From: Hymenobacter sp. APR13
Lineage (GTDB): Bacteria > Bacteroidota > Bacteroidia > Cytophagales > Hymenobacteraceae
NCBI RefSeq assembly: GCF_000737515.1
Contig: NZ_CP006587.1
Location: 2,475,001 to 2,539,000 of the forward strand
Length of the DNA stretch: 64,000 nt
Direction of reading: 5' to 3'
Shown here: piece by piece, positions 1-64,000 of the stretch
Position numbering within the stretch: position 1 is the first letter of the stretch
Layout: each line of letters begins with the position of its first letter
Translations under genes and position numbers: made by a program
Notes under the pieces: model-generated
Databases searched by the model: none
Told to the model about the DNA's origin: nothing
Seen by the model: the letters and a program-made list of their open reading frames with translations, nothing else

Positions 1-2
1 TA

Positions 3-536
3 ACCCGCTCCAACTCGTCCTACAATGTTATGATCCGGGGTGCCTCCAGTATCACTGGCAGCAGCCAGCCGCTCTATCTGCTTGACGGTATGCCGATTTC
101 TGATGCGGAAGGACTGATGGGTGTCGCCCCCGTCACGGTGGAGCGCATTGAAGTACTGAAAGGAGCCTCGGCGGCCATCTACGGTAGCCGGGGAGCAGGA
201 GGAGTTATTGCCGTATTCACCAAGCGCGGCAACTTCAACTACGACTACAGCAAGGAGCCTGCTGCCGGCGTGGCAGTGCGCCAGCTGCCAGCCTATCACC
301 GTGCCCGCGAATTCTACGCACCCCGCTACGAGCAGGCTTCGGCAGCCAACCGTCCCGACCCGCGGGCCACTACGCTCTATTGGCTGCCACGCTTGTCCGT
401 GCCGGCCTCGGGCACAGCGCGCTTCACCTTCTACACCGCCGACCAGGGGGGTACGTTCCGCGTCAGCGCCGAAGGAATCGGGGCCACCGGCCAGCCAGCG
501 CTGGGCAGCACCTCGCTCACCGTCTCGGCCCGATAA
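3..536 (+). CDS. TonB plug-domain protein, C-terminal part (5' end outside window)
   Basis: The reading frame is open from the first bases of the window, so the start lies upstream. The visible part holds the end of a TonB-dependent receptor plug domain: the MIRGASS block, the YLLDGMPI strand, the VERIEVLKG strand and the YGSRGAGGVIAVFTKRG block. After it there is no 22-strand barrel; about 80 residues follow and the protein stops. This suggests a large surface protein with a terminal plug domain (as in Bacteroidota proteins with MG2/carboxypeptidase-like repeats before a plug) and not a transport receptor. Seen: plug motifs and short tail. Inferred: outer-membrane location and interaction with the TonB system. 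The upstream architecture cannot be judged. Confidence 0.75.
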   Translation, partial: TRSNSSYNVMIRGASSITGSSQPLYLLDGMPISDAEGLMGVAPVTVERIEVLKGASAAIYGSRGAGGVIAVFTKRGNFNYDYSKEPAAGVAVRQLPAYHRAREFYAPRYEQASAANRPDPRATTLYWLPRLSVPASGTARFTFYTADQGGTFRVSAEGIGATGQPALGSTSLTVSAR

Positions 537-549
537 AAAGGCAGAAGCG

Positions 550-1032
550 TTATTTCCGGAATGGGTGCCCGTTCAGGGCCAGCCGCTCAGTTAGCTCTAC
601 AGCGCGCCGGGCCCGGGTTTCAGCCTGCCTGGCGCTGGCTACGTGGCGGGCCATGGCGCGGCGCATGCTGCCCGAGTGCCTAGCGAAGCTGGCTTCCGCT
701 TCGGGCCAGGCTTCCAGGGCTTCGGCCAGCTCGGCGGGCAGTTCCACGTAGTCGGGTTGCGGGTCGGGGGCGAGGGTGATGGTGAGGTGCTGGCCCAGCT
801 GGATGCCGGCGGCGCTGCACAGGTCTTTGCTGAACATCAGATAGCGGCCGCCGCCGGGTAGCGGGAGCAGCCCCAGCCGTACGGCGTGACCATTCACGGT
901 GCCCGTTACGCGCTTCGTGGCCTTGCCGCCCAGCACCTCCAGCACCAGTGGCGGTACTACCACTATCTGGGTGGGCATGAAGCTGGGGCCGCCGGGCTCC
1001 AGTTGCGCCTGAAAGGTGTGCGTCGGTTCCAT
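550..1032 (-). CDS. YdeI/OmdA-associated family protein (DUF1905-like N-terminus)
   Basis: A protein of 160 residues with an N-terminal DUF1905-like beta-barrel region (a FMPTQIVVVPPLVLEVLGG stretch, then GTVNGHAVRLGLLPLPGGG) and a C-terminal helical YdeI/OmdA region rich in Arg and Ala (ELAEALEAWPEAEASF). I chose the ATG at 1032 because translation from there begins with MEPTHTFQAQLE, the usual DUF1905 start; the frame is open further upstream but that extension looks unlike protein. It converges on the TonB-plug gene, only 13 bases from its stop. A second family member lies at 54573-55073. Function is not established; the family is usually listed as OmpD-associated or bacteriocin-protection-like. 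Confidence 0.75.
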   Translation of the reverse strand: MEPTHTFQAQLEPGGPSFMPTQIVVVPPLVLEVLGGKATKRVTGTVNGHAVRLGLLPLPGGGRYLMFSKDLCSAAGIQLGQHLTITLAPDPQPDYVELPAELAEALEAWPEAEASFARHSGSMRRAMARHVASARQAETRARRAVELTERLALNGHPFRK

Positions 1033-1194
1033 GCAGGCAAAATAGCTAGCGGAACGGTGCGAGCAGCAATGTGCTTTTAACCCTGCTAAGTACAACGGGC
1101 CGCCTAAAAAAATATCCGTACTGCGGAACTATTACCGCATATTCTGGCACAACTCTTGGGATTTGGAACGACACCTCTCTTATATCCTGTCTTT

Positions 1195-1794
1195 ATGCTG
1201 ATAAAACGCATCTTGGTTACGCTCCTTGCTTCCGCTACGCTCTTTACCGTTGCCTGCCACAAAGACCAAGACGACCAGCCTCAACCCGCCGCAACGGTGC
1301 AGGCGGCTACGCTCAACATGACGTTTCACTACGCCAGCCCCGACGAAACGCGCGGCATCAACCACCTCGCCGACAAACCCCGCGGCCAGCAGTTCGCCGA
1401 CCGGCTCGTGGTGACGTTCAGCAACAGCCAAACTAGCCCTACCGACCAGTTGGAATTCACGATTGCCAAAAGTCGCCAGAAGTCTGGCTTGGCCGGCACC
1501 TACGCGCTGGCCTCGCAGCCCGACCTCGGCGCGGGCGACGTGCAGGTCCGCTACCTGCGGCATACTCCCAGCAGTGCCGCCACCGAAAACCTGGCAACCG
1601 GCAACACGCACCGCCTCACGGGCTCCTTTATCATCAGCAGCTACGATGCAAACCGCCAGCTCATCAGCGGCAGCTACACCGTGGAAGCGGCCGACAGCAA
1701 AGACCCGTTCACGTTCCTGACCACTGGCGTCGATAACCGCCGCTCCGGCGATTTGCGCGTCTATGGCACCTTCACGGAGGTGCCGCTGCGGTAA
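1195..1794 (+). CDS. Putative secreted lipoprotein of unknown function
   Basis: 199 residues. The N-terminus MLIKRILVTLLASATLF followed by TVAC-HK is a lipoprotein signal peptide with the lipid-carrying Cys at residue 21. I prefer the ATG at 1195 over an in-frame start 13 codons upstream because it places the charged KR directly before the hydrophobic stretch. The mature part is rich in Thr, Ser and polar residues with beta-strand character and no family I recognise. It faces away from the YdeI-like gene and precedes maeB by about 170 bases. Likely anchored in the inner or outer membrane facing the periplasm or surface. Confidence 0.7.
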   Translation: MLIKRILVTLLASATLFTVACHKDQDDQPQPAATVQAATLNMTFHYASPDETRGINHLADKPRGQQFADRLVVTFSNSQTSPTDQLEFTIAKSRQKSGLAGTYALASQPDLGAGDVQVRYLRHTPSSAATENLATGNTHRLTGSFIISSYDANRQLISGSYTVEAADSKDPFTFLTTGVDNRRSGDLRVYGTFTEVPLR

Positions 1795-1968
1795 GCTCTC
1801 ATTCCGACTCAGGAGGAATCCGGGGAACAGGTGCGCAAACCGATTTACTTGGATTCCTGTCTGGCCGCAATAACAGACGAGTTGCCTAAACTTTGATTCC
1901 GGCGGATTTGGCCCCAACTTGCCTATGCTGCGGCCTCGGCGGCGGCGTTTCACCCTGGAATCCGACTC

Positions 1969-4248
1969 ATGCTCAAAATCAACAAGCAGGACGCCCTCGA
2001 CTACCATTCCCAAAGCCCCGCCGGCAAGATTGAGGTAGTGCCCACCAAGCCCGTCAGCACCCAGCTGGATTTGGCGCTGGCCTACTCGCCGGGCGTAGCC
2101 GAGCCCTGCCTGGCCATTGCCCAGAACCCCGACGACGTGTATAAATACACCGCCAAGGGCAACCTGGTGGCCGTTATCAGCAACGGCACGGCCGTGCTGG
2201 GCCTCGGCAACATCGGGCCGGCCGCCAGTAAGCCGGTGATGGAAGGCAAGGGCGTACTGTTCAAGAAATTTGCGGGCATCGACTGCTTCGACATCGAAAT
2301 CGACGCCACCGACCCCGACGAGTTCATCCGCATCGTGAAGGCCCTGGAGCCTACGTTCGGCGGTATTAACCTGGAGGACATCAAGGCCCCGGAGTGCTTC
2401 CGCATCGAGACCGAGCTGCGCGACAAGATGAACATCCCGCTCATGCACGACGATCAGCATGGCACGGCTATCATTTCGTCGGCGGCGCTGCTCAACGGCT
2501 TGGAGGTGGTAGGCAAGCGCATCGAGGACATCAAGCTGGTGGTGAGCGGCGCGGGTGCGGCGGCCATCAGCTGCCTGCGCCTGTACCTGGCGCTGGGCCT
2601 CCAACTGGAAAACGTGGTGGTGTTCGACAAGGACGGCGTCATCAACGCCAGCCGCACCGACCTGGCGCCGCTGCAGATGCACTTCGCCACCAGCCGCCCC
2701 GTCAGCACGCTGGCCGAGGCCATGGAAGGCGCCGACGTGTTCCTGGGCCTTTCGGCGGCCAACGTGCTGCCCGCCGAGCTGCTGCTGAAGATGGCTGACA
2801 ACCCCATCGTATTCGCGCTGGCCAACCCCACGCCCGAAATTGCCTACGAGCTGGCCCTGGCTACCCGCCCCGACCTGATTATGGCCACCGGCCGCTCTGA
2901 CCATCCCAACCAGGTAAATAACGTACTCGGCTTCCCCTATATTTTCCGGGGGGCGCTGGACGTGCGGGCCACCGAAATCAACGAGGCCATGAAGCTGGCC
3001 GCCGTGCGCGCCCTTTCCGACCTGGCCAAGGAGCCCGTGCCGGACATGGTAAACCGCGCCTACGGCGACAACACGCTGGCCTTCGGCCGCACCTACCTCA
3101 TTCCCAAGCCCCTCGACCCGCGCCTCATCACGACGGTGAGCCCGGCCGTGGCCCGCGCCGCCATGGAAAGCGGCTCGGCCCGCCGCAACATCGAGGACTG
3201 GACCGCCTATGAAGACGAGTTGCGCGGCCGCCTCGGCGTAAATCAGAAGCTGATGAACCGCATCACGTCGGCGGCCCGCGCCAACCCCAAGCGCGTGGTG
3301 TTTGCCGAAGCCGACAACTACAAGATCCTCAAAGCGGCCCAGATTCTGTTTGATGAGGGCATTGCGGTGCCCATCCTGCTCGGCAACCGCAAAAAGCTGG
3401 AAACCATTGCCCAAGCCAACAACTTGGACCTGCACGGCTGCCAGATCATTGATATTCTGGAGGAAGACGCCAAGCGTGAAGAGTACGCCAACCTGCTCTA
3501 CCAGAAGCGGCAGCGCCGCGGCATCACGCTCTACGAAGGCCGCCGCCTGCTGCGCGAGCGGAACTACTACGGCTCGATGATGTTGGAAACCGGCGAGGCA
3601 GATGCCTTCATCACCGGCCTCACCAAAGACTACGGCAAGAGTATTGTGCCCTCGCTGCAGGTGATTGGGGTGGAAGAAGGCGTGAAGCGCGTGGCCTCCA
3701 TGTACATCATCCAGCACAAGAAAGGCCCGTTCTTCTTCGCCGATACCACCGTCAACATCGACCCCACGGCCGAGGAAATGGTGGACATCATCGGCCTCAC
3801 GGCCGAGGCCGTACGCTTCTTCGACGCCGAGCCGCGGGTGGCCGTTATCAGCTACTCCAACTTCGGTTCCAACCCCGGCGAGCTGCCCGACAAGGCCCGC
3901 CGCGCCACCGAGCTGGCCAAAAAGCGCTACCCCGAGCTGATTCTGGACGGTGAGATGCAGGCCAACACGGCCCTCAACCCCGACCTGCTGCGCGAGCAGT
4001 ACCCGTTCTCGGAGCTGGCCGAAAAGGGCGGCGCCAACACGCTCATCTTCCCGAACGTGATTAGCGGCAACATTGCCTACAAAGTGCTCCAGGAAATCGG
4101 GGGTGCCGAGGTAATCGGGCCGGTGCTGATGGGCATGCGCAAGCCGGTGCACATTCTGCAGCTGGGTGCCTCCGTCCGCGAAATCGTGAACATGGCCTCC
4201 ATTGCCGTCGTCGACGCCCAGCAAAGCCAGACCAACCGCGGCTTGTAG
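1969..4248 (+). CDS. maeB: NADP-dependent malic enzyme with C-terminal phosphotransacetylase domain
   Basis: 759 residues, the usual length of MaeB-type fused malic enzymes. The malic domain carries YSPGVAEPC, the [16 protein letters not shown] block, the KPVMEGKG lysine region and the HDDQHGTAI metal/substrate motif near residue 160; a Rossmann NAD(P) domain with GAGAAA follows. From about residue 427 the protein continues as a phosphate acetyltransferase-like domain ([16 protein letters not shown], then [15 protein letters not shown] near the end), thought to act in allosteric control and not catalysis in this family. It decarboxylates malate to pyruvate and makes NADPH in the cytoplasm. 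A hairpin followed by Ts lies at 4314-4356. Confidence 0.96.
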
Positions 4249-4313
4249 CCGGGTTGTTGGCGTGCTGAAGCCAGATAAGTAAAAGAATAGCAACAGATTG
4301 CTTAAGGTCTGTA

Positions 4314-4356
4314 GAACGTCATGCTGAACTTGCCAGAGCGAGCCCGCATGACGTTC
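4314..4356 (+). terminator. Hairpin with T tail after maeB, related to the GTCATGCTGA repeat family
   Basis: An 11-base perfect inverted repeat (GAACGTCATGC with GCATGACGTTC) encloses a 21-base loop and is followed by TTTT. It fits an intrinsic terminator for maeB. Its ends match the outer arms of the larger palindrome at 33794-33903 and the half copy near 23153, so it looks like a shortened member of that repeat family used as a terminator. Confidence 0.6.
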
Positions 4357-4519
4357 TTTTGTCCTGCCGGGCTTCGCACTTGCCGCCAGTTTTCCGCCTT
4401 CCTGCAGGACGCCGCAACGCGTAATTTATTCCGCCAATAATGCCATCAGTTGCGGGATAGAAAACCCAGCTGCTGGTGTTGCCCTACCACCTAAGTTCCC
4501 CAGCTTCTACGCTCCACAT

Positions 4520-5125
4520 ATGATTGCCTACATCGAAGGAAAGCTCGCTTACAAAGACCACGCCCAAGCCATTCTCGACGTGAGCGGCATCGGCTACGAG
4601 GTGCGCATTTCGCTCAGCACGTTCAGCAAGCTGCCCGCCGAGGGCGACAAGGCCAAGCTCTACACCTTCCAGCACATCAAGGAAGACGCCCACACGCTCT
4701 ACGGCTTCCTCGACCCCAGCGAGAAAGCGCTGTTCATGCAGCTGATTTCGGTGTCGGGCATCGGGCCGGGCACGGGCATCGTGATGGTGAGCAGCATGAG
4801 CGTGGGCGAAATCCGCCAGGCCATCGTGAACGAGGACGTGCGCGCCATCCAGAGCATCAAAGGCGTGGGCCCCAAAACGGCGCAGCGCGTGATTCTGGAG
4901 CTGCGCGACAAGCTGCGCAAAGACGAGCTGCTGGCCAAAGCCGGAGTAGATACCGTACCGCTGGCCCGGGCACACAATACCAGCCGCAGTGAGGCGTTGT
5001 CGGCTTTAGTGACGCTGGGCTTTGCCCGCGCCGCCGCCGAGAAGAATCTTGACCAGATTCAGAAGCGCTATGGCAACGACCTGAGCGTGGAGGAATTGAT
5101 TAAGTTTGCTCTTAAGTCCAATTAA
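4520..5125 (+). CDS. ruvA: Holliday junction branch migration protein RuvA
   Basis: 201 residues. The N-terminal OB-fold begins MIAYIEGKL; two helix-hairpin-helix motifs follow, VSGIGPGTG near residue 75 and IKGVGPKTAQR near residue 110; the C-terminal RuvB-binding domain (SEALSALVTLGFARAAAEK) is complete. RuvA binds four-way junctions as a tetramer and loads the RuvB motor. It sits directly upstream of sprA, an arrangement I recall from many Bacteroidota genomes. Confidence 0.96.
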   Translation: MIAYIEGKLAYKDHAQAILDVSGIGYEVRISLSTFSKLPAEGDKAKLYTFQHIKEDAHTLYGFLDPSEKALFMQLISVSGIGPGTGIVMVSSMSVGEIRQAIVNEDVRAIQSIKGVGPKTAQRVILELRDKLRKDELLAKAGVDTVPLARAHNTSRSEALSALVTLGFARAAAEKNLDQIQKRYGNDLSVEELIKFALKSN

Positions 5126-5259
5126 GTATTGAGTAGTTAGTATGGAGTATGAAGTAGTGAGTGTAGAGTAGGGAATACAGAGTACGGAGCCTGGCTGTTG
5201 CCTGCTCTGCTTTCGCCAGCTACCCTTGCTTCATACTCTCTACTTGATACTCAATTCTT
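5124..5259. repeat. Imperfect inverted repeat between ruvA and sprA
   Basis: The left side contains ATTGAGTAGTTAGTATGGAG and TATGAAG, and the right side the matching CTTCATACTC, TACTTGATACTCAAT. The arms are about 30 bases with several mismatches, separated by about 75 bases. It overlaps the end of ruvA by two bases. The low-complexity GAGTA/TAGTA composition differs from the surrounding GC-rich DNA. It could act as an mRNA hairpin between ruvA and sprA. Confidence 0.55.
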
Positions 5260-5292
5260 AACGCCACCTGCATCCTTTTTTATTTGTAGCAC

Positions 5293-8200
5293 TTGAACTC
5301 CGGTAAGAAGTCCCTCACTGCCTCCGTTGCTGTTGTTTTCGCGTCGTTGCTGGGTGCTTGGTGGTCGCAGGCCGAAACTGCCGGGTCGGCCGCTTTTTCG
5401 CTGCGCCAGCTATGGGCGTGGCTCCCCGAAACCAGCGAGGCCCGGCCCTGGCTGATGCCCGGGCCCGATACGCCGCGCACGGCCCTGCCCGACACCAGCC
5501 GCTACCGTTCCAGCCGCCGGCCCCGCGTGGCGCCTTCCGACAGGGTGGGCACGCCGTTTTCGCCGCAGCGCCGCCGCTCGCCGCTGGTGCTGCCCCTGCC
5601 CGGCAACGTGCAGCAGGTCATCACGCCCGACGACAGCCTGCAGTATTTTGATGTGGAGGAGCGGATTGGGGAGGACGTGGACTTCCGCGACCCCAGCCGC
5701 CTTACCTTCAAGGAGTACTCGCGCTGGCAGCAACAACAGGCTGTACGAGACTACTTCCGAAATCGTTCGGCCGGGGGCGTCGTTGGCGACTCCGGCTCGG
5801 CCGCCTCGCGCCGCCTGATCCCCAAGATTTACCTCGGCCCCATGGCCGACCGTATCTTCGGTGGCTCCTACGTCGACATCCGGCCGGCCGGCGCAGTCAC
5901 TATCCGGATGGGGGCGCGCTTCAACCGCAACCAAAACCCCACGCTCACGCTCCGGCAGCAGCGCATCGGCGAGTTTCAGTTCGACCAGAACATGAACCTC
6001 AACCTGACGGGCCAGATCGGGGAGAAGGTGCGCCTGAACTTCAACTATGACACCAAGGCCGCCTTCGACTTCGAAAACAACATGAAGCTCGACTACACGG
6101 GCTTCGACACGGACATCATCCGGAAGGTAGACCTCGGCAACGTGAGTCTGCCGCTGAATAATTCGCTGATTGTGGGCGGGCAGAACCTGTTCGGGGTGAA
6201 AACCCAGCTGCAGTTCGGGCGCATGAGCGTGACGGCCGTGGCCAGCACTCTGCGCGGCCAGGCCGACGAGGTGCGCGTGCAGAACGGCGGCCAGAGCCGG
6301 CAGTTTGAGCTCAAGGCCAGCCAGTACGAGAAAGACCGGCACTTCTTCTTGAGCCAGTTCTTCCGCGACCGGTACAACCTGGCCCTGCGCAACCTGCCCA
6401 CCGTGCAGAGCGGCATCGAAATCCGCTACTTGGAAGTGTGGGTCACCAACGACAACCGCCAGAGCGACAACCTGCGCAACGTGGTGCCGCTCATGGACCT
6501 GGGCGAAGCCAGCCGCGTGTACCGCAGCCCGCTGCTGCTACCCGGCACCTTGCCCACCGTCGCCGCCAACAACACCAACAACCAGCTCCAGCAGCTGCTG
6601 CTGCCCAACGCCCAGGCCCGCGGCGAGTTGACCGTGGACAACTACCTGAGCGGCGGCAACGTGGCCGGCCAGCCGCTGGTGAAAAACGTGGACTTCGAGC
6701 ACGTGCGGGCCCGCAAGCTCGACCCGCGCGAGTACACCTTTAATGCTCAGCTGGGCTACCTGAGCCTCAACACCCAGCTGCTGCCCGAGCAGGTGCTGGG
6801 CGTCAGCTACGAGTACCTCTACAACGGCCGCACCTACAAAGTAGGGGAGGTGGTGAACGACTACGGCAACCGCAGCCAGGACGAAGTGGTGTTTCTGAAG
6901 ATGTTGAAGGCCACTAACCCCGCCGTGGGCCTAGCCGACCCCAGCCAGAACCCGCAGAACCTGAACCTGCTCACCCGGAACCTGCCCACCTGGGACCTGA
7001 TGATGAAGAACGTGTACCCGTTGAATGCCTCGCAGCTCAACCGGGACAACTTCCAGCTGCAGATTGTCTACAAGGACGACGTGACGGGTGTGGATTTGAT
7101 TTCGCTGAAGGAAGGCGCCCGCATCCAGAATCGCCCGCTGATTGAGGTGCTCAACCTCGACAACGTAAACCCCAACAACGACCAGAACGCCGACGGCAAC
7201 TTCGACTTCTTCCCCGGCATCACCATTGACCCGGAGCTGGGTAAGGTGATATTCCCGGTGGTGGAGCCCTTCGGTAGCTACCTGCGCAGCCAGTTTGATA
7301 CGCTGGGCGTGACGCCTGGCTCGGACCCCGCCAACGAGCGGCTGCTGGCCCGCAAGTACGTCTACGACGCCCTCTACAACCAGGTGCAGAGCGACGCCCA
7401 GCAGGTGACCGAGAAAGACAAGTTTGTGCTGCGCGGCCGGTTCCAGGCCACCGCCACCGACGAGATTACGCTGCCCGGTTTGGGCATTGCGGTGGGCTCG
7501 GTGCGGGTGCGCGCCGGCTCGGTGCTGCTGGAAGAAGGCCGCGACTACCAGGTGTTCTACGACCAGGCCAAGGTGAAAATCCTGAACCCGGCCTACCTCA
7601 ACTCGGCCAACGAGCTGCGGGTGGAGTTCGAGAAAAACGCACTGGTGCAGGTGCAGCCGCGCCGCCTGCTCGGGGCCCGCTTCGACTACCGCCTCAACCA
7701 GGACGTGAACTTCGGGGCCACGGTGCTGCACTTGCGCGAAAACCAGGCGCCGGGTATCAACCGCGTGAATATCGGCGACGAACCGGGCAACAACACCATC
7801 TACGGCTTCGACGTGAACATGCGCCGCGACTCGCGCGCCCTCACCAAGTACCTGGATATGCTGCCGTTCATCTCCACCAAGGAGCCGTCGTCGGTGGCCT
7901 TTAGTGGCGAGTTTGCGCAGTTGCTGCCGGGCAAGTCGCAGCTGGGCAACGGCGAAAACGGCGTGAGCTACCTCGACGACTTCGAGAATGCGCGCACGCC
8001 CTACACGCTGGGCGGCCTGAACTCGGCGGTGGCGTGGCGCCTGGGCTCCACGCCCCGCACCTTCCCCAACTTCGACGCCAACGACATCACCTCGGCTTAC
8101 CGCCGCGCCAAGCTGGCCTGGTACTCCATCGACCAGAGCTACTACACCGACGGGCCCAACGTGCCGGACAACATCGGCACGGCCGAGCTGGAAAACCACT

Positions 8201-11200
8201 ACACCCGCGGCATCCAGCGCAACGAAATCTTCCCGAACCGCGACCTGGGCACCACCGGCAACGGCTTCGAGTACTCGCTGGACATGGCCTACTACCCCTC
8301 GGAGCGCGGGCCCTACAACTACAACCCCGCCATCGGGGCCGACGGCAAAACGCTGCCGACTGCCCTAGCGCCGCAGACCTTCGGCGCCATTTCGCGCGAA
8401 ATCACCTTCGATACCGACTTCGACAACGCCAACGTGGAGTACCTGGAGTTCTGGCTGATGGATCCGTTCATTGCCGGCCGCCGGGGCGAAATCAACGACA
8501 GCGAGAATCCGCCCGTCAACAACACCACCGGCGGCCGTCTGGTCATCAACCTGGGCAACGTGAGCGAGGACGTGCTGCGCGACAACAACCAGTACGAGTT
8601 TGAGAACGGCCTGCCCACCGACGATGCTGGCCTGGCTACCGACGTGCGCCCGACGCCCTGGGGCCGCGTGACGCGCCAGCAATTCCTGACCGACGCCTTC
8701 AGCAACGCCCCCGGCGGCCGCGCCCGCCAGGACGTGGGCCTCGACGGCCTGACCGACACCGAGGAAACGGCTTTCTTCAACAAAGCCTACGCCGACCCCT
8801 CCGGCGACAACTTCCGCCACCACCTCGACCCGTTCTACGACCAGAACGACGTGAAGCTGCTGGGCCGCTACAAGCAGTACAACGGCCTAGAAGGCAACTC
8901 GCAGGAAAACAGCCAGCTCTCGTCCACGGCTTTCCCCGATAAGGAAGACCTGAACCGCGACAACGTCATCTCGGAAACGGAGCGCTACTACGAGTACCAG
9001 CTGGAGCTGGGCGCCAGACCCGGCGACATTGCCGTGGGCAACAACTACGTGGTGGACCGCATCACCAAGTCCGTCAACGGCGACCAGGTGAACTGGTACC
9101 AGTTCCGCATTCCGATCCGCCAGTACAGCGCCGTGCGCAGTGCCGATGGGCAGCCGTTCGGCTTCAAAAGCATCCGGTTTCTGCGCATGTACCTCACGGG
9201 CTGGCAGCAGCCCGTGGTGCTGCGCATGGTGCAGCCCCAGTTCATTGCCAACCAGTGGCGCCGCTACCTGCAGCCGATTTCGGAAACCAGCCAGCCCTGC
9301 CTGAACTGCGGCGACGCGGCCCGCTCGTTTAACATCAGCACCGTGAGCCTGGAGGAAAACGGTCCGGCCATAGATGGCGCGAAAGGTGCTATTCCGTACG
9401 TGCTGCCGCCCAACATTCAGCGCGACAAAGAGTACGGCTCCGGCACCGTGAACCGCCAGCAGAACGAGCAAAGCCTGCGCCTGTGCGTAGATCAGCTCCG
9501 CGACGGTTTCGGGCAGGCCGCCTACAAGAACATCAACCTGAGTTTGCTGCGCTACAAGCAGCTGCGCCTGTTCCTGCACGCCGAAAGCGAGGACGACAAC
9601 GTGCGCGACGGACAAGTCCAAGCTTTCGTGCGCCTCGGCACCGACTACAACCAAAACTATTACGAGTACCGCCTGCCGCTGCAAATTACGCCGCGCACCG
9701 CTACCACCCAGGCCGAAATCTGGCCCACGGCCAACGAAATCCAACTCTCACTGCAGACTTTCATTGATGTGAAGGCTGAGCGCAACCTTGCCGTAAACCA
9801 AGGCACGGCCAGCTACACCGGCCCCTACACCAAAACCTTCGCCAACGGCACCAGCATCACGGTGTATGGCAACCCCGACCTGAGCGCGGTGCAGGGCGCT
9901 ATGATTGGCCTGTTTAACCCCACCAACGACGGCAACACCAAGTCGTTCTGCCTCTGGGCCGATGAGTTCCGGGTGTTCGACTTCGACAAGCAGAACGGCT
10001 GGGCCGCTACCGCCCGCTTCAACACCAAGCTCGCCGACCTAGCCAACATCACGGCCACCGGCAGCTACACCTCGGTGGGCTTCGGCGGCCTGCAGGACAA
10101 GCTGCAGCAACGCTCCCTGGAAAGCATCACCCGCGGCGACGTGAATGCCACGGTGGCTGCCGACAAGCTGTTCCCCGAGAAGCTGGGCCTGCGGATTCCG
10201 GTGCTGGTGCAGGCCGGCAATGAAACCCGCGCCCCCGAGTACGACCCGCTCGACCCCGATACTCGCCTGGAGCAGTCGTTGAACAAATTCAGGAATCCCG
10301 ACAACTCCATTGATGCGGAGAAGCAGGCCGAGTACCGCAAGGAAGTCATCGACCAGACCACCAGCCGCAGCATCTCGGTGCTGAATGTGCGCAAGGAGCG
10401 CACCAACCCCGAGAAGAAGCCGATGCCTTACGACATCGAGAACTTCGCGGCCAGCTACTCCATCACGGAGCGCACCCACACCGACATCCGCACCGATCGG
10501 GACTACACCCGCACCTACACCGGCGCGCTGGCCTACCTCTACCAGCTCACGCCCAAAACCTACACCCCGCTGGCCAAGATCAAGGCCCTGGACAACCCCT
10601 ACCTGAAGATTTTCCAGGACGTGAACTTCACGCCGCTGCCTACCCGCTTCTCGTTCCGGGCAGATATTGACCGGCGCTACAACGAGCGGTTCCTGCAGCG
10701 CGTGCTGGAGCCGGGCCAGCTGCCCACCACCAACGGCATTCCGGGCGTGTTCCAGAAGTCGTTCTACTTCAACCGCATCTACGACCTGCAGTGGGCTCTC
10801 ACCAAGGCGCTGACCATCGACTACACCGCCAACAACCGGGCAGTGATTGACGAAGGCCAGGGCCGCACCATTGGCGACTCGCCGGAGGCCCAGGAGAACC
10901 GCCGGCAGCTGCGCGAAAACCTGTTCCGCCGCGGCGGCCGCACCACCAACTTCAACCAGACGGTGGCCCTGACCTACCGCCTGCCCCTCGACAAGTTCCC
11001 GCTCACCGACTGGCTGTCGGCGGATGCGCGCTACGCCGCCAACTACACCTGGCAGGCGGCCTCCACAGCGCTGCGGGCCCCGGCCCCGGTGCGGTTCCTG
11101 CCCAACGGCTCGCCCGACCCCACCGATACCACCACCGCCAAGCTCAACCTGGGCAACACCATCCAGAACAACGGCGAGCTGAGTGCCAACGGCAAGATTG

Positions 11201-12816
11201 ATTTGGTGAAGCTCTACAATAAGGTGCGTTTCCTCAACATCATCAACAACGCCCCGGCCCCCGGCGCCAACGAAGCCAGCACCGGCAAGCGCCGCCCCGG
11301 CCTGCCCGCGGCCCTCGACCGTGCCGCTGCCATTGGCCAGACGGAGGCTCCGGCCGACACTGCTAAAGGCCCCGAACTGCGCTTCCTGAAGGCAGTGCTT
11401 CGGTCCTTGATGACGGCCCGCTCGCTGAACTTCACTTACACCCGCTCCAACGGCACGCTGCTGCCCGGCTACTTGCCCCGCACTCGCTTCTTCGGCATGA
11501 ACTCCGACTTCGACGCGCCGGGCGTGCCCTTCCTGCTGGGCAAGCAGTACGACCTGGATGCGCTCTACAACCGCGCCGCCAGCCGCGGCTGGTACACCGA
11601 CCAGAGCCAGTTCCTGAACACGCCCATCAGTTCGCTGCTCACCGAAAACCTGGTGCTGCGCACTTCGCTGGAGCCCTTCCGCGACTTCAACATTCAGCTG
11701 GAAGGCCGCCGCCAGCTGGCCCGCAACCGGGAAGTGTTCTACCGCAACGCTATTGATGAAGTGAGCCTACAGCCCACCGGCGGGCTGGCCCCGCGCCAAG
11801 ACTTGGGCTCCGGTACGTTCAGCACCTCGTTCATCAGCGTCCGGACGTTGTTCGGTGACCGAAGCAAAAAGGGCGAGGATTCCAAGGCGTTCGACCAGTT
11901 TGTGCAGAACCGGGGTATCGTACAGGAACGCTTGGCGTTGGCCAATACCACCGGCACGGGCACCTACGGCTACAACTCGCAGGACGTGTTGATTCCGGCC
12001 TTCCTGGATGCTTACCGCGGCAAGTCGTCGGATGGCTACAAGGCCGAGAAGTTCAAGCCGTTCGAGCTGCTACCCATTCCTAACTGGCGCGTCGACTACA
12101 ACGGCCTGGCCGAGCTGCCCTTCGTGAAGCGCTACTTCCGGTCTATCTCGCTTACCCACGCCTACTCGTCGGTGTACACGGTGGCGGGCTACACCACGGC
12201 CTCCGGTTACGATGCTGAGCCGCAGGGCCTGAGCACCATCACCAACGCCTCGGGCCAGTACATTCCGTACTACATCATCGGGCAGGTGAGCATTGCGGAG
12301 CGCCTCTCGCCGCTGATTGGCGTGAATTTCCAGACGCTGGAGAAGATTACGGGCCGCGTGGAGCTGCGCACCGAGCGGGCCATCGGCCTCAACACCACCA
12401 ACGCCCAGGTAACGGAGCTGCACACCCAGGAACTGGTGATTGGCTTCGGCTACGCCACCAACCGCTTCAAGCTGCCCTTCCGCGTCGGCGGCGAGCAGCG
12501 CATCCTGCGCAACGAGCTGACCGCCCGCCTCGACCTGAGCATCCGCGACAACACCACCATCCAGCGCAGCATCGAAGATGTGGTGGACCCCAACGACCCC
12601 ACCGGCAATGCGCCCTTCGTGGGCCGGTCCCGCGGCCTCACCACCAACGGCACCCGCCAGATGCAGCTGCGCCCCACCATCGACTACGTGCTCAACCAGC
12701 GCCTGAACCTGCAGTTCTTCTTCGCTCGCACCGTCACGGACCCGCGCGTGCAGAACTCGTTCAAGAACTCCACCACCGAAGGCGGTCTGCAGCTCCGCTA
12801 CAGCCTGTCGCAGTAG
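5293..12816 (+). CDS. sprA: Cell surface protein SprA (type IX secretion translocon)
   Basis: 2507 residues, in the expected 2300-2500 range. SprA forms the giant 36-strand outer-membrane barrel through which T9SS cargo leaves the cell, and is needed for gliding in the species that glide. Seen here: an N-terminal signal-peptide-like stretch (KKSLTASVAVVFASLLGAWW), the conserved YLGPMADRIFGGSYVDIRPAG region, repeated alternating barrel strands with FDYRLNQDVNFGATVLHL, and the LDDFEN motif. An in-frame TAG lies just upstream, so the TTG at 5293 is the only start that keeps the signal peptide. Order ruvA-sprA-gcvH-vanZ fits conserved Bacteroidota synteny. Two T9SS cargo proteins are encoded in this window (20166 and 34702). 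Confidence 0.95.
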   Translation: MNSGKKSLTASVAVVFASLLGAWWSQAETAGSAAFSLRQLWAWLPETSEARPWLMPGPDTPRTALPDTSRYRSSRRPRVAPSDRVGTPFSPQRRRSPLVLPLPGNVQQVITPDDSLQYFDVEERIGEDVDFRDPSRLTFKEYSRWQQQQAVRDYFRNRSAGGVVGDSGSAASRRLIPKIYLGPMADRIFGGSYVDIRPAGAVTIRMGARFNRNQNPTLTLRQQRIGEFQFDQNMNLNLTGQIGEKVRLNFNYDTKAAFDFENNMKLDYTGFDTDIIRKVDLGNVSLPLNNSLIVGGQNLFGVKTQLQFGRMSVTAVASTLRGQADEVRVQNGGQSRQFELKASQYEKDRHFFLSQFFRDRYNLALRNLPTVQSGIEIRYLEVWVTNDNRQSDNLRNVVPLMDLGEASRVYRSPLLLPGTLPTVAANNTNNQLQQLLLPNAQARGELTVDNYLSGGNVAGQPLVKNVDFEHVRARKLDPREYTFNAQLGYLSLNTQLLPEQVLGVSYEYLYNGRTYKVGEVVNDYGNRSQDEVVFLKMLKATNPAVGLADPSQNPQNLNLLTRNLPTWDLMMKNVYPLNASQLNRDNFQLQIVYKDDVTGVDLISLKEGARIQNRPLIEVLNLDNVNPNNDQNADGNFDFFPGITIDPELGKVIFPVVEPFGSYLRSQFDTLGVTPGSDPANERLLARKYVYDALYNQVQSDAQQVTEKDKFVLRGRFQATATDEITLPGLGIAVGSVRVRAGSVLLEEGRDYQVFYDQAKVKILNPAYLNSANELRVEFEKNALVQVQPRRLLGARFDYRLNQDVNFGATVLHLRENQAPGINRVNIGDEPGNNTIYGFDVNMRRDSRALTKYLDMLPFISTKEPSSVAFSGEFAQLLPGKSQLGNGENGVSYLDDFENARTPYTLGGLNSAVAWRLGSTPRTFPNFDANDITSAYRRAKLAWYSIDQSYYTDGPNVPDNIGTAELENHYTRGIQRNEIFPNRDLGTTGNGFEYSLDMAYYPSERGPYNYNPAIGADGKTLPTALAPQTFGAISREITFDTDFDNANVEYLEFWLMDPFIAGRRGEINDSENPPVNNTTGGRLVINLGNVSEDVLRDNNQYEFENGLPTDDAGLATDVRPTPWGRVTRQQFLTDAFSNAPGGRARQDVGLDGLTDTEETAFFNKAYADPSGDNFRHHLDPFYDQNDVKLLGRYKQYNGLEGNSQENSQLSSTAFPDKEDLNRDNVISETERYYEYQLELGARPGDIAVGNNYVVDRITKSVNGDQVNWYQFRIPIRQYSAVRSADGQPFGFKSIRFLRMYLTGWQQPVVLRMVQPQFIANQWRRYLQPISETSQPCLNCGDAARSFNISTVSLEENGPAIDGAKGAIPYVLPPNIQRDKEYGSGTVNRQQNEQSLRLCVDQLRDGFGQAAYKNINLSLLRYKQLRLFLHAESEDDNVRDGQVQAFVRLGTDYNQNYYEYRLPLQITPRTATTQAEIWPTANEIQLSLQTFIDVKAERNLAVNQGTASYTGPYTKTFANGTSITVYGNPDLSAVQGAMIGLFNPTNDGNTKSFCLWADEFRVFDFDKQNGWAATARFNTKLADLANITATGSYTSVGFGGLQDKLQQRSLESITRGDVNATVAADKLFPEKLGLRIPVLVQAGNETRAPEYDPLDPDTRLEQSLNKFRNPDNSIDAEKQAEYRKEVIDQTTSRSISVLNVRKERTNPEKKPMPYDIENFAASYSITERTHTDIRTDRDYTRTYTGALAYLYQLTPKTYTPLAKIKALDNPYLKIFQDVNFTPLPTRFSFRADIDRRYNERFLQRVLEPGQLPTTNGIPGVFQKSFYFNRIYDLQWALTKALTIDYTANNRAVIDEGQGRTIGDSPEAQENRRQLRENLFRRGGRTTNFNQTVALTYRLPLDKFPLTDWLSADARYAANYTWQAASTALRAPAPVRFLPNGSPDPTDTTTAKLNLGNTIQNNGELSANGKIDLVKLYNKVRFLNIINNAPAPGANEASTGKRRPGLPAALDRAAAIGQTEAPADTAKGPELRFLKAVLRSLMTARSLNFTYTRSNGTLLPGYLPRTRFFGMNSDFDAPGVPFLLGKQYDLDALYNRAASRGWYTDQSQFLNTPISSLLTENLVLRTSLEPFRDFNIQLEGRRQLARNREVFYRNAIDEVSLQPTGGLAPRQDLGSGTFSTSFISVRTLFGDRSKKGEDSKAFDQFVQNRGIVQERLALANTTGTGTYGYNSQDVLIPAFLDAYRGKSSDGYKAEKFKPFELLPIPNWRVDYNGLAELPFVKRYFRSISLTHAYSSVYTVAGYTTASGYDAEPQGLSTITNASGQYIPYYIIGQVSIAERLSPLIGVNFQTLEKITGRVELRTERAIGLNTTNAQVTELHTQELVIGFGYATNRFKLPFRVGGEQRILRNELTARLDLSIRDNTTIQRSIEDVVDPNDPTGNAPFVGRSRGLTTNGTRQMQLRPTIDYVLNQRLNLQFFFARTVTDPRVQNSFKNSTTEGGLQLRYSLSQ

Positions 12817-12820
12817 GTTG

Positions 12821-12907
12821 ATGGTTGAATTGTTTAATGGCTGAATGGCTGGTGGCTCAACAAACTCCTGCACGGTTAGCCATTCAGCCATTAAACAATT
12901 CAACCAT
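12821..12907. repeat. Perfect 30-bp inverted repeat between sprA and gcvH
   Basis: Bases 12821-12850 are the exact reverse complement of 12878-12907 (arms contain GGTTGAATTGTTTAATGGC), with a 27-base loop. It begins five bases after the sprA stop and ends nine bases before a TACTTTTG promoter box, so it may end sprA transcription. There is no run of Ts after it, so a classical terminator is not certain. Confidence 0.85.
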
Positions 12908-12915
12908 TAAACTGC

Positions 12916-12923
12916 TACTTTTG
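12916..12923 (+). promoter_or_regulatory. Bacteroidota -7 box (TACTTTTG) for gcvH
   Basis: Matches the TAnnTTTG consensus used by the Bacteroidota primary sigma factor. It lies 54 bases before the gcvH ATG. No clear TTG at the -33 position. Confidence 0.5.
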
Positions 12924-12977
12924 AGCGGCCGCGGCGCTGCCCGGCTTCTTCCTCTTCTTCCCAACCCCCGCACTGTT

Positions 12978-13358
12978 ATGAATCTGCCCGCTGACCTGAA
13001 GTACACGAAAGAGCACGAATGGATTCGTGTGGAAGGTGACGTTGCCTACATCGGCATCACCGACCACGCCCAGAAAGAGCTTGGCGACATCGTGTATGTT
13101 GACATCGACACGCTCGACAAGGAAGTTGCCCAGAACGAGGTCTTCGGCACCGTGGAAGCCGTGAAAACCGTTTCCGACCTGTTCAGCCCCATTACTGGCA
13201 CCGTACTGGAAATCAACAGCCAGCTCGACGGCAGCCCCGAAACCGTCAACTCCGACCCCTACGGCGACGGCTGGATGGTGAAAATGTCGATTGCCAACCC
13301 TTCGGAGCTGGACTCGCTGCTGTCGGCCGAAGTATACGGCGAGCTGGTAGGTGCCTAG
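12978..13358 (+). CDS. gcvH: Glycine cleavage system H protein
   Basis: 126 residues, normal for GcvH. It begins [16 protein letters not shown] and carries the lipoylation site in [12 protein letters not shown] (the Lys of VKT) within a biotinyl/lipoyl fold ending GELVGA. GcvH shuttles the aminomethyl group of glycine between the P, T and L proteins. The ATG at 12978 fits the family start; the frame is open upstream through the inverted repeat, which is not coding. Its last 8 bases overlap the vanZ-like gene. Confidence 0.95.
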
Positions 13359-13779
13359 CCTTCCCGGTCTGACCCAACAATCCGCGCCGCCCAGGCCTCG
13401 CCGCCGGCCCCTTGTGGGCCTGCCGCTGGCCTGGGCGGCGCTGGTGTTGGTGCTCACCCTCACGCCCTCCGCCGATATGCCGGTGGTGCCGCCCTGGGAG
13501 CTGATATCCTTCGATACGGCGGCCCACGCGGGCGTATTCGTGGTGCTGGCCGCCTTGGTGGTGTTTTCGGCGCGGCGCCAGACCCGGTGGCCGGCGCTGC
13601 GGCGGCACGCCTACACGGTAGTGCTGCTGGGCTGCGTGGCCTTTGGCCTGCTGATTGAGCTGCTGCAGACAACCATGGCCCTGGGCCGCCACGGCGAGTG
13701 GTCCGACGCCATCAGCGACGCGCTGGGAGCGGCTATTGGCCTGGGGCTGGCCTACGCCACCCGCCGCTGGTGGCAGTAG
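13351..13779 (+). CDS. VanZ-like family membrane protein
   Basis: 142 residues with about four hydrophobic segments, starting at the GTG at 13351 inside the end of gcvH. VanZ-like features: an early membrane span followed by TPSADMP, then the [13 protein letters not shown] segment with its conserved His, FGLLIELLQ, and the terminal [13 protein letters not shown] block. The family includes the teicoplanin-resistance protein VanZ, but most members have no proven role. Translational coupling to gcvH is likely given the overlap; the same pairing is common in Bacteroidota. Confidence 0.85.
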
Positions 13780-13803
13780 CCCGCCCGTTCAACTGTTTGG
13801 CCG

Positions 13804-15177
13804 ATGACTCACTCTCCGAAGAACCGTAGCAGTATAGTGCTGGCAGTTGTCGTGCTGGCGCTGTTTTCAGGAACGGCCGTGGCGCAGGATATGCCCCGCG
13901 TGCGGCGCACCATCGAAACCCTCACGGCCCCCGCCATGCACGGCCGCGGCTACGTGAGCCAGGGCGAGCAGAAGGCCGCCGCGTACCTGCGCCGGCGTTT
14001 TCAGGAGCTGGGTCTGCAGCCGCTGGCCCCCGACTACACGCAGTCCTTCACGCTCGATATTAACACGTTTCCGGGCCGGCTGAAGCTGGAGCTGAGTCTG
14101 GGCATGCTGCGCTTTCCGGTGTTCGGCCATTCGCGGCCGTTGCGCGCCGGTACGGAGTTTATTGCCGCCCCCAATTCCGGCAGCGGGCACGTGGGTGGCC
14201 CTTTCTCCGCCGTGCCCATCGTCCGCCTCGATACCTTGGTGTTCACCGATGCCGCCGCCCAGCAACAGCTGCTGCGCCGCCGCTGGTACGCCGGCGGCTA
14301 CGTGCTGCGCGCCGCCGACGAGCGCCGCCTGCCCCAGCTGCCCCAGCCCCTCCGCCAGCACCTCGATTCCGCCGCCCTGCGCCTGACCCTGGTGCCGAAG
14401 CTCACGGCGTCACTGGCCTCAGAGCAGGTTCCGCAGATGCGGCTGCAGGTGCTGGACTCAGTGTGGCGCCAAGCGGAATATCGGGGGCCTGGCAACCTTG
14501 CCGCGACGGTGGAGGCGCGCGTAGACGCCGAGCTCAAGCCGCAGTATCCCACCCAGAACATCGTAGGCTTCGTGCCCGGCCGCCTGCAGCCCGACTCGTT
14601 TCTGGTGGTCACGGCGCACTACGACCACCTGGGCCGCATGGGTGCCCGCACTTACTTCCCCGGTGCCAACGACAACGCCAGCGGCACGGCCATGCTCCTG
14701 GAGCTGGCCGCCCACTACAGCCGCCCCGAAAACCGGCCGGCCTATTCGGTGGTGTTTCTGGCCTTCGGGGCCGAGGAAGCCGGGCTGCTGGGCTCGCGCT
14801 ACTTCGTGGAGCACCCGCTGGTACCGCTGGCCCGCATCCGCTTCCTGCTGAACCTCGATTTGGTGGGCACCGGCTCGGAAGGCGCTACCGTAGTGAATGG
14901 CCGCACCCTGCCCGCGCAATTTGCCCGGCTGCAGGCCCTCAACGCCCGCCGCCAGGCCCTGCCCGGGCTGGCCGCCCGCGGCCCGGCCGCCAACTCCGAC
15001 CATTTCCCCTTCTCCGAGCGCGGTGTGCCCGCCTTCTTCCTCTACACCCGCGGCGGCCCCACCGCCTACCACGACGTGCAGGACCAGGCCGCCCCGCTGC
15101 CGCTCACCGCTTTCCCCAATCTATTCGGACTGCTCCGCGAGTTTCTGGATGAATTGGGCGGCAGATCTGCGCAATAG
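13804..15177 (+). CDS. M28 family zinc aminopeptidase, secreted
   Basis: 457 residues with an N-terminal signal peptide (hydrophobic VLAVVVLALFSG, then AVAQ). The M28 metal ligands are visible: AHYDHLG near residue 270, GANDNASG, the catalytic EE in FGAEEAGLLGS, LNLDLVG, and the last His in TAYHDVQDQ. The family removes N-terminal amino acids from peptides, here probably in the periplasm or outside the cell. About 160 residues between the signal and the catalytic domain hold a PA-like or family-specific insert. It follows the vanZ-like gene by 24 bases and may share its transcript; a strong terminator lies at 15240-15282. Confidence 0.92.
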   Translation: MTHSPKNRSSIVLAVVVLALFSGTAVAQDMPRVRRTIETLTAPAMHGRGYVSQGEQKAAAYLRRRFQELGLQPLAPDYTQSFTLDINTFPGRLKLELSLGMLRFPVFGHSRPLRAGTEFIAAPNSGSGHVGGPFSAVPIVRLDTLVFTDAAAQQQLLRRRWYAGGYVLRAADERRLPQLPQPLRQHLDSAALRLTLVPKLTASLASEQVPQMRLQVLDSVWRQAEYRGPGNLAATVEARVDAELKPQYPTQNIVGFVPGRLQPDSFLVVTAHYDHLGRMGARTYFPGANDNASGTAMLLELAAHYSRPENRPAYSVVFLAFGAEEAGLLGSRYFVEHPLVPLARIRFLLNLDLVGTGSEGATVVNGRTLPAQFARLQALNARRQALPGLAARGPAANSDHFPFSERGVPAFFLYTRGGPTAYHDVQDQAAPLPLTAFPNLFGLLREFLDELGGRSAQ

Positions 15178-15239
15178 CTATTGGCGGCTGCAGTCCGCCA
15201 CTATAGGTTGTTGTCCACACTCAATAGGCTACAAAAGAG

Positions 15240-15282
15240 AACTCCTGCAACCACTGGCGCTGGGCCAGTGGTTGCAGGAGTT
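15240..15282. terminator. Bidirectional terminator between convergent genes
   Basis: An 18-base perfect stem (AACTCCTGCAACCACTGG and its complement) with a 7-base loop, between the M28 peptidase (+) and the secreted protein at 15308 (-). A T-rich flank is present on the plus side and an A-rich flank on the other. Confidence 0.8.
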
Positions 15283-15307
15283 TCAACTGCTGGAAAGCAG
15301 TGAGGGC

Positions 15308-15853
15308 TTAGCCGTTCGTTTTGAACGAGCTCATGATCTGCTTGGCTACCGTTTCCCACTCCGGCTTCTGGCGGTCGGCGCAGGTGAAGGTGCACATGAG
15401 CAGCTTGCCTTCCACATCAGTGAAGAAGATCAGCTGGTATACCTCGTGGCCCAGCTCAGGCTTCATCAGCTCGAGGTAGCCCACTTTGCGGCCGCTTACT
15501 TCCTTCACGCCGTTGGCAAACCATTTGGCCTCCTTGAACTGCTTGGAGTAGGTCTTGTAGAAGTTGTCGGCATACATGTCAATCATGTCCTGATCGGCAG
15601 TATTGTCGGTGTAGGTGAAGGAGATGCTGGCCTCCTTGCTGTTGGTGTAGATAACGCTCGGGCGGCTCTGGGCTTTAGCGTAGTTAAAGTCCATCTGCTG
15701 CTCGCTCATCACCTCGAATCCTTTCGGAATCAGGATTTCAACCCGCTCGCTGAGCACACGCTTCTTGATCAGTTCAACCTCAGCGAAAGGACGAAAAGCC
15801 GTCAGCAGCAGCATCAGGCACAAAGAAACCGGCAAGAGTATTACTTTTTTCAT
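15308..15853 (-). CDS. Secreted protein of unknown function
   Basis: 181 residues starting MKKVILLPVSLCLMLLL, a clear Sec signal peptide ending near TAFRPFA. I placed the start at the second in-frame ATG (15853) because MKK directly precedes the hydrophobic core; the ATG at 15859 is also possible. The mature region reads like the PsbP/DUF1795-type fold of small periplasmic proteins: SERVEILIPKGFEVMSEQ, then SISFTYTDNTADQDMIDMY and a closing ETVAKQIMSSFK, but I assign no function. It is convergent with the M28 peptidase. Confidence 0.75.
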   Translation of the reverse strand: MKKVILLPVSLCLMLLLTAFRPFAEVELIKKRVLSERVEILIPKGFEVMSEQQMDFNYAKAQSRPSVIYTNSKEASISFTYTDNTADQDMIDMYADNFYKTYSKQFKEAKWFANGVKEVSGRKVGYLELMKPELGHEVYQLIFFTDVEGKLLMCTFTCADRQKPEWETVAKQIMSSFKTNG

Positions 15854-15859
15854 ATACAT

Positions 15860-16178
15860 GGGGCTGAAAAAAGATGAAAATCAACTTAGGTTTTTACGAC
15901 AGACTGATCATCAGGTAGTCTGTTCGGATAACACAATTTACGCAGGAAACCCTGAGTAGCAAATGATTTGTGAAAAAAATAATTATCCCGGATTAACACA
16001 GTTCGCCGGAAAGTGGCTCTGTTGTGTGCTTAGGATACTTATTCGGGCAAAAAACAGCGAAAAGAAAGAAAAACTTAATTTCAACTCGCCTGAAAATATC
16101 AGTTGTTTATAGCAATAATCCTATGCAGGATTTTATTGCCAAAGTTCAAAACTGCCGGGTGGTGTGAGCGGGACGCAG
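15860..16178. other. AT-rich intergenic region, no gene seen
   Basis: About 320 bases upstream of the secreted protein at 15853 (-) and downstream of yicC (-). Noticeably richer in A and T than its neighbours. I see no convincing open frame, tRNA or long repeat; it presumably carries the promoter for the 15853 gene, but no exact TAnnTTTG box was found. Confidence 0.5.
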
Positions 16179-17078
16179 CTACAGGATGTTGTTGATTTGC
16201 TCCTTGATCTTTTCCAATTCCTCTTTCATGCCCACAACCAAATGTTGTACAATGGAGTCATTGGCCTTGGAACCGATGGTGTTGATTTCCCGTCCGATTT
16301 CCTGCGAAATAAACGCTAATTTCTTGCCGGTGGGCTCTGGCAGATAGACCGTTTCGGTGAAGTAGTGCAGATGGCTGACCAACCGCACTTTTTCCTCGGC
16401 GATATCCAGCTTCTCGATATAGTAAATCAGCTCCTGCTCGAAGCGTGAGGCATTGAACTGCTCACTGGAGGCCAGGTCAGCGAGGTGGGAGCGGAGCCGT
16501 TCGCGCACCTGCTCCACGCGGTGCGGGTCGTGGCGCTCTATCTCGGCCAGCTGAATGCGGATGCTGTCGAGGTAGCTCAGGATTTCAGTGGTAAGCGTCT
16601 GGCCTTCGGCGCGGCGGAATTCGTTGGCGCGTTCCAAAGCTTCCAGCACCAAAGGCTGCAGTTCATCCCATGTTACTTCGTCTTCTTCCTCTATAGGAGC
16701 TGCGGCTGCCTCCGTAGGGAGCCGTAGGGCGCCGGGCAGGGCCTTGGCAATGGCCGTGAGCTGCTCCAGCGAAGCACCGGTGCGGGCGCTTAGCTGCATC
16801 AGCTCTTCATAGGCCAGCTGCAGCACGGGTTGGTTTACTACAGTGCTTTGGCTGCCGGTGGCGCGCACCCGCAAAAAATCGAAGTTCAGGTTCACCTTTC
16901 CGCGCACCAGGCTCTTAGCTACCAGGTTCCGGATTTCCAGTTCCTTTTCCTGGAGGAAGCGTGGCAACCGAAGAGTTAAGTCCAGTGACTTGGAGTTCAG
17001 GGATTTAACTTCGACGGTGGCGGAATAACGGTCGGTGTCGCGGTGCGCGACACCGTAGCCGGTCATGGACTGGAGCAT
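16179..17078 (-). CDS. YicC family protein (endoribonuclease/RNase adaptor)
   Basis: 299 residues. The family start motif SMTGYG is present (MLQSMTGYGVA), followed by the EVKSLNSKSLDLTLRLP block and the C-terminal DUF1732 domain with FISQEIGREINTIGSKAND and VVGMKEELEKIKEQINNIL. E. coli YicC has been described as an endoribonuclease and RNase adaptor; no role is proven in Bacteroidota. The start could be the ATG at 17078 or the one at 17066. A -7 box lies at 17102-17109. Confidence 0.92.
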   Translation of the reverse strand: MLQSMTGYGVAHRDTDRYSATVEVKSLNSKSLDLTLRLPRFLQEKELEIRNLVAKSLVRGKVNLNFDFLRVRATGSQSTVVNQPVLQLAYEELMQLSARTGASLEQLTAIAKALPGALRLPTEAAAAPIEEEDEVTWDELQPLVLEALERANEFRRAEGQTLTTEILSYLDSIRIQLAEIERHDPHRVEQVRERLRSHLADLASSEQFNASRFEQELIYYIEKLDIAEEKVRLVSHLHYFTETVYLPEPTGKKLAFISQEIGREINTIGSKANDSIVQHLVVGMKEELEKIKEQINNIL

Positions 17079-17101
17079 AGACGAACAGGGTAAAACGGCC
17101 G

Positions 17102-17109
17102 CAAAAGTA
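17102..17109 (-). promoter_or_regulatory. Bacteroidota -7 box (TACTTTTG) for yicC
   Basis: Reverse strand matches TAnnTTTG, 23 bases before the yicC ATG at 17078. The predicted transcription start near 17097 supports a short leader. Confidence 0.5.
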
Positions 17110-17194
17110 ATGGTTTGTTTCAGAATGTGAGATACTTACCTGCGAGGTAACATAAGCATAACGCCCGCGCAATATTCGCATAACAGGCTCCCGG

Positions 17195-17202
17195 TAGCTT
17201 TG
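17195..17202 (+). promoter_or_regulatory. Bacteroidota -7 box (TAGCTTTG) for the TonB receptor
   Basis: Exact match to TAnnTTTG. The predicted transcription start is near 17207, which rules out the upstream in-frame GTG at 17205 as translation start and supports the ATG at 17226. Confidence 0.55.
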
Positions 17203-17225
17203 CAGTGCAAACAAAAACTACCTGT

Positions 17226-20045
17226 ATGCCCCGTTTTTTAGTCTTGATTTTCAGCTTGTTGTTTAGCACACTGGCGCTGGCTCAGCAAGGCTCCCTGGTG
17301 GGCAAAGTGGTGGATAAAAAAACCGGTGAAGGTGTCATCGGAGCCACGGTGCTGGTGACGGGCACTACGCAGGCCGCCCCGGTAGATGTAGAAGGCCGCT
17401 ACGAGCTGAAGCTGGATGCCGGCACCTACAACATCACCATGACCTACATCGGCTATAAGCCGCTGACGTTTCCGGGCATACAAGTAAAGGTCGGCCAGCC
17501 AACTACGCTCAATGGCTCGATGGAAGAAAACTCCACGGCCCTGGGCGAAGTAACCGTGACCGGCCAGAAGCAAACCGGCACCGAGGTAGCCATGATCCAG
17601 GACCTCAAGAAAAGCGAGGTGGTGGTGAGCGGCATGAGCAACGACCAGATTGTGAAAAGCCTGGACCGCGACGCGGCCGAAGTGGTGAAGCGCATTCCGG
17701 GTGTGACCATCCAGAGCAACAACTTCATCGTGATTCGGGGGCTGGCTGAGCGCTACAATACAGTGCTGCTGAACGATGCCCTCACGCCTTCGGCCGAGGT
17801 AGACACCCGCTCGTTTTCGTTTGACATCCTGCCCAGCTCGGTGATTGACCGGGTTCTGATTTTCAAGTCGGGCTCACCAGAGCTGCCGGGCGAGATGGGC
17901 GGCGGTGTGGTGAAGGTATACACCAAGAACAGCGTGCTGGAAAATTCCACCAGCCTGAGCCTCTCGGGCTGGGTGCGCAGTGGCACCACGTTCAGCAACA
18001 ACTACATGACCAGCGCCCGTAGCAGCACCGACTGGCTGGGCTTCGACAACGGCAAGCGCGCCCAACCCGACGGCTTGCCCGACGGCTTGGTAAAGCGCAG
18101 CGGCCAGAACGCCACGCCCGCCGACCAGCTGACGGCCATCAGCCGCTCTTTCCGGAGCACTACCTGGCTGCCCCAAATCGGGCGCGCCATGCCCGACCTG
18201 CGGGCTTCGCTGGGGCTGAACCGCCGCTTCGAACTGGGCTCGGTGTATCTGAGCAACGTAACGTCGCTGTCGTACTCCAACACGCACGAGCAGTACCAGA
18301 TCCAGCGCAACCGCTACATCAAGGAAATTGACGAAGCCACCGGGCAGAACACAGCTGCTTATCTCTATAATGACGAGCGGGCCCTGACCAGCATGCGGCT
18401 GGGCATCATCCACAACTGGCAGGCACGCATCAACAACCGTAACCGAATTGAATTCCGCAACTTCCTCAACCAGTACGCCACCGATGAGGTAGTGCACCGC
18501 ACGGGCACCAACCGCGACGGGTTTGAGCGCGACGACTACGCTTTGCACTACCAGAGCCGCACCATCTACTCGGGCCAGCTGCAGGGCTCGCACGACTTGG
18601 GCACCAATGAGCATACCACGGTATCGTGGTCAGGCGGCTACAACTACGTGTTCCGCGACGAGCCTGACTACAGCCGCTACACCAACTCCCGTAACCTGGA
18701 GTTCAACCAGCCTTACTCCGTCAACATCCCCAACGAGGGCAATATCACGGAGGCCAGCCGCTTCTTCTCTACGCTCAAGGAAAACACCTATATGGGCAGC
18801 GGGCAGTGGGAACGCCGCTTCTCGGGCCGCGACACCACCCGCGCCAACCAGTTCAAGCTGCGGGCTGGCTTCTACGCCGAGTATAAGGAGCGCGACCTGC
18901 GCAACCGTTACTTCTCCTTCATCCGGGGGCAGCGCTTCAACCGCGCCGACCTGCTGGGCTTGCCCATCGACCAGATATTTGCGCCGCAGAACCTGGACGC
19001 CGTAACGGGCTTCACGATTGACGAAGGCACCCGCCCCGAAGACCGTTACACCGCCGACAATACGCTGGTGGCCGGCTACGTGGGCGTGGTAGCGCCCATC
19101 TCTGATAAGTTCAATCTCTCGGGTGGGGTGCGCGTGGAGTACAACCGCCGCCGCCTCGACGGGGCCGCCGACTATAAGGAGGTGCGCACCATTCCGATGC
19201 CTTCGCTGAACGCCACCTACAACTTCAACGACCGGTCGTTGCTGCGCCTGGCCGGCAGCGTGACGGTGAACCGCCCCGAGTTCCGCGAAATCGCGCCGTA
19301 TCAGTACTACGACTTCACCACCAACTCCATCATCCTCGGCGACTCGACGCTGAAAACGGCCACGATCTACAACGGCGACCTGCGTTACGAGTTCTACCCG
19401 TCGCGCTCCGAGATGCTGTCGTTCGGGGTGTTCTACAAGTACTTCCGCGACGCCATCGAGCAGGTGACCTACAACCAGACCAGCACCCAGCTCTGGCGCA
19501 CCTACCAGAATGCCGACCAGGCCTACGTGGCTGGTGCCGAAGTGGAAGTGCGTAAAGGACTAATTGATATTTCAGAAAATCCTTTTCTGCAGCGCCTGTC
19601 ATTTGTGGCTAATGCTTCGCTGATCTACAGCCGCGTAACGCTGGCCGACAACGCTGCCAACAACGGCTTCGCGCTGTCGGGCCGGCCGCTGCAGGGCCAG
19701 TCGCCATACGTGGTGAACGTGGGCGCTTTCTACCAGGACACGGATGCCAAGTGGCAGGTGTCGGCCCAGTACAACGTTATCGGGCAGCGCTTCACCTTCA
19801 TCGGCGACCAGACCCAGAACTTCTCGGTGATTGAGATGCCGCGCCACGTTATTGACCTGGCCGTGACCAAGGGCGTAGGCGAGCACCTGCAGATCAAGGC
19901 CGGTATTCAGGATTTGCTCAACCAGCCGTTCCGCCAGTTCTACGACTACGATTACAGCAGCAAGATCAGCTCGAACGAGCGGGGCTCGTTCGGCAACTAC
20001 CGCCGCGGCACCTACTCCACGCTGGGTTTGATCTACAATTTCTAA
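17226..20045 (+). CDS. TonB-dependent receptor with carboxypeptidase-like N-terminal domain
   Basis: 939 residues from the ATG at 17226. Signal peptide (FLVLIFSLLFSTLALAQ), then a CarboxypepD-reg-like domain (GKVVDKKTGEGVIGATVLV to MTYIGYKPL), the plug domain (VVKRIPGVTIQSNNFIVIRG, LPGEMGGGVVKVYTKN) and a 22-strand barrel ending in the aromatic LIYNF typical of outer-membrane barrels. Such receptors import ligands using TonB energy; the substrate cannot be read from the sequence, and there is no SusD-like partner. The adjacent secreted beta-helix protein (20166) may be its partner. A terminator at 20070-20112 separates the two genes. Confidence 0.93.
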   Translation: MPRFLVLIFSLLFSTLALAQQGSLVGKVVDKKTGEGVIGATVLVTGTTQAAPVDVEGRYELKLDAGTYNITMTYIGYKPLTFPGIQVKVGQPTTLNGSMEENSTALGEVTVTGQKQTGTEVAMIQDLKKSEVVVSGMSNDQIVKSLDRDAAEVVKRIPGVTIQSNNFIVIRGLAERYNTVLLNDALTPSAEVDTRSFSFDILPSSVIDRVLIFKSGSPELPGEMGGGVVKVYTKNSVLENSTSLSLSGWVRSGTTFSNNYMTSARSSTDWLGFDNGKRAQPDGLPDGLVKRSGQNATPADQLTAISRSFRSTTWLPQIGRAMPDLRASLGLNRRFELGSVYLSNVTSLSYSNTHEQYQIQRNRYIKEIDEATGQNTAAYLYNDERALTSMRLGIIHNWQARINNRNRIEFRNFLNQYATDEVVHRTGTNRDGFERDDYALHYQSRTIYSGQLQGSHDLGTNEHTTVSWSGGYNYVFRDEPDYSRYTNSRNLEFNQPYSVNIPNEGNITEASRFFSTLKENTYMGSGQWERRFSGRDTTRANQFKLRAGFYAEYKERDLRNRYFSFIRGQRFNRADLLGLPIDQIFAPQNLDAVTGFTIDEGTRPEDRYTADNTLVAGYVGVVAPISDKFNLSGGVRVEYNRRRLDGAADYKEVRTIPMPSLNATYNFNDRSLLRLAGSVTVNRPEFREIAPYQYYDFTTNSIILGDSTLKTATIYNGDLRYEFYPSRSEMLSFGVFYKYFRDAIEQVTYNQTSTQLWRTYQNADQAYVAGAEVEVRKGLIDISENPFLQRLSFVANASLIYSRVTLADNAANNGFALSGRPLQGQSPYVVNVGAFYQDTDAKWQVSAQYNVIGQRFTFIGDQTQNFSVIEMPRHVIDLAVTKGVGEHLQIKAGIQDLLNQPFRQFYDYDYSSKISSNERGSFGNYRRGTYSTLGLIYNF

Positions 20046-20069
20046 ACAATAAGGTAACACGCTCCTAAC

Positions 20070-20112
20070 GAAACGATAACGCCCGCCGTGCTCCGGTGGG
20101 CGTTATCGTTTC
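20070..20112 (+). terminator. Terminator after the TonB receptor
   Basis: An 18-base stem (GAAACGATAACGCCCGCC) with one G-T pair and a 7-base loop. No strong T tract after it, so read-through into the next gene is possible. Confidence 0.65.
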
Positions 20113-20165
20113 AGACCTTCGCAGCACCAAGTCGCACCCTCCTCATCCATCCTTTTTGTATCGTC

Positions 20166-21809
20166 ATGAAAAAGCTTGTACTCCCCATATTGTTGGCGCT
20201 TACCACCGTAGCAGCGGTAGCTCCGCTGGCTCAGGCCCAAACGACCTGCCCTGCGGCACCTACGGCCATCACGGTCCCGGCGACGATTTCGGCTAACACC
20301 ACCTGGACCAGCAATAACGTGTACCTGCTTACGGACCGGGTATACGTAACCAACGGCGCCACACTGACTATTCAGCCCGGCACCATTATTAAAGGCTCGG
20401 GCCTGGGTACGCTGGTGATTGAGCAGGGTTCGCGCCTTATTGCCGACGGCACGGCTGCCCAGCCCATCGTGTTTACGTCCAACCAGCCCGCCGGCAGCCG
20501 CAACCGCGGCGACTGGGGCGGCATCGTGATTCTGGGCCGCGCGCCCATCAACCAGCCCGGCACGCCGGTAATTGAGGGCGTCCCCGGCCGTACTTTCGGT
20601 GGCACCGACCCCAACGACAACTCCGGTATCCTGCGCTACGTGCGCATCGAGTTTCCCGGCATCGCCCTCACCACCGGCAATGAAATCAACGGTCTGACGC
20701 TGGGCGGCGTGGGCGCGGGCACCATCATCGACTACGTGCAGGTATATGCCTCCGGCGACGACGCGTTTGAGTGGTTTGGCGGCACCGTGAATGCCAAGCA
20801 CCTGGTGGCCGTAGCCGCCACCGACGACGACTTCGACACCGACTTCGGCTTCACGGGCAAAGTGCAGTATGCCGTGACCGTGCGCGACGCCGCGCAGTCG
20901 GACATTTCGGGCTCCACTGCCTTCGAATCGGACAATGACGGACAGGGCTCAGCCCTGACGCCCCTGACGGCGCCGGTGTTCTCCAACGTCAGCGCATTTC
21001 TGCAGAACGTGCCGGCCGTAACGCAGTTCACGCGCGCCATGCACTTGCGTCGCAACACCGCCATTTCCATCTTCAACTCGGTGTTCACCGGCTGGCCGCA
21101 GGGTTTGACGCTGGACGGCTCGGGGGCTCAGGCTAACGCCACAAGCGGCGCGCTGGTGCTGAAAAACAACGTGCTGGCCGGCATCACCACGCCCTACACG
21201 CAGCAGTCGGGCGGCACTTACAACGTGCAGGGCTTCTGGGAAGCAGCCGGCAGCGCCAACACCACGCTGGCTACTATTGCAGCCCTCAACCTGAATGCCG
21301 ACAACTTCAACGCCCTCAACACCAACGGCACCCCGAACGGCGTGCCCAACTTCGTGCTGCCGGCTGCCTCGCCGTTGGTAAGCGGCGCGGCCTTCGCCGA
21401 TGCCAAGCTGGGTGGCGGCTTCTTTGATAACGTGGCCTACCGCGGCGCTTTTGGCACCACCAACTGGGCAGCGGGCTGGACCAACTTCAACCCGAACTCC
21501 ACCTGCTACAACCTCCCCGGCCAGACGCTGTCCAACAAAGCGGCTGCCGAGCAGATCCAGAGCCTGAGCGTGGCGCCTAACCCTACAGAAGGGGCCGCCA
21601 AGCTCTCATTTGAACTGAAGAGAGCCGGCGCCGTAACGGTGCGTGTGCTCGACGTGACGGGCCGCCAAGTGGCCTTGGTAGCCGACGCTAAGTTTGCAGC
21701 CGGTAGCCAAGTGGTGCAATTGCCCGCCTCGCTGAACGCCGGTCTGTACGTGGCCGCCGTCACTACCGAAGCCGGCACGCAGTCGGTGCGCTTCGTGGTG
21801 TCGAAGTAA
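20166..21809 (+). CDS. Secreted beta-helix protein with T9SS type A sorting domain
   Basis: 547 residues from the ATG at 20166, which directly starts a signal peptide (MKKLVLPILLALTTVAAVA). The middle is a right-handed beta-helix-like region with TLTIQPGTIIKGSG, then GDWGGIVILGRAPIN and FEWFGGTVNAKHLVAVA. The end is a T9SS CTD of about 80 residues (SVAPNPTEGAAKLSF, VRVLDVTGRQV, LNAGLYVAAV), so it is exported through the SprA pore and fixed at the surface or released. No catalytic motif is visible. The close position behind a TonB receptor suggests the two act on the same ligand, but this is inference. Confidence 0.9.
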   Translation: MKKLVLPILLALTTVAAVAPLAQAQTTCPAAPTAITVPATISANTTWTSNNVYLLTDRVYVTNGATLTIQPGTIIKGSGLGTLVIEQGSRLIADGTAAQPIVFTSNQPAGSRNRGDWGGIVILGRAPINQPGTPVIEGVPGRTFGGTDPNDNSGILRYVRIEFPGIALTTGNEINGLTLGGVGAGTIIDYVQVYASGDDAFEWFGGTVNAKHLVAVAATDDDFDTDFGFTGKVQYAVTVRDAAQSDISGSTAFESDNDGQGSALTPLTAPVFSNVSAFLQNVPAVTQFTRAMHLRRNTAISIFNSVFTGWPQGLTLDGSGAQANATSGALVLKNNVLAGITTPYTQQSGGTYNVQGFWEAAGSANTTLATIAALNLNADNFNALNTNGTPNGVPNFVLPAASPLVSGAAFADAKLGGGFFDNVAYRGAFGTTNWAAGWTNFNPNSTCYNLPGQTLSNKAAAEQIQSLSVAPNPTEGAAKLSFELKRAGAVTVRVLDVTGRQVALVADAKFAAGSQVVQLPASLNAGLYVAAVTTEAGTQSVRFVVSK

Positions 21810-21825
21810 GAACTTAACTACTCGC

Positions 21826-21860
21826 AAAAAAGCCTGCTCCAATGTGGAGCAGGCTTTTTT
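21826..21860 (+). terminator. Terminator after the T9SS beta-helix gene
   Basis: AAAAAAGCCTGCTCC, 5-base loop, GGAGCAGGCTTTTTT: a classic intrinsic terminator with a T6 tail, 17 bases after the stop. Confidence 0.9.
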
Positions 21861-21933
21861 GGCGTTTACGGCCTGGGCCGAGTCCGCAAAGCCGCCGCCG
21901 GAATCCTGACCGAAACCTGTAGCTTGCGCCCCG

Positions 21934-23127
21934 ATGAAGCTTCGCGTACTGATGCTGCCCAAGTGGTACCCTAACCGCTACGACGACCAGGATGGCGACT
22001 TCGTGGGCCGGCACGTGGCGGCCATTGCGCCCCACGCCCAGGTGGCCGTGCTGTTTGCCGCCGTAGCCCGCGGCCCGCTTGGCTCCCTCACCGAGTGCGA
22101 CGCCGACCTGACCGGCCCCGTGCCCACGCTGCGCTACTACTACCGCGCCCGCCCCACCGGCCTGGCTGCGCTGGATAAGGTGCTGAAGCTGGGTTTGTAC
22201 TTCTGGTGCTTGGGGCGCGGCTACCGGCAACTGGTGCGGCATTGGGGCGCGCCGCCGCAGCTGGTGCACGTGCACGTGCTGCTGCGCACCGGCCTGTTTG
22301 CGTGGTGGCTGCAGCTGACGCGCCGCATTCCGTACGTCATTACCGAGCACTGGACGCTTTATCTGCCCCAGAACGCGCACCGTATCGGGGCGCTGCGGCG
22401 GCACCTGACGCAGCGGGTGGTGCGGGCGGCGGCGGGGCTGAACACCGTGTCGAAGAACCTGCGCGGGGCGCTGGGTCAGCTGGGCATCCGTAATGCCCGC
22501 ACGGTCGTGATTCCCAATGTGGTGGATACGGCGCTGTTCCGGCCAGCCGAGCCGCCCGTGGCGCGGCAGGGGCTGCTGCACGTGGCCGCCTTCAACGAGC
22601 AGGCCAAAAACCTGAGCGGCCTGCTGCGCGTGGTGGCCCGCCTGCGGCCTGCCCGCCCCGGCATCACGCTGCGCATTGCCGGCTACGGCCCCGCCGAAAC
22701 CCAGCTCCGTCAGCTGGCCGCCGACCTGTGCTTGCTGCAGGATAACACGGTGACGTTTCTGGGCAAGCTCCCTACCCAAGCCGTGGCCGAAGAAATGCGC
22801 CGCGCCGCCTGCTTCGTGCTGTTCAGCAACTACGAAAACCTGCCCTGCGTGCTCATCGAGGCCCAGGCCAGCGGGCTGCCGGCCGTGGCCACCCAAGTCG
22901 GCGGCGTGCCCGAGCTGCTGCCCCCCGACGGCACCCGCGGCTTCCTGGTAGCCCCCACCGACGAAGACGCCCTCACCCAAGCCCTCACCAGCATCCTCGA
23001 CCACCCCCAGCAGTTCGACGCCGCCGCCCTGCACCGCCATGCCGAGCAGCACTTCAGCCAGCAAGCCGTCGGCCAGCAGTTTGCAAGTTGGTACGATGTG
23101 GTTTTGGGTGATGAGGGGATGGAGTGA
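21934..23127 (+). CDS. Glycosyltransferase family 4 (GT-B fold)
   Basis: 397 residues. GT4 features: an N-terminal Rossmann half (VLMLPKWYPNRYDDQDGDFVGRH is the usual opening, seen here from residue 5), ITEHWTLY, NTVSKNL, VIPNVVDTALFRP, and the C-terminal donor-binding half with LHVAAFNEQAKNLSGLL, YGPAETQL and the EX7E-like ENLPCVLIEAQASGLP. It transfers a sugar from a nucleotide donor, probably in surface polysaccharide or glycan assembly, given the flippase downstream. The next gene is separated by a repeat-rich leader with its own promoter box. Confidence 0.92.
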   Translation: MKLRVLMLPKWYPNRYDDQDGDFVGRHVAAIAPHAQVAVLFAAVARGPLGSLTECDADLTGPVPTLRYYYRARPTGLAALDKVLKLGLYFWCLGRGYRQLVRHWGAPPQLVHVHVLLRTGLFAWWLQLTRRIPYVITEHWTLYLPQNAHRIGALRRHLTQRVVRAAAGLNTVSKNLRGALGQLGIRNARTVVIPNVVDTALFRPAEPPVARQGLLHVAAFNEQAKNLSGLLRVVARLRPARPGITLRIAGYGPAETQLRQLAADLCLLQDNTVTFLGKLPTQAVAEEMRRAACFVLFSNYENLPCVLIEAQASGLPAVATQVGGVPELLPPDGTRGFLVAPTDEDALTQALTSILDHPQQFDAAALHRHAEQHFSQQAVGQQFASWYDVVLGDEGME

Positions 23128-23298
23128 TGAGGGGATGATGAGGACGTCATGCAGAGCGCAGCGAAGCATCTCGCGTGCTGATGTCTGCACCGAGTCGGGT
23201 GGCCGCAGTTGGCAAGCCGGGCCTTATGCGCTTACGACGACCGGCCCGACGGCTGAAATAGCCGCCGGACCGGAGCCTTCTCCACAACTGGGGTCAGC
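23128..23298. repeat. Repeat-rich spacer with a half copy of the GTCATGCTGA palindrome
   Basis: Directly after the glycosyltransferase stop there are GATGAGG/GGATGATGAGG direct repeats, complementary to the CACCTCATC array downstream. From about 23153 to 23188 the sequence matches the left half of the palindrome at 33794-33903 (GAAGCATCTCGCGTGCTGA is shared), without the right half. No gene seen. Confidence 0.6.
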
Positions 23299-23306
23299 TA
23301 CCTTTG
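23299..23306 (+). promoter_or_regulatory. Bacteroidota -7 box (TACCTTTG) upstream of the flippase
   Basis: Exact TAnnTTTG match. The predicted transcription start near 23311 falls inside the tandem array that begins at 23306. Confidence 0.5.
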
Positions 23307-23396
23307 TCACCTGTCACCTGTCACCTGTCACCTGTCACCTCATCACCTCATCACCTCATCACCTCATCACCTCATCACCTCATCACCTCATCACCA
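23306..23396. repeat. Tandem arrays: five GTCACCT then seven CATCACCT units
   Basis: Five perfect head-to-tail GTCACCT heptamers (23306-23340) are followed by six perfect CATCACCT octamers and a seventh ending in A (23341-23396). The array lies between the promoter box and the TTG start of the flippase at 23401, so it would form nearly the whole 5' leader of that mRNA. Not CRISPR: there are no spacers. Confidence 0.95.
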
Positions 23397-23400
23397 CAAC

Positions 23401-24660
23401 TTGATCCGCCGCATCTTCCACACGTTTGCTACCCGGTTGTCGTCGGCGCTGCTGAGCTTTGCGGTGGTGTGGCTGACGGCGCGCTACCTGGGCGCGGCCG
23501 GGCGGGGCAGCGTGAGCTTGTTCGTGACGGACTGCGCGGCGCTGCTGCTGTTCATTGGGCTGCTGGGCGGGTCGTCGCTGATATTTCTGGCGCCGCGCCG
23601 CAACGTGTGGCATCTGCTGGTGCCAGCTTATGGTTGGGCGGTGGTGGTGTGCACGGCGGGCACGGTGCTGGCTGGCGTGTTGCGGCCGGGGCCGCTGAGC
23701 TACCTGGGGCACCTGTGGGGGCTGGCGCTGCTGCAGGCGTTTCTGTCCATTAATATCTCGCTGCTGCTAGGGCGCAAGCAGGAAGCCGCCTACAACGCCC
23801 TCAACATAGCGCAGGTGCTGCTGCTGGCGGGGCTGTTGCTGCTGGCGTTTGCCGGCCTGGGCTGGCGTGCGGTGCCGGCTTACTACTATGCCGCGTACGC
23901 CGCCTACGCGCTGCCGCTGCTGGCCAGCTTCGGGCTGCTGCGCCGCCTGCCCGACCGGTGGGAGGGAGGCCGGAGCCTGCGCGAAACCACCCAAGAACTC
24001 AGCCACCACAGCCGTGGGGCGCACTTGTCCAACATCCTGGCTTTCGCCAACTACCGCCTCAGCTACTATTTCGTGGCGCACTTTGCTGATGCCCGGGCCG
24101 TGGGCGTGCTGAGCGTGGGCGTAGCCCTGGCCGAGGCCATCTGGCTGATTCCGCGCAGCGCCGCCCTCATCCAGTACGTCGACCTGGTGCACGCCGACGA
24201 CAAGCAGGCCCAGCTGGCCCCAGCTCTGCGGGTGGCGCGGCTGGCGGTGCTGGCCACGGCCGCCGCCGTGGTGGTGCTGGCGCTGCTGCCGTCGGCGCTG
24301 CTGGCGGGCGTATTCGGGCCGGAGTTTGGGGCGGCGCGGCCGGTTATCGGGTGGCTGGTGCCGGGCGTGGTGGCCGTGGCCCTGAACGTGGCCTGCAGCA
24401 GCTACTTCGCCGGCCTGGGCCGATACCGTGTCAACAACTGGGCTACCGTGGTGGGGCTGGCCGTGACGGTGCCAGCCTGCTGGCTGCTGATTCCGCGGCT
24501 GGGCATTGCGGGTGCCGCCATGGCCACGTCTTTGTCGTACATGGCTTCCACGGCCTACCTGTTAGTGCAATTCCGTCAGGCTACCGGCACTGGCTGGGCG
24601 GAGTGGCTGCCCGGCCGTGCTGATGTGGCCTACCTGCGCGGGCTGCTGCGTACGCGCTAG
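23401..24660 (+). CDS. Polysaccharide flippase-like membrane protein (MOP/Wzx type)
   Basis: 419 residues with about twelve hydrophobic segments, starting at TTG 23401 (LIRRIFHTFATRLSSALLSF). It resembles oligosaccharide flippases: the opening ARYLGAAGRGSVSLF matches the LG..G.G family motif, followed by repeated two-helix units and a polar central loop. It likely moves lipid-linked glycans across the inner membrane. It follows a GT4 glycosyltransferase and its stop overlaps the end of the convergent methyltransferase by 4 bases. Expression may be affected by the tandem array in its leader. Confidence 0.85.
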   Translation: MIRRIFHTFATRLSSALLSFAVVWLTARYLGAAGRGSVSLFVTDCAALLLFIGLLGGSSLIFLAPRRNVWHLLVPAYGWAVVVCTAGTVLAGVLRPGPLSYLGHLWGLALLQAFLSINISLLLGRKQEAAYNALNIAQVLLLAGLLLLAFAGLGWRAVPAYYYAAYAAYALPLLASFGLLRRLPDRWEGGRSLRETTQELSHHSRGAHLSNILAFANYRLSYYFVAHFADARAVGVLSVGVALAEAIWLIPRSAALIQYVDLVHADDKQAQLAPALRVARLAVLATAAAVVVLALLPSALLAGVFGPEFGAARPVIGWLVPGVVAVALNVACSSYFAGLGRYRVNNWATVVGLAVTVPACWLLIPRLGIAGAAMATSLSYMASTAYLLVQFRQATGTGWAEWLPGRADVAYLRGLLRTR

Positions 24661-25481
24661 CGGCCCGCTACGGGCTGCAGCGTTACCTCAAACCATTGTT
24701 CCGGGTCGCGTAGCGGTTCGGGGGTGTGGGTGGGCAGCGGGCGCGGCGAGTACAGCGCGCAGAGCGTGTTTTCCACCTGCACCAGCTGGCTGGCGGCGGA
24801 GGCGGGCAGGCCGTCGAGGATGCCGGCCAGCACTTCCCAGCGCGGCTCTCCCGGCTGGCGGCTGGCATCGTGCCACACCACCACGGTTTCCGGCCCCACC
24901 AGGTGCTCAAATACGCGGCGTGTGTCGGTGCGCACGGCCTCGTAGCGGTGGTCGCCGTCGATGAACACCACATCAAACTGCTGTCCCAGCGCCGCCAGAT
25001 CGAAGGTGGCGGAGTTACCGTGCAGGTGCTGCACGTTGGGCAGCGGCCGCGAGAAGAAGCCGTGTAGGTCGATGTACCGCTCACTCAGCCCCAGCTCGCG
25101 CATCTCCGCCGCCGATAGATTCAGGGTGTGCACCGAGGCCGCTACCTCGGCCACGTTGGCGGCGCTTTCGCCGCGCCACGTCCCAATCTCGAAGTAGCGG
25201 CAGCCCGGCACCTGCCCGGCCAGGGCGCGCAGCAGCAGCAAGTCGGTAGGCAGGGAGCCGCCTTCGCGGAACGCAAACGGCCGCACGGTGTGCGTAGCGG
25301 TGGGGGAGAGGAAGTGCGTGAGCGGCACGGCTGGCAGCCCCTGGGCCGTGAGGCCGCGCTGCCCGTGGGCCCGGGCGCGCTGCTGCCAGCCGGCGGTATC
25401 GGCGGCCAGCACGTGGTTGAGCAGCCAGGGGTTGCGCACCAGGCTGGCCAGCCCGCGCAGGGTTTTGGTAAGACGGGACAC
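24657..25481 (-). CDS. Class I SAM-dependent methyltransferase
   Basis: About 275 residues. The SAM motif I is CRYFEIGTWRGESAANVAEV; motif II/III is QFDVVFIDGDHRYEAVRTD, followed by VVVWHDASRQPGEPRWEVL, as in Methyltransf_24 proteins. The frame is open to a GTG at 25550, but an exact -7 box at 25503-25510 puts transcription start near 25498, so I chose GTG 25481; TTG 25487 is equally possible. Substrate unknown; the neighbouring glycan genes suggest a sugar or glycan, but it is convergent with them and not in their operon. Confidence 0.82.
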   Translation of the reverse strand: MSRLTKTLRGLASLVRNPWLLNHVLAADTAGWQQRARAHGQRGLTAQGLPAVPLTHFLSPTATHTVRPFAFREGGSLPTDLLLLRALAGQVPGCRYFEIGTWRGESAANVAEVAASVHTLNLSAAEMRELGLSERYIDLHGFFSRPLPNVQHLHGNSATFDLAALGQQFDVVFIDGDHRYEAVRTDTRRVFEHLVGPETVVVWHDASRQPGEPRWEVLAGILDGLPASAASQLVQVENTLCALYSPRPLPTHTPEPLRDPEQWFEVTLQPVAGR

Positions 25482-25502
25482 AGGCAACGGATGAATGAGC
25501 TG

Positions 25503-25510
25503 CAAAGCTA
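25503..25510 (-). promoter_or_regulatory. Bacteroidota -7 box (TAGCTTTG) for the methyltransferase
   Basis: Reverse-strand exact TAnnTTTG match. It decides the translation start downstream, since longer in-frame starts would lie upstream of the transcription start. Confidence 0.5.
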
Positions 25511-25758
25511 CTACGTCTGTTCGCACCCGTCTACTGAGGCGCAACAGCACTTCGTTGCTATGTGGCGCCGCTGCCTTGGGCTGGGCATATCGTAGAAAAT
25601 ATAGTAGTTATCGTGTATTTTATAAAACTGACAGACAGATAGTTAAATTGACAGGTGTTCTGCCTGTGCGCTAACCTAGTTTGTGCCGGCAGCCTTTTAC
25701 TGGTCTTTCCTGTCTGCCCTGCTGTGCGACCCCACCGCCCGGGCACCTTCCGTTCTGC

Positions 25759-26313
25759 ATGCCGGCTTCTCCTGACCTCGACGCCCTGCTGGCTTGTTGC
25801 CAACGCCGCGAACCGGCAGCGCAACGTGCCCTCTATGCTCGCTACGCCGCGCGCATGCTGGGGGTGGCGCGCCGGTATGCTACCTGCCTGGCCGAAGCCG
25901 AGGATATTCTGCAGGATGCCTTCGTGAAGGTCTTCGCGCACTTGGGCGACTTTCGGGCGGAAGGCTCGCTGGAAGGCTGGATCCGGCGCATCGTCGTCAC
26001 GACGGCCATCAACCACTGGCAAAGCGGCAAGCTGCGCCGCCGCCACCAAGCCGCGCCAGAGCACCTGCCCGAGCCCGCCGTAGCTCCCGCTGCCCCCGAC
26101 CGCCTGAACGTGGCCGAGGTATTGGCCTTGGTTGAGCAGCTGCCCGACGGCTGCCGGTTGGTTCTGCTGCTCTACGCCGTGGATGGGTACTCGCATAGTG
26201 AAATCAGCGAGCTGCTGGGCATTCAGGAAAGCACATCCAAAGCTCAGCTCAGTAAAGCCCGCAAACAACTACAACACCTCTATCAGCACCAGACCACCTT
26301 CCTGCGACTATGA
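25759..26313 (+). CDS. ECF-type RNA polymerase sigma factor
   Basis: 184 residues from the ATG at 25759. Region 2 is intact (ARRYATCLAEAEDILQDAFVKVF, with the DILQDAF core motif) and region 4 shows the helix-turn-helix (LPDGCRLVLLLYAVDGYSHSEISELLG, then STSKAQLSKARKQL). It directs polymerase to a small regulon. It overlaps the next gene by ATGA (26310-26313), the classical arrangement of a sigma factor with its anti-sigma factor. Upstream there is a near-match box (TAGTTTG) around 25678. Confidence 0.92.
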   Translation: MPASPDLDALLACCQRREPAAQRALYARYAARMLGVARRYATCLAEAEDILQDAFVKVFAHLGDFRAEGSLEGWIRRIVVTTAINHWQSGKLRRRHQAAPEHLPEPAVAPAAPDRLNVAEVLALVEQLPDGCRLVLLLYAVDGYSHSEISELLGIQESTSKAQLSKARKQLQHLYQHQTTFLRL

Positions 26314-27056
26314 GCTACGACGACCCCGAAGAAGAACTGCTGGATCAGCACCTGCGCGAAGTATTCAACGAGTTCGAACTGCCACCTGCTAACCGGGTGT
26401 GGCAAGGTATCGAAGGCCGGATTGGAGGTCTGCCCGGCACTGCTAAGTCGTTGATGCCACTGAAGCTGCTGCTGCCAGCCATTGCGCTGGCGGGCGTGGC
26501 CGTGGGATGGCTGCTGCCCCGGCCCACTTCCACAATGTCGGTTCTCAAGCCCGGTATGGTGCAAATGGCGCCAGTGCAGGCCGAGCGTCCAGCCCCTGTG
26601 CCGGAGGTGATGACCCCAGCAGCGCCAGCCTCAACCGGTTCCGTACCGGCTGCGGCTGCCCGCCCCAAGCCGCAGCTCCGGGCTGAGCCAAGCAACCTAA
26701 ATGACCGGGCGGCACCCGTAGAACTGCTAACCTCCCAGCCCGCCACGCTGGCCATTGCCGCCGAAGCAACCTGTATTGTCTTGCCTGTATCCGAGGTTGA
26801 CAGCAACATCTACCTGCCAACAGTGCCTCGTAGCAGCATGGCAGCAGCCACTCCTATAGCAGCAGATTCAGCACCAACCAGTGCCGCGCCCAAAGCAGAA
26901 GGCCAGCAGGGGTTTCACGCTGAATTTCGCCAGCCTACGCACCGCCGGGCCGAAAAGGGCCGTAGCATTCGGCGGCGCTTAGCGGCGGTAGGGCAATGGG
27001 CGCGGCATTTAATCAGTCCTCGCCGTGTCCGGACCACGGGCCAGCCCAACTTCTGA
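26310..27056 (+). CDS. Probable anti-sigma factor, single-pass membrane protein
   Basis: 248 residues. The N-terminal cytoplasmic part (DQHLREVFNEFELPPANRVW, then QGIEGRIGG) is typical of small Bacteroidota anti-sigma proteins that open with a short helical region and a WxxIE motif. One membrane span lies near residues 51-68 (KLLLPAIALAGVAVGWLL). The remainder is a low-complexity Ala/Pro/Thr periplasmic region without a recognisable domain. The 4-base overlap with the ECF sigma gene is the main reason for the call. It probably holds the sigma factor at the membrane until a signal is received; the signal is unknown. Confidence 0.7.
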   Translation: MSYDDPEEELLDQHLREVFNEFELPPANRVWQGIEGRIGGLPGTAKSLMPLKLLLPAIALAGVAVGWLLPRPTSTMSVLKPGMVQMAPVQAERPAPVPEVMTPAAPASTGSVPAAAARPKPQLRAEPSNLNDRAAPVELLTSQPATLAIAAEATCIVLPVSEVDSNIYLPTVPRSSMAAATPIAADSAPTSAAPKAEGQQGFHAEFRQPTHRRAEKGRSIRRRLAAVGQWARHLISPRRVRTTGQPNF

Positions 27057-27249
27057 GCTACCCGAACGGTGCTTTAGTTGGGAGCTAAAAGTGTCCACAA
27101 GAAAAAAAGCCTGACTCTCAGCAGCCTTTCAGTGAGGAGTACTGTCTGGCAGAGTACGACCTACTGGAGGTGCCCATTGAGGGCGCCGGCCACTTGTTTG
27201 CTACGCGAAAGCTGAAGCTTCTTCAGCTGTTTCACTCTCATCCGGATTT

Positions 27250-27501
27250 ATGGATATGCTGGTCCGCCCTGTTTCCGAGCCATCCACTGCCCGCGCACTA
27301 CCTGTCATTGCCGCTCCCCAACCAGACGATTGGACCTGGGTGATGTGCGGAGCATTGTTTTGTCTGCTACTGATTGCCCGCCTGGCTGGCGGCTTGCCGG
27401 GGCCCGGCGCGGCCGGAACGCTACCGCCAGCCGCCGTGGCGGTGCCAGCTACTACACCGCCCGCTCCCGTGGCAGCTCACACTGTGGTGTCGCGCATCTA
27501 A
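27250..27501 (+). CDS. Possible small single-span membrane protein
   Basis: 83 residues with one hydrophobic segment (WVMCGALFCLLLIARLAGGL) and an Ala/Pro/Val-rich tail. It follows the anti-sigma gene by about 190 bases in the same direction and converges on the MoxR gene. No family recognised. Composition (Pro/Ala/Thr) resembles the anti-sigma tail. It could be a third member of the ECF operon or a chance frame. Confidence 0.4.
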   Translation: MDMLVRPVSEPSTARALPVIAAPQPDDWTWVMCGALFCLLLIARLAGGLPGPGAAGTLPPAAVAVPATTPPAPVAAHTVVSRI

Positions 27502-27515
27502 GGCCCGCCTAGACT

Positions 27516-28508
27516 TTAGCTGATGGGTACTTTGCGCAGAATGGCCTCAATCAGGTCCTGCGTCCGGATGCCGTCGGCCTCGGCCTCATACGTGAGCAGG
27601 ATACGGTGATTGAGCACGTCGCTGGCTACATCCTTAATGTCTTCGGGCAGCACGTAGTCGCGCTCATCGAAGTAGGCCACGGCCTTGGCGGCGCGGTGCA
27701 GCGCAATACTGGCGCGCGGGCTCACTCCAAACTGCACGTACTGCTGAAACTCGGGCAGGTCGTAGTCGGCCGGCCGGCGCGTGGCAAACACCAACTCGAT
27801 GATGTACTTCTCCAGGGTTTCGGAAATCTGCACCTGGTTGATCTGCTGTCGGATGCCGAAGATGTCTTCTTTGGTCAGAATGGGGCTGACCTCGCCCACA
27901 TAGCTCATGTTAGCCATGCGGCGCATCACCTCTAGCTCGTCGGTTTTCTTGAGGTAGTCCACAAACACCTTCATCATAAACCGGTCTACCTGCGCCTCGG
28001 GCAGCGGGTAGGTGCCTTCCTGCTCTACTGGGTTCTGAGTGGCCAGCACCAAAAACGGCAGGTCCAGCGGGTACGTGGTTTCGCCGATGGTGACCTGCTT
28101 CTCCTGCATGGCCTCCAGCAGGGCACTCTGCACCTTGGCCGGGGAGCGGTTCACCTCGTCGGCCAGCACCAGGTTGGCGAAAATGGGCCCCTTCTTCACC
28201 TCAAACACCGACTGGTTCTGGTTGTAAATCATGGTGCCCACTAGGTCGGAGGGCAGCAGGTCGGGTGTGAACTGCACGCGCTGGAAGTGCAGGTGCAGCA
28301 CCTTTGACAGGGTGCTGATGGTGAGGGTTTTGGCCAGGCCCGGTACGCCTTCCAGCAGGATGTGCCCTCCGGTGAACAGCCCGATCAGCAGCCGCCCGAT
28401 CATGTACTGCTGGCCCACTACTACCTTGCCCATCTCCGCGAATACCTGCTTTATTTTCTGCTGATAATCGGGCGGGGCAGTGCTGAGGTTGGGCGAGGAC
28501 GGCATCAT
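27516..28508 (-). CDS. MoxR family AAA+ ATPase
   Basis: 330 residues, normal for MoxR. Walker A is LEGVPGLAKTLT, Walker B is LVLADEVNRSPAKVQSALLEAM, sensor 1 is LATQNPVEQEGTYPLPEAQ, and the lid domain contains GVSPRASIALHRAAKA. MoxR proteins act as chaperone-like ATPases, usually next to DUF58 and von Willebrand A genes; none are visible here, so its partners must lie elsewhere. Start ATG at 28508 or the adjacent one at 28505. Confidence 0.93.
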   Translation of the reverse strand: MMPSSPNLSTAPPDYQQKIKQVFAEMGKVVVGQQYMIGRLLIGLFTGGHILLEGVPGLAKTLTISTLSKVLHLHFQRVQFTPDLLPSDLVGTMIYNQNQSVFEVKKGPIFANLVLADEVNRSPAKVQSALLEAMQEKQVTIGETTYPLDLPFLVLATQNPVEQEGTYPLPEAQVDRFMMKVFVDYLKKTDELEVMRRMANMSYVGEVSPILTKEDIFGIRQQINQVQISETLEKYIIELVFATRRPADYDLPEFQQYVQFGVSPRASIALHRAAKAVAYFDERDYVLPEDIKDVASDVLNHRILLTYEAEADGIRTQDLIEAILRKVPIS

Positions 28509-28762
28509 ACGCAGAGGGTAGGAGTGAGGTTAAAGGTAAAGAAAGTGGGTAGCATCTGTATATACGAGCCGGATGCCGCCGTGCTTCCTGCTTCCCGGAC
28601 TGAATGGCCCTAGGTGTAAAAAACTTCGGGTAAAGGTGCCGGCCCTAAAGCCAGCGCCCCCTGCATCTACGTATCCGTATGCAACGCTGCTGCTGCCCGC
28701 TACCGAACTGCTCCACTATACCCTACCCTGGCAGCTGAGGAATAAACTGCTATTTTCACTGC

Positions 28763-29320
28763 ATGGACACCGTTTCTACCTCTTCCACCAACTCAGTATC
28801 CGTACACTCGCTACGGCGCTTTTTGCTGCTGGCCGTTGGCATGTACTTGGTCTGGTTTTTTGGCTACGAACAATGGCTCCGAGACGCTAATCAGCTAGAT
28901 CCGGCCTTATCCAGAAACATCGCGCAGGCTTCTACTTGGTTGCTACAAGCGCTGGGGTTTCCGGCCAGCCTGAACGCCAGTAGCCCGCAACTGCTGCTTA
29001 TCGAGCAAAAGCCGGCCGTGTTTGTGGGCAATCCCTGCAATGGTCTGGTTCTGTATGCGCTGTTTACCGGGTTTGTGCTGGCGTATCCGGGGCCGGTAGT
29101 GCGCAAGCTGTGGTTTATTCCAACGGGCATGCTGCTGATTTATCTGCTAAATGTGCTTCGGGTAGCCGCTTTGGCGCTGAATCATCTGTACGCCCATAAG
29201 TCCGTTGATTTCAACCACCACTACACGTTCACTTTCATCGTGTACGGCTGCATTTTTCTGCTTTGGATGTGGTGGGCACGTCGTTTGGCCCTTGTGGAGG
29301 CTCCTTCCCCCACGTACTAG
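28763..29320 (+). CDS. Exosortase family protein, XrtX type
   Basis: 185 residues with about five membrane spans. The three exosortase catalytic residues are recognisable: Cys in VGNPCNGLVLYALF near residue 91, Arg in YLLNVLRVAALALNH near 132, and His in NHHYTFTFIVYG near 152. This order and spacing match exosortase/archaeosortase transpeptidases, which process C-terminal sorting signals at the membrane. The short size and the partner gene 3 bases downstream fit the XrtX type I recall from Hymenobacter and relatives. No PEP-CTERM-like substrate is visible in this window. Confidence 0.88.
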   Translation: MDTVSTSSTNSVSVHSLRRFLLLAVGMYLVWFFGYEQWLRDANQLDPALSRNIAQASTWLLQALGFPASLNASSPQLLLIEQKPAVFVGNPCNGLVLYALFTGFVLAYPGPVVRKLWFIPTGMLLIYLLNVLRVAALALNHLYAHKSVDFNHHYTFTFIVYGCIFLLWMWWARRLALVEAPSPTY

Positions 29321-29322
29321 GC

Positions 29323-29859
29323 ATGGCCGAAACATTTGGTACTTCTACTTTGGTAACCACCCACTCTAAGTGGACAGGGCTCCGATTCCTGCGACTAACG
29401 GCAGTGGCTGTATTAATCATGCTGCTTTTTCTGTGCGGTATATATGATGAGACCGTGTTCACCATCCTGGGTCCTGCTTGGCAAAAAGTTGCTACAACTC
29501 TAGGCTTTTCCGAGCAGTTGGCGCGCCTGCAGCAGGGGATAAGCGGCGAAGTGGTGAAGCGCAGTCTGCCAGTAGTAGCTACCTACGCATTGCTTTACCT
29601 GAGCCTGTCGTTGCTGCTGCTGCGTTTGCTGTTGCCCGCCCGCCGCATGCCGCTGGTTCTGAAGCTGTATGGCTTCGTGATTTTGGCTTACATCATCCTT
29701 CTTCTTGTTGGCCGCCTCACCGGCAACGTCCCCTGGGTGTATCAGCTCGGGCGCCGCCTCATCGATTTTCTCGTTTCGCCGCTGCCCATCATCATCCTAG
29801 TGTGCCTGCTACGGTGGTTTAGGCCTGCCTCACTTCAACGCACCGGTCACAGCAGTTAG
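29323..29859 (+). CDS. XrtX-associated membrane protein
   Basis: 178 residues from the ATG at 29323, two bases after the exosortase stop. Hydrophobic spans: LRLTAVAVLIMLLFLCGIYD, a central ALLYLSLSLLLLRLLL, FVILAYIILLLVG, and a final LVSPLPIIILVCLLRWF. It has no catalytic motif I recognise. The tight coupling to the exosortase gene indicates that the two proteins work together, perhaps as a membrane complex. A perfect 20-base terminator follows. Confidence 0.8.
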   Translation: MAETFGTSTLVTTHSKWTGLRFLRLTAVAVLIMLLFLCGIYDETVFTILGPAWQKVATTLGFSEQLARLQQGISGEVVKRSLPVVATYALLYLSLSLLLLRLLLPARRMPLVLKLYGFVILAYIILLLVGRLTGNVPWVYQLGRRLIDFLVSPLPIIILVCLLRWFRPASLQRTGHSS

Positions 29860-29862
29860 CCA

Positions 29863-29907
29863 AAACAACAATGGCCTTTCGGGATAACCGAAAGGCCATT
29901 GTTGTTT
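29863..29907. terminator. Bidirectional terminator between the XrtX pair and tRNA-Leu
   Basis: A 20-base perfect stem (AAACAACAATGGCCTTTCGG) with a 5-base loop; A/T tracts at both ends allow it to serve the plus-strand gene and the minus-strand tRNA. Confidence 0.85.
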
Positions 29908-29909
29908 CG

Positions 29910-29993
29910 TACCAGAGACGGGACTTGAACCCGTACTTCCTTGCGGAAACGGCAGTTTAAGTGCCGCGTGTATACCAATTTCACCACTCTGGC
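29910..29993 (-). tRNA. tRNA-Leu (anticodon TAA)
   Basis: 84 bases with the long variable arm of class II tRNAs. Acceptor GCCAGAG pairs with CTCTGGT (one G-T pair at the end); T arm contains GGGTTCAAGTCCC; the anticodon loop reads ACTTAAACT, giving TAA. CCA is not encoded. Its 5' end lies only 7 bases from the stop of the HNH nuclease gene. Confidence 0.93.
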
Positions 29994-30000
29994 GAGTGAC

Positions 30001-30474
30001 TCACTGCCCACAAGCCTTGTTCTTTCCCCTGTAGGTGGTAGTCAAGGCGTGACAGTTGGGGCAAAGTAAGCGTAAATTCTCGATTCTGTTGTCATTATTG
30101 ACCCCATTGATGTGGTCCAGTTCCAGCGGAATCGGCTGCTGGCACCATTCGGTAAGCTGGCACTCTGAGCATTTGCGGTCCAGTATTCCCGCCTCCAACA
30201 ACCTGTTTTTGAGCTTGAAAGATTGATAAATAGAGCCCCTGACCAACAAGTCCTGTAAGGTAGCAGTAGGCCGCAAATTCCGGTACCGCTCGCCCTGGTT
30301 CCAGGCTTTCCCGGTGAAATGCCCGGTAGCCAGCCCCAGACGCCGGATGCGGGCGTGCACGGTTTTGTAGTTGCCGCCGGCCGGCACCAGTCCCAGCCGC
30401 CCCAGTACCTGCGCCACCGACAGGCACTCGGCCACAATTCCGGCAAATACCTCGTCTGTGACTCTGGGCTTCAT
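30001..30474 (-). CDS. HNH endonuclease
   Basis: 157 residues. The C-terminal HNH domain is complete: a zinc pair CSEC, LELDHINGVNNDNRIENL, LLCPNCHA. The N-terminal half (VAQVLGRLGLVPAGGNYKTV) looks like a helix-turn-helix DNA-binding module, as in phage and homing-type HNH enzymes. It lies between two tRNA genes on the same strand, 7 bases from tRNA-Leu. A terminator separates it from tRNA-Gly, so it needs its own promoter or read-through. It may be a selfish or phage-derived element, or a small defence nuclease. Confidence 0.88.
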   Translation of the reverse strand: MKPRVTDEVFAGIVAECLSVAQVLGRLGLVPAGGNYKTVHARIRRLGLATGHFTGKAWNQGERYRNLRPTATLQDLLVRGSIYQSFKLKNRLLEAGILDRKCSECQLTEWCQQPIPLELDHINGVNNDNRIENLRLLCPNCHALTTTYRGKNKACGQ

Positions 30475-30547
30475 ATTCAGTTAGCAGTTGGCTGCTGAAG
30501 ATACAAAGCCGAGTTTGCCGGGCGGCAACTGCACCGGCATAAAACAA

Positions 30548-30579
30548 AAAAAGGATGCTTCCGAAGAAACATCCTTTTT
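30548..30579 (-). terminator. Terminator after tRNA-Gly
   Basis: Read on the minus strand: AAAAAGGATG, 12-base loop, CATCCTTTTTTT. It begins one base after the tRNA 3' end. Confidence 0.8.
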
Positions 30580-30580
30580 G

Positions 30581-30653
30581 AGCGGGAGACGAGGTTCGAA
30601 CTCGCGACCTCGACCTTGGCAAGGTCGCGCTCTACCAACTGAGCTACTCTCGC
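30581..30653 (-). tRNA. tRNA-Gly (anticodon GCC)
   Basis: 73 bases. D arm TAGCTCAGTTGGTAGAGC, anticodon loop CTTGCCAAG giving GCC, T arm with GAGTTCGAACCTC. The acceptor stem GCGAGAG / CTCCCGC shows an A-C mismatch at the fourth pair, otherwise normal. CCA is not encoded. Confidence 0.93.
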
Positions 30654-30689
30654 TTTTGATCTTGGCGCCGTAGTGGCGTTTTGATGTGA

Positions 30690-30697
30690 CAAAGGTA
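30690..30697 (-). promoter_or_regulatory. Bacteroidota -7 box (TACCTTTG) for tRNA-Gly
   Basis: Reverse-strand exact TAnnTTTG match, 36 bases before the mature 5' end of the tRNA. Confidence 0.55.
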
Positions 30698-30839
30698 GAA
30701 GAAGAATCCCTGAAGTCAAGCGCACAGTCTAAAAAAAGTGGCTACTCACGCCAGAAAAAGGCTTTGTCACCTGATTTTCAGGGAGAAAAATTTCAATAAA
30801 AATTCCCCCGTTCTGCTGACACCTCCACGGCCAGACGTA

Positions 30840-30906
30840 TTTCGCCCCGCCCGATGCCGGTGTATTTCCCTGCAGACAGAAAAAAACCGGAGCGGGCGGG
30901 GCGAAA
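30840..30906. repeat. Hairpin downstream of mutS
   Basis: A 14-base perfect stem (TTTCGCCCCGCCCG) with a 39-base loop, between mutS and tRNA-Gly. Possible end-of-transcript structure for mutS, but no T run follows on the minus strand. Confidence 0.45.
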
Positions 30907-30929
30907 AAACGAGCCAGCCGCCGCAAAAC

Positions 30930-33734
30930 TTACTTCCCGTCGGCGGCCAGCTTCAGCTCATTCAGCTTCAGCAGGGCCTCGATGGGGGTGAGCGTATTCA
31001 CGTCGAGGCGCTCCAGCAGTTCGCGCACTTTCTCCAGGGCCGGGTCGGCGGGCTCGAACATGCTGAGCTGGAGGCTGGGCCGCGGGGCGTTGTGCACGGC
31101 CGCGGCGGGCTGGGCTTTCGGGCCCCGGCGGGCCGGTTCGGGCGCGGCGGCAGCGGGGCGGCCGTTCAGGGGCACCACCTTACCGCCGGCCGGCTCGCTT
31201 TCCAGGCCGGCCAATACATCATCGAATTCTGTGGCGGTGTCGGCATCTACGCCGGTGGAGGTGCGCTCCTGCTCCAGGTGGTGCATGATTTCGTTGGCGC
31301 GCAGCACCACCGAGGCGGGCATGCCGGCCATGCGGGCCACGTGGATGCCGAAGCTGTGCTCGGAGCCGCCTTCGCGCAGCTTGCGCAGGAACAGGATGCG
31401 GCCATCGGCTTCCTTCACGGCCACGTTGTAGTTGCGCACGCGCGGGCAGTCGTCGGCGAGCTGGTTGAGCTCGTGGTAGTGGGTGGCGAAGAGTGTTTTG
31501 GCCGTGAAGCGCGGGTTGTTGTGCAGGTGCTCCACAATGGCCCAGGCAATGCTGATGCCGTCGTAGGTGCTGGTGCCGCGCCCGATTTCGTCCATTAGCA
31601 CCAGGCTGCGGTCGGAGAGGTTGTTGAGGATGGAGGCGGTTTCGGTCATCTCCACCATGAAGGTGCTTTCGCCCTTGCTCAGGTTGTCGGAAGCGCCCAC
31701 GCGGGTGAAGATTTTGTCGATGACGCCGACGTGGGCCGCATCGGCGGGCACGAAGGAACCGATCTGGGCCAGCAGCACAATCAGGGCCGTCTGGCGCAGC
31801 AGGGCCGATTTACCGGCCATGTTGGGGCCCGTAATCACCACAATCTGCTGGTCGTCCTGGTTGAGGCAGATGTCGTTGGGGATGTACTGCTCGCCGGGCG
31901 GCAGCTGGCGCTCAATCACGGGGTGGCGGCCGGCTTTGATGTCGAGCAACGTGCTGTCGTCCACCACCGGTTTCACGTAGCGGTGCTGGCGGGCGGTGGC
32001 GGCGAAGGAGGCCAGGCAGTCGGCCACGCCAATGGCGCGGGCGTTCTGCTGCACCTGGGCCACGTACTCGGCGGCCGTGAGCACCAGCTCGTTGTAGATG
32101 CGCTGCTCAATCACGAACAGCCGCTCCTCGGCGTGCAGAATCTTCTCCTCGTAGGTTTTCAGCTCCTCCGTGATGTAGCGCTCGGCATTCACCAGCGTCT
32201 GCTTCCGAATCCAGGTGGTCGGCACCTTGTCTTTGTGGGCGTTCGTGACTTCGAGGTAGTAGCCGAACACCTTATTATAGGCCACTTTCAGCGACGAAAT
32301 GCCGGTTTCCTGGATAGCGCGCTGCTGCAGTTGAAACAGGTAGTCCTTACCCGAGAAGGCCATGGCCCGCAGCTCGTCCAGCTCGGCATCCACCTTGTCA
32401 TTCAGCACGCCGCCCTGGTTGGTGAGGATGGGCGCATCTTCCTTGATCTTGGCCCGGATTTCCTCGCGCAGGGCGGTGCAGGGGTTGAGTTGGTCGGCCA
32501 GCTTCTGCAACGCCCGGATGCCGGAGGCGGCCAGCTGCTCCCGGATGGGGCTGATGGCTTCCAGGGCGCGGGCCAGCTGCAGCAGCTCACGCGGGTTGAT
32601 GCGGCGCACGGCCACCTTGGAAATCAGCCGCTCCAGGTCGTTGATCTGGCGCAGGTGCAGCAGCAGGTTTTCCAGCAGCTCGGGCGTCTGGAGCAGGGCC
32701 TCCACCGTATCGAGGCGGCGCTGAATCTGGGCGGGCTCCTTGAGGGGCAGCACCACCCACTTGCGCAGCAGGCGCGCGCCCATAGGCGTCACGGTCTGGT
32801 CGAGGATGTCGATGAGGGGTACGCCGCCTGGGTGCTGGGCCTGCACCAGCTCCAGGTTGCGCACCGTAAACCGGTCGAGCCACACGTATTTATCCTCCTC
32901 CAAGCGACCGATGCTGCCAATGTGGCCCACATCGGTGTGCTTGGTTTCGGCCAGGTAGTGCAGAATGCAGCCGGCCGCCGTGATGCCCTCGCGCAGCCCG
33001 TCAATACCGAAGCCCTTGAGCGAGGTGGTGTTGAAGTGGCGGGTGAGCAGGTCGTGGCCGTAGTCGTGGCCGAACACCCATTCTTCCAGCGCGAAGTGGC
33101 AGTAGTCGGGGCCGAAGTGGTCCTCGAACTCGCGGCGGCTTTTCTTGCAGAACAGCACCTCGGCGGGCTGGAAATTCTGCAGCAGCTTGCCCAGGTAATC
33201 GATGGTGCCCTGGGCCACCAGGAACTCGCCGGTGCTGATGTCCAAGAAGCTCACGCCGGCCTCGTGCTTGCCGAAATGCACGGCGCAGAGGTAGTTGTTG
33301 GAGCGGCGCTCCAGCACGTTGTCGTGCAGGCTCACGCCGGGCGTGACGAGCTCCGTGATGCCGCGCTTGACGAGGCCCTTAGCCAGCTTGGGGTCTTCGA
33401 GCTGGTCGCAGATGGCCACGCGCTGACCGGCGCGCACCAGCTTGGGCAGGTAAGTATCGAGGGAATGGTGGGGGAAGCCGGCCAGTGGGGTTTCGGAGGC
33501 CGTACCCGCCCCGCGCTTGGTGAGCGTGATATCGAGAATGCGCGAAGCCGTGACGGCATCCTCGCCGAAGGTTTCGTAGAAGTCGCCCACCCGGAACAGG
33601 AGCACGGCCCCGGGGTGGGCCTGCTTGAGCTCATAGTACTGGCGCATCAGCGGCGTATCCACCACGGGGGCGGGCCCCAGCGTGCCGTGCGTGCGGATGG
33701 GCTTTTTGTTGGGGTCGGCGGCTTTGGTTCTCAC
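30930..33734 (-). CDS. mutS: DNA mismatch repair protein MutS
   Basis: 934 residues if it starts at GTG 33734. The mismatch-recognition motif FYE is at residues 52-54 (RVGDFYETF); connector, lever and clamp domains follow; the ATPase carries Walker A GPNMAGKSALL, Walker B LVLMDEIGRGTSTYDG and the ATHYHEL motif. The C-terminal helices (LELLERL.. NELKLAADGK) are intact. The frame stays open for another 112 codons upstream, but that part translates the palindrome at 33794-33903 and is not coding. MutS binds mismatches and recruits MutL. The start may lie a few codons further downstream. Confidence 0.95.
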   Translation of the reverse strand: MRTKAADPNKKPIRTHGTLGPAPVVDTPLMRQYYELKQAHPGAVLLFRVGDFYETFGEDAVTASRILDITLTKRGAGTASETPLAGFPHHSLDTYLPKLVRAGQRVAICDQLEDPKLAKGLVKRGITELVTPGVSLHDNVLERRSNNYLCAVHFGKHEAGVSFLDISTGEFLVAQGTIDYLGKLLQNFQPAEVLFCKKSRREFEDHFGPDYCHFALEEWVFGHDYGHDLLTRHFNTTSLKGFGIDGLREGITAAGCILHYLAETKHTDVGHIGSIGRLEEDKYVWLDRFTVRNLELVQAQHPGGVPLIDILDQTVTPMGARLLRKWVVLPLKEPAQIQRRLDTVEALLQTPELLENLLLHLRQINDLERLISKVAVRRINPRELLQLARALEAISPIREQLAASGIRALQKLADQLNPCTALREEIRAKIKEDAPILTNQGGVLNDKVDAELDELRAMAFSGKDYLFQLQQRAIQETGISSLKVAYNKVFGYYLEVTNAHKDKVPTTWIRKQTLVNAERYITEELKTYEEKILHAEERLFVIEQRIYNELVLTAAEYVAQVQQNARAIGVADCLASFAATARQHRYVKPVVDDSTLLDIKAGRHPVIERQLPPGEQYIPNDICLNQDDQQIVVITGPNMAGKSALLRQTALIVLLAQIGSFVPADAAHVGVIDKIFTRVGASDNLSKGESTFMVEMTETASILNNLSDRSLVLMDEIGRGTSTYDGISIAWAIVEHLHNNPRFTAKTLFATHYHELNQLADDCPRVRNYNVAVKEADGRILFLRKLREGGSEHSFGIHVARMAGMPASVVLRANEIMHHLEQERTSTGVDADTATEFDDVLAGLESEPAGGKVVPLNGRPAAAAPEPARRGPKAQPAAAVHNAPRPSLQLSMFEPADPALEKVRELLERLDVNTLTPIEALLKLNELKLAADGK

Positions 33735-33793
33735 AGAAAAACGGAAATTCGGGAATATGGGGGCGGGGCGGCGTAGCTGTTCGGTATACCAGC

Positions 33794-33903
33794 ACGTCAT
33801 GCTGAGCGAAGCCGGAGGCGCAGTCGAAGCATCTCGCGTGCTGACGTTGCAACGGTAATTCAACGTCAGCACGCGAGATGCTTCGGCAAGCTCAGCATGA
33901 CGT
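33794..33903. repeat. Long palindrome, GTCATGCTGA family, full copy
   Basis: Outer arms ACGTCATGCTGAGC pair with GCTCAGCATGACGT; inner arms GAAGCATCTCGCGTGCTGAC and CAACGTCAGCACGCG region pair over 24 bases. A short unpaired block in the left arm and a loop of about 10 bases interrupt it. It separates the divergent mutS and SpoU genes. A half copy lies near 23153 and a shortened one at 4314. Confidence 0.88.
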
Positions 33904-33965
33904 TCCTTTTCGGCAACGAGACCACGCGACTCAGCCCTAACAGCCGCCACCCGGCCGGGCGTTCC

Positions 33966-33973
33966 TACCTTTG
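33966..33973 (+). promoter_or_regulatory. Bacteroidota -7 box (TACCTTTG) directly before the SpoU gene
   Basis: Exact TAnnTTTG match ending only 5 bases before the ATG at 33979. Transcription would begin at or next to the start codon, implying a leaderless mRNA. Confidence 0.55.
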
Positions 33974-33978
33974 CGGGC

Positions 33979-34521
33979 ATGCGCAAACTCTCGATGGAAG
34001 AGCTGAACCGGCTGACGGTGGCAGACTTCAAAAATACGCGAAAATTCCCCCTCACCCTAGTGCTCGACAACGTGCGCAGCCTTCACAACGTGGGCGCGGC
34101 CTTCCGCACGGCCGATGCCTTTGCGGTAGAAAAAATCTGGCTGTGCGGCATTACGGGCCGTCCGCCCCAGCGCGAAATCACCAAAACGGCCCTCGGCTCC
34201 ACCGAGTCGGTGGCCTGGGAATACGCGCCTACTACCCTGGAGGCGCTGCAGCAGCTGAAGGCCGCCGGTTACCAGCTGATTGCCGTGGAGCAGACCACCG
34301 GCAGCGTGCCCCTGCCCGAGTTCCAGGTAGAGGCCGGCCAGCCCTACGCCCTGATTATGGGCAACGAGGTGTTCGGGGTGGAGGATGAGGTGCTGGCTTT
34401 GTGCGACGCGGCCGTGGAAATCCCGCAGTTCGGCACCAAGCACAGCCTGAATGTGAGCGTGGCGGCGGGCGTGGTGCTGTGGGAGTTTATTAGCCGGATG
34501 AGTGCAGGTAACGTTCAGTAA
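33979..34521 (+). CDS. TrmH/SpoU family RNA 2'-O-methyltransferase
   Basis: 180 residues. SPOUT knot motifs: LVLDNVRSLHNVGAAFRTADAF (motif 1, with the conserved Asn and Arg), ALIMGNEVFGVEDEVL (motif 2) and IPQFGTKHSLNVSVAAGVVLW (motif 3). It uses SAM to methylate a ribose in tRNA or rRNA; the target cannot be told from sequence. It lacks the N-terminal L30e-like extension of some relatives. The promoter box lies so close that the transcript is probably leaderless. Confidence 0.92.
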   Translation: MRKLSMEELNRLTVADFKNTRKFPLTLVLDNVRSLHNVGAAFRTADAFAVEKIWLCGITGRPPQREITKTALGSTESVAWEYAPTTLEALQQLKAAGYQLIAVEQTTGSVPLPEFQVEAGQPYALIMGNEVFGVEDEVLALCDAAVEIPQFGTKHSLNVSVAAGVVLWEFISRMSAGNVQ

Positions 34522-34616
34522 AACAGATGATTGTATATATAGCCTGTGGCTCAGAGAAAAACAGAATTAAGATAGCTGGAAAGGAAATATTGGCAGGATA
34601 AATCCGATTTACTGTG

Positions 34617-34624
34617 TAGATTTG
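34617..34624 (+). promoter_or_regulatory. Bacteroidota -7 box (TAGATTTG) for the M36 peptidase
   Basis: Exact TAnnTTTG match, 77 bases before the ATG at 34702. A TTG at 34590-34592 could be the -33 element, with a slightly long spacing of 24 bases. Confidence 0.5.
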
Positions 34625-34701
34625 AAACGAGTCATCGATTTTTTTGATGATTTTTTCATTTAACTGCCTTGCCCATCCTTCATTTCTACTTTCCTAACCG
34701 G

Positions 34702-37389
34702 ATGAAACAATCTTTTACTCTGCCGGGTACCCGTGCCCTAGCGGTGGCTGCCATGCTGGCCATTCCAGGCTTGGCGGCCGCCCAACAAGCCCCTCTAAAC
34801 CGCGCACTGGCTGCGCTGAGCACCACTGCTGTTCGTCAGGGGCTGAGTGAGCAGGACCTCGCCAGCCCAGCTGTCACGAGCAACTACACGGATGCCAGCA
34901 CTGGCCTCACCCACGTGTATCTGCGCCAGCGCTATCAGGGCATTGAGGTAGTAGGGGCTGTGGCAAACGTCACGGTTGCCAACAATGGCAAGGTGGTAGC
35001 GTTGCACCAGAACTTCGTGGCGGGCACCGCTGCCAAGGCCCGCACTACCGCGCCTGGCCTCACGCCGGCACAGGCCGTGGCCGCCGCCGCCCGGGCTCTG
35101 AATATGCCCGCTCCCCGCTCGCTAAGCGTGGAGAAAGCCGGCCAGCCAGCTGAAGGCATGACGTTCAACAATGCCGGTATCTCGCTGGAAAAGATTCCGG
35201 TGAAGCTCATGTACCAGCCCACGGCCAACGGCGAGCTGACGCTGGCCTGGGACGTAACGCTTGCCCCGCTTGATGGTGAGCATTACTGGAACGTGCGCGT
35301 AGACGCCCAGACAGGTGCCCTGCTCGACCGCTACGACTATAGCATCTCAGAGCCGGTTTCGTTTGCCGAGATGACGCAGAATGCCTTGGCTTCGCGTAGC
35401 TGGTCGCAGGTATTAGCTCCTGCTCCTGCACCTGTAGGCAATAAGGTGACGGCCCCTAACTCTTACAACGTCATCCCGCTCACCATCGAAAGCCCCAGCC
35501 ACGGCCCGCGCCAGTTGTTGGTAAACCCGGCTGATCCGGCGTTTTCGCCGTTTGGCTGGCACGATGTAAACGGCGTGGCCGGCGCTGACTCCACCAACGC
35601 CAAAGGCAACAACGTGTATGCCTACCTGGACCGCGACAACACCAACGTCTACAAGAAAGGCACCAGCCCGGAAGGCGGCGCCACCCAGATCTTCGACTTC
35701 CCTTTCGACCAGACCCTGCAGCCTGATGGCTACAAGGATGCTGCGGTAACCAACCTGTTCTACTGGAGCAATATCGTGCACGATATTACGGCCAGCAAAG
35801 GCTTCACGGAAGCTGCCGGCAACTTCCAGGTGAAAAACTACACCTCTACCGGCGGTGTAGACACCCCAGGCGGTAACGACCCAGTGCAGGCGCAGGCCCA
35901 AGACGGTGCGGGTCTGCCCACGCCAAACCGCAACAACGCCAACTTCTCGACGCCCAACGACGGCTTTGCTCCCCGGATGCAGATGTACGAATGGACGGGT
36001 AACGTACAGGTACGCGTGACGGCCCCAGCTACCCTGGCTGGCCCGCTGACAGCACAGGAAGGCGCTAATGGACGTCGGATCGAGCAGTTTGCGGCCCCCA
36101 TCACCGGTAGTCTGGTAGCCGTGAACGACGGCTCGGCCCAGCCCATGCGTGGCTGCAACCCCACGTTTGTGAATGCTGCGGCTATCAATGGCAACATTGC
36201 CTTCATGCGGCGCGGCAAGTGCAGCTTCTCGCTGAAAATCAAGAACGCGCAGAATGCCGGCGCCAAAATGGTCATCGTAATGGACAGCATTGTCAACTCG
36301 ACGGCATTGCTGACAATGGCTGGCACCGCTCCGGATTCCGTGGGTATCCGTATTCCTTCGGTTTTCGTGAGCACTGTAGAGGGTCTGCGCCTGAAAGCTG
36401 CTCTTGACGCCGGTCAGACCATTACCATCACGGCCGGCTCTACGGCTCGCCGCGACGGTGACTTCGACAACGGCATCATTGCCCACGAATATGGCCATGG
36501 TATCTCCAACCGCCTCACTGGCGGCCGCCTCAACTCCAGCTGCCTGCCCAATACCACGGGCTTCGAAACGATGGGCGAAGGCTGGAGCGACTTCTTCGGC
36601 TTGTGGCTGACCACTAAGCCCGGTGACGTAGGCACTACGGGCCGCGGTATCGGTACGTATGCCGGCTCGGAGCCAACCACTGGGGATGGCATCCGGACGC
36701 AGAAATACAGCACCGATATGTCCATCAACGATCTGACTTACGCTGATTTGGGCACGGCCAACTACAATGCTACCCACTCAGTAGGTGAAATCTGGTGCTC
36801 GGCCATCTGGGACATGAACTGGGCCCTGATCAACCGCTACGGCTACAATGCTGACCTGCGCGCCCTGACCGGCGGCAACAACGTTGCTTTGCGCCTGGTG
36901 CTGGAAGGCATGAAGCTGCAGCCCTGCCGCCCCGGCATGCTTGACGGCCGCAACGCCATCCTGAAGGCTGACTCCGTGCTGAACGGTGCCGCTAACTCGG
37001 CCCTGATCTGGCAGGTATTCGCCCGCCGCGGCATGGGCTTCAACGCTGTACAGGGTCTGTCGACTAGCACCACCGATAACACGGCTGGGTACGCTACTCC
37101 ACCTGCTTTGAGCACCAGCAAGCGTTTGAGCGAGCAGATGCTGGAGGTGTACCCCAACCCCGCCCGCGACCAGGTACTGGTGCGCACGCAGGTAAGCAGC
37201 AAATCCGCCGTGTCGGTGCAGCTGCTGACCCTGATGGGCCAGGTGGTACGCACGCAGTCAGTTTCGGCCGCTACGTTGCAGCAGAACGGCGTGCAGGTGA
37301 ACACGGCCGAGCTGGCCAATGGCGTCTATGTAGTGCGTCTTACCACTTCCGAAGGCACCATTACCAAGAAAGTATCGGTGCAGCACTAA
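34702..37389 (+). CDS. M36 (fungalysin-type) metallopeptidase with PA insert and T9SS sorting domain
   Basis: 895 residues from the ATG at 34702. Signal peptide (ALAVAAMLAIPGLAAA), FTP-like/PepSY propeptide (roughly 40-200), then the M36 catalytic domain with the zinc motif HEYGHGISNRLTGG near residue 595 and the third ligand in GEGWSDFFGLW near 623. A PA domain (NGNIAFMRRGKCSFSLKIKN) is inserted before the zinc site. The last 80 residues form a T9SS type A CTD (LEVYPNPARDQVLV, NGVYVVRLTT). It is a secreted protease matured by propeptide removal and exported through SprA. A strong terminator follows. Confidence 0.94.
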   Translation: MKQSFTLPGTRALAVAAMLAIPGLAAAQQAPLNRALAALSTTAVRQGLSEQDLASPAVTSNYTDASTGLTHVYLRQRYQGIEVVGAVANVTVANNGKVVALHQNFVAGTAAKARTTAPGLTPAQAVAAAARALNMPAPRSLSVEKAGQPAEGMTFNNAGISLEKIPVKLMYQPTANGELTLAWDVTLAPLDGEHYWNVRVDAQTGALLDRYDYSISEPVSFAEMTQNALASRSWSQVLAPAPAPVGNKVTAPNSYNVIPLTIESPSHGPRQLLVNPADPAFSPFGWHDVNGVAGADSTNAKGNNVYAYLDRDNTNVYKKGTSPEGGATQIFDFPFDQTLQPDGYKDAAVTNLFYWSNIVHDITASKGFTEAAGNFQVKNYTSTGGVDTPGGNDPVQAQAQDGAGLPTPNRNNANFSTPNDGFAPRMQMYEWTGNVQVRVTAPATLAGPLTAQEGANGRRIEQFAAPITGSLVAVNDGSAQPMRGCNPTFVNAAAINGNIAFMRRGKCSFSLKIKNAQNAGAKMVIVMDSIVNSTALLTMAGTAPDSVGIRIPSVFVSTVEGLRLKAALDAGQTITITAGSTARRDGDFDNGIIAHEYGHGISNRLTGGRLNSSCLPNTTGFETMGEGWSDFFGLWLTTKPGDVGTTGRGIGTYAGSEPTTGDGIRTQKYSTDMSINDLTYADLGTANYNATHSVGEIWCSAIWDMNWALINRYGYNADLRALTGGNNVALRLVLEGMKLQPCRPGMLDGRNAILKADSVLNGAANSALIWQVFARRGMGFNAVQGLSTSTTDNTAGYATPPALSTSKRLSEQMLEVYPNPARDQVLVRTQVSSKSAVSVQLLTLMGQVVRTQSVSAATLQQNGVQVNTAELANGVYVVRLTTSEGTITKKVSVQH

Positions 37390-37447
37390 GGGCACCCGCA
37401 AGCGCCGCCGTGGCGGTGGTTTGCGCGGCCTGCCGCACCATCTGAAG

Positions 37448-37480
37448 AACCCGCCCGACAGCCAGTCGGGCGGGTTTTTT
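37448..37480 (+). terminator. Terminator after the M36 peptidase
   Basis: AACCCGCCCGAC, 5-base loop, GTCGGGCGGGTT followed by further Ts: classic intrinsic terminator. Confidence 0.9.
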
Positions 37481-37514
37481 GTTGCTCTCTTTTCCTCCTT
37501 GCTTTTAGCCTCCG

Positions 37515-37946
37515 ATGCTTCCTGATTCTCCTGGCTTAACCCGGACCGATGCGGCCCTGCTAGCCCTGCGCCCCCAGCTGCCGCAGGTACTGCCCGCCTC
37601 TGGCGACGCCACCGCCGCCGACTTCCTACACCACACCCTGCGCCCGCTGCTGAAGCTGCAGAACGACGTGCTGCTGGTCACCGTGGCCGATTTTGTGCGC
37701 GACCACCACATTGCCTTGGCGGCTGCCTCCGGTGCCGAACAGGCCCGGCTGCTGGCCGAGCTGCTTACCCGCAACACCAAGCTGCGCTACACCGTCATTG
37801 GGCTGGTGTGCGGCCTGTTTACGGCGGCCGAGCTGAGCTACTACCGCCACAACCGATCCGAGCTGAACCGCCGGCTGCTGGAACTGGCTACCCGCCGGAT
37901 ACAGGACCAAGCCGCTGCTGTAGCTACGTTGATTACCGCCGAGTAA
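37515..37946 (+). CDS. Conserved-looking protein of unknown function
   Basis: 143 residues, soluble N-terminal part rich in Leu/Ala helices (LRPLLKLQNDVLLVTVADFV) and a short hydrophobic segment near residues 94-107 (YTVIGLVCGLFTAAEL), then a helical, positively charged tail (SELNRRLLELATRRIQDQ). No family recognised. Codon composition matches the genome. It lies between two strong terminators, so it is transcribed alone. Confidence 0.65.
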   Translation: MLPDSPGLTRTDAALLALRPQLPQVLPASGDATAADFLHHTLRPLLKLQNDVLLVTVADFVRDHHIALAAASGAEQARLLAELLTRNTKLRYTVIGLVCGLFTAAELSYYRHNRSELNRRLLELATRRIQDQAAAVATLITAE

Positions 37947-37973
37947 CGCGCTGCTGGGCCTATTGGCTCGCTC

Positions 37974-38025
37974 ACGCAATGCAAAAGGGCCCGCAACTAC
38001 AGTTGCGGGCCCTTTTGCATTGCGT
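37974..38025. terminator. Bidirectional terminator, 25-bp perfect stem
   Basis: ACGCAATGCAAAAGGGCCCG CAACT pairs perfectly with its complement around a 2-base centre. It sits between the unknown gene at 37515 (+) and terC (-); A and T tracts are present within both arms. Confidence 0.85.
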
Positions 38026-38035
38026 ATTTCCGGAG

Positions 38036-38806
38036 TTAGTCGTACTGCGAGTCGCGCAGATGCACGGGCGTGGTTTTCTTGCGCAGGCGCATGTTGAGCA
38101 CTTCTACTATCAGCGAGAAGAACATGGCGAAATAGATGTAGCCCTTCTCGATTTCCTTGTGGAAGGCTTCCATCACCAGCATCACCCCAATCATAATCAG
38201 GAAAGAGAGGGCCAGCATCTTGATGGTGGGGTTGCGGTTCACGAAATCGGCGACTACGCCCGAGAACACCAGCATTACGCCCATCGACAGGATAACGGCC
38301 AGAATCATGATCAGCACGTTATCTACGAGACCCACGGCCGTCAGGATAGAGTCGAAGCTGAACACTATGTCGATCAGGATGATCTGGAAAATCACGCTGC
38401 CGAACGACACGCCTGCCTTGCCGGCCTCGGTTTCCTCTTCCTCGCCCTGCAGCTTGGTGTGGATTTCGGTGGTGCTCTTGCCGATCAGGAACAAACCACC
38501 CGCCAGCAGAATCAGGTCGCGGCCGGTCACGCCGAACGGCTCGCTCATCCAGGGCAGGTTCAGGGTAAACAGCGACGCCTTCAGGCCCACAATCCAGCTA
38601 ATGCTCAGCAGCAGCCCGATGCGGCACAACAGCGCCAGCAGCAGCCCAATGCTGCGGCCCCGCTTCTGCTGCGCCTGCGGCAGCCGATTTACGATGATAG
38701 AAATGAAGATGATGTTATCGATGCCCAGCACGATTTCCATGAACGTCAGCGTGAGCAGGCTGACCCAGGTTTGCGGGTTGGAAAAAACCGAAAAGTCGAA
38801 GTGCAT
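38036..38806 (-). CDS. TerC family integral membrane protein
   Basis: 256 residues with seven or so spans. The acidic metal-site segments of TerC are visible: FMEIVLGIDNIIFISII near residue 22 and IILIDIVFSFDSILTAVG in the second half, with an acidic cytoplasmic loop (GEEEETEAG). TerC/Alx proteins have been linked to tellurite resistance and manganese export. No obvious manganese riboswitch was found upstream. Confidence 0.92.
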   Translation of the reverse strand: MHFDFSVFSNPQTWVSLLTLTFMEIVLGIDNIIFISIIVNRLPQAQQKRGRSIGLLLALLCRIGLLLSISWIVGLKASLFTLNLPWMSEPFGVTGRDLILLAGGLFLIGKSTTEIHTKLQGEEEETEAGKAGVSFGSVIFQIILIDIVFSFDSILTAVGLVDNVLIMILAVILSMGVMLVFSGVVADFVNRNPTIKMLALSFLIMIGVMLVMEAFHKEIEKGYIYFAMFFSLIVEVLNMRLRKKTTPVHLRDSQYD

Positions 38807-38943
38807 AAAGGTTGAGAGGCTGATGACGGATGTAGTGGTGGCAGGCGCGGGACGGTGCTGCTGGCGTGATGGGCTTATGGTTTTGCCCTGACCGCAACAA
38901 AGTCACGGCCAATATATCGACGCCTTTAAAATCAGCGTATCCG

Positions 38944-39441
38944 CTAGCTTTTCATGTTCACGAATTGTAGCGGCTGGCCAATATCGGCAGAACGCTGGCG
39001 CAGCAGGGCAATGACACCCTGCAACTCGTCAATTTTCTTGGCCGTTACGCGCATCTGGTCGTCCTGCATCTGCACATCCACTTTCAGCTTGGCGTCCTTG
39101 ATGGCTTTGCTGATTTTGCGGCCCACTTCTTTGTCGAGGCCAGCACGCACCTTGATGGTTTTCTTGATAAGCTGGCCGCTGGCCTGCTCCTCGGCCGAGA
39201 AGTCGAGGGCTGTGCCATCGATGCCCTGCTTCACCACGCGGCCTAGCAGAATGTCTTCCAGCGCCTTCACGCGCATAGAGTTTTCGGAGCTAAGCAGGAT
39301 GGTGTTTTCTTTCTTGTTGAGCTCGATGCCGCCTTTCGTGTCGCGGAGGTCGTACCGGGTCTGCAGTTCTTTCTGCGCCGTATTCACGGCATTTTCCAGG
39401 GTTTGCGGATCTACTTTGCTGACGATATCGAAGGAGGCCAT
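38944..39441 (-). CDS. YajQ family nucleotide-binding protein
   Basis: 165 residues from the ATG at 39441 (MASFDIVSKVDPQTLENAVN is the family opening). The rest fits YajQ throughout: ELQTRYDLRDTKGGIEL, AEEQASGQLIKKTIKV, KLKVDVQMQDDQMRVTAKK. Members bind cyclic di-GMP in some bacteria and act as co-regulators; this role is unproven in Bacteroidota. An exact -7 box is at 39507-39514. Confidence 0.94.
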   Translation of the reverse strand: MASFDIVSKVDPQTLENAVNTAQKELQTRYDLRDTKGGIELNKKENTILLSSENSMRVKALEDILLGRVVKQGIDGTALDFSAEEQASGQLIKKTIKVRAGLDKEVGRKISKAIKDAKLKVDVQMQDDQMRVTAKKIDELQGVIALLRQRSADIGQPLQFVNMKS

Positions 39442-39506
39442 GGGAAGAAGAAAAGGAGGAAGTGAAAGGCAGTACGCCAAACCGGCGCGGCGGTTGGCGT
39501 GGGCCG

Positions 39507-39514
39507 CAAAGGTA
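39507..39514 (-). promoter_or_regulatory. Bacteroidota -7 box (TACCTTTG) for the YajQ gene
   Basis: Reverse-strand exact TAnnTTTG match, 65 bases before the ATG at 39441. Confidence 0.5.
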
Positions 39515-39588
39515 GGAAGGCGGGGCTGATTGCCGGGCTCCTGTTTTCGAGTATCCTTGCGCCTGCTCCCTCGTATTCCACCGCCGAT

Positions 39589-40041
39589 ATGCCCCTACTG
39601 ACGCCCCAAACTCCTGCCGAATGGGCGGCCTACTACCGCCTCCGCTACGAAGTGCTCCGCCAGCCCTGGCAGCAGCCCGAAGGCTCGGAACGAGTGCCGG
39701 AAGACAACCTGCCCACCACCGTACACGCTCTATCCCTAGACGAAAGCGGCCACGCGGCCGGGGTGGCTATGCTACAGGCCGCCGGCCCCGAAACCGGGCA
39801 GGTCCGGTTTATGGCCGTGGCACCCGCGTGGCAGGGCAAGGGTGTAGGTCGGCAGCTGCTGCTCCATCTGGAGGCTGCCGCCCGGCAGCGGGGTTACAGC
39901 CGGCTGATGCTGCACGCCCGCGAGGCGGCCGTGCCCTTCTACACCCGGCTCGGTTATATGATGCAGGCGCCCTCGCACACGCTGTTTGGCAGCGTTACAC
40001 ATTTTCTGATGCACAAAGACCTGGAGCCGCTAACCGCCTGA
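39589..40041 (+). CDS. GNAT family N-acetyltransferase
   Basis: 150 residues from the ATG at 39589. Acetyl-CoA motif A is VRFMAVAPAWQGKGVGRQLL with the Q/RxxGxG/A loop, followed by ARQRGYSRLMLHAREAAVPF and YTRLGY (motif B). The frame is open upstream but that part overlaps the YajQ promoter region. A near-consensus box TATCCTTG lies at 39552. Substrate unknown; this subgroup resembles ElaA-type acetyltransferases. Confidence 0.88.
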   Translation: MPLLTPQTPAEWAAYYRLRYEVLRQPWQQPEGSERVPEDNLPTTVHALSLDESGHAAGVAMLQAAGPETGQVRFMAVAPAWQGKGVGRQLLLHLEAAARQRGYSRLMLHAREAAVPFYTRLGYMMQAPSHTLFGSVTHFLMHKDLEPLTA

Positions 40042-40149
40042 TCGGGCAAGTGCGGGCACATTGAGCGGCTTCAACGAGGTGGCGTTGTATATTGCTCGGC
40101 ATGCCGCCTTGTTGGTGTTGCTTAGCTCTCTCTCCGCCCGCCACTCTTC

Positions 40150-40632
40150 ATGGAACCACTTCCCGACGTAGCCACACTCGTGGCCATCTACAACCAGATC
40201 AACACCTACGGCCGCACCAACGGCATGACCCTGACCGTGCACAGCCCCGGCGACGCCGAATACCGCATGACCATCCGCGACGAGCACCTGTCGTCGCCAG
40301 GGACCTGCCACGGCGGCGTGCTGGCCGGGCTGATGGATGCGGCGCTGGGCGCGGCGGCCCTGTCGCTGGCTTTCACTGCCGGTGAGCTGGTATCGACGGT
40401 GGAGTTCAAGATAAACTATCTGCACCCGGTGCGGCTGCACGATGCGCTGGTAGCCCGGGCCCGCGTGGAGCATGCCGGCAAAACGCTGCTGGTGAGCAGC
40501 GCCACCATTGAGTGCCCTGGCCGCGACGGTGGCCTAGTCGTAGCACGCGGCATGGGCACCTTCAACCGCTACCCCGCCGACAAGCGCGACTTCCACCGCC
40601 TCCTGTTCCCGGATGCCGAGCCGCAGGAGTAG
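40150..40632 (+). CDS. PaaI family hotdog-fold thioesterase
   Basis: 160 residues. The hotdog motif is GTCHGGVLAGLMDAALGAAA (the HGG..G.MD pattern with catalytic Asp), followed by VEFKINYLHPVR and LVSSATIECPGRDGGLVVARGMGTF. It would hydrolyse an acyl-CoA thioester; the substrate is unknown. It follows the GNAT gene by 108 bases. Confidence 0.9.
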   Translation: MEPLPDVATLVAIYNQINTYGRTNGMTLTVHSPGDAEYRMTIRDEHLSSPGTCHGGVLAGLMDAALGAAALSLAFTAGELVSTVEFKINYLHPVRLHDALVARARVEHAGKTLLVSSATIECPGRDGGLVVARGMGTFNRYPADKRDFHRLLFPDAEPQE

Positions 40633-40680
40633 TGATTAATAATTAGCCCAAGTTGCGGAGAACAGTATCTGGTGCTAAAA

Positions 40681-40821
40681 AGCTAGTTCCCTTCCTTGGA
40701 AAGGAGGGGCTAGGGGTAGTTGACAATCGTTGAACGGCTTTTAGAAATAGATTCTAGTAATCGTTCTGGCGTCTATCACACCACCCCTAGCCCCTCCTTT
40801 CCAAGGAGGGGAACTAGAGCT
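40681..40821. repeat. Long palindrome, CTAGTTCCCCTCC family, copy 1
   Basis: The left arm holds TTCCTTGGAAAGGAGGGGC and CTAGGGGTAGTTGA, the right arm CACCCCTAGCCCCTCCTTTC then CAAGGAGGGGAACTAG. Total 141 bases, with an inner region carrying TCTAGTAATCGTT. Two other copies are at 52136 and 53586. Confidence 0.92.
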
Positions 40822-40862
40822 AGGATCATAGTCCATAGCTTGAGGCAACCAATCAACACAAT

Positions 40863-40902
40863 AAAAAACCGCCAGCTGCTCGGGAGCGGCTGGCGGTTTT
40901 TT
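40863..40902. terminator. Bidirectional terminator between thioesterase and NYN genes
   Basis: AAAAAACCGCCAGCTGCTC pairs with GAGCGGCTGGCGGTTTTTT with one mismatch; A6 and T6 tails serve both directions. Confidence 0.85.
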
Positions 40903-40935
40903 AGTAACCCATAAGGGCACCGGGAGGCGTAGAGC

Positions 40936-41946
40936 CTACAGGTGCTCCGATGAATCGGCTGACTCGTGCTGGGGGTGCTCCTCGTCATCGTACTCGTCGC
41001 CTTCTTCCATAGCGGGAGCGGCTACTTTGCGTACGTTGCGGGCGCAATCCTCGTCGCGGTGGTTGCGGCCCACCGTGAATTCCACCCAGTCGCCTTCACG
41101 CAGTTCGTTGAAGTCGCCTTCGGCCATGTCGGCGTAGCTGAAGAACAGGTTGTTTGGCGGCATCACCACGAAGCCGAACCCGTTTTTCAGGTTCTTGATG
41201 GTGCTGATTCCTACCGTGCCTACTGGGCCGGCAGCCGTGGGGCCGGTGGGGCGCACTGGCTTGGCAGCAGCCGGGTAAGGCGTAGGCTCCGGCGTGTTCA
41301 CAAACATGGTTTCGATCAGCTCGTCGGCATCGGCCAGGCCCTGGTCGATGATTTCGTGCATCTGCACCGGATAGGTGGCCTGCTCCAGCAAGTGCTGCGA
41401 GGCGCGCGTCACGCGGGCTTCGCCTTTGAAGTCCACGTATTTGAAATCCCAGTTGAGCAGCATTACCCGCGTGCCAATGGTATTGAGTTTCTTGATGAGC
41501 GGCACGTAGTCGGAGTCGCCGGCAATCAGCACCACTACGTCGTAGCTTTTGTGCAGGGCCAGTTCCAGCGCCTCCAGGCTCAGCCACACGTCGATGCCTT
41601 TTTCCTGCAGACGGCCGTCGCGCGTTTTCAGGGGCATGTAGTGCGTAGCAATGCTCATGTTCATCAGAATATCGTCGAGCAGCCGGTCATGGAACAGGCG
41701 GTCCTTGTCGCGCGCCTCCGTGGCCGATAGCCGGCCGCGGAAGAAGTGGGCGTCAATGATGCGGCTCAGACGTACGTCCACGTCCTCTTCTTCTGCTACC
41801 TGATGGCGGATAAACTCATGCAGACCTTCCAGGCTAATCCGGGCCTTACGCTCATGCTGGAAGTAGTAGTAATCACTGATCTTCAAAAAATAATTGCCGT
41901 CATAAAAGACGCCGACCCTAATCAGAGGGCTATTAATCTGGTTCAT
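40936..41946 (-). CDS. NYN-domain ribonuclease-like protein fused to a cold-shock domain
   Basis: 336 residues. Residues about 8-190 form a LabA-type NYN/PIN-like nuclease domain: RVGVFYDGNYF, GIDVWLSLEALELAL, VVLIAGDSDYVPLIKKLNTIG, with the acidic residues (FYDG, GDSD) of the metal site. A linker rich in Pro/Ala follows, then a cold-shock (OB) domain at about 245-310: GTVGISTIKNLKNGFGFV, NNLFFSYADM, GDWVEFTV. The acidic tail is DEYDDEEHPQHESADS. The fusion suggests an RNA-directed nuclease with single-strand RNA binding. Promoter box at 42043-42050. Confidence 0.9.
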   Translation of the reverse strand: MNQINSPLIRVGVFYDGNYFLKISDYYYFQHERKARISLEGLHEFIRHQVAEEEDVDVRLSRIIDAHFFRGRLSATEARDKDRLFHDRLLDDILMNMSIATHYMPLKTRDGRLQEKGIDVWLSLEALELALHKSYDVVVLIAGDSDYVPLIKKLNTIGTRVMLLNWDFKYVDFKGEARVTRASQHLLEQATYPVQMHEIIDQGLADADELIETMFVNTPEPTPYPAAAKPVRPTGPTAAGPVGTVGISTIKNLKNGFGFVVMPPNNLFFSYADMAEGDFNELREGDWVEFTVGRNHRDEDCARNVRKVAAPAMEEGDEYDDEEHPQHESADSSEHL

Positions 41947-42042
41947 ACAAAAAGGGTTGAAGGGTAAGTAAAAAAGGTGTGTGGGGGTAGGGGGGCAGTT
42001 AATTTCTTTTCAGCTTCAGCCATTGCTGGCATAGTCTGATGC

Positions 42043-42050
42043 CAAAGATA
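42043..42050 (-). promoter_or_regulatory. Bacteroidota -7 box (TATCTTTG) for the NYN gene
   Basis: Reverse-strand exact TAnnTTTG match about 97 bases upstream of the ATG at 41946. Confidence 0.5.
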
Positions 42051-42453
42051 CGATACCTATTGTTTTAGCTGCCTGCATGATAGACTATATTCGGTGCCTG
42101 CCCAGGATTGCAAGCCAAACCAGACAAAATACCAGTTAAAGCTACCTGAACACTATCCGTTGCTATCTGCACTATCAGCTGCTACACTGCCCCGTCGCTA
42201 TTTCCACAGAGACCCACAGAAGGCCACCGGCGCTGACTACGAAAGCCACGCCCCGGAAAAGTGACTGTAATATTAAATAAAATATATTTTACATAGGCCT
42301 ATTCCTGAACGAATGATCATATATGCAAAGTGCATTTCGGCGCTAATCTAGTAAAACCGAGCATTACCCGCCGAAATTATACCAGACGACTTTAGGTGAC
42401 TCCAGCCAGCCGGGTAATCAGTACAGCAAAAGGTGCTGCCGGCCGCATATTAC

Positions 42454-42561
42454 ATGGCGTTGTATGAAGACCGTATGAACCAGCTGCAGGCTGTAATCTG
42501 GATTTGCGGGTGTATATTGTTGATAATGAGTTGGCTGAATGTATACACGCGAAGTGAATAA
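42454..42561 (+). CDS. Possible 35-residue single-span membrane peptide
   Basis: ATG to TAA encodes 35 residues: a short charged head (MALYEDRMNQLQ), one hydrophobic helix (AVIWICGCILLIMSWL) and a tail ending RSE. Charge distribution is that of a small membrane protein. There is no clear promoter or ribosome site and no homology evidence, so this may be chance. Confidence 0.25.
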   Translation: MALYEDRMNQLQAVIWICGCILLIMSWLNVYTRSE

Positions 42562-42658
42562 GGCAGAGGGCAGCACCCGGTAGCCACTGCCCTCCGTCTG
42601 ACCAACAAAAAGCAGGCAGTGAAAATGCCTTTACGCCTGTATGGCTACGATGTTATAC

Positions 42659-43399
42659 CTAAAATTCAATTCTGCCTGCTACCAGCCCCAATACCAGCAT
42701 GGCATATCCGACGCAGATGGTCACCTCCAGCATGTTGCCGCTGGGCGAGCCGGTGCGGATCAGCGGAATCTTGAACGACGTGTCCTGTAGCGGCATTAGC
42801 CACTTCACGCCGGCTTTGGTGAGGGTGTCGGCCAGCAGGTGCGACACGTAGCCACCACCGGCAAACAGCGCCACGCCGTGCCAGCCCAGGCTCTGGTTGG
42901 CCAAGTGGCCGATATAGGTCCAGAGGGCGGCGGCCCAGAGCGTGTGCGTCCAGGAGCGGTGGCTGGTGAAGGGCGCAATAGCCACGAAGCAGCCCAGCAT
43001 GCTCAGCCACAGAAAACCAGTGTACAGCCCCGCCACCACCGTGCACAGGCCCGTGAACAGCAGCGCCAGCCGGCGCGTAGAGTCGCCCTGCATGGCCGCG
43101 CCGATGAGGCCGAACGCCAGCGCCGCCGTGAAGCCCATGCGCCGGTCGGGGCCGATGGGGAGCATGAAGTGGGTGTAGGCGGCCAGCAGCAGCGCCACCA
43201 CTACAAAGGCCCAGCGCACATAGGCCTGCGCGAAGCCCAGGCGCTTGCTGAGGCGGGAGCTGGGGTGGTCGAGGTCGGGAGCCAGGGCCGAGAAGCCGGC
43301 CAGCGCAATGCCGGCCGGGGAGAAGGGGATGCCGGGCACCAGGCCCGCGACGGCAACGCCGGTAATCAGGCCAATGGCCAGGTGAGAAGAACCGCGCAA
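42659..43399 (-). CDS. YdjM/LexA-regulated-type metal-dependent hydrolase-like membrane protein
   Basis: About 246 residues. Family features: HLAIGLITGVAVAG at the start, ALAPDLDHPSSRLSKRLG (the D-DxD-H metal motif), TSHRSWTHTLWAAALWT and GGYVSHLLADTLTKAGVKWL; several spans. Annotated as metal-dependent hydrolase, true activity unknown. I chose TTG 43399 (LRGSSHLAIG, matching the usual MRGSSH opening). The longer frame starts at another TTG (43435) that lies inside a CACCTTTG promoter-like box and so is probably not translated. The IS element begins 79 bases upstream. Confidence 0.8.
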   Translation of the reverse strand: MRGSSHLAIGLITGVAVAGLVPGIPFSPAGIALAGFSALAPDLDHPSSRLSKRLGFAQAYVRWAFVVVALLLAAYTHFMLPIGPDRRMGFTAALAFGLIGAAMQGDSTRRLALLFTGLCTVVAGLYTGFLWLSMLGCFVAIAPFTSHRSWTHTLWAAALWTYIGHLANQSLGWHGVALFAGGGYVSHLLADTLTKAGVKWLMPLQDTSFKIPLIRTGSPSGNMLEVTICVGYAMLVLGLVAGRIEF

Positions 43400-43474
43400 A
43401 GAAGATAAAGTATAAAGGGCGAAAACTGCCTGCAAAGGTGCAACAATAGCCGCGGCTACCCGCCTTCCACGTTC

Positions 43475-44296
43475 TTAGAAGCTGTTTAAGTTAGCGCGTA
43501 GCTTTGAAAATGCAACAGAAGCGGTACAGCTCGGATATAACGGAACGGCAATGGGCGAAACTGGCCCCGCTTTTTGTGGTGCAGCGCACCAGTAAGTGGC
43601 CGCTGCGGGCGGTAGTCAATGGCATCTTCTACGTGCTCAAGAACGGGTGTGTATGGCGCGACGTACCGGCGGACTTTCCCCCTTGGCCTACGGTGTACTA
43701 CTATTTTACCAAGTGGAGTGCGGATGGTACGTGGCAACGCATCAGCACCTGCCTGACGGTGGAGGTGCGCGAACGGGCAAAAAAAACGCCCAGCCCACGG
43801 CCGCTATCCTCGACAGCCAAAGCGTGAAGAACACGGCTACCAGCACGCGCCATGTGGGCTACGACGCGGGCAAACGAACGAAGGGGCGCAAGCGCTTTTT
43901 CCTCGTGGACACGTTAGGCAACCTGCTGGCTTGCTGCGTGGTCGGGGCGAACTGCCACGACGGGGCCACCGCCGCCCGGCTGTGGGACGCGCTGGCGGTG
44001 GGCAACGAGCTACTCGACCGGCTGCAGACCGTGTTCGTGGACGGCGGCTTTGGTCGCCGCTTTCGCCAGCACTTGGCCCAACGCGGCCTGCAAGCTCAGG
44101 TGCCCAGGGGCGTAGTCGTGGATAAAGGCCGGTTTTTCATCCATGCTAGGCGCTGGGTGGTCGAACGTAGCATTGCCTGGGCCGGCACCAACCGCCGCTT
44201 AGCCAAAGACTACGAACGAAAAACCCAACACGCCACAGCTTGGCTCTGCCTGGCAAACATCCGACGACTTACCAAGCTAACTTAAACAGCTTCTTA
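43475..44296 (+). mobile_element. IS5-family insertion sequence with TTA target duplication
   Basis: The element spans 43478-44293 (816 bases). Perfect 18-base terminal inverted repeats: GAAGCTGTTTAAGTTAGC on the left and its complement on the right. TTA flanks it directly on both sides (43475-43477 and 44294-44296), fitting the 3-bp TNA duplications of IS427/IS1031-type IS5 elements. The transposase is encoded in two frames joined by a -1 shift at an A8 run. It appears complete and probably recent. Confidence 0.93.
43504..44285 (+). CDS. IS5-type DDE transposase, two frames joined by -1 frameshift
   Basis: Frame A (43504-43827) encodes the N-terminal part (SDITERQWAKLAPLF, NGIFYVLKNGCVWRDVP). 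It passes an A8 run at 43779-43786 and a -1 shift there continues in the second frame (through 44285) as GKKNAQPTAAILDSQSVKN, which holds the first catalytic Asp. The second Asp is in TVFVDGGFGRRF and the Glu in WVVERSIAWAGTNRR. The joined product is about 260 residues, a normal length. Programmed frameshifting at A runs is known in this IS group, so this is likely a working gene and not a broken one. Confidence 0.9.
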
Positions 44297-44444
44297 GAAA
44301 GCAGCGGGACGCATAACAGGCTGCAGCCTTAGGCTACAGTGCCGGAAGGAGTACCGGGTAGCTTCCGGCTATAAAGTAGATGCCTTGCTCTCAGAAGCAC
44401 AGATACCAGTTCATGGCCCTACGCTATAAGAGGTATGGCCTAGC

Positions 44445-44657
44445 CTACCACTTGCCGGAACTACCTTTCAAGTGGCCGCGGATGTCCTGGACCTGCGTTT
44501 CCAGCAAGGCCAGGCCGCGCCGGAAGGCGTCGGTGGCTTCGGCCTGCGCCTGCTCGGGCAGGGGGCCCTGCTCCTGCACCTGCTGGCGTACCTGCCGGAG
44601 ATGGTGCAGCAGGTTGTCCCACTCGTCGCTGCCTGGTTGGTTGTGCGTATCTGCCAT
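44445..44657 (-). CDS. Small helical protein of unknown function
   Basis: 70 residues from the ATG at 44657 (MADTHNQPGSDEW). It is predicted to be mostly helical and charged (HLRQVRQQVQEQGPLPEQAQ), with periodic Leu and no membrane segment. No family recognised. It lies between the IS element and the divergent mfd gene. Confidence 0.55.
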   Translation of the reverse strand: MADTHNQPGSDEWDNLLHHLRQVRQQVQEQGPLPEQAQAEATDAFRRGLALLETQVQDIRGHLKGSSGKW

Positions 44658-44827
44658 TGCCCTATGCCCCCCCCGGGCGGTGTTAGACTGCATGAACCCG
44701 GAAGATACGGCAACCGGGCGCAAGTCGGACGGAAACTTTCGGGGCCGCCCGGTGGTATTGAGTACCGCGCCCCGCCGGCGCCTGTCAGCCTGCCTCGCCC
44801 GACCGGATTTTCATTCGGCCGGGCTTC

Positions 44828-44835
44828 TACCTTTG
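44828..44835 (+). promoter_or_regulatory. Bacteroidota -7 box (TACCTTTG) for mfd
   Basis: Exact TAnnTTTG match 25 bases before the TTG start at 44861. It supports that start, as no ATG lies nearby in frame. Confidence 0.55.
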
Positions 44836-44860
44836 CCTCCCCCTCTAGCCGATACTCGTT

Positions 44861-47800
44861 TTGAAGGTCACCGATTTACTGAAGCTCTACGCCCTCGACC
44901 CCACCGGCATGACGCTGGGCGCGCGCCTGAACCCGGCCACCCGGCACTCCTTGCGGCCCGCGGCCACGCCCGAAGCGCCCGTGCGCCTGCACCTGCGCGG
45001 CCTCGTGGGTTCCCAGGATGCCGTGCTGGCCGCCGCCGTGCACCAGGAGTACCCCGACCAGCACCACCTGTTCATCCTCCACGACCGGGACGAGGCCGCC
45101 TACTTCTTGGCCGACCTGCAGCACCTGCTGCCCGACGAGGAGCCGCTCCTGTTCCCGACCTCCTACAAGCGCCCCTACAGCTTCGATGAGACGGAAAACG
45201 CCAACGTGCTGATGCGGGCCGAGGTGCTGAACAAGCTCAACTCGCACCGCGGCCCGAAAACCACCGCCGAGCAGGAAGCCGACGACGCAGCCGACTCTGC
45301 CGAAACCGACGGCCAGCCCAAAGGCAAGAAGCGTGGCAAGGCCAGCGCTAAGGAAACCGCCGGCGTGCTCATCGTGACGTACCCCGAGGCCCTGTTCGAG
45401 AAGGTTATCAACAAGAAAAGCCTCGTCGCCAACACCTTTCTGGTGAAGGTGGGCGACAAGCTGGACGTGAACTTCGTGAGCGACATGCTGGCGGAGTACG
45501 ACTTTGAGCGGAGCGACTTTGTGTATGAGGCCGGCCAGTTTGCCGTGCGCGGCGGTATCGTGGATATTTTCTCGTATGCCAATGAGCTGCCCTACCGCAT
45601 CGAGCTGTTCGGGGATGAGGTGGAGACAATTCGGACGTTTGACCCTGAAAGCCAGCTGTCGGTGGAGAAGCGGCAGCAGGTGAGCATCATCCCGAATGTG
45701 CAGACCAAGCTGTTGCAGGAGACGCGGGAGGCGTTTCTGGAGTTTATCCCGAAGAACACCGCCGTGTGGGCCAAGGACGTGCGCCAGACGCTGGACGTGG
45801 TGGACGAGTACTTCGACAAGGCCGAGGCGGGCTTCCAGGAGTTGCTGGCCGTGGCGGGCGGCACCCAGGTGGTGAGCAAGCCGGCCGAGTTATTTGAGTC
45901 GGCCAAGACGCTGCGCAAGCTGCTGGAAGGGTTTGCGGTGGTGGAGTTCGGCAAACGGTTCCACTTCAAGACCGGCGCGGAGGAGCTGCAGTTCAGCGCC
46001 AAGCCCCAGCCCAGCTTCGGCAAGGACTTCAACCGCATCGTGAAGAACCTGCACGACAACCAGGCCAAGGGCTACACCAACATCATTGCCGCCGAGCAGG
46101 TGCGCCAGGCCGACCGCCTGCGCACCATTTTCGACGAGCTGGACAACAACGTGCAGTTTCAGCACCTGCTGCTGGGCCTGCGCGAGGGGTTCATCGACGA
46201 AACGCTGCGCCTGGTCGTCTACACCGACCACCAGCTGTTCGAGCGGTTCTACCGGGCCCAGGAAACCCGCAAGTTCTCCAAGAAAAAGGCCCTCACCCTC
46301 AAGGAGCTGCGCACCCTGGTGCCCGGCGACTACGTGGTGCACCAGGACTACGGCATTGCCCGCTTTGCCGGCCTCACCCAGGTGGAAATCAACGACCGAC
46401 TGCAGGAGGCCATCCGGCTGGTGTACCGCGACGACGACGTGCTGACCGTCAGCATCCACGCCCTGCACAAGATTGCCAAGTACAGCGGGGCCGAGGGCAC
46501 GCCGCCTACCATGAGCAAGCTGGGCTCGCCGGAGTGGGAAAACAAGAAGAAGAGCGTCAAGAAGAAGGTGAAGGACATTGCGGCCGAGCTGATCCGGCTG
46601 TACGCCAAGCGCAAAACCGCGCCCGGCCACGCCTTCGCCCACGACTCCTTCATGCAGGCCGAGCTGGAATCGAGCTTTATCTACGAGGACACGCCCGACC
46701 AGGCCAAGGCCACCGAGGACGTGAAGCGCGACATGGAGGTGCCCCACCCCATGGACCGCCTCGTGTGCGGCGACGTGGGCTTCGGCAAGACGGAAGTGGC
46801 CATCCGGGCCGCCTTCAAGGCCGTGGCCGATGGCAAGCAGGTGGCCGTGCTGGTGCCCACCACCATTTTGGCCATGCAGCACTACAAAACCTTCCGGGAG
46901 CGGCTCGGCAACCTGCCCGTGACGGTGGAGTACGTCAACCGCTTCAAAACCACCAAGCAAATCAAGGAAACCCTGGGCCGGGTGGCCGACGGCAAAACCG
47001 ACATCCTCATCGGCACCCACCGCCTCACCAACAAGGACGTGCAGTTCAAGGACCTGGGCCTGCTGGTGATTGACGAGGAGCAGAAGTTCGGGGTGAAAAC
47101 CAAGGACAAGCTCAAGGAAATCAAGGTGAACGTGGACACGCTCACGCTCTCGGCCACGCCCATTCCGCGCACCCTGCACTTCTCGCTGATGGGCGCCCGC
47201 GACCTATCGGTGATTGCCACGCCCCCGCCCAACCGCCAGCCGGTGCAAACGGAGCTGCACGTGTTTGATGAGCTGCTGATTCGCGACACCATTTCGCGGG
47301 AGCTGAAGCGGGGCGGGCAGGTGTTTTTCGTGCACAACCGCGTGAAGGACATCGAGGAGCAGGCCAGCATGATTCTGCGCCTCGTGCCCGATGCCCGCGT
47401 GACCTACGTGCACGGCCAGATGGACGGCGACTTGCTGGAAAAGCGCATGATGAAGTTCGTGGACGGCGACTACGACGTGCTGGTAGCCACCACCCTCATC
47501 GAGTCGGGCCTCGACATTGCCAACGCCAACACCATCCTCATCAACCGCGCCCACATGCACGGCCTCAGTGACCTGCACCAGATGCGGGGCCGGGTGGGCC
47601 GCTCCAACAAAAAGGCCTACTGCTACCTGCTCACGCCCCCGGTGGCCGGTTTGCCCTCCGATGCCCGCAAGCGCCTAAGCACCCTCGAAGAATTCTCGGA
47701 CCTGGGCGCGGGCTTCAACGTGGCCATGCGCGACCTGGACATCCGGGGCGCGGGCAACCTGCTGGGCGGCGAGCAGTCGGGCTTCATCAACGACCTGGGC

Positions 47801-48391
47801 TTTGAAACCTACCACCAGATTCTCGACGAAGCCGTGCAGGAGCTCAAGGAAACCGAGTTCCGCGACCTGTTCCTCGGCGACCCTAACCAGCGCCTGCAGG
47901 AAGCCGCCGGCACCGGCCGCCCCAAGGAGTGCAACATCGAAACCGACCTGCAGGTGCTCATTCCGGACCGTTACGTGAGCAGCGTCTCGGAGCGCCTGCA
48001 GCTCTACAGCAAGCTCGATCGGGCCAAAAACGCCGAGGAGCTGCGCAAGCTGCTCACCGGCATCGTGGACCGCTTCGGGCCGCTGCCCGCCGAGGTGGAG
48101 CAGCTCGCCGACATCGTGCGCCTGCGCTGGCTGGCCTGCCAGACCGGCTTCGAGAAGCTCACGCTCAAGAAGAACCTGCTCAAAGGCTTCATCCCGGCCA
48201 CCAACAACGAGCCCTACTTCCAGGGCGCCACCTTCGGCAACATCCTCAGCTACGTGCAGACCCACCCGCGCTCCGCCTCCATGAAGGAGCGCAAAGAACA
48301 GCTCATCATCTCCTTCGAAGACGTGAAAAGCGTACAGGCCGCCAAACGGATTCTGAGCGAGCTGGTGAGTGAGGAAACGGTGGGGGTATGA
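44861..48391 (+). CDS. mfd: Transcription-repair coupling factor Mfd
   Basis: 1176 residues, starting at TTG (LKVTDLLKLYALDP). UvrB-homology region near the N-terminus (DENANV.. LLFPTSYKRPY), RNA-polymerase-interaction domain around 480-550 (LVPGDYVVHQDYGIARFAGL), then the RecG-like SF2 helicase: Walker A CGDVGFGKTEVAIRAAF near 636, DEEQ box LLVIDEEQKFGV, LSATPIPRTLHFSLMG, RMRGRVGRS-like QMRGRVGRSNKKAYCYLL, and the TRG domain at the C-terminus. Mfd removes stalled polymerase and recruits UvrA, also encoded here (57029). A charged low-complexity insert (GQPKGKKRGKASAKE) lies at about 145-165. Confidence 0.96.
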   Translation: MKVTDLLKLYALDPTGMTLGARLNPATRHSLRPAATPEAPVRLHLRGLVGSQDAVLAAAVHQEYPDQHHLFILHDRDEAAYFLADLQHLLPDEEPLLFPTSYKRPYSFDETENANVLMRAEVLNKLNSHRGPKTTAEQEADDAADSAETDGQPKGKKRGKASAKETAGVLIVTYPEALFEKVINKKSLVANTFLVKVGDKLDVNFVSDMLAEYDFERSDFVYEAGQFAVRGGIVDIFSYANELPYRIELFGDEVETIRTFDPESQLSVEKRQQVSIIPNVQTKLLQETREAFLEFIPKNTAVWAKDVRQTLDVVDEYFDKAEAGFQELLAVAGGTQVVSKPAELFESAKTLRKLLEGFAVVEFGKRFHFKTGAEELQFSAKPQPSFGKDFNRIVKNLHDNQAKGYTNIIAAEQVRQADRLRTIFDELDNNVQFQHLLLGLREGFIDETLRLVVYTDHQLFERFYRAQETRKFSKKKALTLKELRTLVPGDYVVHQDYGIARFAGLTQVEINDRLQEAIRLVYRDDDVLTVSIHALHKIAKYSGAEGTPPTMSKLGSPEWENKKKSVKKKVKDIAAELIRLYAKRKTAPGHAFAHDSFMQAELESSFIYEDTPDQAKATEDVKRDMEVPHPMDRLVCGDVGFGKTEVAIRAAFKAVADGKQVAVLVPTTILAMQHYKTFRERLGNLPVTVEYVNRFKTTKQIKETLGRVADGKTDILIGTHRLTNKDVQFKDLGLLVIDEEQKFGVKTKDKLKEIKVNVDTLTLSATPIPRTLHFSLMGARDLSVIATPPPNRQPVQTELHVFDELLIRDTISRELKRGGQVFFVHNRVKDIEEQASMILRLVPDARVTYVHGQMDGDLLEKRMMKFVDGDYDVLVATTLIESGLDIANANTILINRAHMHGLSDLHQMRGRVGRSNKKAYCYLLTPPVAGLPSDARKRLSTLEEFSDLGAGFNVAMRDLDIRGAGNLLGGEQSGFINDLGFETYHQILDEAVQELKETEFRDLFLGDPNQRLQEAAGTGRPKECNIETDLQVLIPDRYVSSVSERLQLYSKLDRAKNAEELRKLLTGIVDRFGPLPAEVEQLADIVRLRWLACQTGFEKLTLKKNLLKGFIPATNNEPYFQGATFGNILSYVQTHPRSASMKERKEQLIISFEDVKSVQAAKRILSELVSEETVGV

Positions 48392-48414
48392 TAGGGGCTA
48401 CCTATGCAAATACC

Positions 48415-48464
48415 TGTTGAAACAAAAGGTCACTGAAGTAATTCAGTGACCTTTTGTTTCAACA
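48415..48464. terminator. Bidirectional terminator after mfd
   Basis: A 22-base perfect stem (TGTTGAAACAAAAGGTCACT GA) with a 6-base loop. The reconstructed end of the minus-strand nuclease-like gene (TGA at 48459-48461) lies within its right arm. Confidence 0.88.
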
Positions 48465-49000
48465 TGCAGATATCATAGGATCCTCATAACGATGCTCAAT
48501 TCCTAACCTCCATTCACCGAAGCGTAGTGGTTTCGTATTGGCAGCAAGCAAGGCATCTAGCTTTGTTGTCCTATTAAATCTATCTCTAGAGCCTCCTTTG
48601 GCTTCATTATATGGATCTGTAACAAAAATAGCCTAGGTTTTTTAAGAACATGAGTAGTGTTTAAAAAGAATTGAGATAGAACTCCCATCATAAAGTCGTT
48701 TAAACATGTTAAAAATTTTTCTCTTATCTTTTCTATTTCAAATCCTTCTGAACTTGCTATGTCCCTCAGCTCAACTATATATATGTTAAAATCTCCTTGA
48801 CTGCATCTAATAATTATCAAACAGTCTGGAGAAGGGGGGCGCTTAATTGAAAGACTATTATAATATTCATCCACCTTTATTATGATAAAATCATCTTTGT
48901 TTATTGCAGGGTCTACACACGCAGCAAAACCATTCTCACAGCACTCATCTTTTATATGCGGGAGTATTAGAGCAAAACTTCTTAGATTATTAATTAACAT
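48459..49000 (-). pseudogene. Possible PD-(D/E)XK-like nuclease partner of the ATPase, frameshifted
   Basis: The uninterrupted frame gives 147 residues and stops at 48557. However, adding one T at the T5 run (A5 on the plus strand, 48624-48628) lets the protein run on as KKPRLFFVTDPYNEAKGG.. RFGEWRLGIEHRYEDP to a TGA at 48459, 180 residues in all. The extension has A/T-rich third positions and a purine-first codon pattern like the rest of the gene, so I judge it genuine. Residues SPDCLIII.. YIVELRDI (Asp59, Glu77, Arg79) resemble a PD-(D/E)XK core with Arg in place of Lys. Start ATG 49000, 4 bases after the ATPase stop: same operon. Function is inference; no known family is recognised. Confidence 0.6.
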
Positions 49001-49004
49001 ATGT

Positions 49005-50496
49005 TTATCCTTTTAGTGCATCCAACTTGTCATATATGCGTAATCTTTCTGAGTACAACTTCTCAGCAGTGTCAGAGAAATTATTATCTTCCATTCCTTC
49101 TTCTTCTGCTTTCATAGCTTCTTCATCCATTACACTGCCTAATGGGGTCATTCTCATTAAATAAGACCCAACTCTTTCATGATTTATGTTATCCTCTAGT
49201 AGAATATTGCTTAATTTATTAAACATATAATTACTATGTGTTGTCATGACTATTTTTATTTTTTCGCCTATAATTTTAGTGAAAAAGTCCATAATCATCA
49301 CTTGAACTTCTGGATGTAAATGAGCCTCAGGTTCTTCTATGAAGAGCAAGCTATAAGCTCCAGGATTTTCTCTTTCGTACAAATTAAGTACCCTTGAAGG
49401 TCTTGATGTTTTTTTCTTTATTATATATTTTAAATATGCTACTATGGGAGCTATTTCCGAAATCATAGATGACGTTACGGATAGCTCAAGTTCAGTATTC
49501 ATATTTTTAGGGGCAAAAAAATATTCTTCTTGAATCTTGATTGAACTTAACTTGCCCCCTAAGTATGTCTTGCTCAATTTGAGTAGCTATTTTAGAAACT
49601 TGCTTCATCTGTTTTTTAGCAGAAGTGATATTAGATAAATTTAAAAAATAATCAGACACAGGCTCAGATATATTAGGAAGCTCTATTGAGTTAGTTAAAA
49701 AATTTCTACTCTTCGATAACTCAGCAATTACAGCACTAAATGTGCTTAATGCTTGATACAATCCGGATCTTGACGCAGGAAGAAAGTAAACGTTATCTAT
49801 AACCGCCGAAACTTCATTTCTAAAGCTCATAAACAAATTCATTATAACATATCTAAGAATCATTTCAATATAATTATTTCTATTTTCTTTATTAAACGAC
49901 TTTACATAAAGTGTGGTTTTCTGATCATTTCTCAAAGGCGCTCTATTTGTTTTTGCCTTTTTAATAAATATTTTATTATTAAGTTTTAATTCAGTAATAA
50001 CTAAATGTTTGTCTTTTACACCTATTAGTATATCAAAATCTTTGTAGAACATAGTAATCGATAGCCCTTTATTTGAATATTTGTTACTTAGATCATCGAT
50101 AGAAGAGAATGAATTATTAAAAGATCTTTCTAGATTTTGTGTTATTGAATCAGATACCATATGCCTAAATGCAGTTTCAATAACATTGGTAATTTCAACC
50201 TCTGAATTTTGACTATCTCTCAATTTAAACATAGAATCTACAAGTATCTTATCAATATCTTTATCGATAATAATGTCTGAATTGTTAGGTTTTTCCCTGT
50301 AGAATCTTCTAAAATAAAGTATGTCAAAAGAAGATCTTGTAAATGAGTCGCCTATCATATGTTTTAACATTATATAAACACAAGTTATGGCATATGATTT
50401 ACCGATGTTGTTTTTGCCAAACACAACAGTTAAATCTTTTGCCAAATCAAATTTAAAATTTTTAATAGGACCAAAGTTTTCGAGTTCTATTTTCAT
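49005..50496 (-). pseudogene. ABC-type AAA ATPase (OLD/RecF-like), frameshifted in a G5 run
   Basis: Two overlapping frames encode one protein. 50496-49507 holds the N-terminal half: MKIELENFGPIKNFKFDL and Walker A FGKNNIGKS (residues 27-34). 49577-49005 holds the C-terminal half: ABC signature-like TSSMISEIAPIVAYL, Walker B LLFIEEPEAHLHPE and the H-loop MTTHSNYMFNKL. Removing one G from the G5 run (C5 at 49555-49559) joins them as EQDILRGKLSSIKIQEEYFF, 496 residues. No TOPRIM or HNH domain is attached. The strongly AT-rich codon use differs from the genome. Such ATPases power many anti-phage systems (for example Gabija, Septu, PARIS); the partner gene here fits none I recognise. Confidence 0.8.
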
Positions 50497-50669
50497 TATG
50501 CTTTTACTTTTTTGTGAATTATGCTGGCAATATCATCAATATATCTGTACCACGAACGTTTGCGGTAAGATATGTATTGACTTGAAGCTAAAGTTGTAAG
50601 TTTTTCTGAATAACGCGCGACATAAGCTTGTCATTTGTGCTGATCGCAACAAAACCCTGATTGCCTGTC

Positions 50670-50765
50670 TCAGGAATCAATCTGTGCATCTCGAATTAAT
50701 CGGTAGGTTTTGCCTCGCAACGCCACTATCCGGTAGGAAATGTTTTCGTCCAGCAGCAGCTTCAT
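50670..50765 (-). pseudogene. Remnant of a DUF5615 (PIN-like) toxin gene
   Basis: The ATG overlaps the stop of the DUF433 gene (ATGA). The opening MKLLLDENISYRIV matches DUF5615 proteins, but homology ends after about 14 residues and the frame stops after 31; full proteins have about 110-120. The break lies at the edge of the AT-rich island, suggesting that DNA exchange there removed the rest. Confidence 0.65.
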
Positions 50766-50983
50766 CCGGCAATGCGCAAGTGCCGCTCCCGGTCGGCGGC
50801 GTAGAGCAGGCAGGCCTGAATCTGCGCCTGGGTCAGTTTCGGAAAGTCCTCCAGAATCTCCGGTATCGTCTGGCCGCTGCCCAGCCAGCCCAACACATCC
50901 GCCACGCTGATGCGCGTGCCCGCAATGCACGGCCGCCCGAAGCGTACTTCGGGGTTGATAGAAATCTGTGCGTAGTAGTCCAT
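50762..50983 (-). CDS. DUF433 family protein (antitoxin-like)
   Basis: 73 residues, full length for DUF433: MDYYAQISINPEVRFGRPCI, AGTRISVADVLGWLGSGQTI, then PEILEDFPKLTQAQIQACLLYAADRER. The family is a winged-helix/HTH protein that usually forms a pair with a DUF5615 PIN-like toxin, with overlapping genes. Here the partner (50670-50765) is truncated, leaving an orphan antitoxin. Confidence 0.88.
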   Translation of the reverse strand: MDYYAQISINPEVRFGRPCIAGTRISVADVLGWLGSGQTIPEILEDFPKLTQAQIQACLLYAADRERHLRIAG

Positions 50984-51127
50984 AAGTCCGGGGCTTTCTC
51001 AAATGTGCGGAATATTGAGAAAATAGTTCTCAATACTTGCTTCAAGTACGCTGCCCCGCCACACCCACTCCCACCGCTGCTCCAGCCTCTGCGGCGGCGG
51101 GCTGAGGGCGTTGCGCCCCCGTTACCA

Positions 51128-51356
51128 ACGCATGCCACCCGGTTAGCACGGCTTGTCAGCCCGCCACTGGGCGGTGCCGCGGGGGCGGCGGCCCTTGTCA
51201 CGGGGGCAGCGGGCGGCGCCACCGGGTCAGGGGGCGTTGTCACGGGGGCCGAGGGCCTTGCCACCCGGTCAGGGCCCGTTGTCACGCGGGCAGCGGGCGT
51301 TGCCACCGGGGCAACGGGCGTTGTCAGGGCGGCAGCGGGCGTTGCCACTCCGGCAG
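51128..51356. repeat. 21-bp GC-rich tandem array (about 11 units)
   Basis: From 51191 to 51356 there are eight clean units of 21 bases following the pattern GGCGTTGTCACGGGGGCAGC, alternating GTTGTCAC and GTTGCCAC; three degenerate units precede them from 51128. Period 21 keeps reading frame, and one plus-strand frame would read as a heptapeptide repeat GVxTGAx. The array ends 78 bases before the ATG of the gene at 51434. No spacers, so not CRISPR. Confidence 0.88.
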
Positions 51357-51433
51357 AAAAAAGTTGCCGCCCGGCGTTGCGGATGCTCCCGGCCACCGCG
51401 TATCTTCCGCAGGTACTTAACCCTTATGCTCTT

Positions 51434-52120
51434 ATGACCGATAAGCAACGCGCCCGCCTCACCATGATGCAGGCCACCCTCGCCGTCCTCGACCAGTATG
51501 CCGAGGTCTATGCCGCCAACAAAGCCTTGGGCACGGCCCGCGCCGAGCTGGCCGCCCTGGTCCAGGACCTGGACCCCACCGCCGACACCCAGCAAAGCGC
51601 CGCCGCCCCCCGCAGCGCCGGAGCCGTGAAGAAGGCCACCAAGGAGCACCTGGCCCAGCGCGCCGCCGAAGTAGCCGCCGCCCTGCTCGCCCACGCCGAC
51701 GAGCAGCAGGACATCCGCCTCCACACCGACGCCGACTACACCGAGCGCCAGCTCCGCCGCGCCCCCGACAACGACCTGGCCCGCATCAGTAAAAACATCC
51801 ACGACCAAGCCACCGCCCACTTCGCCGCCCTCCAGAACCAGGGCGTCACGCAGCAGGAGCTCACCGAGCTGGCCGCCGCCCTCACCTTCTTCCAGGCCGG
51901 CCAGTCGGCCCCCCGCCTCGCCTCCGCCGACGGCAAAGCCCACACCCAGGCCCTCGCCGCCGACCTGCGCGCCGCCGTGGCCCTGCTCCGCAACCGCCTC
52001 GATAAGTACCTCGTGCGCTACCAGCGCCCCGAGCCCCGCTTCTACACCGCCTACCAGTCGGCCCGCCAAACCATCAATACCGCCCAACGCACCGAGCAGC
52101 CAGCCAAAGCTATCAGCTAG
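51434..52120 (+). CDS. Helical protein of unknown function
   Basis: 228 residues from ATG 51434 (MTDKQRARLTMMQATLAVL). The frame is open far upstream through the tandem array, but the ATG after it starts the ordinary-looking protein. Almost entirely helical and rich in Ala, Gln and Leu, with DKYLVRYQRPEPRFYTAYQS near the C-terminus. I recall similar proteins (a helical N-terminus, and a terminal motif with LDK, EPRFYTAYQ and AR..I) as common, unassigned Bacteroidota proteins, often several per genome. No signal peptide or membrane segment. Confidence 0.75.
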   Translation: MTDKQRARLTMMQATLAVLDQYAEVYAANKALGTARAELAALVQDLDPTADTQQSAAAPRSAGAVKKATKEHLAQRAAEVAAALLAHADEQQDIRLHTDADYTERQLRRAPDNDLARISKNIHDQATAHFAALQNQGVTQQELTELAAALTFFQAGQSAPRLASADGKAHTQALAADLRAAVALLRNRLDKYLVRYQRPEPRFYTAYQSARQTINTAQRTEQPAKAIS

Positions 52121-52135
52121 CGCGACAAGCTAAAA

Positions 52136-52273
52136 AGCTAGTTCCCCTCCTTGGAAAGGAGGGGCTAGGGGTGTTGATGGCTGTATGAACGATTACTAGA
52201 ATCTAGTTCTAAACACCGTTCAATGATTGTCAACCACCCCTAGCCCCCTCCTTTCCAAGGAGGGGAACTAGCT
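52136..52273. repeat. Long palindrome, CTAGTTCCCCTCC family, copy 2
   Basis: Arms AGCTAGTTCCCCTCCTTGG and the complementary CCAAGGAGGGGAACTAGCT; the inner section (ATTACTAGAATCTAGTTCTA) is inverted relative to copies 1 and 3, showing that the element can sit either way round. Confidence 0.92.
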
Positions 52274-52362
52274 TCTAACCCCAATCTGACGTGCGCCCTT
52301 CTCCAGGCAAACCCGCAACGTCCGCTCCTGCCCAGGGGCGGCCGTTGCGGGTTTATTGCCGG

Positions 52363-52526
52363 TGTAGAGACGCGTATTCGCGTCTCGTCGTCCGCGCCGC
52401 TTGGGCAGCACGGCCCCACACCGGTCGTTCAACGACAAGACGCGAATACGCGTCTCTACAGTAGTGCCGCCCGGGCAAGTACGGCCCCGGGCCGTTCAAC
52501 GACGAGACGCGAATACGCGTCTCTAC
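52363..52526. repeat. GTAGAGACGC palindrome family, one left arm and two right arms
   Basis: The left arm TGTAGAGACGCGTATTCGCG with TCTCGTCG (52363-52390) has two complementary right arms, at 52433-52460 and 52500-52526. The second right arm includes the TAG stop codon of the ABC ATPase gene. The related element at 59925-60044 has a different core. Confidence 0.92.
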
Positions 52527-53500
52527 CCCAGGTACCACGCCGCCGAGGCGGCCACCGTCACGGCCTCGCCGGGCGTTAGGGTGGGGGCGGCGGTTTTTAC
52601 CGTCAGGTGGCCGCCTTTGAGGGTTACGTCCACTTCGGAGTAGCTGCCCATGAAGCGCACGGCCCGCACGGTACCGGCCAGGCCCGGGCCCTCCGGATGG
52701 AGCTGCAGGGCCTCGGGCCGCACCAGCAGCGGCTTGCGGCGGGGTTTCAGGCCGGCCTGCTGCGCCAACGCCGTGGCCAGCGCCCCGGTCAGCAGGTTGT
52801 AGTCGCCGAACAGGCCGGCGGTGTACTCGTTGGCGGGCTGCTGGTATACCTGCCGGGGCGCGCCCTGCTGCACCAGCCGGCCCGCCTGCAGCACCAGCAG
52901 CTCCTCGGCCCAGGCCAGCGTGTCGGTGGGGTCGTGCGAGACGAGGATGCAGGTTAGGTCCAGCTCGGCCCCGATGTCCTCCAGCACAGCCTTGAGCTGC
53001 TGCTTGTGGGCGCGGTCGAGGTTGGAGAAGGGCTCGTCGAGCAGCAGCAGGCGCGGGGCGCCCAGCAGCAGCCGGGCCAGCGCCACGCGCTGCCGCTCGC
53101 CACCCGACAGTTGGTCGGTGCGGCGCGCCAGCAGGTGCCCGATGCGGCAGAGCTCGTACAGGGCCTCGGCTTCGGCGGCCGGCCGCTGGCTGGCGTAGCG
53201 CAGCACCTGCTCCACCCGCAGCGAGTGCGGCAGCTCGGAGTGCTGCGACAGATATGCCACGCCCGGGTGCCCCGGAATCAGCACGTCGTGGGGCCCATGC
53301 ACGCGGCGCCCATCGAACGTAACGGTACCGGCCGTGGGCTGCACCAGTCCGGCAATCACCTGCAGCAAAGTGCTTTTGCCGGCCCCGGTTTCGCCCGCAA
53401 TGGCCAGCCGCCGCCCCTCCGGCAGTTCAAAGCTGATGTCCTGCAGCGCCGTGTGGCTGCTTTCCTGCACCGAAATCCCCGCAACCTGCAATAAGCTCAT
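52523..53500 (-). CDS. ABC transporter ATP-binding protein with TOBE domain
   Basis: 325 residues. Walker A AGETGAGKSTLLQV, signature QLSGGERQRVALARLLL, Walker B LLLLDEPFSNLDRAHK, switch His in LVSHDPTDTLAWAEEL, and a C-terminal TOBE domain (RPEALQLHPEGPGLAGTVRA, VKFMGSYSEVDV-like). This is the architecture of importer ATPases for spermidine/putrescine, iron(III), sulfate or molybdate. No permease or binding protein is nearby, so its partners are unknown. The stop codon comes from the adjoining GTAGAGACGC repeat. Promoter box at 53544-53551. Confidence 0.92.
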   Translation of the reverse strand: MSLLQVAGISVQESSHTALQDISFELPEGRRLAIAGETGAGKSTLLQVIAGLVQPTAGTVTFDGRRVHGPHDVLIPGHPGVAYLSQHSELPHSLRVEQVLRYASQRPAAEAEALYELCRIGHLLARRTDQLSGGERQRVALARLLLGAPRLLLLDEPFSNLDRAHKQQLKAVLEDIGAELDLTCILVSHDPTDTLAWAEELLVLQAGRLVQQGAPRQVYQQPANEYTAGLFGDYNLLTGALATALAQQAGLKPRRKPLLVRPEALQLHPEGPGLAGTVRAVRFMGSYSEVDVTLKGGHLTVKTAAPTLTPGEAVTVAASAAWYLG

Positions 53501-53543
53501 AAGTACCCGCCCGCTTGTAAGCAGGCAACCTCCGCCCGCCCTG

Positions 53544-53551
53544 CAAAGCTA
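53544..53551 (-). promoter_or_regulatory. Bacteroidota -7 box (TAGCTTTG) for the ABC ATPase
   Basis: Reverse-strand exact TAnnTTTG match, 43 bases before the ATG at 53500. Confidence 0.5.
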
Positions 53552-53585
53552 CGCCGTTCAGCCTCGGCGCAGGGTGAGTGGCAGC

Positions 53586-53761
53586 TAAAGCTAAAAGCTA
53601 GTTCCCCTCCTTGGAAAGGAGGGGTTAGGGGTGGTTGACAATCGTTGAACGGTGTTTAGAACTAGATTCTAGTAATCGTTCTATCGGCCATCAACCACCC
53701 CTAACCCACACTCGCTCGATGCGCGACATTTTCCAAGGAGGGGAACTAGCTTTTAGCTTTA
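53586..53761. repeat. Long palindrome, CTAGTTCCCCTCC family, copy 3, with an insert
   Basis: Arms TAAAGCTAAAAGCTAGTTCC at both ends. In the right arm the expected CTCC after CACCCCTAACCC is replaced at about 53708-53728 by an unrelated 21-base block containing CACTCGCTCGATGCGCGAC, breaking the stem. Inner part shares GTTGACAATCGTTGAACGG with copy 1. Confidence 0.92.
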
Positions 53762-53792
53762 GTATCCGCAAACCGGCCCGGCCCAAACGCAA

Positions 53793-53818
53793 CAGAGCCG
53801 CGACAGGTCGCGGCTCTG
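53793..53818 (-). terminator. Hairpin after the DUF4136 gene
   Basis: CAGAGCCGCGAC pairs with GTCGCGGCTCTG with a 2-base centre, 25 bases after the minus-strand stop. Only a weak T stretch follows. Confidence 0.55.
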
Positions 53819-53842
53819 GCTTAAGATTCGGAAGCAAGCTGT

Positions 53843-54445
53843 TTACAGCTTCTCCACCGGAAACTTGTCGAGGATGTCCTTGGCCGATTTAGAGAATTCC
53901 TCGCCGATGCGGCCGGGGTTGCCCACGGCGTCGGCCACTGAGCCGCGCCACACCAGGTTGTTGCTGCGCGCATCCACGAAGTCCAGAATCATGGTGCCTT
54001 CGGTGAAGGTTTCGGTGCGGGTGCCGGCGTTGTAGTACGGCGACGAGTAGAAGTAGCCGTAGTTGATGGGCAGGAAGCGGCCCCGGTACGCAAAGGAGTA
54101 GGGGTAGGCGAAGCCGGCCGGCTGCGGGTTGGTTACGGTGCGCTCGGCCTCCTCAATGTAGAGGTGGTAGGTCAGGTAGAAATCGGGTTTGGTGCGGCCC
54201 GTGGCCTGCCGGATGCCGCGCTTGGCCAGCTCCGAATTGATGGCGCTCTGAATCTGCTGGTCGTTGAGGCTGCTCTTGTAAATCGGGTTGGCCGAGCTGG
54301 CCGATTTCACCTCCGTAGTGGCCCAGTCGTAGGTTTTGTACTGCGAGAAGTCGGTGCCGGGGCGCTGCTGCACGGCCACAGAGGGCGAGCAAGCGCCTAC
54401 CAGCACGGTAAGCAGAAAGAGGAAGATATTGGCAGTGATTTTCAT
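53843..54445 (-). CDS. DUF4136 family lipoprotein
   Basis: 200 residues. Lipoprotein signal MKITANIFLFLLTVLVGAC with Cys19. DUF4136 features: FSQYKTYDWATT near the start, SAINSELAKRGIRQA, KPDFYLTYHLYIEE, GTMILDFVDARSNNLVWRGS (the hallmark D..D..LVWRG) and ILDKFP at the end. Periplasm- or surface-facing lipoprotein of unknown role, common in Bacteroidota and Proteobacteria. Confidence 0.9.
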   Translation of the reverse strand: MKITANIFLFLLTVLVGACSPSVAVQQRPGTDFSQYKTYDWATTEVKSASSANPIYKSSLNDQQIQSAINSELAKRGIRQATGRTKPDFYLTYHLYIEEAERTVTNPQPAGFAYPYSFAYRGRFLPINYGYFYSSPYYNAGTRTETFTEGTMILDFVDARSNNLVWRGSVADAVGNPGRIGEEFSKSAKDILDKFPVEKL

Positions 54446-54572
54446 GACGAAGAGAGGCTAGTGAACGATAAAAGACACGTTGGCTATACCCGCTCTGCTG
54501 CCCGGATGTTGCGCTTGAGCTTGGCCCCCTAGCTCGGCCACACGCTGACTTGGGCTGATTACCACCGCAGGT

Positions 54573-55073
54573 TCAGGCGGACGGCAAGCAGGGTGCCGGG
54601 CCGGAGTGAGCGGCTAGGCGCTGGCAGGCAGTTTCCATGCGAGCTACTTTCTGCTCGTCGGTGGGGGCGGCGGCCACCCACGCCACCCAGGCCTGCCGAG
54701 CGGTGGCGGGCAGCTGTGCGTAGCAGGCCAGCGCCCCCGGCACTTCCGCTAGGCATTCCGTGAAATCCTCTTCTGATACCATGAGCGGCGCCTCTTCGTC
54801 GGCGCACAGCAGCTGCAGGCGCACCACGTCGCCGGCTTCCTTGCCGATTTGCTTGCGGATGGCGGCGCGTACCGGCAGAAACAGTTGGCCCCCACCCAGC
54901 GGCATCAGCGTGGCGTTTTCGAGTGCGAAGTCGTCAATCTGCCCGCTTACCCGCAGCTGGTTGAACCACGACCTGGGAGCCGCCACCGTGGCCGGCAGCG
55001 GCGCATACGTCCAGCCGCCCTTGCCGGGAAACCGTTCCAGCGTCACGTCGCCGATGAAAAGTTCGATAGGCAT
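54573..55073 (-). CDS. YdeI/OmdA-associated family protein (second copy)
   Basis: 166 residues from ATG 55073 (MPIELFIGDVTLERFPGKGG). DUF1905-like region: WTYAPLPATVAAP and then NATLMPLGGGQLFLPVRAAI, RKQIGKEAGDVVRLQLLCAD; C-terminal helical YdeI part (FTECLAEVPGALACYAQLPA, WVAWVAAAPTDEQKVARMET). Compared with the copy at 550-1032 it has a clearer start and full helical end. The long upstream open frame overlaps the divergent SGNH gene and is not coding. Confidence 0.82.
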   Translation of the reverse strand: MPIELFIGDVTLERFPGKGGWTYAPLPATVAAPRSWFNQLRVSGQIDDFALENATLMPLGGGQLFLPVRAAIRKQIGKEAGDVVRLQLLCADEEAPLMVSEEDFTECLAEVPGALACYAQLPATARQAWVAWVAAAPTDEQKVARMETACQRLAAHSGPAPCLPSA

Positions 55074-55188
55074 TGGGTAGGCGGCCCGTTCGCCGGGCCG
55101 GCGCAAAAAGTACAGGATAGAAGCAGCCTTTGGTACGTGCCGCCCGACTACTGGATACATAGTTACCACGCGGCTTCCTCTTTCTTGT

Positions 55189-55887
55189 ATGTCTATGCTG
55201 AATTCGATGCGCTGGCTGGCCGTGGCCGCCGGCCTGCTGCTGGCCGCTCCCGGCCACAGTGTGGCCCAGTCGGCAACCGTGCCGCCCCTCAACCCCGCCC
55301 AGTGGACGCAAGAGCTGCGCGCCTTCGCCCGCCAGGACAGCCTCACGCCGCCACCGCGCAAGCCCATTCTGTTTTACGGAAGCTCGTCCATCCGCAAGTG
55401 GGAAACGCTGCGCCAGGATTTCCCGGGCCGCCCGGTGCTCAACCGCGGCTTCGGCGGCTCCCGCTTCCCCGATGCCCTCTACTTCTTCGAGAAGCTGGTG
55501 GTAGCCTACCAGCCCCGGCAGGTGGTGCTCTACGAAGGCGACAACGATATTGGGGCCGGCGCGTCGGCGCAGGAGGTGTTTCAGTCGTTTCTGGCGTTTG
55601 AGCAGCTGATGCAGCAGAAGCTGCCCAAGGTGCCGCTGGTGTTTCTGGCCATCAAACCCAGCCCCTCGCGCTGGGCGCTCTATCCCAAAGTGCAGGAAGC
55701 CAACCGCCTCATCCGCGAGTACGTGGCCGCCCACCCGAAATACCTGCGCTACGTGGATACCGCCACGCCGCTGCTGGGCCCCAACGGCAAGCCGCAGCCG
55801 CAGTTTTACGTGTCGGACAGCCTGCACATGACACCTGCCGGTTACCGGGAGTGGACGCGGGTAGTAGGGAAGGGGCTGAAGAAGTAG
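55189..55887 (+). CDS. SGNH/GDSL family hydrolase, secreted
   Basis: 232 residues. Signal peptide (MRWLAVAAGLLLAAPGHSVA). Catalytic blocks: ILFYGSSSIRKWETL (block I with the nucleophilic Ser), LNRGFGGSRFPDAL (block II Gly), VLYEGDNDIGAG (block III Asn), and SLHMTPAGYREW (block V with Asp and His). A lipase/esterase-like enzyme, probably acting in the periplasm or outside; substrate unknown. Start could be ATG 55189 or the following in-frame ATG. Confidence 0.9.
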   Translation: MSMLNSMRWLAVAAGLLLAAPGHSVAQSATVPPLNPAQWTQELRAFARQDSLTPPPRKPILFYGSSSIRKWETLRQDFPGRPVLNRGFGGSRFPDALYFFEKLVVAYQPRQVVLYEGDNDIGAGASAQEVFQSFLAFEQLMQQKLPKVPLVFLAIKPSPSRWALYPKVQEANRLIREYVAAHPKYLRYVDTATPLLGPNGKPQPQFYVSDSLHMTPAGYREWTRVVGKGLKK

Positions 55888-55893
55888 GGCTTG

Positions 55894-56865
55894 CTAAAAA
55901 GCAACAGCAACTGCTTCAGTCTCTTTGCCGGACAGCAGTTTCAGCGCATGCAGAGTATTTGCCACGCAGTCGGGCGCGCTGTAGTTAGTATAGATGAATA
56001 GGGGGCGCCCGTACAGGGTGGTTTCCTTATAACCAATGCCGGCGGCGGGTTTCTCCCAACCGAACAGAAACTTCTTCTTACCGGCTTTGTCGGGATAGGG
56101 TATAGTAACAGCTGGCTGGTGTTGAAGAACGTAAAGGCTGGTTTTTATCAGAATATCCTTCCAAGTCTTAATGGCCAACACTGAGCCATCAGGCAGCCGG
56201 AGCTGTCTGGGTTTCTGCTCAGGTAAGGCAGGAAGCGTGGTAAGGTGAGTCAGGCCTATAAAGGCTGTTTGGTCAGTTGCTTCTTTCTGAGGCTTTGGCT
56301 GCTCCGGGATGTGGGCAATACTTGGAGAAGCAAAAGCGGCTTTCGGTGCGGAAGAAATAGGTATGTTGATGCCATGTCCGCTATGGGCGGCATCCAGCCA
56401 TGTCAGCAATAGCAGCGCACAGGTGGCTAAAGTGTCTTTTTTGATGTCGAAGCCAGCTGTAAGAGGGGTATCACCGGGTTTGAAATCATCATAGAAGTGC
56501 CACTTCATTCCATCTGTCAAAACTATTTTCGTGATGCCAAATCCGAAGGCATAGCCTAGTACCTGTTGTACTACTGACTTATGTTGCAAATCGGAGTTCA
56601 AGCATTTTGCCTCGATAAGACAGGAAATCTTGCCCTCGCTGTTATGTAAAGCATAATCCGCACGCCAAGATGAGTTGATAGTTTTCTCAGGCTCTACCAT
56701 GAGCACATTTGCTGTATCCCAGCCAAGCACCCGCAGTATAGGGTCAATCAGAACGGTGCGAGTAGCTGCCTCATTCTTGCGGAGTAGTGGCGCGTTGAGT
56801 TCCGCACTGGTGCGAACGGCTTGTAAAACGGTATAGAGAGACGCTAACGGACTGGTGATGGACAT
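55894..56865 (-). CDS. Solitary HsdR-N-like PD-(D/E)XK nuclease protein
   Basis: 323 residues. The N-terminal half matches the type I restriction R-protein N-terminal (HSDR_N_2) fold: RTVLIDPILRVLGWD, then the catalytic core WRADYAL (Asp70) and CLIEAKCLN (Glu85, Lys87), VVQQVLGYAFGFG. The C-terminal 110 residues form a second domain (LPDGSVLAIKTWKDILIKTS, KFLFGWEKPAAGIGYKETTL) of a type I do not recognise. No helicase, methylase or specificity gene is near, so it is not a classical R-M system. Could be a stand-alone defence nuclease or a predicted DNA-binding protein. Confidence 0.82.
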   Translation of the reverse strand: MSITSPLASLYTVLQAVRTSAELNAPLLRKNEAATRTVLIDPILRVLGWDTANVLMVEPEKTINSSWRADYALHNSEGKISCLIEAKCLNSDLQHKSVVQQVLGYAFGFGITKIVLTDGMKWHFYDDFKPGDTPLTAGFDIKKDTLATCALLLLTWLDAAHSGHGINIPISSAPKAAFASPSIAHIPEQPKPQKEATDQTAFIGLTHLTTLPALPEQKPRQLRLPDGSVLAIKTWKDILIKTSLYVLQHQPAVTIPYPDKAGKKKFLFGWEKPAAGIGYKETTLYGRPLFIYTNYSAPDCVANTLHALKLLSGKETEAVAVAF

Positions 56866-57028
56866 CGGAAGGAAATAACAGGACGTAGCACAATGTTAAG
56901 AAATTGTGGGTGCCTGCGGGCGGTTGTTGCACCGCTAGTTCGGCCCGGCCGTATTCCCCCGTACCTTCGCCTGACCTAAACCGCGCCCAGGGAAACCAAA
57001 CCCCGGGCCCCGGCTGTTTACCCGTTCT

Positions 57029-59917
57029 ATGGCTGACAATTCCGCTCTGCAAGTAGCCGCCCCCGCGGCCGACCCCATTGACCAGCTCGACCCGCGCGAG
57101 TTTATCCTCATCAAAAACGCTCGCGTCCACAACCTCAAGAACCTGAGCGTGGCGCTGCCGCGCAACAAGTTCATTGTGGTAACGGGCCTGTCGGGCTCGG
57201 GCAAGTCCTCGCTGGCGTTTGATACGCTGTACGCCGAGGGCCAGCGCATGTACGTGGAGAGCCTCAGCAGCTACGCCCGCCAGTTTCTGGGCCGCATGGA
57301 CAAGCCCGACGTGGACTACATCCGGGGCATCTCGCCGGCCATTGCCATCGAGCAGAAGGTCAGCATCAAGAACAACCGCTCCACCGTGGGCACCAGCACC
57401 GAAATCTACGACTACCTTAAGCTGCTGTTTGCGCGGGTGGGCCGCACGTTCTCGCCCGTGAGCGGCGAGCAGGTGAAGAAGGACAACGTGGCCGACGTGG
57501 TGGACTACCTCATGCACCTGCCCGCCGATACCCGCGTGATGCTGCTGGCCCCCCTGCAGCCCGCCCAGGACGGCCGCCCGATGAGCAAGGAGCTGGATTT
57601 GCTGCTCCAGAAAGGCTACAGCCGGGTAGTAGTGAACGGCGAAACCGCCTTCATCGAAGAACTCATTGCCGAAGGCCAGCCCGAAGTAACGGGCGAAGTC
57701 TTCATCATGATTGACCGCGCCGTCATCATCCCCGGCGACGAAGATCTGACCTTCCGCCTCGCCGACTCGGTGCAAACCGCCTTCTTCGAGGGCCACGGCA
57801 GCATCGTTGTTCGTAGTTCGTTTCTCGTTTCTCGTGAGGACGAAGCCAGCGGAGACGAACAACAAACAACGAAAAACGAACAACGAACCTTCTCCGACCG
57901 GTTTGAACTGGACGGGGTGGTGTTTGAGGAACCGAGCGTCAACTTCTTCTCATTCAACAACCCCTACGGCGCCTGCCAGACCTGCGAAGGGTTCGGCTCG
58001 GTGCTGGGCATTGATGAGGACCTGGTAATTCCGGACAAGAGCCTGACGGTGTACGAGGGCGCCATTGCCCCTTGGCGCACCGACAAGCAGAGCGAGTGGC
58101 TGAAGCCCCTGCTGAAAAACGGCATCCGCTTCGATTTCCCCATTCACCGGCCCTACAACGAGCTGAGCGAAGCCGAGCGCACGTTGCTCTGGAAAGGCAA
58201 CAAGTACTTCGACGGCCTCGATACCTACTTCAAGTGGGTGAGTGAGCAGACCCACAAAATCCAGTACCGGGTGCTGCAGAGCCGTTACCGGGGCCGCACC
58301 ACCTGCCCCGACTGCCGGGGCACCCGCCTGCGCAAAGACGCCCAGTACGTGAAAATTCAGGGCCAGAGCATCACCGACCTGGTGCTGCTGCCGGTGAGCC
58401 GGGCGCTGGAGTTTTTCCAGACCCTCGACCTGCCCGAGCACGAAGCCAAAGTAGCCGAGCGCCTCGTGACGGAAGTAACCAACCGCCTGGAGTACCTGAA
58501 CCGCGTGGGTTTGGGCTACCTGACGCTCAACCGCCTCAGCAGCACGCTCTCGGGCGGGGAGAGCCAGCGGATTTCGTTGGCTACCTCGCTGGGTTCGGCG
58601 CTGGTGGGCTCGATGTATATTCTCGATGAGCCCAGCATCGGCTTGCACCCCAAGGACGCCGAGCAGCTGATTGGCGTGCTGCGCTCCTTGCAGCAGCTCG
58701 GCAACACCGTGATTGTGGTGGAGCACGAGGACAAGATGATGGAGCAGGCCGACCAGATTATCGACATCGGGCCGGAGGCTGGCTCGGGTGGCGGTATCCT
58801 GCAGTTCCAGGGAACGTATGCCGAGGTGCTGACCTCGGACACCTATACCGGCCAGTACCTGAGCGGCCGCATGGCGGTGGAAGTGCCCAAAACTCGCCGC
58901 CCCTGGCGCAACGCGCTGGAGCTAACCGGCGCCCGCGAAAACAACCTCAAAAACGTGTCGGTGAAGTTTCCGCTGAACGTGATGACGGTGGTAACGGGCG
59001 TATCGGGCTCCGGCAAATCCACCCTGATTCGGCGGATTCTGGCCCCGGCCCTGCTCAAGCAGCTGGGTGGCGGCGCGGGCGAAGCTACCGGCAAGTTCGA
59101 CCGCCTCACCGGCGTGAACGGCCAGGTAACCCACGTGGAGTTTGTGGACCAGAACCCCATCGGCAAGAGCAGCCGCTCGAACCCCGTCACCTACGTGAAG
59201 GCCTACGACGCCATCCGCACCCTGTTTGCCGACCAGCCGCTGGCCAAAGCCCGCGGCTTCAAACCCTCGCACTTCTCGTTCAACATCGACGGGGGCCGTT
59301 GCGAGGTGTGCCAGGGCGAAGGCCAGGTGAAGATTGAAATGCAGTTCATGGCCGACATCTACCTGACCTGCGAAGCCTGCGAGGGCCGCAAGTTCAAGCA
59401 GGACGTGCTGGACGTGAAGTTCCAGGACAAGGCCATCAACGACGTGCTCGACATGACCATCGAGGACAGCATCACCTTCTTTAAGGACCAGCCCAAAATC
59501 GTGGAGCGTCTCAAGCCGCTCGATGACGTGGGCCTAGGCTACATCCGCCTGGGGCAGTCGGCCAACACGCTGTCGGGCGGGGAGGCCCAGCGCGTGAAGC
59601 TGGCTTCGTTCCTGACTAAGGGCAACACCCTGCAGAACGATAAAATCCTGTTCATTTTCGACGAGCCCAGCACCGGCCTGCACTTCCACGACATCAACAA
59701 GCTGATGACGGCCCTGAACGCGCTGGTGGAGCAGGGCAACTCGGTGCTCATCATCGAGCACAACATGGACATCATCAAGTGCGCCGACTGGGTAATTGAC
59801 CTGGGCCCCGAGGGCGGTATCAACGGCGGCCACCTGCTCTTCGAAGGCACGCCCGAGGAAATGGTGAAGCAAAAAGACACCAACCACACCGCCCGCTTCC
59901 TGGCCGAGAAGCTATAA
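57029..59917 (+). CDS. uvrA: Excinuclease ABC subunit A (UvrA)
   Basis: 962 residues. Two ABC modules: first Walker [13 protein letters not shown] near residue 52 with [20 protein letters not shown] and the [12 protein letters not shown]alker B; second Walker [14 protein letters not shown] near 659 with [12 protein letters not shown] and [15 protein letters not shown]. Zinc sites [10 protein letters not shown] and [15 protein letters not shown] are present. UvrA scans for bulky lesions and loads UvrB. Residues of about 259-286 ([18 protein letters not shown]) are translated from an in-frame palindromic repeat (57806-57884). A near-consensus box TACCTTCG lies at 56962. Confidence 0.96.
57806..57884 (+). 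repeat. Palindromic repeat inside the uvrA reading frame
   Basis: Arms of 30 bases (57806-57835, starting GTTGTTCGTAGTTCG; 57855-57884, ending CGAACAAC) pair at 23 of 30 positions around a 19-base loop. Composition (CGTTGTTCGTTT-like) is unlike uvrA codons. It is in frame and interrupts a variable loop before the conserved [18 protein letters not shown] block. Confidence 0.8.
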
Positions 59918-59924
59918 AAAGCCG

Positions 59925-60044
59925 GCTGAACGGTGTAGAGACGCAATATTTTGCGTCTCGTCGTTGCTGATGTTGTTACGTTAATCGTTTGACGGTACCG
60001 TTCAACGACGAGACGCAAAATATTGCGTCTCTACACCGTTCAGC
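59925..60044. repeat. GTAGAGACGC palindrome, perfect 42-bp arms
   Basis: Left arm 59925-59966 (GCTGAACGGTGTAGAGACGC, then AATATTTTGCGTCTCGTCG and TTG) is the exact reverse complement of 60003-60044, with a 36-base loop. It lies 8 bases after the uvrA stop and may help end that transcript. Related to the element at 52363-52526. Confidence 0.95.
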
Positions 60045-60164
60045 TTCAACTGCCCCCAACCAGCTTTGCGCCGGTTGGGGGCGGTGCTTTTTCCAGCCAT
60101 AGCTGCTTGATAAATGCGCCAAATCAGGTAACTTATATAGGGATAAACGGATGCGTAGCGGGCT

Positions 60165-60638
60165 ATGATGATTATGGAAAATCCGATGCTGCGGGTGCAG
60201 CATGATGCCGCTACCGGGTTGCTGCGCGTGGCGTGGCGGGCCGGCCAGCAGGTGCAGGGCTTCCGGCCAGCGCTGGAGTGGCTGATGGCGTTCAGCCGCC
60301 GCAAGCACGTCACCAACTGGCTGGTGGACATGCTGGGCGTACCGCCGCTGGGCTACCCCGAGCAGAACTGGATTGCGCAGGAGTGGTTTGCGGCCATGGC
60401 CACCACGCCCGTGCAGCACTTGGCCCTGGTGCTCCCGACGGATATGCACAACTACCTGGTGGCTACTGCCCCGGTGCACGAGCCGGCCCTGAAGCCGCCG
60501 TTTGCGCTGCATTTTTTCCTGGATGCCGAGTCGGCGTTCAATTGGCTGCTGGGCGAGGCGCCGCACCGGCAGCAGCTGTGGCAGGAGTGGCAGCAGCCCC
60601 CGGCCCGCTTTTCGGCCAGCGTGCTGCGCGTGCTCTAA
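60165..60638 (+). CDS. STAS-like protein of unknown function
   Basis: 157 residues. Alternating strands and helices with VTNWLVDMLGVPPLGYPEQN in the centre and ALVLPTDMHNYLVAT, resembling SpoIIAA/STAS-like proteins I recall from Hymenobacter and relatives. No catalytic motif. Start at ATG 60165 (another ATG follows directly). Neighbouring genes do not suggest a pathway. Confidence 0.7.
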   Translation: MMIMENPMLRVQHDAATGLLRVAWRAGQQVQGFRPALEWLMAFSRRKHVTNWLVDMLGVPPLGYPEQNWIAQEWFAAMATTPVQHLALVLPTDMHNYLVATAPVHEPALKPPFALHFFLDAESAFNWLLGEAPHRQQLWQEWQQPPARFSASVLRVL

Positions 60639-60719
60639 CCGGCTCTGAGCGTGGCGCGCAAGCCGGCGTCAACATTGCGGTAGCGTGGCCGTAGACGGAA
60701 GCCTGCTTTCTTTGCTCGT

Positions 60720-61505
60720 ATGTCTGCTCCCTCACACTCCGCCGCTGCCGGCCGCCATTGGCGCTGGCTGGCCGCCGCCGCCATCTTCGGCAACATCTTC
60801 CTCAACTATTACTCCAACGCCTTCCCGTTCAACGGGCAGAACATGGGCGAGGTGTCGGCCAAGTACCCGACGCTGCTCACGCCGGCCGGCTACGCGTTCA
60901 GCATCTGGGGCCTGATTTTCCTGGCCCTGACGGTGTACGCCGTGTGGCAGCTGCTGCCGGCCCAGCGCCAGCTCACCCTGCCCGACGCCGTGGCCAAGCC
61001 GCTCACGCTGGCCAGTGTGGCCACGGCCGGCTGGGTGGTGCTGTTTGCTTTCGAGCACATTCTGCCCAGCGTAGCCACCATGCTCGTGATTCTGGCTGCG
61101 CTGATTGTGATGTATGGCCGGGCCCGGCGGCGGGTGCTGGGGCACAGCGCGCCGCGCTGGGCCAGCGTGCCGTTTGCCCTGTATCTGGGCTGGATTTCGG
61201 TGGCCGCCACCATCAACATCACCATCGGGCTGCGGCAGCTGGGCTGGCAGACCGCCGAGAATCTCACGGTGCTCCTGACGCTGCTGCTGCTGGCCGTGGT
61301 GGTGGGCCTGGGGCTGCTATTGAGCCGCGAGTTCCGCGACGAGGCCCCGGCGCTGGTGGGGGCGTGGGCGTTGCTGGCCATCTGGGTGGCGCGCCGCCCC
61401 GAGTACCCCGAGCTGGCCTGGGCCGCGCTGGCGGGTGCCGTGGTGGTGGCAGCGGGCAGCTTCGTGCTGGCCTCGCGCCGCCGGCGCCGGGCGCTGGGCG
61501 TCTGA
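60720..61505 (+). CDS. TspO/MBR-like (tryptophan-rich sensory) membrane protein
   Basis: 261 residues with seven or eight membrane spans. TspO-type motifs: LTPAGYAFSIWGLIFLAL near residues 55-72 and YLGWISVAATINITIGL. The length (about 260, not 160) fits the longer bacterial relatives of TspO. Ligand and role unknown; TspO proteins bind porphyrins or cholesterol-like molecules. Cys/Trp distribution (GWISVAAT, GWQTAEN) supports the call. Start ATG 60720; tpiA follows 53 bases after its stop. Confidence 0.82.
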   Translation: MSAPSHSAAAGRHWRWLAAAAIFGNIFLNYYSNAFPFNGQNMGEVSAKYPTLLTPAGYAFSIWGLIFLALTVYAVWQLLPAQRQLTLPDAVAKPLTLASVATAGWVVLFAFEHILPSVATMLVILAALIVMYGRARRRVLGHSAPRWASVPFALYLGWISVAATINITIGLRQLGWQTAENLTVLLTLLLLAVVVGLGLLLSREFRDEAPALVGAWALLAIWVARRPEYPELAWAALAGAVVVAAGSFVLASRRRRRALGV

Positions 61506-61558
61506 ATTGTCCGTAATTTGGCCCTTCAACAACTTCCCTTTCTACTCGTCTTCTTCTT

Positions 61559-62323
61559 ATGCGCAAGAACCTCGTTGCCGGCAACTGGAAAATGAACATG
61601 ACCCTCCAGGATGGCCTGGCGCTGGTGTCTGAAATCACCAACATGGTGCAGGATGAAGTGACCGGCTCAGCGGTGGAGGTGGTTATCTGCCCGCCGTTTC
61701 CGTTCCTGGCTTCCATCGGCAAGCAGCTGCCTGCGGGCAGCCAGTTCCATCTGGGTGCTCAAAACTGCCACCAGAAGGAAAGCGGCGCGTTCACCGGTGA
61801 GGTATCGGCCAAGATGCTGCAGTCGGTGGGCGCGGAGTACGTGATTCTGGGCCACTCGGAGCGCCGCCAGTATTTCCGTGAGGACGACGAGCTGCTGAGC
61901 CAGAAGCTGAAAGCTGCCTTGGCCGCCGGCCTGAAGCCCATCTTCTGCGTGGGCGAAAGCCTGGAAACCCGCGAAGCCGACGAAACTTTCGACTACATCA
62001 GCAAGCAGCTGAAAGACGGCCTGTTCCACCTCAGCAATGAAGAGTTCGACCAGGTAGTTATTGCCTACGAGCCCATCTGGGCCATCGGGACCGGCAAAAC
62101 GGCCACCAGCGCCCAGGCCCAGGAGGTGCACGCCTTCATCCGCGAGCAGATTGCCCGCGCCTACGACGCCGAAGCGGCCCTGAACACCACCATCCTCTAC
62201 GGCGGCTCGGCCAACGCCCAGAACGCCCGCGAGCTGTTCAGCCAGCCCGACGTAGACGGCGGCCTCATCGGCGGCGCCGCCCTCAAGTCGCGCGACTTCA
62301 CCGAAATCATCAAGTCGTTCTAG
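61559..62323 (+). CDS. tpiA: Triose-phosphate isomerase
   Basis: 254 residues. Catalytic features: GNWKMN near residues 7-12 (Asn, Lys), ILGHSERRQYF with the electrophilic His, VIAYEPIWAIGTGKTAT with the base Glu and the flexible loop 6, and phosphate-binding ILYGGSANAQNA. Interconverts dihydroxyacetone phosphate and glyceraldehyde 3-phosphate in glycolysis. A repeat-derived hairpin with T tail (62342-62445) ends the transcript. Confidence 0.97.
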   Translation: MRKNLVAGNWKMNMTLQDGLALVSEITNMVQDEVTGSAVEVVICPPFPFLASIGKQLPAGSQFHLGAQNCHQKESGAFTGEVSAKMLQSVGAEYVILGHSERRQYFREDDELLSQKLKAALAAGLKPIFCVGESLETREADETFDYISKQLKDGLFHLSNEEFDQVVIAYEPIWAIGTGKTATSAQAQEVHAFIREQIARAYDAEAALNTTILYGGSANAQNARELFSQPDVDGGLIGGAALKSRDFTEIIKSF

Positions 62324-62341
62324 GTTACCACACGTAGCGTA

Positions 62342-62445
62342 TGTCATCCTGAGGCGGTAGCCGAAGGACCTTGCCACACTGGAACGAAAATTGCCGTTTC
62401 CGCGTGATAAGGTCCTTCGGCTACCACCTCAGGATGACAGCTTTT
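62342..62445 (+). terminator. Repeat-derived hairpin after tpiA, GTCATCCTGAGG family
   Basis: 31-base arms (62342-62372, TGTCATCCTGAGGCGGTAGC and on; 62409-62439) with one mismatch and a 36-base loop, followed by a T6 run. Probably serves as terminator of tpiA. Sequence (GTCATnCTGAGG..GAAGGACC) resembles the GTCATGCTGAG element at 33794. Confidence 0.8.
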
Positions 62446-62468
62446 TTAGGCCGCCCTAGCTTCTTTGT

Positions 62469-62855
62469 ATGCTTTCCACTCTAATACTCTCCGGCCTGCT
62501 GGCGCTGAACCCTTTTGCCGCGCCGCAGCCGCGGGCGCCGTTTGTGGCGGCGTCGGCCGTAGCGGCTTCACTGGAGCCGTGCCGCCTCTACGGCTCGGTG
62601 TACTTGGAGCGCGACCCCAGCCGCCGCGGCTTCTGCTTCGGGGCGGTGTATGAGGAGCCGGAAGAGGCCTTCGCCGACGTGCTGGTGTTTCCGGAAAGCA
62701 ACAAGCTCTTCGCCGACAAGCCCGGCCTGTGGTACTTCACCGAAACCCGCGACTTCGCCGACTACGTGCTGTTCGTGAGCCCGAACCGCGGCCTGGCCGA
62801 CTTCAGCATCAGCTACACCAAAGTGCGCTCCTTTGCCGGCTGCCGCAAGCAGTAG
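62469..62855 (+). CDS. Secreted protein, DUF6150-like
   Basis: 128 residues. N-terminal signal-like stretch (MLSTLILSGLLALNPFAA). The mature part has repeating FADxxV strands (EEAFADVLVF, RDFADYVLFV, RGLADFSISY, ending KVRSFAGCRK), a repeat pattern I associate with DUF6150 proteins. No enzymatic motif. Probably a periplasmic or extracellular beta-rich protein. Terminator at 62871. Confidence 0.65.
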   Translation: MLSTLILSGLLALNPFAAPQPRAPFVAASAVAASLEPCRLYGSVYLERDPSRRGFCFGAVYEEPEEAFADVLVFPESNKLFADKPGLWYFTETRDFADYVLFVSPNRGLADFSISYTKVRSFAGCRKQ

Positions 62856-62870
62856 CCGGTTTGTATCCAT

Positions 62871-62916
62871 AAAAAAGAAGCCCTTGCTCAACTGAGCAAG
62901 GGCTCTTTTTTGGGCG
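62871..62916. terminator. Bidirectional terminator
   Basis: AGCCCTTGCTC, 4-base loop, GAGCAAGGGCT, flanked by A and T6 runs; between the DUF6150-like gene (+) and the OmpA-type gene (-). Confidence 0.88.
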
Positions 62917-62922
62917 TATGAC

Positions 62923-63961
62923 CTACAGCTTCACCAGCTCTACGCGCCGGTTTTTGGCGCGGCCGGCTTCCGTGGCGTTGTCGGCCAGCGGCTTGGTCTG
63001 GCCGAGGCCGGTGGCTTGCAGGCGGCTGGCGGCCGTACCGGCTGTGGTTAGCGCCGCCACCACGGTGCGGGCCCGGGCTTCGGAAAGCTGCTGGTTGTGG
63101 GCCGAAGTGCCGGCATTGTCGGTGTGGCCCTGCACGGACAGGCGCAGCTGCGGATTCTGGCGTAGCAGCGCCAGCACTTCCGCCACGCCGGCCGCGGCCT
63201 CGGGCCGCAGGGTGGCCTTATCCGTGTCGAAGTTCAGGTAGAGGGCTATGTGGCCGTCCGCGTCTAGTTTTTTTTATGTCGGCGGCATTCACCACGCCGG
63301 CCTGCTGCTGCATGCCGGCTTTTTCGATAACGTTGAGCACGTAGTCGGAGCCGGTGGGCTGCATCTGCACCCACACTTCCTTGTCTTTCTGGCGGATGAC
63401 GTACGTGTCGGCAGGGCCGGAAATGTTGGTGTCGTGCTTTTCGTACTCGTCTTCTCTAATAGCCTTGATGGCGTCCTGCGACACCTCACCCGACGACACT
63501 TTCACGCCGCCCAAGCTCTTGATCAGGTTTTCGTAGTTGCGCTGCTGCATCAGCTCCGAAGCCGGCTTCTCGGAATCCACGGGGCGGAAGTGGCGGCTCA
63601 CGATGCGGCCTTCCACGGCCACCAGGTTTTTGCCGTCGTACACGTAGGCGCGGTCGAAGTCGAAGCCGGTACTGTCGCTGTCGTAGGGGGTGTGGTAGCC
63701 TTTCAGGCCGCTCAGATAGGGCCAGGCGCCCAGGCTGGCGCTGCTTACGGGCACGGTGCTGAGGTCGAAGGTGGCACCCGGGGCGGTGGTGGCGGCCGCC
63801 GTTTCGGTAGCGGCTTCGGTGGTGGCTGGCGCCTCAGTAGTGGTGGCGGCCGTGGTGTTTTCGGTGGTAGTGGCGGTGTCTTCGGCGGCGTCTTTCTTGC
63901 CGCAGGAGGCCAGCAGGCCCAGCAGCGCGCAGGAGGCTACGAGTCGAATCGTTGTTTTCAT
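62923..63961 (-). pseudogene. OmpA-family lipoprotein, frameshifted at an A8 run
   Basis: The first frame (63961-63218) holds a lipoprotein signal (RLVASCALLGLLASC, Cys20), a Thr/Ala-rich linker and a domain with FDLSTVPVSSASLGAWPYL, then reads off at KKTRRGRPH. A second frame to 62923 holds the OmpA/MotB peptidoglycan-binding domain: LSVQGHTDNAGTSAHNQQLS, ARARTVVAAL, KNRRVELVKL. Removing one A from the A8 run (T8 at 63268-63275) gives ADIKKLDADGHIALYLNFDT with continuous OmpA-type sequence, about 345 residues. Could be slippage, a sequencing error or a real mutation. Anchors the outer membrane to peptidoglycan. Confidence 0.85.
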
Positions 63962-64000
63962 AAAAAGGTGGTTGGAAAGAGGAAGGTTGGAGCTTCAAAG

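Follow-up and report, generated by a model that had tools for sequence, protein, structure and literature searches.

The stretch of DNA that we analysed (the window, 64,000 nucleotides from Hymenobacter sp. APR13, whose genome comprises 5.0 Mb in 4 contigs) carries an AT-rich insert downstream of a gene that we take, from its sequence, to be mfd (Table 1). The insert codes for an ABC-type ATPase and, starting four bases past the ATPase stop, for a small protein with residues like those of PD-(D/E)XK nucleases. A previous examination of the letters alone, hereafter the sequence-only reading, had described about 2 kb of AT-rich DNA within a GC-rich genome, and the GC content (30.8% over positions 48462-50499 versus 61.7% in the remaining window) bears this out.

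Table 1. Features in and around the AT-rich insert, in window coordinates
Feature	Positions	Strand	Remarks
mfd-like gene (presumed)	44861-48391		complete, 1176 aa; AT-rich insert of ~2 kb downstream
Perfect inverted repeat	48415-48464		23 nt, 4-nt loop; lies where the partner gene ends and closes the operon
Partner, C-terminal stretch, different frame	48462-48629	-	from homologue alignments; ends in a conserved cysteine
PD-(D/E)XK-like partner as read	48557-49000	-	147 aa ORF; motifs KVDEYYNSL, PPSPDCLI, VELRDI
ABC-type ATPase, C-terminal piece, different frame	49005-49577	-	Walker B FIEEPEAHLHPE; TTHSN histidine
ABC-type ATPase, N-terminal piece	49507-50496	-	329 aa ORF; Walker A FGKNNIGKS; PASRSG arginine
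AT-rich open tail	50497-50640	-	TAATG overlap with the ATPase start
DUF433 gene, then truncated DUF5615-type partner	50630-50983	-	DUF5615-type partner by eye
DUF433 gene, intact	50762-50983	-	Pfam match; borders the AT-rich insert
Tandem repeats, GC-rich	51169-51348		21/42 nt
Dispersed repeat pair	52127-52277; 53582-53762		matches relatives L165 and L167, both orientations

The same reading had placed the insert between two strong terminator or repeat regions. The hairpin and the tandem repeats are indeed there, but a simple terminator scan flagged no site, the inverted repeat included, so that the latter stands as a strong hairpin, which is possibly a bidirectional terminator. RNA families gave zero matches at the gathering threshold over positions 47000-52500. 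Parts of the tandem repeats are shared by the relatives L165 and L166. By eye, the open tail next to the ATPase start may be what is left of a former cargo gene.

The two frameshifts announced by the sequence-only reading could be located from frame switches relative to homologues, one per gene: at about 49510-49526 in the ATPase gene, with some alignments overlapping to 49568, and at about 48620-48629 in the partner gene. We left both as read and searched the pieces separately. Since each frame is broken once, this copy is either dead or mis-sequenced. That it is a decayed pseudogene pair without present function, which would fit any reading of the family, is possible, at somewhat less than even chances: two breaks fall within 2 kb, and in two homologous loci (L016 and L036) the ORF upstream of the partner contains one ATPase part alone, so that those copies may be broken too. 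Against decay, both breaks lie in or near T runs, T homopolymers being a common context of sequencing errors, and the motif residues within the pieces are otherwise conserved.

Motifs and predicted folds of the two proteins

In Pfam comparisons, the N-terminal ATPase piece scored above the curated cut-offs for AAA_15 and AAA_23, and the C-terminal piece above those for AAA_15 and AAA_21. The ATPase family has the ABC head fold, the Walker A and Walker B motifs and the late histidine, and PtuA, Rad50 and SMC heads are among the close folds of its model (Foldseek, VIA); a sequence search of the PDB with the ATPase profile retrieved none at E<=1e-10. Of the earlier label of ABC-type AAA ATPase, the fold matches thus support an ABC/SMC-type P-loop ATPase and not an AAA+ protein; according to PMC12839542, proteins of such ABC type are often misclassified as AAA+.

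The last residues of the 147-aa partner ORF are out of frame with its homologues, and the protein reaches about 180 residues once the second frame, down to position 48462, is included; ORF coordinates and homologue alignments therefore agree with the earlier description of a partner of that size four bases after the ATPase. The partner ORF of the window gave zero matches with Pfam, NCBIfam and PADLOC models, HNH, TOPRIM and DUF4435 among them, and these three domains were likewise missing, in Pfam and PADLOC, from eight partner rows. In the libraries searched, none of the three effector types was matched, in line with the sequence-only reading by eye. In the PADLOC scan of the eight rows, one row matched one model, REase_III, with an E value of 0.094. 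No homologue was found to belong to a known non-nuclease family, an outcome that would have spoken against the earlier proposal.

A partner profile retrieved 152 proteins at E<=0.001, that of the window included. Across 88 aligned rows, D, D, E and K are invariant in the family, with K or R at the PD-(D/E)xK position: D60 and E78 occur in 88/88 rows, and position 80 is K in 69 and R in 19, including the window. The likeness to PD-(D/E)XK nucleases first noticed in the PD...ELR residues extends to the whole catalytic signature. The predicted structure (pLDDT 92) most resembles PD-(D/E)XK nucleases, with modest Z scores of 4-6, among them the DNA nucleases Can1/Can2, HamA and FokI, and the partner profile weakly matched EcoP15I close to its C-terminus (E 0.46). 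From these motifs and this model, the partner would be a putative nuclease. Four of its cysteines (C21, C61, C67 and C180) are kept in 87-88 of the 88 rows of the main alignment, and are mostly missing in rows from viral contigs and Bacillota; they possibly form a metal site.

Linkage and distribution of the pair

Scanning two peptide patterns over one genome per species (84,980 species) yielded 47 partner loci, a lower bound, from records titled as Bacteroidota, Pseudomonadota, Thermodesulfobacteriota, Myxococcota, Campylobacterota and Bacillota. In 46 of them, an ORF upstream of the partner is homologous to the ATPase of the window (best phmmer E per locus <=5e-37); in the sole exception, L025, the contig ends 214 bases upstream. 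The gap between the two genes is -29 to +15 nt in 40/46 loci, with a maximum of 374 nt, and, of the 44 loci with enough flank, 42 have a higher AT content in the pair than beside it. A conserved third gene was sought among two neighbours per side of the 47 loci and rejected for want of a common cluster, the largest one having six genes from six loci at varying positions.

The ATPase profile also detected 38 loci on viral contigs, eight of which hold full-length ATPases of the clade of the pair. The partner adjoins all eight (profile E 8e-29 to 2e-43), and was not found at E<=1 in the remaining 30. These copies surfaced through the ATPase profile, a direct query of the viral contigs with the partner retrieving nothing. 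An ATPase search of phages gave none, and that of plasmids gave 27 records whose matches were weak and for the most part partial. In Escherichia coli, the pair is present at >=99% identity in 8 of 5,426 genomes. In the one genome examined (NZ_CP132979.1; WP_024246526.1 and WP_024246527.1) it lies between icd and intE, annotated as 'AAA family ATPase' and 'hypothetical protein'. The E. coli products are unbroken (E 1.7e-149 and 7.9e-46 with the ATPase and partner profiles, respectively), and show 35-37% identity with the pieces from the window.

Closer to Hymenobacter the pair is sporadic. A single-sequence query found the partner in 1 of 200 genomes of the family, that of the window, and the profile found it in 5 of 395 genomes of the phylum, again counting the window. 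The ATPase profile matched 8 of 296 phylum genomes at E<=1e-30; four with E<1e-80, including that of the window, also hold the partner, and the other four, with partial matches of E 1e-33 to 1e-41, are taken as carrying other ATPase families.

The co-occurrence that the sequence-only reading had proposed to count is therefore nearly complete, and its view that ATPase and PD-(D/E)XK-like partner were transferred together as a single two-gene module is supported. The module is real, coherent and mobile, and the pair was probably acquired horizontally. A small SbcCD-like machine for housekeeping or DNA repair would also join an SMC/Rad50-like ATPase to a nuclease-like partner, and many neighbours outside the genus are housekeeping genes; nevertheless, the sporadic occurrence, the low GC of the pair relative to its flank and the copies in viral contigs and in a prophage make such a role very improbable.

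The slot behind mfd and other genomic contexts

Synteny anchored on mfd in 21 genomes of the genus returned 20 loci, and in ten of these, the window included, the 1.5 kb behind mfd has less than 45% GC. The cargo differs among relatives: G142 carries a NACHT protein of 989 aa (PF05729 above cut-off), G128 an ABC ATPase resembling OLD (AAA_21 above cut-off) and G163, with 44.6% GC in the slot, an ordinary TPR protein. Judged by eye, the cargo is HEPN-like in G148, KAP-like in G044 and GHKL-like in G108 and G196, and that of G188 was left unassigned. The G148 cargo had no match at E<=0.01 in a sequence search of the PDB. Five (L164-L167 and L169) of seven genomes examined match the far flank of the window within 51.06-52.35 kb. 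We read positions 48388-51057, with L164-L168 in relatives, as a variable cargo slot of the genus with a defence flavour.

The slot of G140 (L166:6577-8467) holds another ATPase-nuclease pair, an ABC ATPase (AAA_21 over cut-off; one weak OLD match in the PDB by sequence) with a 161-aa PIN-like protein. Plasmid homologues of the latter overlap or adjoin DUF3696 genes in five of the six rows listed, from 12 records. AAA_21 has 16-27 matches per cargo genome and is also positive in 14/14 control genomes, so that it confirms ABC-type ATPases in G128 and G140, not a role in defence.

Outside the genus, the neighbours are often housekeeping genes. Gene sizes suggested a type I restriction context, which was discarded as Pfam gave housekeeping functions or nothing; 8 of 10 chosen close, co-directional upstream genes had Pfam matches, mostly housekeeping. 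At E<=1e-8, PADLOC matched 13 families among 79 neighbours and 22 among another 84 (together 163 out of a list of 237), versus 15 families in 129 genes of 17 control regions (20 requested, three dropped for short contigs). These counts come without member assignment, so that we claim no enrichment. Outside the genus, no clear excess of PADLOC families over the control was thus seen; the best evidence from context is the slot in the genus together with the prophage positions.

Related systems and the proposed mode of action

WonAB, from the WASA-1 prophage of V. cholerae, is, like the pair, an operon of two genes, in which a small PD-(D/E)xK nuclease comes after an OLD-type ABC ATPase, and it is prophage-borne, as the E. 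coli copy of the pair lies beside intE. In WonA, the Walker B glutamate (E300) and the late histidine (H333) are 33 positions apart, and in the ATPases of the pair 32-33 where both were located. According to PMC12137116, WonAB aborts infection and requires both genes and both active sites; the toxicity of WonB requires WonA, and its over-production leaves genomic DNA intact while translation stops. The published residues are R182, E300 and H333 of WonA and K71 of WonB. Five WonAB-like loci in viral contigs served us as proxies (L074, L079, L081, L083 and L089): their ATPases have R181-186, E301-305 and H336-338, and their partners are 139-145 aa long and, where the position was printed, have ELK near 68-71, positions that are near, not equal to, those published. 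L079, which scores as PDC-M29A/B in PADLOC, has a 145-aa partner with K71. The Walker A pattern was not found in these five proxies.

By the sequences compared, the pair looks different from these proxies. The WonB-like partners of L074, L079, L083 and L089, standing in for WonB, reached an hhalign probability of 1.4% with the partner of the pair. In a tree of 54 ATPases, the 42 with the partner of the pair (33 from genome loci, eight viral and the N-terminal piece from the window) group apart from the WonA-like proxies with a support of 92/95, just below the star of the tool, in a tree that carries long-branch and composition warnings.

The E. coli system PD-T4-4 has the same layout as the pair, an AAA_15-type ATPase with a PD-(D/E)XK partner (PMC10952713; see also PMC9519451), and the ATPase has one of its better PADLOC matches in PD-T4-4_A, with 36.5-53.9 bits for the pieces from the window. 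The ATPase of the viral contig L063, with 147 bits on PD-T4-4_A, falls in another branch of the tree and has a different partner. Against a mixed set of the L063 partner and three others, the partner profile scored 72.6% (E 3.2e-5) over 30 columns around the D-E-K motif. Together, tree and hhalign suggest that the partners form distinct PD-(D/E)XK families, or are related only very distantly, each accompanied by an ATPase branch of its own. Viral contigs hold further pairs of an ATPase and a small ExK protein (L063:3332-5374, L070:2915-4963 and L068:2909-4990); the partners of L063 and L070 gave no PADLOC match at E<=0.01.

The 'OLD-ABC ATPase + Novel REase' of Krishnan et al. 2020, described as having a partner of novel restriction-enzyme fold and as occurring in 0.96% of bacterial genomes, is said in citing papers to encompass WonAB homologues, from the proxies of which the pair appears to differ. 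Septu and retron PtuAB share the ATPase fold, which is among the top matches, whereas the partner lacks a match to the HNH domain of the effector PtuB. Similarly, the ATPase matches the AriA profile of PARIS, but the partner has no match to the TOPRIM/DUF4435 domain of the effector AriB, which cuts host tRNAs; OLD-ABC ATPases also pair with HNH, PD-(D/E)XK or PIN nucleases near BREX (both from PMC12839542). Among the new E. coli systems validated in PMC13092281, no domain is commoner than PD-(D/E)XK, and the E. coli version of the pair may already be one of these systems. Related literature includes PMC12409358, PMC10853773 and PMC3710099.

No paper naming the family was found in the literature searched, mostly outside subscription journals. 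The sequence-only reading had spoken of a candidate undescribed defence module: the general kind is known from WonAB, PD-T4-4 and OLD-ABC ATPases with REase partners, and what looks uncatalogued is the specific family. The class is described and the family apparently unnamed, although the survey of Krishnan et al. may contain it. We would give even odds to an undescribed anti-phage family that combines a new family of PD-(D/E)XK proteins with an OLD/Septu-type ABC ATPase controlling them, extending from Bacteroidota to Bacillota and viral contigs, most cellular members having three or four conserved cysteines.

Since the same slot carries other defence-like genes in relatives, the pair is very likely a bacterial cassette of the anti-virus type. 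In our view it is probably a two-gene, horizontally moving anti-phage module of ATPase sensor and nuclease effector, and by analogy abortive infection appears the best reading of its action. A dimer of the ATPase would act as infection sensor and carrier and the small PD-(D/E)XK protein as its nuclease effector; upon infection, binding and hydrolysis of ATP by the former would license the latter to cleave nucleic acid. With WonB and AriB as a guide, a host tRNA or rRNA target would be somewhat likelier than the chromosome, and cutting would stop growth and, with it, the phage. Direct support exists for the tight linkage, the conserved ATPase motifs and catalytic-type residues, the fold predictions, the occurrence in viral contigs and at an E. 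coli prophage locus, and the variable slot in the genus; nuclease activity, complex formation, trigger, substrate and abortive outcome we infer.

PtuAB and Gabija cut invading DNA directly, and a restriction-like nuclease that attacks phage or plasmid DNA without killing the host would suit an ATPase fold near the DNA-handling PtuA, Rad50 and SMC heads, as well as a partner modelled like DNA nucleases and weakly matching EcoP15I. We nevertheless find this option rather unlikely: over-produced WonB spares genomic DNA and blocks translation (PMC12137116), and a separate sequence-recognition domain is not apparent in a partner of 165-205 aa, judging from its length and a single model. Less probable still, at roughly one chance in eight, is a toxin-antitoxin-like cassette that maintains itself, its ATPase neutralizing the nuclease and defence being incidental. 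Its compact, often overlapping two-gene operon, kept as a unit across varied contexts and also found in viral contigs and a prophage locus, would agree with this; on the other hand, the need of WonB for WonA in the analogous WonAB argues against simple sequestration, and the slot in the genus holds other defence-like genes.

In all, ABC ATPases with small nucleases are emerging as a large class of immune sensors in bacteria that has been little explored, and the anti-phage module proposed here adds to it a compact family whose motifs are clean, whose model is confident and whose partner is tightly linked. The intact E. coli copy makes the coupling of sensor and effector testable in a standard laboratory host, and the slot behind mfd in the genus is a place to seek further defence systems.
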